Shown: piece by piece, positions 1 through 33,677 of the stretch
Numbering within the stretch: position 1 is the first letter of the stretch
Layout of the letters: each line of letters opens with the position of its first letter
DNA from: Candidatus Magnetocorallium paracelense
GTDB taxonomy: Bacteria; Nitrospirota; Thermodesulfovibrionia; Thermodesulfovibrionales; Magnetobacteriaceae
Direction of reading: 5' to 3'
DNA: 33,677 bases
Assembly (NCBI GenBank): GCA_029001845.1
Contig: JAREWP010000022.1
Location: forward strand, 1 to 33,677
Position numbers and translations under genes: made by a program
Notes under the pieces: model-generated
Seen by the model: the letters and a program-made list of their open reading frames with translations, nothing else
What the model was told of the DNA's origin: nothing
Databases searched by the model: none

Positions 1-321
1 GTTAGGGACAGGAAGGAGTTGATAGAGGCTGGAGTTTTGGGTGTTCCTGTATACCGGCAATGCGAGCTTTTAGGATTGTCCAGGTCGAGCTATTATTATA
101 AGGAGAGGGGAGAGAGCAATTTAAATCAAGAGCTTATGAGGTTGATAGATGAGCAGTATACGCAGAGGCCATTTTATGGAGTTGAGAAGATGACGGTGAG
201 TCTGAGGCGTAAAGGATACGAGGTCAACCCGAAACGTGTAAGGCGTTTGATGCGAAACTTAAAGACTCTTTTAAAACCCAAAAAAAGGCTCCGTTCTAAA
301 AAACCATTAGTATCTCTGTAA
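1..321 (+). pseudogene. IS3-family transposase (OrfB) fragment, truncated
   Basis: The reading frame is open from the left edge of the window, so the true start is outside. The N-terminal part has the features of the HTH_21 region of IS3-family OrfB: a Cys-Glu-Leu-Leu-Gly-Leu-Ser-Arg-Ser-Ser-Tyr-Tyr-Tyr stretch, then RPFYGVEKMT and NPKRVRRLMR. In intact OrfB this is followed by about 180 residues of DDE integrase core (rve). Here the similarity stops after RRLMR near position 256, and the last roughly 20 codons read antisense through an unrelated antitoxin relic before a stop at 319-321. No integrase core and no terminal inverted repeat are visible. It is a dead remnant of an insertion sequence, not an active element. 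Confidence 0.85.
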
Positions 322-456
322 TCCTATCTTCCCGATGCTCCATAAGATAAGCTGATATCGTCTTTGTATACAATGCGCTCCTTGATATATTAAGACGTTT
401 AGCCAATTTTTTGCGGCTTCATATGTCGTATCAGGAATTGAAACAGCGGTTCTCAT
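296..456 (-). pseudogene. Ribbon-helix-helix (MazE/CopG-like) antitoxin relic, frameshifted and truncated
   Basis: Read on the minus strand from the ATG at 456, the first 15 or so codons give MRTAVSIPDTTYEAAK, the usual opening of short RHH antitoxins paired with MazF/PemK toxins. The frame is then lost at a run of six A (about 403-412). Adding one A restores LAKRLNISRSALYTK followed by AYLMEHREDRITEIL, again the expected family sequence, before a premature stop at 296-298. The natural antitoxin would continue about 20-30 residues and be followed by a toxin gene. Both are missing because the IS fragment begins there. The call rests on pattern recognition of the restored frame. Confidence 0.6.
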
Positions 457-526
457 AATATAATGGTATGACTTGGTTATACTTTTGTTTCAGACTTCTT
501 TTTGGCAGGCTAAATACATGAGTTTA

Positions 527-535
527 TGGTATATT
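527..535 (+). promoter_or_regulatory. Putative extended -10 promoter of the hybrid kinase
   Basis: TGGTATATT matches the extended -10 pattern TG-N-TATAAT with one mismatch in the hexamer. A start of transcription about 7 bases after the hexamer (near 542) would leave a 28-34 base leader before the kinase start. The surrounding 15-mer (523-537) recurs exactly at 5712-5726, upstream of the flavoprotein gene. No good -35 box is visible, as is usual for extended -10 promoters. Confidence 0.4.
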
Positions 536-569
536 ATTCCGAATAATTAGTAGAATTAGAGAGAATCCT

Positions 570-3500
570 GTGATTATGAATTTTTTTGTGAATACTGAAT
601 TGTTACAGCAACCCTCTTTGCAGTGGTCATTAAATCCGACTCTTGTTTTACTTTCCTGCCTTATTGCTTCGGCGGCCTCTTTTGTTGCTATTTTATTGGC
701 CCATAGAATGCGTAATACTGAAAATCCTCAACTCCGTAACCGTCTTCTAATTAATGGCGCGATTAGCATGGGTGGAGGAATATGGGCGATGCATTTTATC
801 GGAATGCTTGCTCTCCGTATGCCGGCAGCAGTTTCATATAACGTTTTTCTAACTGTCCTGTCGTTGCTAATCGCCGTTGTCGTCGCGTGGTATGCTTTCT
901 TCCTGGTAAGAGAAGGTGAGATAAGAACGATTCGACTTGTAATCAGCGGATTTTTTATGGGTCTCGGTGTGGCGGCCATGCATTATATCGGAATGGCTGC
1001 AATGAAAATGGAGGCTCTTGTACGTTATCGTCCTGTTTTTTTCTTATTGTCCCTTTTCATTGCCGTCCTTGCCGCCATTGCGGCTTTATGGCTTCTTCTC
1101 CACCTGAAAAAGAATAAACAGGGAAAACTGACAAAAAACCTTATCATCAGCGCCCTTGTTATGGGCTTTGCTGTATCGGGAATGCATTATACTGCCATGC
1201 TTGGCACTGTATTCGTCCAAACCGCTGGAATCTCTCATATTACAAAAGATATTCTGATGACAATATTGCCGACTTACAGCATTACAATAATAATTGTTCT
1301 GATTCTGCTTTTTTCCTTAGTTACCTCTTTTATTGAAGAAATAGCCGTTAAAACTCTTCTGATTATTTTAGTGGTACTCGGTGTTGTTTCCATACTGTCT
1401 TTGTTGACAACCTCGACGATTTCCAATCATTGGCTTTCTGCGAATCAAAAGAGGTTGATGAACATCGCCTTCTCTATTCAATCCGCCACAAAAGGAATCG
1501 ACTCCGTGGTGTCGGATTTTATTATCCGCCAAAGAAGTATTTTGTCCGCTGTGACTTTAAATGATCTAAGGAAATATGAGAGCACGCTTGAATTAGAGTA
1601 TCTCTTTTTAAATGAAAGAAAACGTCTTGAGAAAAACAGCTCTCAAATCCACAGCGGAAAAGAAATTTTGTCGAATATTGATAAAAATTACATGGATTTT
1701 CTGCTTGCAGATAGAAAACTTTACGATAATACAAAATCGATTCTCTCTGTAAATGAAAAGTTGTCCGACAGGCTTGTCGCTATGGATGAGAAAATAGTTG
1801 ATGCAAAAAGAATAACCGAAAATATTTCGGGAAAAATCAGCCTCTCTTTAAAACGTATGAAAAGGAAAATCAACAGATTGGAAAAACAGTCTCCTGAAAG
1901 CGAAAGGCTCATTCCATTGCTGATGCAGATTACTTCCGGCCGTGAATCGGAAATCCAAAAAGCAAACCGACACATTCAGGAAGGTGTTCAGGGGCTTGCG
2001 ACAATCAGTCGTCAAATGATACTTGAAAGCAACAGTGACAGGTTGAGAAGTCTTAAATCTAACCACGGTGATCAAAGTATCAGGAAAACCTTTAATGCTC
2101 TGGAAAAACTGAAGGAAAACCTTAATGAATCTCCCGAGCTCTATCGACTTACCGATGATTTAAGTTCAAATCTGGAGACTCTGTGGATATTAATGGCCAA
2201 GGGCCCCACATCAATATATTCTTTAAAAATGCTGAATATTGCTCAGGGTCATGAGCTGGAATTGTCACGACAGGTTATGGACAGTGCAGTCGCTTCTATT
2301 TCTGATAATCTCGATACGTTGTCGTCTATTGTCTCTGAAATGAGAGATAATGCAGCAATCAGGTCACGAGATGTAGTTAAGGCAAGCAGGCACCTGGTGC
2401 TTGCCGTGAGTATCGGGACATTGATCCTCTTTCTTTTTATCGGAGTAACGATTCTTCGAGCAGTCTATCGATCAAATAAGAAACTCAGGCTCGAGATCGA
2501 GGAAAGAATAAAATCAGAGGAAGAGCTTGCAAAACTCTCTATTGCCGTAGAGCAGAGTCCCTCATCTGTTATGATTACGGATATCAACGGGAACATTGAA
2601 TATGTTAATCCTAAGTTTACCAGGCTTTCAGGCTATTCTCACGGTGAAGTTATTGGGAAGAATCCTCGCTTCCTTAAATCCGGAAAGACTCCTGTTACTG
2701 TATATAAGGAATTATGGGAGAGTATTTCTGCCGGAAAGGAGTGGAGGGGAGAATTTAATAATAAAAAGAAAAATGGTGATTTGTTTTGGCTTTTGGCGTC
2801 GATTTCTCCTATAAAGAACCATGACGGTTCTATTCAGCACTTTGTATGTGTCGGCGAGGATGTATCCGTTCAGAAGGAGAGCGAGGAAAGGCTGACCCTG
2901 GCGAAGGAAGAAGCGGAAGCCGAAAACCGTCTGAAAGAGGGGCTTAATGCTTTAAACGTAGTAATGGAAAACGTACAGGACATCTCGACAATGGCAAATA
3001 ATGTGGTCTGTCAAATCGCGGAATTCCTGGATATCCCGCTTGTAGCTTTTTTTGTACTAAACAGGGAAGGCTTTTTTCAGAGAGTCGCCGGTTACGGGTA
3101 TCCGCAACGACGTAATTTGCCGGATTATTTTAAGCCCGGCGCAGGTCTTATCGGTCAGGCGGCGCAAGATATGAAGCCGATTATGGTTACTAAAATACCT
3201 GATTACGCCAAAGTGACACTCGGCTTTGGAGAGGCTGCACCGCGATCTGTTTATATTTATCCCCTGATTTATAATGACTCGGCTCTCGGTGTTTTGGAAA
3301 TGGGAAATCTCGAAAATTTTTCTCAACGATCCGTTGACTGGATCGGGCAGGCAGCGACCTCGATTGCCGCTGCTCTTCGTACAATTTTGGATCTTAGTGA
3401 AATCAGGCGTAATGAAAAAATGCTTCGTGAAAGCGAGGAAAAATTACAGGTCGCTAAAATAGAAGCCGAAGTCGCTACACAGGCAAAAAGCGATTTTCTC

Positions 3501-5702
3501 GCGAATATGAGCCATGAAATTCGTACTCCCATGAATGCCATCATAGGCATGAGTTATCTCGCTTTAAAGACTGATCTTACTCCCAAACAATATGATTATT
3601 TGATTAAAATAGAAAATTCTGCAAAAAATCTGCTAGGTATTATAAACGACATTCTTGATTTTTCCAAAATCGAAGCAGGTAAACTCGATATGGAAAAAGT
3701 TGATTTTCGTCTCGACGATGTACTTGAGAACCTGGCGAATGTAATTAGTGTTAAAGCAGAGGAGAAGAGATTACAAGTTCTCTATTCCGTATCTAAAGAT
3801 GTGCCAAACTTCCTAACTGGAGATCCTATGCGATTAGGGCAGATTTTAATTAATCTCTGCAACAATGCCGTGAAGTTTACTGAGAAGGGAGAGATTGTTG
3901 TCTCTCTGAAATTGATTCAGGATGAATCAGAAAATGTTGTCATTCGCTTTTCGGTTCGAGATTCCGGTATCGGGTTAACTAAAGAACAGATTGGAAAGTT
4001 GTTCCAATCTTTTTCTCAGGCCGATTCTTCTACAACCAGAAAGTTTGGCGGGACCGGCCTGGGCCTGACTATTTCCAAACGTTTAGTGGAAATGATGGGT
4101 GGAGAAATCAGTGTAGAGAGCGAACCGGGCCGGTGGAGTGATTTTATTTTTACTGCCAGGTTTGGTAAAAGCAAGAATACAATTGAGAGAATCCGTATTC
4201 CATCAAACGAACTGAAAGGAATGCCGGTTTTAGTTGTTGACGATAATGCCACGGCACTCGATGTTTTTTATGATACTCTGGAATCGTTTTCCTTTAAAGT
4301 TAAAACAGCGCATTCCGGGAAAGAGGCAATTCAAATAATTGAAGAAGCAGATCCCCAAGATCCTTATAAATTGATTCTCCTGGACTGGAAAATGCCTGTA
4401 ATGGACGGGATTGAGACTGCCAATCGTATACGGAGCAGCGAGAAAATTTCTCATAAACCACGCATTATTTTGGTTACGGCGTATGGCAGGGAGGAGGTGA
4501 TACGTCAGGCTGAAAATGCAAAGCTCGATGCTTTTTTAATTAAACCTGTAAACAATTCGTTGTTGTTTAATACGATTATGGAGGTCTTTGGGCAAAATGT
4601 AACTGACAGAAAGATGAGCGGTAAGATTGAAACAGCAAGGGAGGAAGCAAAAGAGAAAATTAGAGGCGCCTCGATTCTCCTTGTAGAGGATAACGAGTTA
4701 AATCAACAAATTGCCATAGAACTGTTGGAATCGGTGGGAATAAAGGTCGATGTCGCAGATAACGGGAGAAAGGCTGTCGATGCATTGAAGGTCTCTTCCT
4801 TTGATCTTGTTTTAATGGACTTACAGATGCCTGTGTTGGGAGGGATCGATGCTGCGAAGGAGATACGTCTCGACAAATCTTTAAATAGTTTGCCTATTAT
4901 AGCCATGACTGCCAACGCCATGAAGGAGGATATTGAGAGATGCCGAGATGCCGGGATGAACGGTCATATTGCAAAACCGATTGAAACGGAGCAGCTTTAC
5001 AGAACTCTGTTAAAATGGATCGAACCGAAAGAACAGTATCAAGACAGCGTACACATCGACAGCAATAGAAAAATAGATGTCCATGAAGAAATCGATATAC
5101 CGGAACTCCCTGGAATCGACATAGAGCTTGGAATCAAAAGGGTAGGGGGGAATAAAAAGCTCTATCTTAAAATCCTGAATGATTTTAAAGTCAAATATGC
5201 AGGTGTAACGGATGAGATTAAATCCAAACTCGATGAAAATGATTTCAATACCGCCGAGAGACTTGCTCATACGATAAAAGGACTTGCAGGAAATATTGGC
5301 GCAGAAAAGTTAAGCAATGCAGGAGCTGAATTGGAAGGATCGATAAGAAGGGTTGAAACATCTCTGTATGAAGAAAAGATAAATGCCTTCTCCGATGCAT
5401 TAAACAGGATAATGAGAGCGTTAAAAGATATTGAATCTGAGGAGGAGCCGGTGGTTTCACATGCAGACAAAGGTACTGCCGCCTCTGTCGATGATCTTTT
5501 GGGTGTTTTAAGAAAGCTTGAGCAGTCTGTTAGTAAAAGAAAACCAAAGGACTGTAAAGCAGTCATTCAGGAAGCCCTCCAACTCTCCTGGCCAGATGAA
5601 TTACTGCCGGAAGTTCATAAGCTCAATGGTTTTATCGGTAAATATAAATTTAAAGAGGCTGAGGAGACATTAAGAGGGATTATAAGTAAAGTGAGTGATT
5701 AA
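570..5702 (+). CDS. MHYT-PAS-GAF hybrid sensor histidine kinase with two receivers and HPt
   Basis: A membrane phosphorelay kinase of 1,710 residues. The N-terminus is an MHYT sensor with three signature repeats (MHFIGM about residue 74, MHYIGM 137, MHYTAM 205) among seven predicted helices; MHYT domains are proposed to bind copper and sense O2, CO or NO. A helix at about 261-280 is followed by a roughly 320-residue, coiled-coil-rich loop and another helix at about 608-628. Then come PAS (about 655-770), GAF (about 790-940), HisKA with SHEIRTP (phospho-His 982), HATPase ([14 protein letters not shown]), receiver 1 (Asp1272), receiver 2 (Asp1417) and an HPt domain (AHTIKG, His1567). All phosphotransfer residues are present, so an ArcB/BarA-like internal His-Asp-His relay is expected. 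GTG at 570 has AGAGAG six bases upstream; ATG at 576 is an alternative start. No dedicated output regulator is adjacent; the receiver-PilZ gene downstream is a candidate partner only by position. Confidence 0.95.
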
Positions 5703-5715
5703 GGTCCTAATTTTA

Positions 5716-5724
5716 TGGTATATT
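5716..5724 (+). promoter_or_regulatory. Putative extended -10 promoter of the flavoprotein-PilZ pair
   Basis: This is the same TGGTATATT as at 527-535, inside a 15-base exact repeat. It lies 14 bases after the kinase stop codon and about 107 bases before the predicted leader end at the flavoprotein ATG. It would give the downstream pair its own transcript. Confidence 0.35.
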
Positions 5725-5742
5725 ATAGTTTATCCTATTTAT

Positions 5743-5778
5743 TTGACGATTTACGTTTGACGATTTAGGGATTGTCAA
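5743..5778. repeat. Tandem/dispersed TTGACGATTTA repeat
   Basis: The 11-mer TTGACGATTTA occurs twice (5743-5753 and 5757-5767). The second copy continues as GGGATTGTC, and this 19-base core is shared with 16740-16758, 11 kb away in the uvrD-lpxA intergenic region. It looks like a small dispersed intergenic repeat. Function unknown. Confidence 0.6.
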
Positions 5779-5837
5779 TTAATGCTTTATATTTTCTTAC
5801 TCCACAGTTTTAATCGTATGAAAGGAGGATTCTATCT

Positions 5838-6413
5838 ATGAGAGTAACGGCTTTTAACGGGAGCGCACGGAAGGACGGAAACACCGCCATATTAATAAGA
5901 TATGCACTTGCTGAATTGCAAAACGCAGGAATCGAGACTGAACTCTATCAGTTTTCAGGCAAGAAGATCAGGGGATGTTCAGCATGCTTCAAGTGTAAAG
6001 AGAAAAAGGACCAACGATGCTCCATAGAAAATGACGTTTTGAACGAGTGTATAGAAAAGATGCTTGCCTCGGATGGTATTATCCTGGGGTCTCCTACCTA
6101 TTTCGCCAATGTAAGTACTGAGATGAAGGCGCTGATTGACAGGGCCGGAATGGTTTCAAGAGTTAATGATGATATGCTCAGGTATAAAGTCGGCGCTTCC
6201 GTGGTTGCCGTTCGCAGGGGAGGGGCAGATCATGTGTTCAATTCTTTAAATCATTTTTTTCTTATAGGTCAGATGATCGTACCGGGGTCGATATACTGGA
6301 ATATGGGATTCGGACGAGAGAAGGGCGAAGTGGAAAACGACAAAGAGGGTATTGAGACAATGCAGGTTTTGGGACGTAATATGGCCTGGCTGTTGAAGAA
6401 GATCAAAGGATGA
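5838..6413 (+). CDS. Iron-sulfur flavoprotein (NADPH-dependent FMN reductase family)
   Basis: A 191-residue flavodoxin-like protein. The FMN-phosphate loop is NGSARKDGNT (residues 7-16), and a second flavin-contacting segment is GSPTYFANVS. Four cysteines at 47, 50, 53 and 61 (C-x2-C-x2-C-x7-C) match the compact [4Fe-4S] motif of archaeal and bacterial Isf proteins, which pass electrons from ferredoxin to small oxidants such as O2 or H2O2. A strong Shine-Dalgarno AAAGGAGG precedes the ATG. The stop overlaps the next gene's ATG by four bases (ATGA), so the flavoprotein and the receiver-PilZ protein are probably made together. The physiological substrate cannot be read from sequence. Confidence 0.9.
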   Translation: MRVTAFNGSARKDGNTAILIRYALAELQNAGIETELYQFSGKKIRGCSACFKCKEKKDQRCSIENDVLNECIEKMLASDGIILGSPTYFANVSTEMKALIDRAGMVSRVNDDMLRYKVGASVVAVRRGGADHVFNSLNHFFLIGQMIVPGSIYWNMGFGREKGEVENDKEGIETMQVLGRNMAWLLKKIKG

Positions 6414-7159
6414 CAATAGAGGTAAATATGGAACATATGAATGTTTTGATAGCCGAAAATATTACTGCTGTGAGGAATTTTATCAGAGATATTCTAAAGG
6501 ACAATTTTGATTACATGACAATCAACGTGGCGTCAGACGGCAATGAAGCAAAATCAATGATTAATAAAGAGAGTTACGATTTCATTATTTGCAGTCGGGA
6601 ATTAACCGGTGTTAATGGCGAGGACCTGCTGTTTTGGTTAAGAAATCATCCCGAGCACCATGCCGTACCATTTTTAATGACATCCGTGAATATTGAAAAA
6701 CATGTCATTCAGAGCATGTATCATAAAGGTGTGAACGGTTATCTGATTAAACCTTTTGAAAAGATGGATGTTATAAGAACGATCAACTCGATTACAGGCG
6801 TTCTGGAAAGAAGAAGGCATAAAAGATACGATATTTCCGGCTATATCGATTTAAATATGCTTTCCAATACAGTGCGTGGAGACATCAGGAATGTAAGTGT
6901 AAGCGGAATATTGGGTATGTTTAAGAGTACTGACACCTTGCCGGGAATTCTTCATGAAGTGGCTCTTTCCATTAAACTGAAAGATGGAGAGAAAATCGAA
7001 GGAATCAGGGGGGACGTTGTCAGATTACAGGCATCTGTTTTGAACAGCGAAAAGAGCGATGTAGAGATTGCTCTTATGTTTAAAGAGCTCACCTCAGATA
7101 TTGAAAAGCAGGTTAAGGAGTTGCTCGGTAAGCAGGACAATCGTCTGCAATGGTCCTGA
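6410..7159 (+). CDS. Receiver-like/PilZ c-di-GMP effector protein
   Basis: A 249-residue two-domain protein. Residues about 10-130 have a CheY-type fold signature (VLIAEN at strand 1, FLMTS, GYLIKPF with the conserved Lys). The phosphoacceptor position reads Ser62 (DFIICSRELTGVNG) instead of Asp, and one of the two acidic strand-1 residues is missing, so phosphorylation is unlikely. Residues about 134-245 form a PilZ domain with the c-di-GMP signature R-x3-R (RRRHKRYD) and N-x-S-x-x-G (NVSVSG). It is therefore probably a c-di-GMP-binding output protein with a pseudo-receiver used for protein contacts. The start at 6410 overlaps the flavoprotein stop. ATG at 6428 has the better ribosome site (AGAGG, about 5 bases away) and may be the real start. 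A target such as motility, pili or exopolysaccharide is not indicated locally. Confidence 0.88.
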   Translation: MTIEVNMEHMNVLIAENITAVRNFIRDILKDNFDYMTINVASDGNEAKSMINKESYDFIICSRELTGVNGEDLLFWLRNHPEHHAVPFLMTSVNIEKHVIQSMYHKGVNGYLIKPFEKMDVIRTINSITGVLERRRHKRYDISGYIDLNMLSNTVRGDIRNVSVSGILGMFKSTDTLPGILHEVALSIKLKDGEKIEGIRGDVVRLQASVLNSEKSDVEIALMFKELTSDIEKQVKELLGKQDNRLQWS

Positions 7160-7284
7160 AAGGCCCTGTTAAAAACCAAAAGCTTCATGTTTGTAACCCA
7201 AGGGGTTTGAGATTTATTCAGGATATTCGCGCCTGACACCTTGTGTTCATGAAAACTTGGGAGGTTATTGTCAGGTTACTTTTT

Positions 7285-7345
7285 TCAATTGATTTTTTTT
7301 TTAATGCCTTTCTTTCATCCCATTCAAACTGAGATATCTTTTTCA
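7285..7345 (-). pseudogene. Possible BrnT-type toxin relic
   Basis: Read on the minus strand, FEWDERKAL matches the highly conserved N-terminal motif of BrnT (DUF497) toxins, F-E-W-D-x-x-K-x-x-x-N-x-x-K-H-G. It is followed by an A-rich tract and then IEK, after which the similarity ends. There is no start codon, no remaining catalytic region and no BrnA antitoxin nearby. Only about 10-14 residues support the call, so chance resemblance is possible. Confidence 0.3.
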
Positions 7346-7504
7346 CCTTTTTGCTTTTGTTTTTAGAATCGATCCGAGGAACCATTCGGCTTCCTGTGCA
7401 TTGTAGATCAGAAGCGCGACAAGTTGATGAGGCCACAAGTCTAAGTAGACGAATAGGATTCTGAGTATTTGCGCAGGTTCGACGCAGATATATATCGTTG
7501 TTTA

Positions 7505-7513
7505 TGATATAAT
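7505..7513 (+). promoter_or_regulatory. Perfect extended -10 promoter, predicting a leaderless mRNA
   Basis: TGATATAAT fits TG-N-TATAAT exactly. The last T of the hexamer is at 7513, so +1 is expected near 7520, the A of the next gene's ATG. No Shine-Dalgarno sequence lies between promoter and start codon, consistent with leaderless translation. Confidence 0.5.
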
Positions 7514-7519
7514 TCATAA

Positions 7520-8734
7520 ATGAAGATAAAAGTCATTCTATTGATCATACTTCCTCTCTGTCTCATAAACAGCGGCTGTATCATCAATTGGGTAGGAGGA
7601 AATTATAATCCTCATCGCAATCTTGAAACAGCCCCCCTTTCAGAGCCTGCCAGACTTTTGGTAAACCAAATAAAAAAAGAACTGAAGGCATCTCATTTTC
7701 TCGATTTTCACATTCATCTTATTTGTGTTAATTCTCAAGCCGGTTGCTATATAAATCCACAAATGATGTCCCTTTTTCATCCTGTACGGTACATGCAATT
7801 TTTAATATACAAAAGTGCTTCAGGCATTACTGATATGGAGGAGGCAGATGCTCAATACTTGAAACGGTTGAAATTCCTGGCTCAGGATTTTAAAGGACTA
7901 GGCAAATTCACCATTTTCTCCTTTGATAAATACTACCATAAAAATGGTGACGCCGATTTAAGCAGAACCGGTTTTCACGTTCCCAACGAGTATATGTATA
8001 ATGTCTATAAGCAAAACCCTTTACTATTTGAACCTGTTATTTCAGTACATCCCTATCGTCACGATGCTGTTGAACGGCTTGATTTTTGGTCACAAAAAGG
8101 TGTGAAATTCGTAAAATGGCTTCCCAACTCAATGGGAATAGATCCTGCTGATCCTCAAATAAAATTATATTATTTAAAACTAATTGAAAAAAATATGATT
8201 TTAATTACTCACACAGGGGAAGAAAAGGCTGTACATGCCGAAGAAGCTCAAGAGCTGGGTAATCCGCTAAGACTTAGGTATCCTTTAAACCTGGGCGTAA
8301 AAATATTGGCCGCCCATTTATCTTCATTAGGAGAAAGTATCGATCTTGATGATCCCGGCCGGAATAAAATTCATAGCTTTAATCTCTTGTTACGGCTAAT
8401 GAGAAATCCGAAATATAATGACCTGCTATTTGCCGACATCTCAGCAATCACTTTTATTAACCGCCTTGATAAAATCGAGGAAATGCTCTCCCATACTGAA
8501 ATTATGGAGAGGGTGAGATATGGCTCGGATTATCCTCTTCCCGCCATTAAAGTACTTACTCCAATAAAAAAATTTGTAAACAAGGGCTTGCTGACACCGG
8601 AGGATAAATCAATACTTGATGAGCTCTATATTTATAATCCCATTTTTTTTGATATTGCACTTAAGAAATTATTGAAAGATCCTAAAACAGGTAAGCCCAT
8701 TTTTCAGGCAATCGTTTTTTCAAATAAGATTTGA
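7520..8734 (+). CDS. Lipoprotein-like amidohydrolase (Amidohydro_2 family)
   Basis: A 404-residue protein beginning with a hydrophobic signal segment (KVILLIILPLCLI) and Cys20 in a lipobox-like INSGC. The residue three before the Cys is Asn rather than Leu, so lipidation is likely but not canonical. The rest resembles TIM-barrel metal-dependent hydrolases of the amidohydrolase-2 type: an early metal motif H-x-H (FLDFHIHL), LITHTGEE mid-chain, AAHLSS, and a C-terminal GSDYPLP with the expected catalytic Asp. The substrate is unknown; relatives decarboxylate or hydrolyse ring compounds. Export to the periplasm is unusual for that superfamily. The gene stands alone, with a promoter immediately upstream and a palindromic repeat about 45 bases downstream that could stop transcription. 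Confidence 0.8.
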   Translation: MKIKVILLIILPLCLINSGCIINWVGGNYNPHRNLETAPLSEPARLLVNQIKKELKASHFLDFHIHLICVNSQAGCYINPQMMSLFHPVRYMQFLIYKSASGITDMEEADAQYLKRLKFLAQDFKGLGKFTIFSFDKYYHKNGDADLSRTGFHVPNEYMYNVYKQNPLLFEPVISVHPYRHDAVERLDFWSQKGVKFVKWLPNSMGIDPADPQIKLYYLKLIEKNMILITHTGEEKAVHAEEAQELGNPLRLRYPLNLGVKILAAHLSSLGESIDLDDPGRNKIHSFNLLLRLMRNPKYNDLLFADISAITFINRLDKIEEMLSHTEIMERVRYGSDYPLPAIKVLTPIKKFVNKGLLTPEDKSILDELYIYNPIFFDIALKKLLKDPKTGKPIFQAIVFSNKI

Positions 8735-8780
8735 GATTATTACAACAGTAAGCCCGAGGAGTCATGATGAAATTTTTGCT

Positions 8781-8885
8781 CCCTCTCCCCCTTTGAAGGG
8801 GGAGAGGGTTGGGGTGAGGGGGTGCGGTACATAAATAGATAGAGTAACGCTTCTTCACCGTCACCCTGCTTCCTGTTCGGCAGTT
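8781..8885 (+). repeat. Palindromic repeat element, copy A (right half decayed)
   Basis: The perfect hairpin has 13-base arms (8781-8793 CCCTCTCCCCCTT, 8796-8808) with a 2-base loop, followed by TTGGGGTGAGGGGG. Farther right, TAACGCTTCT and a TCACCCTGCTT-like stretch (about 8844-8872) align with the corresponding part of copy B, but the second hairpin is gone. Left flank TTTTTGCT is shared with copy C. Confidence 0.8.
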
Positions 8886-9009
8886 AAAAAATCAACCGCC
8901 ATTGACCCCTCATGCTTAAAAGCGATATTATTACTGCCTACTATGTTATAAATTAGCAGGCACTCAAAATAACCTGTCAAACAGTGTCCGAAAAATCGTT
9001 TCACCTTAA

Positions 9010-9031
9010 TATAATAGACAGTTCGTCTATT
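9010..9031 (+). promoter_or_regulatory. Putative -10 box overlapping a short palindrome
   Basis: TATAAT at 9010-9015 overlaps an inverted repeat AATAGAC/GTCTATT (9013-9019 and 9025-9031, 5-base spacer). This could be an operator or a 5' leader hairpin for the DUF1566 protein gene. No convincing -35 box is seen. Confidence 0.35.
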
Positions 9032-9053
9032 AATCAAATAAGGAGGCTATAAA

Positions 9054-11294
9054 ATGAGTGAAACAGGCAAAGGCAGCAGATTTCTTAGATTAACAAAAGG
9101 AATTAAGGCAAACCTACTTATAATTTTATTACTAATCTTTTTGTTTCCCATGCTATCTATCGCAGGAACAGTGAGTCTTCCTAAGACCGGTCAAACAACC
9201 TGCTATGACAATGATGGCATTGAGACAGGCTGTGAAGGCACCGGTCAGGATGGTGAAATCCGGGCGGGAGTAGATTGGCCTGATCCAAGGTTTACGGACA
9301 ACGGCGATGAGACAATAACCGATAATTTGACAGGACTGATATGGACTAAGAATGCAAAATTAGGTGATTATCAAACGACAGCTGAAACTTTGACATGGCA
9401 GGAAGCGCTTGATTATATAGCAGGTATGAATGCCGGTACGAATCCTAATTACGGTTATGTTGACTGGAGACTTCCCAACATACGCGAACTTTTAAGTCTT
9501 GGGAATAAAGGCGCGTCAAGTCTGAGAGATTGGCTGAAGGAGCAAGGGTTTGAAAATGTAAAATGGACTTCCTATTGGTCATCTACAACGGTGAGGGATG
9601 AATTTGATACAAATGCTGAAATATACGCATGGACATTTAATGTATTAAGTAACTTTTCTTACTCATATTTTACAAAGTCCGGTTCATATGCGAAGTTTTG
9701 GCCTGTACGCGGAGGACAAGAGAACCAAGCGGATTCAAATTATCCTGCGAATGTGTGGAAGACCGGCCAGACCTCATGCTGGGATGAAAATGGAGTTGAG
9801 ATAGGTTGTACCGGAACCGGTCAGGACGGAGAGCATCAGTGGGGAGTGGCTTTACCGGATCCAAGATTTACAAACAATGGAGATGGAACTTTTACGGATA
9901 ATCTGACAAGTATTACCTGGAAAGTTTCTAATGCGGAGGAGGATTTGACTTGGGAGGAACTGCTAACCGATGATCTTGGATCTGTTTCCGGTATTAAAGC
10001 TAACGTATCAGGTGATATTATGGAAGTAAAAAATGACGATAATCATGATGAGATTGAGATTGTTTCTGTATCTACAAGTAATAATAGTACGGAAGCAAGG
10101 AGAACGAATTATACAAGTACAGAGAATAGAGACAGCGACTGCGAGGAAGTGGTTATACCGAATCAAGGACAACTCCGTAGTCTTTATCCTTTTTCATCTT
10201 CTGATAGGGGAGTATTGGAAGAAGCATGGTCCTGGTTTGGATTAGAGAATAATTATAACGATGACATCCTGCCTACAAGCACATCCTGGTTCGCAGCCGA
10301 CGTTTATGGTTATGATACTACAAAATACTATTATGGCAGCTCTCTTTTAATCAGAGGAGGTGAAGGGTTTGAAAAGATAAAGACTGATCTTATACCAAAA
10401 GGAAGCTCAATCTTCTTTGTTGTGGATGAAGAGGAATGTAAGGGTACACCGGATATTGAAGTTTCTCCAACATCTATTGATTTTGGAATTCATCTTCCCA
10501 ATAATGGTTCGGAAGATCTTATAGCAGAGGTAGATATTATCATTGAGAATGCGGGAGATGAATCTCTTTTAGTTTCTATAACTCATGAGTCAGATTTTCC
10601 TGGTATTTTTGCTTTTTCAGACAATATATCCAAGTGCGAAATAGGAACTATTTTTGAACTATTACCTAAATACGACTGTACTTTAACACCCCAGTTTATT
10701 ATTCCAAAGAAACTATATGAATCTCCTTATTCGTCTCATACAAATAGAGCCGGTAATTTTACTTATGATATGTCTATTCACATTTCTTCAGACGATCCTG
10801 ACACTCCGACTGTGACTGTTCCAGTGAAGGCTGGTACCAGTATATTGGGCATGAGACTTAGAACAAATGATAGTAGAGGTAACATTGATGAGATAGGCTT
10901 CAGAGGCGTAGATGAATGGTATAATATAATGAATATCTATCCTGATCCGATAACTGCATCTACTGATGAAAGTCTCACTCTTTCCCTCCAAGTTGAAGCA
11001 TTAGATTATGAAGGCGCAGATGCTGATTGGTGGTTGACAGAATGTAATGAAGATAATGGCGAGTGTACCTATTATGATACAGAGACAGGTAACTGGGAGT
11101 CCATAGAAGATTCAACGACGATTCCTACTACATACCAGGGCCCTTTGGTTAGCTTCCCGATAACTGAAGTTCTTACAATTTCCGACTTATCACAAGGTAG
11201 ACATTGGTTTTATTTTGCGGTAGATGTTACAGGAATGGATGGATTATTGACTGAAGAGGTCTTTTATAATTATGAGGTGGTTGATGTGGAGTAA
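9054..11294 (+). CDS. Secreted protein with two DUF1566 modules and an ASH-like domain
   Basis: A 746-residue protein with an N-terminal signal segment (hydrophobic about 22-37, ending LSIAG), so exported or surface-exposed. Two related modules each begin TGQT(T/S)C-x2-(N/E)-G and continue with GTGQDGE, DPRFT(D/N)NGD and DNLT (from about residues 44 and 238). This is the DUF1566 (Lcl C-terminal-like) pattern, with DWRLPNIREL and PVRGG seen in the first. Residues about 473-590 resemble an ASH/choice-of-anchor Ig-like domain (DIEVSPTSIDFG). The last roughly 150 residues are another beta-rich, acidic region not recognised. DUF1566 proteins are often adhesin-like or fimbrial-tip-like, but no function is shown here. 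Shine-Dalgarno AAGGAGG precedes the ATG. The second module lacks the W-R-L-P part and is probably degenerate. Confidence 0.85.
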   Translation: MSETGKGSRFLRLTKGIKANLLIILLLIFLFPMLSIAGTVSLPKTGQTTCYDNDGIETGCEGTGQDGEIRAGVDWPDPRFTDNGDETITDNLTGLIWTKNAKLGDYQTTAETLTWQEALDYIAGMNAGTNPNYGYVDWRLPNIRELLSLGNKGASSLRDWLKEQGFENVKWTSYWSSTTVRDEFDTNAEIYAWTFNVLSNFSYSYFTKSGSYAKFWPVRGGQENQADSNYPANVWKTGQTSCWDENGVEIGCTGTGQDGEHQWGVALPDPRFTNNGDGTFTDNLTSITWKVSNAEEDLTWEELLTDDLGSVSGIKANVSGDIMEVKNDDNHDEIEIVSVSTSNNSTEARRTNYTSTENRDSDCEEVVIPNQGQLRSLYPFSSSDRGVLEEAWSWFGLENNYNDDILPTSTSWFAADVYGYDTTKYYYGSSLLIRGGEGFEKIKTDLIPKGSSIFFVVDEEECKGTPDIEVSPTSIDFGIHLPNNGSEDLIAEVDIIIENAGDESLLVSITHESDFPGIFAFSDNISKCEIGTIFELLPKYDCTLTPQFIIPKKLYESPYSSHTNRAGNFTYDMSIHISSDDPDTPTVTVPVKAGTSILGMRLRTNDSRGNIDEIGFRGVDEWYNIMNIYPDPITASTDESLTLSLQVEALDYEGADADWWLTECNEDNGECTYYDTETGNWESIEDSTTIPTTYQGPLVSFPITEVLTISDLSQGRHWFYFAVDVTGMDGLLTEEVFYNYEVVDVE

Positions 11295-11315
11295 CTGAAT
11301 TGCTGAGCTCTGAAC

Positions 11316-12074
11316 TCAGTAATAGAGTAAAAAGAGCTCTCTGCCAAAAAACAGTGAAACAACCGAGCCGATAGCCAAAAAAGGGCCAAAAGGTATTTTT
11401 GCTTTTCTTCCTTTTCCCTTCAATATCATCAGACTTATTCCATATGCAGAACCGATTACACTGCCTGTGAAGGTAGTTAGGAAAACGGCTTTCCAGCCCA
11501 GTATGGCGCCTACCATCGCCATCATCTTAATATCTCCGCCGCCCATTCCTCCTCTGCTTAGTACGGCTATTATAAAAAAAACGCCTCCCCCGGCAATCAA
11601 CCCTGTAAGGGATGATTTTATACCCATACGTTCAAAAGGAGAAAAGGGGTCCGGTAAAATAAAAGTAGAAGCGATTAAACCAATAACCGCTCCGGGCAGT
11701 GTAATGGAATCGGGAATGATTAAAAAATCGAGGTCTATAAATGTAATGACAATGAGGCTGGAAATAAAAGCCATATAAAAGACGCCATGGGGAGTGAGAC
11801 CGAATTTCTGATAGAGGGCAAGAAAAAAAAGGGCGTTTAAAAGCTCCACAGCAGGATACCTCATGGAAATCCCGGTTCCGCAGTAGTGGCACTTGCCCTT
11901 TAACAAGAGATAGCTGACCAGAGGGATATTCTGCCACGGCCTGACTCTTTCGCCGCATGTAGTACATTTGGAGGAAGGCGTGATCACGGAAATCTCACGC
12001 GGAAGCCTGTGGATGCAGACATTTAAAAAGGAGCCTGTAATCAGCCCGAATATAAAGATTATTCCTTCATTCAA
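11316..12074 (-). CDS. pilD: Type IV prepilin peptidase / N-methyltransferase
   Basis: A 252-residue polytopic membrane protein. It cleaves the leader of type IV pilin-like and type II secretion pseudopilin precursors and methylates the new N-terminus. Visible hallmarks are GSFLNVCIHRLPRE at the N-terminus, a four-Cys zinc motif (C37, C40, C62, C65) in the cytoplasmic loop, and the GXGD-type aspartyl protease residues: IDLDFLIIPD (Asp114/116/122 region) and GGGDIKMM (Asp181). The start is TTG at 12074, two bases after the upstream gene's stop with GGAG nearby; no in-frame ATG fits. No other pilus or secretion genes are in the window. It faces the DUF1566 gene convergently, 21 bases apart. Confidence 0.95.
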   Translation of the reverse strand: MNEGIIFIFGLITGSFLNVCIHRLPREISVITPSSKCTTCGERVRPWQNIPLVSYLLLKGKCHYCGTGISMRYPAVELLNALFFLALYQKFGLTPHGVFYMAFISSLIVITFIDLDFLIIPDSITLPGAVIGLIASTFILPDPFSPFERMGIKSSLTGLIAGGGVFFIIAVLSRGGMGGGDIKMMAMVGAILGWKAVFLTTFTGSVIGSAYGISLMILKGKGRKAKIPFGPFLAIGSVVSLFFGRELFLLYY

Positions 12075-12076
12075 TG

Positions 12077-12391
12077 TCAGGACTCCAGAGAGCTTACATC
12101 TGATGCCTCTTTTTTTATTTCATCGATCTGCCTGTCAAGGTCCTGAATTTCTCTTATAGCCTCTTTGATCGCTTTCTGTTCATACACATCGGTTACCGGT
12201 TGTGTGCTGAGATTAACGACTTCCTCACCAAGAGATTTCATGATGACGCCTTTTTTTCTCTCCAGCTTTTCCAAAGCGCCGTAAAGTTTAAAAATCGTTA
12301 ACTCCACCCTTACTCTGTCTGATAACAATGAAGCATACCACTGGAGTTGTTTTGTACCGTTATCGAAGCTCTCTCTAATTCTGGTCCACAT
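12077..12391 (-). CDS. Small coiled-coil protein of unknown function
   Basis: A 104-residue hydrophilic protein with no signal peptide. The first half has basic and hydrophobic heptad-like spacing (VELTIFKLYGALEKLERKK) and the C-terminal 35 residues are strongly helical and charged (IKEAIREIQDLDRQIDEIKK). A good ribosome site (AGGAGG) lies seven bases before the ATG. It is two bases upstream of pilD, so the two are probably cotranscribed. I do not recognise a family with a function. Confidence 0.75.
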   Translation of the reverse strand: MWTRIRESFDNGTKQLQWYASLLSDRVRVELTIFKLYGALEKLERKKGVIMKSLGEEVVNLSTQPVTDVYEQKAIKEAIREIQDLDRQIDEIKKEASDVSSLES

Positions 12392-12436
12392 ATTGGGAGG
12401 CCTCCTGTAATAATTAGATTTATGTATTCTCTTACT

Positions 12437-12562
12437 CCCTCTCCCCCTTTGAAGGGGGAGAGGGTTGGGGTGAGGGGGATAGCAGTATGGTCATGGATAC
12501 GTTAACGCTTCTCCGCCTTCACCCCTCACCTTGCTTAATCCTCTCCCCTCAAGGGGAGAGGA
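12437..12562 (+). repeat. Palindromic repeat element, copy B (complete)
   Basis: The left hairpin (12437-12464) is identical to copy A. It is followed by GGTTGGGGTGAGGGGG, a 60-base middle part including GTTAACGCTTCTCC, then CACCCCTCACCTTGC, and a right hairpin with arms TCCTCTCCCC/GGGGAGAGGA around TCAA (12539-12562). The G-rich and C-rich inner flanks are roughly complementary, so the whole 126 bases could fold back on itself. It lies downstream of pgi and could terminate it. Confidence 0.8.
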
Positions 12563-12655
12563 GACTTAAAGGGAATTTCTTCAAAATTTATAAACTTATG
12601 CCTCAAACCCTGTTTAGCAGTCTCCGGCCTTCAGTCGATTCACCTGAGTAATAAC

Positions 12656-14251
12656 TTAATTGTTATACTCGAACTTCGAGTCAAAAAAGCTTGTTTTATT
12701 TTCAATAATTGTAATGCCGTGATCTGAATTTCTTGAGATGTGTAATAAGATTTTAAAAATCGTCTCCGCCTCGTCGGAAGCGTTTATTGCAGACGCTATC
12801 TCCTCAGCGGAAAGAGAATTCCCTTTGCTGTTTTTTAAGTGATCGAGAGCGGCGGTTTGAAGTTTTATATATGCAGTAGCCGCTTTTTTACCTGCTTCCA
12901 CACCCGGCTGGTGGTAAGCGTTTATGTTTACAAGCGACGCATAAAGGCCGACAGTACGTTCGTAAAGCGCAATTAGCACGCCAAGGCTGAAAGCATCTAT
13001 CTTATCGATTGCAATTGTCATGGATTCTCTGCCGTTTCCGTATAGAGCGCTTCTTGTTCCGAGCATAAAGGCGCTTAAATAATCCCCTGTCGTAATTCCC
13101 GGCTCTACTTCCATGGATTCACCTTCTCTGTCTTTGAGCACTTCGATAAAGGTAACAAAGAAGTTATTTACTCCGTCTCTGAGTTGTTGGATGTAGGCGT
13201 GCTGGTCGGTTGTGCCTTTGTTGCCGTATACGGATATTCCCTGGTTTACGACTCTTCCGTCACTGTCCAGCTCTTTTCCCAAAGATTCCATTATGAGTTG
13301 TTGCAGATATTTAGAAAAAAGGGCAAGACGATCTTTATAGGGAAGAATTACCATATCTTTATCGCCTCTGCCATTTGTCGCATAATACCACATCAGAGCC
13401 AGAATTGCCGAAGGGTTCTTTTTAACATCTTTCTCTCGTGTGGCCTCATCGCATAATCTGGCCCCGTTTAAAAGGGAATCGATATCCAGACCCTGAAGCG
13501 CGGCAGGCAGCATTCCTACTGCCGAGGTTTCCGATGTCCTTCCTCCTACCCAGTCCCACATTGGAAAGATGGAAATCCACCCCTCACTGTCGGCAATATC
13601 ATATAGTTTGCTTCCCTTACTGGTCACGGCGACGGCATGTTTCGAGAAATCGAGTCCCTTCTTTTCGTATGCCCTTCTTGCCTCAAGCATACCGTTTCTT
13701 GTCTCTACGGTGCCTCCGCTTTTGGATATTACGATACTCAATGTCTCGGAAAGACCATTGCCAATGACATTCAGAATATAATCCATGCCATCGGGGTCTG
13801 TATTGTCAAAAAAGTATGGCGTCATCTTGTCGTCTGGCATTCCTGCCGCTGTTGAAGCCAGTTGAGGGCCCAAGGCGGAGCCTCCGATCCCTATGATGAG
13901 TATTTTGTTAAAGGATTTGCCTCCTTGAGACAAAATTTTGCCTGTATGAACCTTTGTGGAGAAATCTTTTATCATTTCCACTGTGGAATCAATTTCTTTT
14001 GTCAATTCAGCAGTAGGGGCAAGCTTTGCGTTTCTTAACCAATAATGGCCTACCATGCGGTTTTCGTCGGGGTTGGAAATGGCGCCCGATTCAAGGGATT
14101 CCATCTCTTTAATGGCCCTCTGAATATTCGGGGCCATCTTGTCAAAAAAATCGTCACTGAAATTCATGCGGCTGATGTCAAGCATCAAACCGATTTCACG
14201 ATTAACATAATGGTGTTCCTTAAAACGTTTCCATAAACTTATCTTATCCAT
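12656..14251 (-). CDS. pgi: Glucose-6-phosphate isomerase
   Basis: A 531-residue cytosolic enzyme interconverting glucose-6-phosphate and fructose-6-phosphate in glycolysis and gluconeogenesis. Signatures are [10 protein letters not shown] (121-130), the phosphate-binding [11 protein letters not shown] (176-186), the catalytic Glu322 in LIMESLGKE, the ring-opening His351 in [15 protein letters not shown], and GVEAGKKAA with the C-terminal active-site Lys. The [19 protein letters not shown] segment is the variant seen in cyanobacterial-type and some deltaproteobacterial GPIs rather than the E. coli GGRYSxWSAIG. AGGAGG lies upstream of the ATG. It is 95 bases downstream of uvrD on the same strand, separated by a structured spacer. 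Length is normal; no missing residue noticed. Confidence 0.97.
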
Positions 14252-14275
14252 AAAAATCCTCCTAAAAGATAGGGC

Positions 14276-14318
14276 AAGGCAACAACTCTTAAGTCTGTTG
14301 CCTTATACCTGTTGCCTT
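14276..14318 (-). repeat. Direct and inverted 9-mer repeats between uvrD and pgi
   Basis: TGTTGCCTT occurs at 14296-14304 and 14310-14318, and its complement at 14276-14284. On the minus-strand transcript the copy near pgi can pair with either of the two upstream copies, giving two mutually exclusive hairpins just before the pgi ribosome site. No U-run follows, so it is not a simple terminator. Confidence 0.5.
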
Positions 14319-14346
14319 AAAATTAAAGGTTCATGAGAGTTTACAC

Positions 14347-16569
14347 TCAGAGCACATCGAGCCCTGCAAAGCACTCTACGAGTTTTCTGATCCCCACTGC
14401 TTTATTGAATTTAATAGTCAGTTTTCTGCCCTCTCCGTCACCTGAAGCATCGATCACCATGCCTACGCCGAAGACATTGTGTCTCACTGTCGCTCCTACC
14501 GATATGGCGGTCATATTGCTGTTTCTTTTAGAAGAGATATCTTTTATTTTCTCTTTGTTGACTGAGGAGTGCAATTTATTCTCGATTTTTTTGTGCAAGT
14601 AACCGGTCTCTTCATAATACTCTGAGCATGAAGGGGATATGAATTTCTCGAAAAGGTCATCAGATATCTCTCCAATAAATCTGGAAATCGTTGTAAATGC
14701 GTTATCATAGGAAAATCTTCTTCGTTCCAATGCGTGGCTCAGATAGAGCTTTACCTTTGCTCTGGTCAGGGCGACATAAAAGAGTCTCCTCTCCTCTTCG
14801 ATCCTCTTTTCTTCGGAACCTTCATTTGGCATGACAATAGGGAAAAGGCCGTCTTCCAGGCCTGTAATAAATACTGTAGGAAACTCCAACCCCTTTGCCG
14901 AATGTACGGTCATCAGTGTAACGGCATCGCTCGACTCGTCGCTTCTATCGATGTCAGTTATCAACGAAACCTCTTCAAGAAAAGCGGCCGGACTGTTGTC
15001 ATCGCGAAGTGCGACAAACTCCTTTATACCATTGAGCAGTTCATCGATATTGTCTATTCTGCTTTTTGACTCAGGAGTATTCTCTTCTTTATAAACATCG
15101 ATAAGACCGAATTTGTCTATCAGTTTGTCTGTAAGTTCCACAAGCGATATCTCCGAAAGGGTCATGGAAATATCACGAATATCTATATAAAACTTCTTTA
15201 CCGGATGATGCGCCCTGAGTGTCAGACCATCGATTTCACCGGGATTTTCACAGGCATTCAGTATGGGCAGATTATTTTCTGCAGAATACCTCTCAATTGC
15301 TTCAACAGAGGCTTTACCTATTCTCCTTGGAGGAAAGTTTACAATTCTTTTAAAACTCTGCGTATCCCTGGGATTCAGTAAAATTTTAAGGTAGGCAAGT
15401 ATATCTTTAATCTCTTTTCTTTCGTAAAATTTTAATCCGCCTATGACACGGTATGGCAGTCCACCTGTTCGTAATGCCTCTTCAAGTACTCTGGACTGTG
15501 CATTGGTTCTGTAAAGAACGGCAATATGGTTGAGTTTGCAGTTTTTTTCGGTAAGGGACTTGTTAATCAATGAGAGTACATTGGCGGCCTCTTCTCTTTC
15601 GTTGGCGCCGACCAGGAGTGTTATTTTCTCACCGGCGTCGTTTTCGGTCCATATGTCCTTATCGCGTCTTAAAAAATTGTTTTTAACGACATCGCCGGCG
15701 GCTTTCAAAATGGTCTTTGTGGAACGATAGTTCTGCTCGAGTCTGTATATCTTTGTTTCGGGGTAGTCTCTTTCGAAGTTTAGAATATTCGTAATATCGG
15801 CGCCCCTGAAGGAATAGATAGACTGATCGTCATCGCCTATGACAGCCACATTTCTGTGTTCTTTTCCAATGAGATTGATCAGTCTGTACTGACTAAAATT
15901 GGTGTCCTGATATTCGTCTACAAGAATATATGAGAATTTTTTCCGATAAAATGAAAGTACTTCAGGAAAATTCTCGAAAAGTCTGACAGGATGCGATATG
16001 AGGTCATCGAAGTCCATCGCATTGCTCTGCATTAGTCTTTCCTGATAGATAGTATACAAATGAGAGACATTTTGACTGAAAAGGCCGAGGATATTTTTTT
16101 CATATTCAAGGGGAGATATAAGGCGGTTTTTCGCCATGGAAATCTCCCATCTCACTGCGTCGGGTTTAAGTTTTTTTATGGTGGGATCGTCTTCCTGATC
16201 CATTATCGATTTAAGGAGAGACTTGGAATCACCGGTGTCGTAGATATTATAATTCCTGTCAAAACCGAGTTTTTGTCCCTCTATTCTTAGGATTCTTGCA
16301 AAAATGGAGTGAAAAGTACCGGCCCATATATTTTTAGCCTGAAACCCGATCAGCCCCTCGATTCTGCCGACCATCTCCTTTGCCGCTTTATTTGTGAACG
16401 TAAGGGCCAGTATATTCCAGGGTTTTATACCGTTATGAATCATATATGCAATTCTGTATGTAAGAACCCTGGTCTTACCGCTTCCGGCCCCTGACAAAAT
16501 AAGTGAGGGCCCTTCGAAATTGATAACGGCTTCCCGTTGAGAGTCGTTTAGATCGTTTAAAAGTTCCAT
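14347..16569 (-). CDS. uvrD: UvrD/PcrA-type superfamily 1 DNA helicase
   Basis: A 740-residue 3'-5' ATP-dependent DNA helicase, expected in nucleotide-excision and mismatch repair and in clearing stalled or recombination intermediates. All SF1A motifs are visible: Q-motif LNDSQREAV, Walker A SGAGSGKT (26-33), motif Ia ALTFTNKAAKEM, Walker B VDEYQDTN, motif III GDDDQSIYSFRGA, motif IV EQNYRST, motif V TVHSAKGLEF and motif VI FYVALTRAK. The C-terminal roughly 50 residues (GATVRHNVFGVGMVI) form the Tudor-like tail typical of PcrA/UvrD, which contacts RNA polymerase. Length is normal for PcrA. The ATG at 16569 gives the standard N-terminus. Distinguishing UvrD from PcrA by name is arbitrary here. 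Confidence 0.95.
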   Translation of the reverse strand: MELLNDLNDSQREAVINFEGPSLILSGAGSGKTRVLTYRIAYMIHNGIKPWNILALTFTNKAAKEMVGRIEGLIGFQAKNIWAGTFHSIFARILRIEGQKLGFDRNYNIYDTGDSKSLLKSIMDQEDDPTIKKLKPDAVRWEISMAKNRLISPLEYEKNILGLFSQNVSHLYTIYQERLMQSNAMDFDDLISHPVRLFENFPEVLSFYRKKFSYILVDEYQDTNFSQYRLINLIGKEHRNVAVIGDDDQSIYSFRGADITNILNFERDYPETKIYRLEQNYRSTKTILKAAGDVVKNNFLRRDKDIWTENDAGEKITLLVGANEREEAANVLSLINKSLTEKNCKLNHIAVLYRTNAQSRVLEEALRTGGLPYRVIGGLKFYERKEIKDILAYLKILLNPRDTQSFKRIVNFPPRRIGKASVEAIERYSAENNLPILNACENPGEIDGLTLRAHHPVKKFYIDIRDISMTLSEISLVELTDKLIDKFGLIDVYKEENTPESKSRIDNIDELLNGIKEFVALRDDNSPAAFLEEVSLITDIDRSDESSDAVTLMTVHSAKGLEFPTVFITGLEDGLFPIVMPNEGSEEKRIEEERRLFYVALTRAKVKLYLSHALERRRFSYDNAFTTISRFIGEISDDLFEKFISPSCSEYYEETGYLHKKIENKLHSSVNKEKIKDISSKRNSNMTAISVGATVRHNVFGVGMVIDASGDGEGRKLTIKFNKAVGIRKLVECFAGLDVL

Positions 16570-16718
16570 GATATCGTCGGCATGTTGTGCGCCTGTCTAT
16601 GTTACAATAATTCCACTTTTAACGTAAACGATAAACCCGGGAGACAGGTGTTTTGCTTCAGTACTGTCAGACTGTTAATGAATTTACAACCGGATACAGC
16701 AGCATACCGGACATTTAA

Positions 16719-16759
16719 TTGACGATTTTCGATTGATGATTGACGATTTAGGGATTGTT
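16719..16759. repeat. Dispersed TTGACGATTTA repeat, second locus
   Basis: TTGACGATTTT (16719), a TTGATGA variant (16733) and TTGACGATTTAGGGATTGT (16740-16758). The last matches 5757-5775 exactly. Confidence 0.6.
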
Positions 16760-16900
16760 GACTATTGATTTCTAATGCTGACTTTTCTTTGCGATAGTGT
16801 GTTCTAAGAACTTTTGCTTTATATGGAAGATCGGTAAAAATTGTCGATATAGGTTTCTTGAGGGGCTTAGTAGTTATAAATTGCGCTACATTTTACTTTA

Positions 16901-16931
16901 GCTGAAAGCTGACCGCTGACAGCTGACGGCT
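16901..16931. repeat. Heptamer tandem repeat GCTGANN
   Basis: Four 7-base units GCTGAAA, GCTGACC, GCTGACA, GCTGACG and a partial GCT, directly followed by seven T. Because GCTGAC/AGCTGAC can form weak internal hairpins before the T-run, a terminator role is possible, but no gene ends here on the plus strand. Confidence 0.7.
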
Positions 16932-16974
16932 TTTTTTAGGATTTGAGATTGTGACGACATGATCTGCCTGCGCT

Positions 16975-17028
16975 AAATTATGTGTGGCGATTTTGATAAC
17001 AGGTTTTGTAAAATTAAGTGTGGATTTT
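16975..17028 (+). promoter_or_regulatory. Spaced direct repeat upstream of the lpxA operon
   Basis: AAATTATGTGTGGCGATTTT (16975-16994) and AAATTAAGTGTGGATTTT (17011-17028) are near-identical and 36 bases apart, 28-80 bases before the lpxA start. Two same-face direct repeats in this position look like binding sites for a regulator; none is identified. A weak promoter (TTGTAA at 17006, TATTTT at 17030) would overlap the second copy. Confidence 0.4.
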
Positions 17029-17055
17029 CTATTTTGAATTTGCATAAAGGAATCA

Positions 17056-17850
17056 TTGTACAATAATACAAAACATCAGATACACCCCACTGCTGTAATA
17101 GAGAATCGTACAGAGCTGGGAGAAAATGTCGTTATAGGTCCTTATACGGTTATTACCGGTCATGTGAAAATAGGCTCTGACACGGTGATTCAAGAGCGAG
17201 TTTCCATTACGGGCAATACCATTATTGGGATGAAAAACATCATACATCCCGGGGCGGTTATCGGTTCATCTCCGCAGGATACGAATCATATGACCAAACA
17301 GGGTTCTCTTGTTATTGGCGATAACAATGTGATTCGAGAGTATGTAACCATTAACACCTCCACGGATCAACAGGGGAAAACCTCTATTGGTAATAATAAT
17401 TACCTCATGGCCTATAGTCATGTAGCTCATGATTGTACAGTCGGCAATCATGTTGTGCTGTCAAATTCCGTTAATCTTGGCGGTTATGTAATGGTTGATG
17501 ATTATACGGTCTTTGGAGGTGACTCCGGCGCCCATCAGCATGTCCGAATAGGTAAGCTGGTGATGGTGGGAGGATGCTCCAAGTTGGTCCAGGATATTCC
17601 CCCTTTTATGATCGTTGACGGTTATCCGGCAAAAATTCGTGGTATAAACATGGTCGGTCTCAACAGAATCGGTCTGTCCGGACAGGATAAGGCAGCCATA
17701 AAAAAGGCTTACAAAGTTATTTATCGCTCAGGTCTTTCTTTTAAAAGCGCCGTGGAAAAGCTGGAACAGGACAGGCCCTTACACAACCTGGTCGAGTATC
17801 TGATCTGCTTTATTAAAGAAACGGATCGGGGGATTTGCAAAGGGATTTGA
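17056..17850 (+). CDS. lpxA: Acyl-ACP:UDP-N-acetylglucosamine O-acyltransferase
   Basis: A 264-residue left-handed beta-helix acyltransferase, the first step of lipid A synthesis: transfer of a 3-hydroxyacyl chain from ACP to the 3-OH of UDP-GlcNAc in the cytosol. It opens with HQIHPTAVI, has many hexapeptide repeats ([IV]-G-x4), the SSPQD loop, and the catalytic region SHVAHDCTVGN with His125 as general base (E. coli-like numbering). His122 and His160 (GAHQH) and Gly173 (the chain-length ruler position in E. coli) are also present, but position 144 is Tyr (GGYVMVDD) where E. coli has His. The C-terminal helical domain is present. TTG at 17056 is the best start, with AAAGGA four bases upstream. 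lpxD, fabZ and lpxB, the usual neighbours, are absent; this lpxA heads a six-gene envelope operon instead. Confidence 0.95.
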   Translation: MYNNTKHQIHPTAVIENRTELGENVVIGPYTVITGHVKIGSDTVIQERVSITGNTIIGMKNIIHPGAVIGSSPQDTNHMTKQGSLVIGDNNVIREYVTINTSTDQQGKTSIGNNNYLMAYSHVAHDCTVGNHVVLSNSVNLGGYVMVDDYTVFGGDSGAHQHVRIGKLVMVGGCSKLVQDIPPFMIVDGYPAKIRGINMVGLNRIGLSGQDKAAIKKAYKVIYRSGLSFKSAVEKLEQDRPLHNLVEYLICFIKETDRGICKGI

Positions 17851-17854
17851 TATT

Positions 17855-18844
17855 ATGAGAGAGCCTGAATTACCTGGAATGAATAATGATGATTATAAAG
17901 GTTTAAACATATGGCATCTATCGGGAAACAGAGAAAATAAAAGGGGCAGAGGAATCGTGATAGGCAGGGGATTTGGCGTGCCTGTCAATATCGAGGATGA
18001 GAGATGGGCTTACATGTTTCATGAGCTCGGTTATGCAGTAGCTTATTGTCATTACACAGGGACATGGTTTGAAAACAGAAATAGAGGAGACTTTCTTGAA
18101 ATGAAAGAGGATGTCATCTCTATTGAATCGGATATTTTAAGAACGATCGATTTCCTTGTGGAAACCCAAGGTATAGAAGACATTACCGTAATCGGTAATT
18201 GCTTTGGCGCCAATCCGATTTTGGCGGCAAGCGCCAAACGTAAGGCTGTCAGTAAGATCATCACGATCGGCGGCAGTATATTTACCGATAACAGGGCCAT
18301 GAACAGACAATATTTGGAAATGGACAGAAATATTGGCAAAAAAAATGCAGACCTGCCTACGGATTATTGTCTGATGTTGGGAAGGATGCACAAAAAAGAG
18401 TACGAACATAACTCTTACATTGGCTTTGATTATAGAAGATATAAAGATATGGTGTTGGGAAAAACCACTCTCAATGCCTATCATTATAAAAAAGAACTGG
18501 CTGATAAAGACTATCTTGGCATACACTCTTATGATGACAGGCTCATCTCTTACAAACGTACAGAGGCTTTTGGGAATACCTTATCGGAGTTTAAAAGAGA
18601 AAATAATTCCCGTACCTTAACGGAGTTGTGGATGATTCATCCGAAAGATTATGGCTGTGACTCGATAGGTCACAGAGGTATTGAGAAAGTTCCCGGATTT
18701 CACGAAAGAGTATTTCGTTTTTTAGATAATAATGAAGATACTGATATTATAAACAGTATGGTGTTACGTCTTTTTGAGCAATATACCAATCAAAAAGACT
18801 TTATAAACAGAAGCGAGTATATCGATAATAGATCAATGGTATGA
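17855..18844 (+). CDS. Alpha/beta-hydrolase-like protein with Cys nucleophile elbow
   Basis: A 329-residue soluble protein with no signal peptide. A GIVIGRGFG strand-loop, a predicted strand ITVIG and then the elbow G-N-C-F-G (Cys116) fit the alpha/beta-hydrolase pattern G-x-[SC]-x-G, with Cys in the nucleophile position as in dienelactone-hydrolase-type enzymes. Asp227/Asp228 (HSYDDRL) and His273 (SIGHRG) follow in the right order for a catalytic triad. It starts four bases after the lpxA stop and its own stop overlaps the ATG of the first PqiA half (ATGA), so it belongs to the operon. A role on acyl-ACP, lipid or lipid A intermediates is inferred from context only; I do not recognise a characterised family. 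Confidence 0.75.
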   Translation: MREPELPGMNNDDYKGLNIWHLSGNRENKRGRGIVIGRGFGVPVNIEDERWAYMFHELGYAVAYCHYTGTWFENRNRGDFLEMKEDVISIESDILRTIDFLVETQGIEDITVIGNCFGANPILAASAKRKAVSKIITIGGSIFTDNRAMNRQYLEMDRNIGKKNADLPTDYCLMLGRMHKKEYEHNSYIGFDYRRYKDMVLGKTTLNAYHYKKELADKDYLGIHSYDDRLISYKRTEAFGNTLSEFKRENNSRTLTELWMIHPKDYGCDSIGHRGIEKVPGFHERVFRFLDNNEDTDIINSMVLRLFEQYTNQKDFINRSEYIDNRSMV

Positions 18845-19437
18845 TGAGTCATATAATCGCATGTCATGAGTGCGATATGCTGCACAAGGTAAAGCATATA
18901 GAACGTGGCGCGGCCAGATGTTTGAGATGCAGTGCTGTATTATATGAAAGTAAGAAAAATTCAATTAACAGAGCTTCTGCTTTAACATTGACAGCGTTGA
19001 TTTTATTTATTCCGGCAAATTTATTCCCCTTTTTATCATTGACGATCGAAGGTCAGGAGAATAGAACCACTTTACTGACAGGAATAAAAGCGCTTTATTT
19101 GCAAGGGATGCCTGAACTTGCTTTTCTGGTATTTCTGACTGTTATAGCAGTTCCTTTATTTCAAATAACAGGTTTATTATATATATTTACAGCATTACGT
19201 TTTAAAGTGTTGCCGTCTTTTCCTGTTCTCTTTAGATATATTCTCTGCACTCGTACATGGGGTATGATGGAAATTTTTTTTCTTGGAATTCTTGTATCTG
19301 TCGTTAAACTGGCCGGAATGGCGAAGATAATACCCGGGCCTGCCCTCTACTCCTTTTTTCTCTTAATTTTCGCTGTTACAGCGGCTTTTGCTTCCATAGA
19401 CGACAGGAGCGTGTGGGAGCGCTTCGATTTGAAATGA
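18841..19437 (+). CDS. pqiA: PqiA/LetA-like membrane protein, first half
   Basis: A 198-residue inner-membrane protein with an N-terminal zinc-ribbon-like pair of CxxC motifs (Cys8/Cys11 and CLRC), then NSINRASALT and four predicted membrane helices, the single-module form of the PqiA/YebS fold. E. coli PqiA and LetA carry two such modules in one chain; here they are split over two genes. With an MCE protein these form complexes thought to move lipids between inner and outer membranes. Overlaps its upstream neighbour by four bases and its downstream neighbour at ATGA. Confidence 0.88.
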   Translation: MMSHIIACHECDMLHKVKHIERGAARCLRCSAVLYESKKNSINRASALTLTALILFIPANLFPFLSLTIEGQENRTTLLTGIKALYLQGMPELAFLVFLTVIAVPLFQITGLLYIFTALRFKVLPSFPVLFRYILCTRTWGMMEIFFLGILVSVVKLAGMAKIIPGPALYSFFLLIFAVTAAFASIDDRSVWERFDLK

Positions 19438-20126
19438 AATCATTGTTACCTATAACCGCATCGGATGCCTCAATGGTAAGTTGCCATAGTTGCAGTCTGT
19501 TATTTCTTAACAAGGGAATTCATCGTCTCAATATGGCAAACATGAAATGTCATCGATGCGGCGCCATATTACACGAAAGGAAACAGAACAGCCTGAACAG
19601 AACTGTGGCTCTGCTTGTTGCCGCATTTATATTTTACATCCCTGCCAATGTTTTACCGGTTATGACTGTCACATCCTTTGGAAGAGAGCAGGCCGACACC
19701 ATCATGAGCGGTGTTATTCACCTTGTGGTTACAGGCATGTGGCCGCCGGCCATTGTTGTTTTCATCGCCAGCATAATAGTACCTGTGATGAAGCTTTTAA
19801 TACTGACCTTTCTTGTGATCTCAGTAAAAAAGAAATCCAATTGGAGACCTCTTGAGCGTACATATCTTTATCGAATGACAGAGATTTCCGGGAGGTGGTC
19901 CATGATAGATATTTTTGTAATCACAATACTTATTGCGCTGGTGGATATGGGATCGATGGCGACTGTGGAGGCTGAATCGGGCGCTCTGTTTTTTGCCGCC
20001 GTTGTTATTATAACAATGTTTGCCGCTATGAGTTTCGATCCGAGGTTGATATGGGATGGAGCAGGTAAAAATGCCGAACCCCGGGGTATAATAGAAGAGA
20101 ATCTTTACCCATTGGAAAAAGAGTAA
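19434..20126 (+). CDS. pqiA: PqiA/LetA-like membrane protein, second half
   Basis: About 230 residues from the chosen ATG. Again two Cys pairs (CHSC, CHRC), then NSLNRTVAL and helices including FYIPANVLPVMTVTSFG, the conserved PqiA core, and GRWSMIDIF. ATG at 19434 overlaps the previous stop as ATGA, matching the coupling used throughout this operon; a GTG at 19413 is in frame but has its ribosome site only three bases away. This half corresponds to the C-terminal module of E. coli PqiA. Its stop is two bases before the PqiB start. Confidence 0.88.
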   Translation: MKSLLPITASDASMVSCHSCSLLFLNKGIHRLNMANMKCHRCGAILHERKQNSLNRTVALLVAAFIFYIPANVLPVMTVTSFGREQADTIMSGVIHLVVTGMWPPAIVVFIASIIVPVMKLLILTFLVISVKKKSNWRPLERTYLYRMTEISGRWSMIDIFVITILIALVDMGSMATVEAESGALFFAAVVIITMFAAMSFDPRLIWDGAGKNAEPRGIIEENLYPLEKE

Positions 20127-20128
20127 CA

Positions 20129-21862
20129 ATGACCGAGAACGAGATTAAAGAAAACTCCGACAAAGTAACCGATAATATTCCGGAACCGGTTATCATAAAG
20201 AGAAAGGGGATTTCCATTGTATGGGCCGTACCGGTTATTGCTCTTCTTATCGCTTTGTGGTTGGTTTATAAGGCTCTTTCCGGTATCGGTCCGGAGATTT
20301 CAATTACTTTCCCTTCTGCCGAAGGATTGGAGGCAGGAAAGACAAAGATTAAATATAAAGATGTGGAAATCGGAAGGGTAGAAGATGTCCGTTTGAGCGA
20401 TGATTTGAAGAGTGTCGTTGTTACAGCCTGTTTGTCAAAGGATTCCGACAAGTTATTACGAGAAGGCACAAGGTTTTGGGTCGTTCGACCAAGAATAAAA
20501 GCTACCGGAATAACCGGCCTGGGAACACTTCTGTCAGGTGTATATATTGGTATAGATCCGGGGAAGGGTGATGTCTTTACGGACCGATTTATCGCCCTTG
20601 AAACACCGCCTGTTGTTATGAGCGATTCTCCGGGAAGGTATTTTATCTTGCACTCCGACACGTTGGGTTCCCTGGACAGAGGCTCTCCTGTATATTACAG
20701 ACAGATGAAAGCAGGCGAGGTGCTGGGATTCAATTTGAATCCCGATAACAGTGGCGTTAGTATTAAGATATTCGTATATGACCCGTATTATAAGTTTGTA
20801 TGGAAAAATACAAAGTTCTGGAATGACAGCGGTATCGATTTAACTGTCGACGCAAACGGTTTCAGAGTAAGTACGGAGTCTTTTGTGAGTTTCGTTATCG
20901 GCGGCATCGCCTTTGATACGCCGGTAAACCTGGAATCGGGAATTCCCGTGAACAATGGCGCCGAATTTCTTCTCTACAAGAATCGCGAAAGCGCACACGA
21001 TAAGGTTTATACAGATAAGGAGTATTATATTCTATATTTCGACGAATCCATACGGGGGTTGACTGTAGGCGCCCCTGTTGAATTCAGAGGTATTCGCCTT
21101 GGCCAGGTGAAAGATATTAAACTAATGTTTAACAGAGAGGATATGAAAGTTAAAATACCTGTTTTAATAGAAATCGAGCATGACAGGGTAAGCGTACCCG
21201 GTAAAGAGGTCGGTGACAGATTAAGTAATATGGAAATGTTTGTAAGCAGGGGACTCAGAGCTCAGTTAAAACTGGGCAATATTATAAGCGGCCAGCTTTT
21301 TGTAGATCTCGATTTTCATCCTCAGTCGCCTCGTGCAAAGATAAACTACGATAGCAAATATCCTGAATTGCCTACAATTCACAAGTCAATGGAGATAATA
21401 AACAGGAGTCTTCTAAAGGTCGTTAATAAATTACAGCAAATGCCTCTTGACGAGATTGTCGACAATTTCAGAAAAACTTTAAGCGGCGCAGAGCAACTTA
21501 TGAACTCTGAAGACCTCCGTACTGCCATTACATCTTTTAATGAGGCTGCGCACCATATCGGCGAGTTCTCGGAATCTCTTAACAGCGATTTTTATCCGAG
21601 ACTCAGCAATGCCGTAACCGATATAAACACCTTTACCGGCAGTCTGAACGCAAGTTCTCTTCCTAAAATCGAGGCCGCTGTATCGGAAGCGCATAAAACT
21701 CTTGAAGAGTTCGGGAAGATTGTAAGCAGAGATTCCCCTTTATATAATGAATTACATAAAACATTAGCGGAATTATCCGATGCCGCCCGTTCTGTCAGGA
21801 TTTTAACGGACTATCTTGAAAGGCACCCCGATGCTTTAATTCACGGTAAACAAAAGAGGTGA
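20129..21862 (+). CDS. pqiB: PqiB-like MCE-domain lipid transport protein
   Basis: A 577-residue periplasmic protein anchored by one N-terminal helix (about 28-50, preceded by IKRKG). Three MCE modules follow, beginning near residues 52 (ISITFPSAEGLEAG), 170 (FILHSDTLGSLDRG) and 295 (ILYFDESIRGLTVG), then a long helical C-terminus (about 430-560). Three MCE domains plus a helical tail is the E. coli PqiB plan (LetB has seven); PqiB builds a hexameric syringe across the periplasm for lipid passage. The stop overlaps the start of the following lipoprotein gene. Confidence 0.92.
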   Translation: MTENEIKENSDKVTDNIPEPVIIKRKGISIVWAVPVIALLIALWLVYKALSGIGPEISITFPSAEGLEAGKTKIKYKDVEIGRVEDVRLSDDLKSVVVTACLSKDSDKLLREGTRFWVVRPRIKATGITGLGTLLSGVYIGIDPGKGDVFTDRFIALETPPVVMSDSPGRYFILHSDTLGSLDRGSPVYYRQMKAGEVLGFNLNPDNSGVSIKIFVYDPYYKFVWKNTKFWNDSGIDLTVDANGFRVSTESFVSFVIGGIAFDTPVNLESGIPVNNGAEFLLYKNRESAHDKVYTDKEYYILYFDESIRGLTVGAPVEFRGIRLGQVKDIKLMFNREDMKVKIPVLIEIEHDRVSVPGKEVGDRLSNMEMFVSRGLRAQLKLGNIISGQLFVDLDFHPQSPRAKINYDSKYPELPTIHKSMEIINRSLLKVVNKLQQMPLDEIVDNFRKTLSGAEQLMNSEDLRTAITSFNEAAHHIGEFSESLNSDFYPRLSNAVTDINTFTGSLNASSLPKIEAAVSEAHKTLEEFGKIVSRDSPLYNELHKTLAELSDAARSVRILTDYLERHPDALIHGKQKR

Positions 21863-22464
21863 ATATGAGATTTTCATTTATATTTATATTATTTATAACT
21901 GCAATTTTAATGACAGGATGTATTGGTCCCTCTCCTGATGCAGATTTTTACACTCTGAATTCGCTCACATCCGTTCCCGATGGTAATATAAGAGATCCCT
22001 TGAGAGACGATCTCTCTGTTGGTTTGAAACTCTCCGATTTACCGAAGATGATAGATCGACCGAATATTGTAACAAGGGTTTCTGACAATAAGGTCGAAGT
22101 TTCTGAATTCCACAGATGGGCCGGCTCGCTCGATGAAGACTTTATGCGTGTGTTGACTGAAAATTTATCGCTTTTGCTAAATTCGACGAGAGTTTTTTCT
22201 TATCCCTGGCAAGAGTATGTCAGGCCCGAATACAGAGTTTACATAAAAATCATTCAAATAGACGGTATGGCAGGTAAAGAGGCGACCATTAAGGTCAAAT
22301 GGACAATTACAGATAAAGAGGGAATGAAACCTGCGGTAATAAAGAAATTCATCGGAAACGAACCGTTGTTGGACAGTTCCTATGAAACATTTGTCTCTGC
22401 TTTAAGTAAATTGAGTGCTGACTTGAGTTATGAGATTGGCGAGGAAATTTTGAGATTGCAGTGA
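21859..22464 (+). CDS. pqiC: PqiC-like outer-membrane lipoprotein (ABC-type transport auxiliary family)
   Basis: A 201-residue lipoprotein. Signal peptide FSFIFILFITAIL with lipobox LMTGC, then DADFYTLNSL, the start characteristic of the PqiC/YmbA (DUF330) family that docks the PqiB syringe at the outer membrane. GTG at 21859 overlaps the pqiB stop; ATG at 21865 with AGAGGTG just upstream is an equally good start. Last gene of the operon; no clear terminator follows. Confidence 0.88.
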   Translation: MNMRFSFIFILFITAILMTGCIGPSPDADFYTLNSLTSVPDGNIRDPLRDDLSVGLKLSDLPKMIDRPNIVTRVSDNKVEVSEFHRWAGSLDEDFMRVLTENLSLLLNSTRVFSYPWQEYVRPEYRVYIKIIQIDGMAGKEATIKVKWTITDKEGMKPAVIKKFIGNEPLLDSSYETFVSALSKLSADLSYEIGEEILRLQ

Positions 22465-22636
22465 GTTGTTAATTTTTCAATAGTGGTCATGTCTAAGGTT
22501 TGACTTTCTATATAACCGATATTTGGGGAGACTCCGATGGAATGTACGCTGATGTTTATGCTGTCATAGCGGGAAATTATTTATCGGATAGTAAATTGAT
22601 TGAGTTGTCTCTTTTGCCGGCGCTGTTTTCATCTGT

Positions 22637-23053
22637 TTAAAAGAGGGATTTTTCGTGAATCTCCGAAATCTGGTCGTTTAATGTCCAGTAGTCGTAGATA
22701 TAACCGATTCCAAGAAGTCCGCCTGTTATAAGATAGAGTAAGCCTGTAAACCATTTCCTTAAGTAGAATCTGTGAATACCGAAAAGACCGAGAAAAGTCA
22801 GCAATATCCATGCGATTGTATAGCTGATCTCGCCTTCAACATATTTCATATCTGCTTTCCTGTCCATAGAAGGGATGAGAAATAAATCGATAATCCACCC
22901 GATAAAGAACAATCCCAATGTGAAAAAATAGATGGTCCCCGTTATGGGCTTGCCAAAATAAAAACGATGGGCTCCTGTAAATCCAAACAACCATAAGATA
23001 TAACCAATAAGCTTACTGTGAGTATTTCCGTTCATTGATGTATATGATAACAT
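22637..23053 (-). CDS. Small membrane protein with two TM2 domains
   Basis: 138 residues with two repeats of the TM2 pattern: a helix, then G-x-H-R-F-Y-(F/L), then a second helix ending G-x-x-[WY]-(I/D)-x-D. The first is GFTGAHRFYFGK...IGWIIDLF and the second GLFGIHRFYLRK...IGYIYDYW. TM2 proteins are widespread but have no firm biochemical role in bacteria. Start uncertain: ATG at 23053 or at 23035 (MNGNTHSK), neither with a visible ribosome site. The gene converges on the pqi operon. Confidence 0.82.
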   Translation of the reverse strand: MLSYTSMNGNTHSKLIGYILWLFGFTGAHRFYFGKPITGTIYFFTLGLFFIGWIIDLFLIPSMDRKADMKYVEGEISYTIAWILLTFLGLFGIHRFYLRKWFTGLLYLITGGLLGIGYIYDYWTLNDQISEIHEKSLF

Positions 23054-23226
23054 AATTACTACTGTTATTGAATTTTTTTACATTAATGTGTTACAGTTTT
23101 TTTCCAACCTGAAACCGAAAATTTCATTCCTGAAAACGAAATATCTCTATAGGTCATTAGAATAATGAAACAGCAGAATTTTTCTATTATTCAATCCCTG
23201 ACAATTAACCAATCTTCGGAGGCTTT

Positions 23227-23259
23227 GTGAATATACACACTGATCCATATGCGGCATGA
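23227..23259 (+). other. Possible 10-codon upstream leader peptide
   Basis: GTG at 23227 has a strong Shine-Dalgarno GGAGG four bases upstream and encodes MNIHTDPYAA before a TGA. It overlaps the channel ATG (23249) in another frame, which lacks a ribosome site of its own. Translation of the leader could feed ribosomes to the channel start. Small and unsupported by conservation data. Confidence 0.35.
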
Positions 23260-24508
23260 AATTACACTACCTTATCTCTTTTGGGATCTGCTGATTACGT
23301 TGAGCGTCACTTTAGTGGCGCTCTTCATACCTCTTGAGCTTGTTCTTGGATTTTATAATCACCCTGCCTTTGTGATTGGAGATTATGCGATCACATTGAT
23401 TTTTTTTATAGATGTATTCATCAACTTTCGTCGTCCCGTTACCATTGGACGAGAGATCATTACAGATCGTCAGTTACTCTCAAGACATTATCTCAGAGAT
23501 TGGTTTATAATTGATCTTCTTGCCGCTTTTCCATTTGCTCCGGTTTTCGGATTCACTTTTTTACTACTATTCAGACTTTTCAAGTTTGCACGTGTCGTGT
23601 ATCTGATGCGTCGGTGGCGTCAGTTGCAGATGCATAAAACAGCTTTAATCCGTTTAACGACTTTCTCCTTTTGGCTGACCCTTACTGCTCACTGGCTGGC
23701 TTGCGGATGGTTAGCTTTGCGCAGTATACCTCAAGACACTTCTGAATATACGGCTTATCTTGGCGCTCTGTATTGGTGTGTTACTACTTTAACGACAGTG
23801 GGCTATGGAGATGTCACACCTTCTACAGAAGGAGAGATGATGTATGCCATGCTTGTAATGATACTTGGTGTAGGAGTTTATGGTTATGTTATAGGTAATG
23901 TGGCGAATGTGCTGACAAATATGGATTTGGCGAAAGCCCGTTATCTGGCCAAGATGGAGAGCATTTCTACCTTTTTAAACTATCGTAACGTACCTGTTGC
24001 TTTACAAAAACGAATTTACGACTACTACGCCTATTTGTGGGAAAAGAGGCTTGGATATGACGAAACTGCCGTAATGTCCGAACTGCCTGTAAGTTTACGT
24101 TCCGAGCTCTCGCTTGTACTTAATCGAGACTTTATCAGAAAGGTTCCCTTTTTTCAAGAGGCGAGTCAGGAATTCATTTGCGATATTGCTCTTGAATTGA
24201 AACCTGTTATTATTATCCCGGGAGATTACGTTTTCAAGGCAGGAGAGATAGGCCGGCGTATGTATTTTATCGGTCATGGCATGGTTGAAGTGATTTCGTC
24301 AGAAAGCGGGACAATTATACGCACCCTTTCAGAGGGAGACTTCTTCGGTGAGATTGCGTTGATGAAAAGTCAGCCTCGCACGGCAAGCGTACGGGCAATA
24401 GACTACTGTGATCTCTATGCTCTTGATAAAGATACATTTGATCGTGTTCTAAGCAATCATCCCGATTTTGCCAGGTATATTCAGGATATGGCGGTTAAAC
24501 GTCGGTAG
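23249..24508 (+). CDS. Cyclic-nucleotide-gated potassium channel
   Basis: 419 residues with the voltage-gated/CNG plan: six predicted helices, an S4-like segment with spaced Arg/Lys (RLFKFARVVYLMRRWR, about 109-124), pore helix and K+ filter TTVGYGD (182-188), a C-linker, and a cyclic-nucleotide-binding domain from about 285 to 415 with the phosphate-binding cassette FFGEIALMKSQPRTASV (365-381; Glu368 and Arg377 in place). It resembles SthK/MloK-type prokaryotic channels. The intact cassette predicts cAMP or cGMP control of K+ flux. No cyclase for cAMP or cGMP is in the window. The start is constrained by an in-frame stop 18 bases upstream. Confidence 0.93.
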   Translation: MRHEITLPYLFWDLLITLSVTLVALFIPLELVLGFYNHPAFVIGDYAITLIFFIDVFINFRRPVTIGREIITDRQLLSRHYLRDWFIIDLLAAFPFAPVFGFTFLLLFRLFKFARVVYLMRRWRQLQMHKTALIRLTTFSFWLTLTAHWLACGWLALRSIPQDTSEYTAYLGALYWCVTTLTTVGYGDVTPSTEGEMMYAMLVMILGVGVYGYVIGNVANVLTNMDLAKARYLAKMESISTFLNYRNVPVALQKRIYDYYAYLWEKRLGYDETAVMSELPVSLRSELSLVLNRDFIRKVPFFQEASQEFICDIALELKPVIIIPGDYVFKAGEIGRRMYFIGHGMVEVISSESGTIIRTLSEGDFFGEIALMKSQPRTASVRAIDYCDLYALDKDTFDRVLSNHPDFARYIQDMAVKRR

Positions 24509-24739
24509 TGTGCGGGCTGGAGGGCATAAACATTGACAACACTAATTTTAGCAGAGCCTCTGTAACTGTTCACAGAGGTCCGAGATAGGAGGTCAGCTTA
24601 AGAGAAGAGAGTGTTTTGCTGCCTATTTAACAGGGCATAAATTGCAATGCCCCCCATAAGATGATTGGCGGATCTCTTCTACAACCATTTGCAAAAACAG
24701 ACCTCAGATCCCTGAACCCTGTGAATGCTTTCGAGCCTC

Positions 24740-25144
24740 TTAATTCATCCTGTCATAGACAGCTTCCATGAAGCCCAGAGTTCTTACGATTCTCTCTGTT
24801 TCTTCGTTTTTTATGCGCTTGCCTGAAAGACATTCAAGCACCAAATAACCGCCCATCTCGCATTGTCTGATGAAAAATGTGGTTTTATCCCATTGGGGGA
24901 AAGAATCGATCTGTTCTCTCAGTTTTCCATAGGGTTTGTCGTTTATAATCGTGGCGGTGTCTTTATAAGGCTCGATGATAGTAACATTGTTATCAAAATC
25001 TACAATAACGGGGCCGCTGTACATTGTTATAATGTGATCGTCATTCGATCCTGCAGTCCACAGGGTCCAATTATACCGGCTATCGCCCTTGTATTTCGAA
25101 ATAACATGATTGCACAGTTTATATATTTCGGCTAAAGCTCTCAT
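24740..25144 (-). CDS. Small protein of unknown function
   Basis: 134 residues, soluble, no signal peptide or membrane segment. Composition looks like a folded alpha/beta protein (IVDFDNNVTIIEP, KTTFFIRQCE, GGYLVLECLSG). I do not recognise the family. A weak ribosome site precedes the ATG. The gene is divergent from the multi-PAS kinase, sharing a 148-base upstream region that holds an inverted repeat at 25158-25179 (TGCCGGA/TCCGGCA). Confidence 0.72.
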   Translation of the reverse strand: MRALAEIYKLCNHVISKYKGDSRYNWTLWTAGSNDDHIITMYSGPVIVDFDNNVTIIEPYKDTATIINDKPYGKLREQIDSFPQWDKTTFFIRQCEMGGYLVLECLSGKRIKNEETERIVRTLGFMEAVYDRMN

Positions 25145-25201
25145 ATTTCAAAAGTGTTGCCGGAGATTGGCGTCCGGCAAAAAAACACCTTTCATCTATA
25201 G

Positions 25202-25207
25202 TATAAT
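25202..25207 (+). promoter_or_regulatory. Putative -10 box for the multi-PAS kinase
   Basis: TATAAT in AT-rich sequence 85 bases before the kinase start; no -35 hexamer stands out. A start of transcription near 25214 would give a leader of about 80 bases. Confidence 0.35.
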
Positions 25208-25292
25208 ATATAACACGTCTTATCTGAAACAAATTTTTCAATGGTAGATTTCATATTTACGAAAACATCCGTCATATAAAGAGGTATCTATA

Positions 25293-28200
25293 TTGTTAAT
25301 AGGTAGAAAGATTACATACGGATTTATGAGTATTGCCGTGTTGGTGGGTCTTCTCGGTGCTTTTATAATTATTCGTGATATTAAAATGACCTATCATATA
25401 AAGAAAATAGAACAGCACAATTTAAATGAACTGGAAGGCCTGGAGGCTATCTCATATTACCTGCAAAGACTTAAATCGAATATAAGAGAGTTTTTCCTTG
25501 CTTTAAACGAAAATGATTCCAGAGATATTGTTCATGCAAAAGAGGTTATTGAAATCAGTGTGGATGAAATCAGCAGATATCTAAAGGTGTGGGAAAAAGG
25601 AATAGAGCATGGTATTGACCTTGCGGTGAAAGATGAAAGAGCAGAAGTTTATCTCTATAAAGACCTTTCTTCAAAACTGGAGATATTTTTAACCCAGACG
25701 AATAATCTTTTAACTCTTGCTAAAGAACAGGGTCATATGGAAGCATTTTTGTTTTTTGAAGAAAAAGCCGAGCCTCTTTCAAGGGAGATTCAAAAAAGCT
25801 TGGCCCGCTTAAAAGTGGAAACAAAGATAGAGATTAAAGAGGAGATAAGCGCTGTTGTTGCACAAGGCAGTCAGGACATTATAATCAGTATTATTGTCAT
25901 GATAATAGCTTTTTTTTCATCCATCGTTATGGGGCGAATTTTGTCAGGACATATCTCCGGTTCTATAGAGAAACTAAAGTCAGCTACGAATGAAATAGGC
26001 AAAGGCAGGTTCGGTATTAAGTTGAATATGCATACCCGCGACGAAATAGGTGCGTTGGCGTTAAATATCAGCAAAATGGCCGGCGATTTAAAGGAATCCA
26101 CTATATCCAGAGATTATTTGGATAGTATCCTAAAAAATATGCTCGATTTGCTGCTTGTGCTTAATCCTGATATGACGATTAAAACAGTTAACCGTAATTT
26201 GTGCCTTGTTTTGGAATATGACGAAAATAATCTGACAGGCCGGCCCGTGGAGACAATTATTGATATAACCGGCTTCAAAGAGAAGTGGTTAGAGGAATTA
26301 ATAAATTACGGTTTCCTGGCGAATATTGAAAAGAACTTTATCTCTAAAAGCGGAGAGCACATACCTGTGTCAATTTCGCTCTCCGTAACAAACGATGTAA
26401 GGGGAGAAATTGAAGGAATTATCTGTATAGCAAAGGATATGAGAGAACAGAAGGCCCATGAGGAGGCACTGAGAAGATATGAAAGGATCGTCTCTTCTTC
26501 AAAGGATCATATGTCGCTTATAGATAAAAATTATAACTATATGGCCGTAAACGACTCCTATCTTATTGCCCACGAGAAAAGACGTGAAGATATTGTGGGA
26601 CAGAGTGTCGAATATCTTTTAGGTTCTCACTTTTTTGAACAATTGGTAAAAGACAAACTGGATAGGTGCCTGAAAGGCGAAACCGTCAATTATCAGTCAT
26701 GGATCGATTTCAAAGCCGCAGGAAGCAGATATATGGATATTTACTACTATCCTTATCATAGTGATAATCATTCGATTAACGGCGTTGTCGTCGTTTCAAG
26801 GGATATTACAGATCACAAAAAAGCAGAAGATCAATTAAAGAGAAAACAATATCATCTGGAAAAATCTCAGGAAATAGGGCGTATCGGAACGTGGGAACTT
26901 GACATCGTGGAAAACAGATTGGTGTGGACAGATGAGGTATACAGGATTTTCGGAGTAGACTTACACCGCGAGCTGAAGTATGAAGATTTCCTGGAGTGTG
27001 TCCATCCTGATGACAGGGAATATGTCGATAATCAGTTGCGCAGGGCCTTACATAATGAATCCTACGACACCTACGACATCGAACATCGTATATTGGTTAA
27101 TAGCGATGCAAAGTGGATTAGAGAAAAAGCTGAATTCATATACGATGCAAAAGGCAAACTTTTACAAGCGATCGGAATAGCACAGGATATTACGGAGCGT
27201 AAGACCCTTGTTGAGGAACTTACGAGGAGAGAGACAGAAATGAGGGTGATTGCCGACAATGTACCGGCTTTGTTCGCCTATCTTGACTCAAAGGGATGTT
27301 ATCGTTTTGTCAATAAAAAATATGAAGAGTGGTTCGGCCTTGTAAAAAGCAATATCCTGGGCAGGCATTTTAGAGATATCCTGGGAGAAAAGGCGTACGA
27401 TAAGGTAAAAGACAGAGTCGGTGAAGCTTTGTCAGGAAGCCATGTGCATTTTGAAGATATCTTGGCTTATGAACACAGCGGCGTCAGGTGGGTGTCTGCC
27501 GATTATGTCCCTGAATTTGATGCTCAAAATAATGTAACCGGTTTTTTTGCCCTTATTAATGATATAACCGAACGTAAACAGACAGAAGAGAATCTTAGAG
27601 AGAGTGAAGAGCGTTTTCGCAAAATTTTTGAAGAGGGGCCTGTCGGAATGTGCCTGACAGGACGAGATTACAGATTTATAAAAGTTAACAACATGTTATG
27701 TGAAATGACCGGATACAGCGAAGAGGAGCTGTTAAAATTATCTTTTCAGGAAATTACACATCCTGAAGATCTTGAAAAAGAGTTGCCATTTGTCGATAAA
27801 TTGAATAAAGGAATCGTACCTCATATAAAATTACAGAAACGATATATCAGAAAAAGCGGAGAGATTTTATGGGTAAACCTGACTGCAGCCATTGTTCGTA
27901 ACATAGAGGGCGATCTGTTATACTATCTTGCAATGATAGAGGATATAAGCGTACGAAAAAAGGCGGAGGAGAAAATAGATGTTTTGGCGAAATTCCCGGA
28001 TCAAAATCCCAACCCCATTCTTCGAGTTTCAAAGGATTTGACGATTCTATATGCAAACAGATCAAGTTTTTCCCTCCTCCTGAAAATGTACAGCAACTCG
28101 GAAATGTACCATATACATAAAAAGCTGCCGGATTCATGGAAAGAGATTGTAGACGAGGTATTACTATCCGGGTATAGCAGGGAGAATGAAGTCTTAATAG

Positions 28201-28931
28201 AAGATCAGATATATAGTTTTGCCATTGTTCCGGTGTCCGAAATCGAATGTGTTTATTTGTATGGTCAGAACATCACAGAACGCAGAAAGGCTGAGGAACT
28301 TATTAAAGCGTCGCTGGCGGAAAAGGAACTTTTGCTAAAGGAGATTCATCACCGTGTGAAAAACAACATGCAGGTAATTTTAAGCCTTATCGGACTTCAG
28401 GCAAATCTCTCAAAAGACAGAAAGCTCACACAGGTTTTTATGGAGATACAGCAGAGGGTGAGATCGATGTCCCTTGTTCATGAAAAACTTTATAAAACTG
28501 AGGGGTTGGCAAAAATAGATTTCTATGATTATGTTGTCAGTCTTACCAACGATTTATTCGTAGCTTTCGGTATCGTTAAAGAGAGAATCGAATTGAATGT
28601 GGATATCAGTAACATTTTCCTTGATATTGACACTGCCATTCCATGCGGTCTCATTATAAACGAGCTTGTAACAAACGCTTTAAAATATGCTTTCCCCGAT
28701 AACAATAAGGGAAAACTGAATATTTCGATTACAAAGCATTCGCCCGATTTATATAAACTGGTTATTTACGATAATGGTGTCGGGCTCTCCGATGAAATCG
28801 ATTTCGACAAAATAAAATCCCTTGGATTAGTGGCAGTCAAAGCGCTTGCCAGACAACTATACGGAGATTTGACTGTTAACAGAGCAAAGGGAACGGAGTT
28901 TGTGTTACTATTTAGAGTTAAAAACGACTGA
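25293..28931 (+). CDS. Membrane multi-PAS histidine kinase (HisKA_2 type)
   Basis: A 1,212-residue sensor. Helix 1 is at about 8-28, followed by a helical extracytoplasmic region, helix 2 at about 190-212 and HAMP (about 212-268). Five clear PAS domains follow (near 275, 395, 530, 645 and 770; the third is PAS_3-like with HPDDREYV), plus a degenerate sixth at about 900. The transmitter is HisKA_2: LKEIHHRVKNNMQV with His1019/His1020, then an HATPase with ELVTNALKYAFP and YDNGVGLSD. TTG at 25293 is the start, with AGAGG eight bases before. The REC-GGDEF regulator begins about 47 bases downstream, so this kinase very likely phosphorylates it. The transmitter closely resembles that of the kinase at the right edge. 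Confidence 0.95.
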   Translation: MLIGRKITYGFMSIAVLVGLLGAFIIIRDIKMTYHIKKIEQHNLNELEGLEAISYYLQRLKSNIREFFLALNENDSRDIVHAKEVIEISVDEISRYLKVWEKGIEHGIDLAVKDERAEVYLYKDLSSKLEIFLTQTNNLLTLAKEQGHMEAFLFFEEKAEPLSREIQKSLARLKVETKIEIKEEISAVVAQGSQDIIISIIVMIIAFFSSIVMGRILSGHISGSIEKLKSATNEIGKGRFGIKLNMHTRDEIGALALNISKMAGDLKESTISRDYLDSILKNMLDLLLVLNPDMTIKTVNRNLCLVLEYDENNLTGRPVETIIDITGFKEKWLEELINYGFLANIEKNFISKSGEHIPVSISLSVTNDVRGEIEGIICIAKDMREQKAHEEALRRYERIVSSSKDHMSLIDKNYNYMAVNDSYLIAHEKRREDIVGQSVEYLLGSHFFEQLVKDKLDRCLKGETVNYQSWIDFKAAGSRYMDIYYYPYHSDNHSINGVVVVSRDITDHKKAEDQLKRKQYHLEKSQEIGRIGTWELDIVENRLVWTDEVYRIFGVDLHRELKYEDFLECVHPDDREYVDNQLRRALHNESYDTYDIEHRILVNSDAKWIREKAEFIYDAKGKLLQAIGIAQDITERKTLVEELTRRETEMRVIADNVPALFAYLDSKGCYRFVNKKYEEWFGLVKSNILGRHFRDILGEKAYDKVKDRVGEALSGSHVHFEDILAYEHSGVRWVSADYVPEFDAQNNVTGFFALINDITERKQTEENLRESEERFRKIFEEGPVGMCLTGRDYRFIKVNNMLCEMTGYSEEELLKLSFQEITHPEDLEKELPFVDKLNKGIVPHIKLQKRYIRKSGEILWVNLTAAIVRNIEGDLLYYLAMIEDISVRKKAEEKIDVLAKFPDQNPNPILRVSKDLTILYANRSSFSLLLKMYSNSEMYHIHKKLPDSWKEIVDEVLLSGYSRENEVLIEDQIYSFAIVPVSEIECVYLYGQNITERRKAEELIKASLAEKELLLKEIHHRVKNNMQVILSLIGLQANLSKDRKLTQVFMEIQQRVRSMSLVHEKLYKTEGLAKIDFYDYVVSLTNDLFVAFGIVKERIELNVDISNIFLDIDTAIPCGLIINELVTNALKYAFPDNNKGKLNISITKHSPDLYKLVIYDNGVGLSDEIDFDKIKSLGLVAVKALARQLYGDLTVNRAKGTEFVLLFRVKND

Positions 28932-28978
28932 TGCTGTGTGAACTTTGACAGTATTAACAAAATCGTTTCAGGTTGTTT

Positions 28979-30274
28979 ATGGCTAAAATACTGATAGTAG
29001 AAGACGAAGGTATTACCGGGGTTTATATAAAAAGCACCATTGAAGAACTTGGATACGTGGTTACTTCAGTCGAACTGTCCGGTGAAGAAGCGATTGAAAG
29101 CATTAACAGAGAGAAGCCCGATCTGATTCTGATGGATATCATATTGAAAGGCGAAATGGACGGAATAATGACTGCAGAAGCGGTGCAGGCCAAATTTGAT
29201 ATCCCTGTTATATATTTGACTGCCCACTCAGATAAAATGATGCTGGAAAGGGCGAAGATTACCGAACCTTTCGGCTATGTTATAAAACCTTTTGACAGCA
29301 GAGAGTTATTCTCCTGTATTGAAATGGCGCTCTATAAACATGAAATGGAAAGAAAAGTCAAAGAGCTTGCCCATTATGACGGGCTTACGGGATTGGTAAA
29401 CAGATATCTGTTTTTGTCTCTCCTTGATATTCAGATGTCCCAGTCAAGGAGGGATAACAACGTATTTGCTTTATTGTATCTAGATCTGGATGATTTTAAA
29501 TATATTAACGATACCCATGGACACGATGTCGGTGATTTGTTGCTTAAAGAGGCTGCAACAAGAGTGTCCGCCTGTGTGAGGGACTCCGATACCGTTTCAA
29601 GACTGGGGGGAGACGAGTTTACAATTATCGCAAGAAATATTTCCACTCCCAATGACGCCGTTTCAATAGCCAAAAAAGTAATATTTTCCATAGGAAAGTC
29701 TTTTCGAATTAATAAGATTAACTGTTCCATAGGAATCAGTATCGGTATCGCTTTATTTCCAAGTGACGCTCGTGATAAAGACTCTCTATTAAAAAAGGCC
29801 GATGACGCCATGTATATGGCAAAGAATCGCGGGAAAAATAATTTCAGTTTTTACGGCAGAGATGATCAGGCGTCTGTAAGGCTTGAAGATATAATATCTT
29901 TAGTCCTGTCGTTTGTCTTGAATCATAAAGGGCAATGGAATCATTCCGATTGGCTTGAATTAATCATGACCATTAAAAGAGAGGGATTCGATATTCGAAA
30001 AGAGGAAGAGAATTACGTCGGCTTTTTGGCGGAAGCTGTAAAAGATTTATATAATATTCACTTAACAAACGACAGGTGTAACTATATTTTGAATACAGTA
30101 TGTAATGCAGGGGTGAAGTTTATCGAAGAACGTCACGGCGTATGGCATCATTCCGAGTGGGAGGCTTATTTAAAGGCTATTGAAAAGGAAAGTATTCTCA
30201 TAGGAGAAGATACCTGGCATATACTCAGCAATATTTTGGAGGGGATTAAGTCCCTATATATATCGTATAAGTAA
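28979..30274 (+). CDS. Response regulator diguanylate cyclase (REC-GGDEF) with unknown tandem tail
   Basis: 431 residues from ATG 28979 (a TTG six bases earlier is less likely). REC spans 1-120 with acceptor Asp53 (LILMDI) and Lys in GYVIKPF. The GGDEF domain follows, with intact active site GGDEF (210-214) and an I-site RDSD (201-204), so active c-di-GMP synthesis with product inhibition is expected. The last roughly 125 residues hold two copies of an unrecognised unit sharing G-x-W-x-H-S-[DE]-W (Trp320/Trp325 and Trp389/Trp394, 69 residues apart). The gene is downstream of its likely cognate kinase and converges on the REC-GAF-GGDEF-EAL gene. Its receiver is strikingly similar to that protein's. 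Confidence 0.93.
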
Positions 30275-30317
30275 GAGTGACAAAATTTAATGCTAAGGAA
30301 TTTCAAAGAAATTTCTT

Positions 30318-30352
30318 TTTAAGTCTCCTCTCCCCCTTCAAAGGGGGAGAGG
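30318..30352 (-). repeat. Palindromic repeat element, copy C (collapsed to one hairpin)
   Basis: A single hairpin with 12-base arms CCTCTCCCCCTT (30327-30338) and AAGGGGGAGAGG (30341-30352). Its left outer flank (TTTCTTTTTAAGTCT) matches the right outer flank of copy B in inverted orientation, and its right outer flank (GAGCAAAAA) matches the left outer flank of copy A inverted. The middle is missing, as if the two ends had been fused. It lies between two convergent genes. Confidence 0.75.
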
Positions 30353-30368
30353 GAGCAAAAAATGTAGC

Positions 30369-30445
30369 CGCAGGCTTTAGCCTGCGTAAAACCTTTGGTT
30401 AGCCAAACAAAGGCGCAGGCTGAACCCTATGGTTACAGGTTACAT
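30369..30445. repeat. Second palindromic repeat (GCAGGCT/AGCCTGC family)
   Basis: CGCAGGCT/AGCCTGCG (30369-30386, 2-base loop), then CCTTTG/CAAAGG (30392-30413), another CGCAGGCT (30414-30421) and an ACC/GGT-rich end. It is a multi-hairpin intergenic element next to copy C, reaching the stop codon of the minus-strand gene. Confidence 0.65.
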
Positions 30446-32677
30446 TTATGATGTCCGCCGGAGATTGTTAACCGACAACTTCCTTAAAAAATCACTTATA
30501 TTATTAATGCTTTCGATTAATCTGTTTCCCGGTACGGGGCGGCTAAAGAGAAATCCCTGAGCTTCATCGCACTGGAGAGTGCGAATGAAATCAAGCTGTT
30601 CCATCGTTTCGACACCTTCTGCGACTACCTTTAATCCCATGCCGTGAGCGATTGTCGTAATGGCTCTGACGACAGTCGTGTCACAGGAATCGACAGGAAT
30701 ATTCTCAATAAAAGTACGATCGATTTTTAGTCGTTGAACAGGAAGATGTTTTAAGAGACTTAATGATGAAAGTCCTGCGCCAAAATCATCTATTGAAAGC
30801 AGTGTCCCCATTTCATGGAGTTCTTTAATGGTCAACGCTGTTTCGCTCATGTTTTCCATGCAAATGTTTTCAGTAATTTCAAGATCCAGATATTCCGGTT
30901 TTAAATTTGATTCGAATAATATCTGAGCGATCATCTCAAAAAGATTCTTTTGCCGTATAAACTGACAAATAGAGAGATTTACTGACATTCTGACAGAGGG
31001 GAAACCTGTACTGTGCAATTCCTTAATTTGCTCGCATGCTTCCTTAAGAGCCCACTCTCCGATAGAGATAATAAGACCGGAATTCTCTGCAACAGGAATC
31101 ATATCGGACAGTTGAACCATTCCGTACTCAGGATGCTCCCACCTGAGCAGGGCTTCAACACCGGCGATTGAAAGCGTTTTGATGTCCACGATAGGATGAT
31201 AATGGAGCGTAAAGGCCTTTTTCTCCACTGCAAGGCGCATCTCGTTTTCAAATGAAAGGCGCCTCATGATGACTTCCCCCATATCGGCGGAGTAGAAGCG
31301 ATAATCGCTTCCGGCGCACTCTTTCGCCTGACTCATTGCCGTATCGGAGTTTTTAAACAATGTTTTGTCGTCATCTCCGTCATTGGGATATATGGAGATC
31401 CCTATACTCACTCCGATAGAGTAGTCCTTTTCATTTAAGTTGAAAGGAGCAGATATGGCGGTAATAATCTTTTGCGCCACAAAGGCGGCGTCAACTTCTC
31501 TCTCTATCTTTGTAAGAATGACCATAAATTCGTCTCCGCTCAGCCGTGAGAGAGTATCCGAGGAACGGAGACATTCTTTGATTCTCTTTGTTACTTCACT
31601 TAGAACGATATCGCCATAATCGTGGCCAAGATTGTCATTAATATATTTAAAGTGATCGAGATCGAGAAAAAGGAGTCCTAACTTGTAATTGTCCCTTTTT
31701 GCAAGGGATATGTTATTGCTCAAGCGATCGAAAAAAAGTTTTCTCCCTGGCAAACCTGTTAATGCATCGAAATTCACAAGGTACTCCAAACGCTGCTCTA
31801 TCATTTTACGTTCGATAATACCGGCTATCGTCGTGGCGATGGATCGTAAATAATTCTCTTCATCTTTATCTCTTTTGTGACCCTCTCTGACATACATATT
31901 AATTACACCAAGCAGCCCTCGATTCGAAGCGATGGGCACGCAATAGTGTCCATGAGGATCGATATTCTTATATTTTATCTCGTGATCCTCACTAAGGCAG
32001 TCAGAGAAGACGATCTTACCTTCAGAGGCCGCTTTGCCACAGAGACAAACGCCTATAGGTACTTTTGAACAGGTAGTCAACTGCTCTTTCTTAAGATTGC
32101 GATGGGCCTTCATAACCAGGGTGTCTGAATCGTCTTCCTTTAAAAAAATGCACCCCTTCGATTGGAAGCTGAGCCATGATACGGAGAGAAGCAAATCGAG
32201 TATCCTCTCTAACAGCTTTTCCAGCCCCATGGATTTCAGAGATACCTGTAGTACGGAGTTTACTACCTGTTGAATATCATAGTTTCGTTTTGATTTTTCT
32301 TCCACTCTGTGTTTATACAGGGCCATTTCGATATTACTGTACAGCTCTTTCTTTTCAAAGGGCTTTATTATATAACCAAAGGACTCTGTTAATTTCGCCC
32401 TGTCCAAAATATCTTTATTTGAGTGCGCCGTAAGATAAATAACAGGTATATTGTATGTCGAGCGAATATGTCCAGCCGCTTCGATGCCGTCCATCTCGCC
32501 CTGTAACTTCACATCCATGAGCACCAGATCGGGGGTTTCCTGTTCAACCTTTTGTAAGGCCTCTTCCGCTGAAAACTCAATGGATATTACTTCATAGCCA
32601 AGCTCTTCAAGAGTGCTTTCTATATATGAGCCGGTTATGCCCTCATCTTCAACTATTAAAATTCTCGCTTTTTTCAT
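30446..32677 (-). CDS. Response regulator with GAF, GGDEF and EAL domains
   Basis: 743 residues. REC 3-125 has acceptor Asp55 (LVLMDV). A GAF domain (about 140-290) includes CLCGKAASEG. The GGDEF domain has SGDEF at the active site (380-384), a variant often still active, and an RSSD I-site (371-374). EAL (about 480-735) keeps the catalytic signature EALLRW (508-513), DDFGAGLSSL and VAEGVET, so it should hydrolyse c-di-GMP. The protein can therefore be a phosphorylation-controlled phosphodiesterase, possibly bifunctional. The upstream gene on the same strand, 77 bases away, is a HisKA_2 kinase, its presumed partner. No clear ribosome site precedes the ATG. Confidence 0.94.
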   Translation of the reverse strand: MKKARILIVEDEGITGSYIESTLEELGYEVISIEFSAEEALQKVEQETPDLVLMDVKLQGEMDGIEAAGHIRSTYNIPVIYLTAHSNKDILDRAKLTESFGYIIKPFEKKELYSNIEMALYKHRVEEKSKRNYDIQQVVNSVLQVSLKSMGLEKLLERILDLLLSVSWLSFQSKGCIFLKEDDSDTLVMKAHRNLKKEQLTTCSKVPIGVCLCGKAASEGKIVFSDCLSEDHEIKYKNIDPHGHYCVPIASNRGLLGVINMYVREGHKRDKDEENYLRSIATTIAGIIERKMIEQRLEYLVNFDALTGLPGRKLFFDRLSNNISLAKRDNYKLGLLFLDLDHFKYINDNLGHDYGDIVLSEVTKRIKECLRSSDTLSRLSGDEFMVILTKIEREVDAAFVAQKIITAISAPFNLNEKDYSIGVSIGISIYPNDGDDDKTLFKNSDTAMSQAKECAGSDYRFYSADMGEVIMRRLSFENEMRLAVEKKAFTLHYHPIVDIKTLSIAGVEALLRWEHPEYGMVQLSDMIPVAENSGLIISIGEWALKEACEQIKELHSTGFPSVRMSVNLSICQFIRQKNLFEMIAQILFESNLKPEYLDLEITENICMENMSETALTIKELHEMGTLLSIDDFGAGLSSLSLLKHLPVQRLKIDRTFIENIPVDSCDTTVVRAITTIAHGMGLKVVAEGVETMEQLDFIRTLQCDEAQGFLFSRPVPGNRLIESINNISDFLRKLSVNNLRRTS

Positions 32678-32754
32678 GACTGCTGTATATCTGAGCCCTG
32701 ATATAGTGGTTATTGTACAGTAAGTAAGCGTTCAAGTCAATTCACCAGGTATTT

Positions 32755-33677
32755 CTAGAATGTTATTCTGAACTCGGTGCCGTTGTTATTTCTATTTAAA
32801 TCCAGAGTGCCTCTTATCTGTCTCACCAATGTCTCCACCAGGTGGAGCCCCAAAGAACTGTTTTTTGTAAAATCAATATTGTCGGGAATACCGATGCCAT
32901 TGTCAGAAAGGAGGATTACTGTTTTATTATCGTCTGTGGTGCAGACGTTTATCGTTATTTCTCCCCTTCTTTCTCCGGGAAAGGCGTATTTCAGGGAGTT
33001 CGAAAGTACTTCATTGGTAATCAATCCACATGGAATGGCTGTGTCGACAGCTACCTGTATATCCTCTATTTCAAGCTTAAGCACGATTTTTTCAGCCATT
33101 AAGGAGTACGATTTAAAGAGATCGCAGGCAAGGGTGGATATATAGTCTTTAAAGTTAATCCTCGACAGGTCGCTTGTGGAGTATAATTTTTCATGAACCA
33201 GAGCCATTGATTTAATGCGGTTTTGACTCTCCTTAAAAATTTCCGTATATTTCGTGTTATCAATAAACCTTGATTGCAGCCCCAGCAATCCCGATATTAC
33301 CTGCATATTGTTCTTAACTCTGTGATGTATCTCTTTCAAAAGCACCTCCTTTTCCCTGAGAGATGCGTTTATCTGTTCCTCGGCCTGTTTTTTCTCGGTT
33401 ATATCTCTCGATATAAGCATAAATCCCAATAATTTATTGTTCTCCTTTATACCATACACCTGAGACTGAACAAATCTTGAGACGCCGTTTTCCTTCTGTT
33501 CGACTGTATATTCATATGTCCCCTCTCTCTCAACGATTTCCATTGCCATTTGAAATCGCTCGTTGCTGACATTCTCCTTTGTATGAATCTCCATAACTGT
33601 TTTACCGATTACCTCTTCGACTTTATATCCGAATATTTGTTCGGCAACAGGATTGTAATACTTAATTTTAAGATCAA
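32755..33677 (-). CDS. PAS-containing HisKA_2 histidine kinase (5' end beyond the window)
   Basis: The C-terminal 307 or so residues of a kinase; the frame stays open to the right edge and the sequence before the ATG at 33594 (YYNPVAEQIFGYKVEEVIGK) is clearly the front of the same PAS domain, so the true start is outside. PAS ends at SRDITEKKQAEEQ, followed directly by HisKA_2 (LLKEIHHRVKNNMQV) and HATPase (NEVLSNSLKYAFP, LSDNGIGIPD, NGTEF). Pairs with the REC-GAF-GGDEF-EAL regulator downstream. Its transmitter is closely similar to the kinase at 25293-28931. Confidence 0.93.
   Translation of the reverse strand, partial: DLKIKYYNPVAEQIFGYKVEEVIGKTVMEIHTKENVSNERFQMAMEIVEREGTYEYTVEQKENGVSRFVQSQVYGIKENNKLLGFMLISRDITEKKQAEEQINASLREKEVLLKEIHHRVKNNMQVISGLLGLQSRFIDNTKYTEIFKESQNRIKSMALVHEKLYSTSDLSRINFKDYISTLACDLFKSYSLMAEKIVLKLEIEDIQVAVDTAIPCGLITNEVLSNSLKYAFPGERRGEITINVCTTDDNKTVILLSDNGIGIPDNIDFTKNSSLGLHLVETLVRQIRGTLDLNRNNNGTEFRITF

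What the first reader, a model, noticed from the sequence alone, without database searches (positions are those of the whole stretch)
17056..22464. Operon joining lipid A synthesis, an unknown hydrolase and a Pqi-type lipid transporter
Six genes with 4-base gaps or ATGA overlaps: lpxA, a Cys-type alpha/beta hydrolase, two PqiA halves, PqiB and PqiC. LpxA normally sits with lpxD/fabZ/lpxB. Linking it with an MCE transporter suggests a coordinated outer-membrane lipid system in which the hydrolase may act on the transported or acylated lipid.
Basis: partly seen in the sequence, partly recalled or inferred. Interest (0 to 1): 0.6.

Follow-up and report, generated by a model that had tools for sequence, protein, structure and literature searches.

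The report
Pqi lipid-transporter operon with extra LpxA
A bacterium carries, in one tightly packed six-gene cluster, an ordinary membrane-lipid transporter together with a divergent second copy of a lipid A enzyme and a hydrolase without recognisable close relatives; the arrangement is real, but it was seen in no other genome examined, so the proposed functional link is plausible and untested.

Summary
The six genes are present at the stated coordinates, on one strand, with gaps of 2-4 bases or short overlaps. pqiA1-pqiA2-pqiB-pqiC is an ordinary Pqi module. Splitting PqiA into two genes is the usual state in this phylum (17 of 18 loci checked), not an oddity. The genome has a second, canonical lpxA in an lpxD-fabZ-lpxA-lpxI cluster, and single-copy lpxB, lpxC and lpxD. 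The window's LpxA is therefore an extra paralog. It keeps the catalytic His125 but has K76N and H144Y, the two residues described as contacting the sugar 6-OH, and also F162H, which suggests a changed sugar substrate. The 'hydrolase' has a G-N-C-F-G elbow and only a sub-threshold Pfam Abhydrolase match. No convincing relative was found in 395 genomes of the same phylum, 375 and 387 genomes of two other groups, or in plasmids and phages. None of 36 pqi loci of the phylum and none of 56 lpxA loci from elsewhere carries the combination. Best reading: a lineage-restricted envelope-lipid operon pairing a Pqi conduit with an LpxA paralog of altered specificity. Interest is modest.

The parts
17056..17850 (+). 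lpxA2: divergent second LpxA-type acyltransferase (264 aa, TTG start); His125, His122, His160, Asp74, Arg204 kept; K76N, H144Y, F162H
17855..18844 (+). orphan protein, probable alpha/beta-hydrolase fold with Cys nucleophile (GNC116FG; candidate Asp in SYDDR 225-229; candidate His273 in GHRG)
   Evidence: no relatives found; structure prediction failed
18841..19437 (+). pqiA1: first PqiA domain, zinc-ribbon-like CHEC/CLRC pairs
19434..20126 (+). pqiA2: second PqiA domain, CHSC/CHRC pairs (ORF can also start at GTG 19413)
20129..21862 (+). pqiB: MCE protein with three MlaD domains and a C-terminal part after them
21859..22464 (+). pqiC: probable outer-membrane lipoprotein (lipobox-like LMTGC), DUF330/ABC_trans_aux family
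16570..17055 (.). 486-base divergent intergenic stretch upstream; presumed place of the operon promoter, no promoter-like signal above chance

Best explanation
A single operon that adds an LpxA paralog and an orphan Cys-type alpha/beta-hydrolase-like protein to a complete PqiABC inter-membrane lipid conduit. Shown from sequence: gene order, near-zero spacing, full Pqi set, LpxA membership with the catalytic His kept, altered residues in the sugar pocket, a canonical lpxA elsewhere. Inferred: the genes are one transcript; LpxA2 transfers a 3-hydroxyacyl chain from ACP to a UDP-sugar that differs from UDP-GlcNAc, probably around C6; the Cys enzyme removes or transfers an acyl group on the resulting or transported lipid; PqiA1A2-B-C moves envelope lipid between the membranes. 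It is a lineage-restricted accessory module for envelope remodelling, not the housekeeping lipid A pathway.
For: Spacing and isolation of the six genes. A second, canonical lpxA with the pocket residues intact in lpxD-fabZ-lpxA-lpxI; lpxC and lpxD once each, lpxB once plus one sub-threshold match. In LpxA2, 4 of the 9 residues listed as the E. coli GlcNAc pocket differ (L75T, K76N, H144Y, F162H) against 1 in the genome's canonical copy (list from PMC7072397). Among 86 other LpxA sequences His144 is kept in 84, and the two exceptions also lack Lys76; PMC7072397 states that the 6-OH binds Lys72 and His140 in P. aeruginosa, the equivalents. Pqi module identities.
Against: No other genome examined has the combination, so co-function is not supported by conservation. 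Lys76 varies in 17 of 86 LpxAs, Met or Phe replace it in characterised LpxAs, and B. fragilis LpxA appears to have Glu at the His144 position in the table of PMC7072397, so the pocket argument is suggestive only. No second lpxB, lpxC or lpxD is dedicated to a new product. The product of LpxA is a cytoplasmic nucleotide sugar, not an obvious Pqi cargo. The hydrolase fold is not confirmed (pLDDT 35).
Confidence: 0.45

Rival explanations
1. LpxA2 is a redundant or condition-specific isoform for normal lipid A (for example under envelope stress), co-regulated with Pqi but chemically ordinary.
For: Catalytic His125, His122, His160, Asp74, Asn198, Arg204 and Gly173 are all kept; it passes the LpxA equivalog cut-off; no dedicated downstream enzymes exist.
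Against: Very long branch (1.38 changes per site); substitutions include 4 of 9 GlcNAc-pocket residues.
Confidence: 0.3
2. The arrangement is a chance fusion: lpxA2-hydrolase came to lie in front of an ordinary pqi operon and shares only transcription.
For: None of 36 pqi loci of the phylum has lpxA or the hydrolase nearby; none of 56 lpxA loci has pqi nearby; other sampled members of the same family lack both pqiB and the hydrolase.
Against: Overlapping start and stop codons bind the hydrolase to pqiA1; all three parts concern envelope lipid or acyl chemistry; no odd composition.
Confidence: 0.25

Closest known systems
E. coli pqiABC (pqiA-pqiB-ymbA) operon
   Same: PqiA domains, three-MCE PqiB and DUF330 lipoprotein in the same order; PqiB aligns over residues 24-576 with the E. 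coli-type model at 480 bits
   Different: PqiA is two genes here; lpxA2 and a hydrolase precede it; PqiB falls under the NCBIfam equivalog cut-off (480 against 525)
LpxA, UDP-GlcNAc 3-O-acyltransferase (best-scoring solved structure 3hsq; Leptospira interrogans from my knowledge of the entry)
   Same: Full-length family match, catalytic His125 kept
   Different: K76N, H144Y, F162H; not in an lpxD-fabZ-lpxB cluster; second copy in the genome
Cys-nucleophile alpha/beta hydrolases and acyltransferases (dienelactone hydrolase, PhaC, BAAT; recalled, not tested beyond weak profile matches)
   Same: G-x-C-x-G elbow after a predicted strand; sub-threshold profile matches
   Different: No family membership reaches any curated cut-off

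Membership tests
PqiABC transport system | two PqiA domains upstream, PqiB with three MCE domains, DUF330 lipoprotein downstream | tested here: met
   definition from PMC5561183
PqiABC transport system | inter-membrane lipid transport | not testable with these tools
   needs experiment
LpxA | profile match over the equivalog cut-off and catalytic His125 | tested here: met
   (316 against 231 bits)
LpxA | usual GlcNAc-pocket residues Lys76, His144, Phe162 (common, not strictly defining) | tested here: not met
   N, Y, H in LpxA2; these positions vary in some other LpxAs too
LpxA | acylation of UDP-GlcNAc | not testable with these tools
   enzyme assay needed
alpha/beta hydrolase superfamily | profile match over curated cut-off | tested here: not met
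   Abhydrolase_1 19.1 bits against 25.8
alpha/beta hydrolase superfamily | nucleophile elbow and Cys/Ser-Asp-His triad | tested here: inconclusive
   GNC116FG found; Asp and His are guesses without homologs
alpha/beta hydrolase superfamily | alpha/beta-hydrolase fold | tested here: inconclusive
   single-sequence model pLDDT 35, not usable

The most novel reading that the evidence does not exclude
LpxA2 makes a 3-O-acylated UDP-sugar other than UDP-GlcNAc, the orphan Cys enzyme builds or trims a non-lipid-A glycolipid from it, and the Pqi conduit is specialised to carry that glycolipid: an MCE transporter with a dedicated cargo-synthesis pair in its own operon.
Probability: 0.12. Interest if true: 0.7.

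Novelty: new variant of a known kind. Interest (0 to 1): 0.3.

Why it matters
The true cargo and direction of Pqi-type MCE transporters are still open. A pqi operon carrying its own acyltransferase and acyl-hydrolase candidate would offer a genetic clue to cargo. The clue is weak while the arrangement is known from one genome.

Tried and rejected
Hydrolase relatives: peptide-pattern scans of genome contigs and viral contigs, tblastn in plasmids and phages, 395 + 375 + 387 whole genomes. Weak matches were discarded: L149 lies in an asparaginyl-tRNA synthetase-like ORF (named by reading); L154 is a membrane/alpha-beta-hydrolase-like ORF sharing only a short stretch with a Cys elbow; L155 and L156 are chance. 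PDB matches to the hydrolase are chance. Single-sequence AlphaFold gave no usable model, so no fold search was run. Recent horizontal transfer judged by composition: no signal. Duplication of the genome's own lpxA: the tree puts LpxA2 outside the relatives' LpxA clade, but the AU test does not reject joining them (p 0.257), so the origin is unresolved. Papers on lpxA with pqiA or on a second lpxA: nothing relevant.

Full report
Observation. The six genes exist as described. They lie between two opposite-strand genes (uvrD-type helicase upstream, TM2-domain protein downstream), so they form an isolated unit. The intervals are 4 bases, ATGA overlap, ATGA overlap (or 25 bases with the alternative GTG start), 2 bases, and GTGA overlap (or 2 bases with the ATG start). 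Profile searches give LpxA (TIGR01852, 316 bits against a cut-off of 231), PqiA twice, MlaD three times within PqiB, and ABC_trans_aux (DUF330) for PqiC. Base composition and codon use do not distinguish the operon from its surroundings.

The Pqi part is ordinary. In 395 genomes of the same phylum, 51 had a match to PqiB at E 1e-20 or better; some matched only the C-terminal half and look like shorter MCE proteins. Of 18 loci read in full, 17 have PqiA as two adjacent genes and one has a fused PqiA (L087, 447 aa). The paper PMC5561183 describes the general arrangement as two PqiA domains upstream and a DUF330 gene beside the three-MCE protein. Among the other sampled members of the window's own family none had PqiB at that threshold.

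The LpxA part is a second copy. The genome holds another lpxA in an lpxD-fabZ-lpxA-lpxI order on contig C2 (LpxI and FabZ named from reading the sequence). LpxC and LpxD families match once each; LpxB has one strong match and one sub-threshold match. In 60 relatives, 59 had an LpxA match and only this genome had two. LpxA2 is 39-46% identical to the canonical LpxAs it was aligned with. In the tree it sits on a long branch outside the relatives' clade with weak support, and holding it with them is not rejected (p 0.257). Its origin, old duplication or transfer, stays open.

Pocket residues. PMC7072397 lists the E. coli GlcNAc pocket as Gln73, Asp74, Leu75, Lys76, His125, Gly143, His144, Gln161, Phe162, and says that in P. 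aeruginosa the sugar 6-OH binds Lys72 and His140, which correspond to Lys76 and His144. LpxA2 reads Q, D, T, N, H, G, Y, Q, H at these nine places; the genome's canonical copy reads Q, D, M, K, H, G, H, Q, F. Of 86 other LpxAs, 84 have His144, and both exceptions (L133, L135) also lack Lys76. I infer a changed sugar preference, most simply at C6. Caution: Lys76 alone varies in 17 of the 86, and characterised enzymes with Met or Phe there exist.

The hydrolase. No Pfam or NCBIfam model reaches its cut-off. The best are Abhydrolase_1 (E 0.0011, residues 93-148) and, weaker, a quorum-quenching lactonase family and exosortase-associated hydrolase 1. The elbow GNC116FG fits an alpha/beta hydrolase; the single-sequence model (pLDDT 35) is not evidence of fold. 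No convincing relative was found in 395, 375 and 387 genomes of three groups, in plasmids or phages, or by peptide patterns in genome or viral contigs. These are single-sequence searches without a positive control outside this genome, so distant relatives could be missed. Cys-nucleophile members of this superfamily include acyltransferases as well as hydrolases (my knowledge), so 'acyl-handling enzyme' is safer than 'hydrolase'.

Is the linkage conserved? Not in anything examined: none of 36 pqi loci of the phylum (several cut by contig ends) has a match to lpxA or the hydrolase in the few kb around, and none of 56 lpxA loci from other groups has pqi or the hydrolase in up to 10 kb. No other species of the same genus was among the relatives searched.

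Verdict. A real operon-like array made of a standard Pqi module plus a diverged LpxA paralog and an orphan Cys enzyme. Co-function is plausible and unproven. The finding worth keeping is the extra LpxA with an altered sugar pocket beside a Pqi conduit; it is a testable clue, not a new kind of system. The phylum was not named by any tool; from genome sizes and gene content I suspect Nitrospirota, but that is unverified.

Noticed in passing
L135:9995-11664: An lpxA with Ser76/Phe144 is followed directly by a Gfo/Idh/MocA-type oxidoreductase, reminiscent of GnnA, which makes a 3-amino UDP-sugar; pocket changes may track sugar changes. Naming is from sequence reading, no profile was run.
   Followed up: no
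G328 (C46, C68), G199 (C7, C1), G151 (two places), G168 (two places): Several genomes of the phylum carry two full pqi loci; in G168 one has split and one fused PqiA (L072, L087).
   Followed up: partly
L154:1084-2184: An ORF from another phylum seems to join a membrane segment to an alpha/beta-hydrolase-like part with a Cys elbow (VIGTCLGG).
   Followed up: partly
window 23249-24508: Cyclic-nucleotide-binding ion channel protein next to the operon, divergent from a TM2-domain protein; no link to the operon seen.
   Followed up: no
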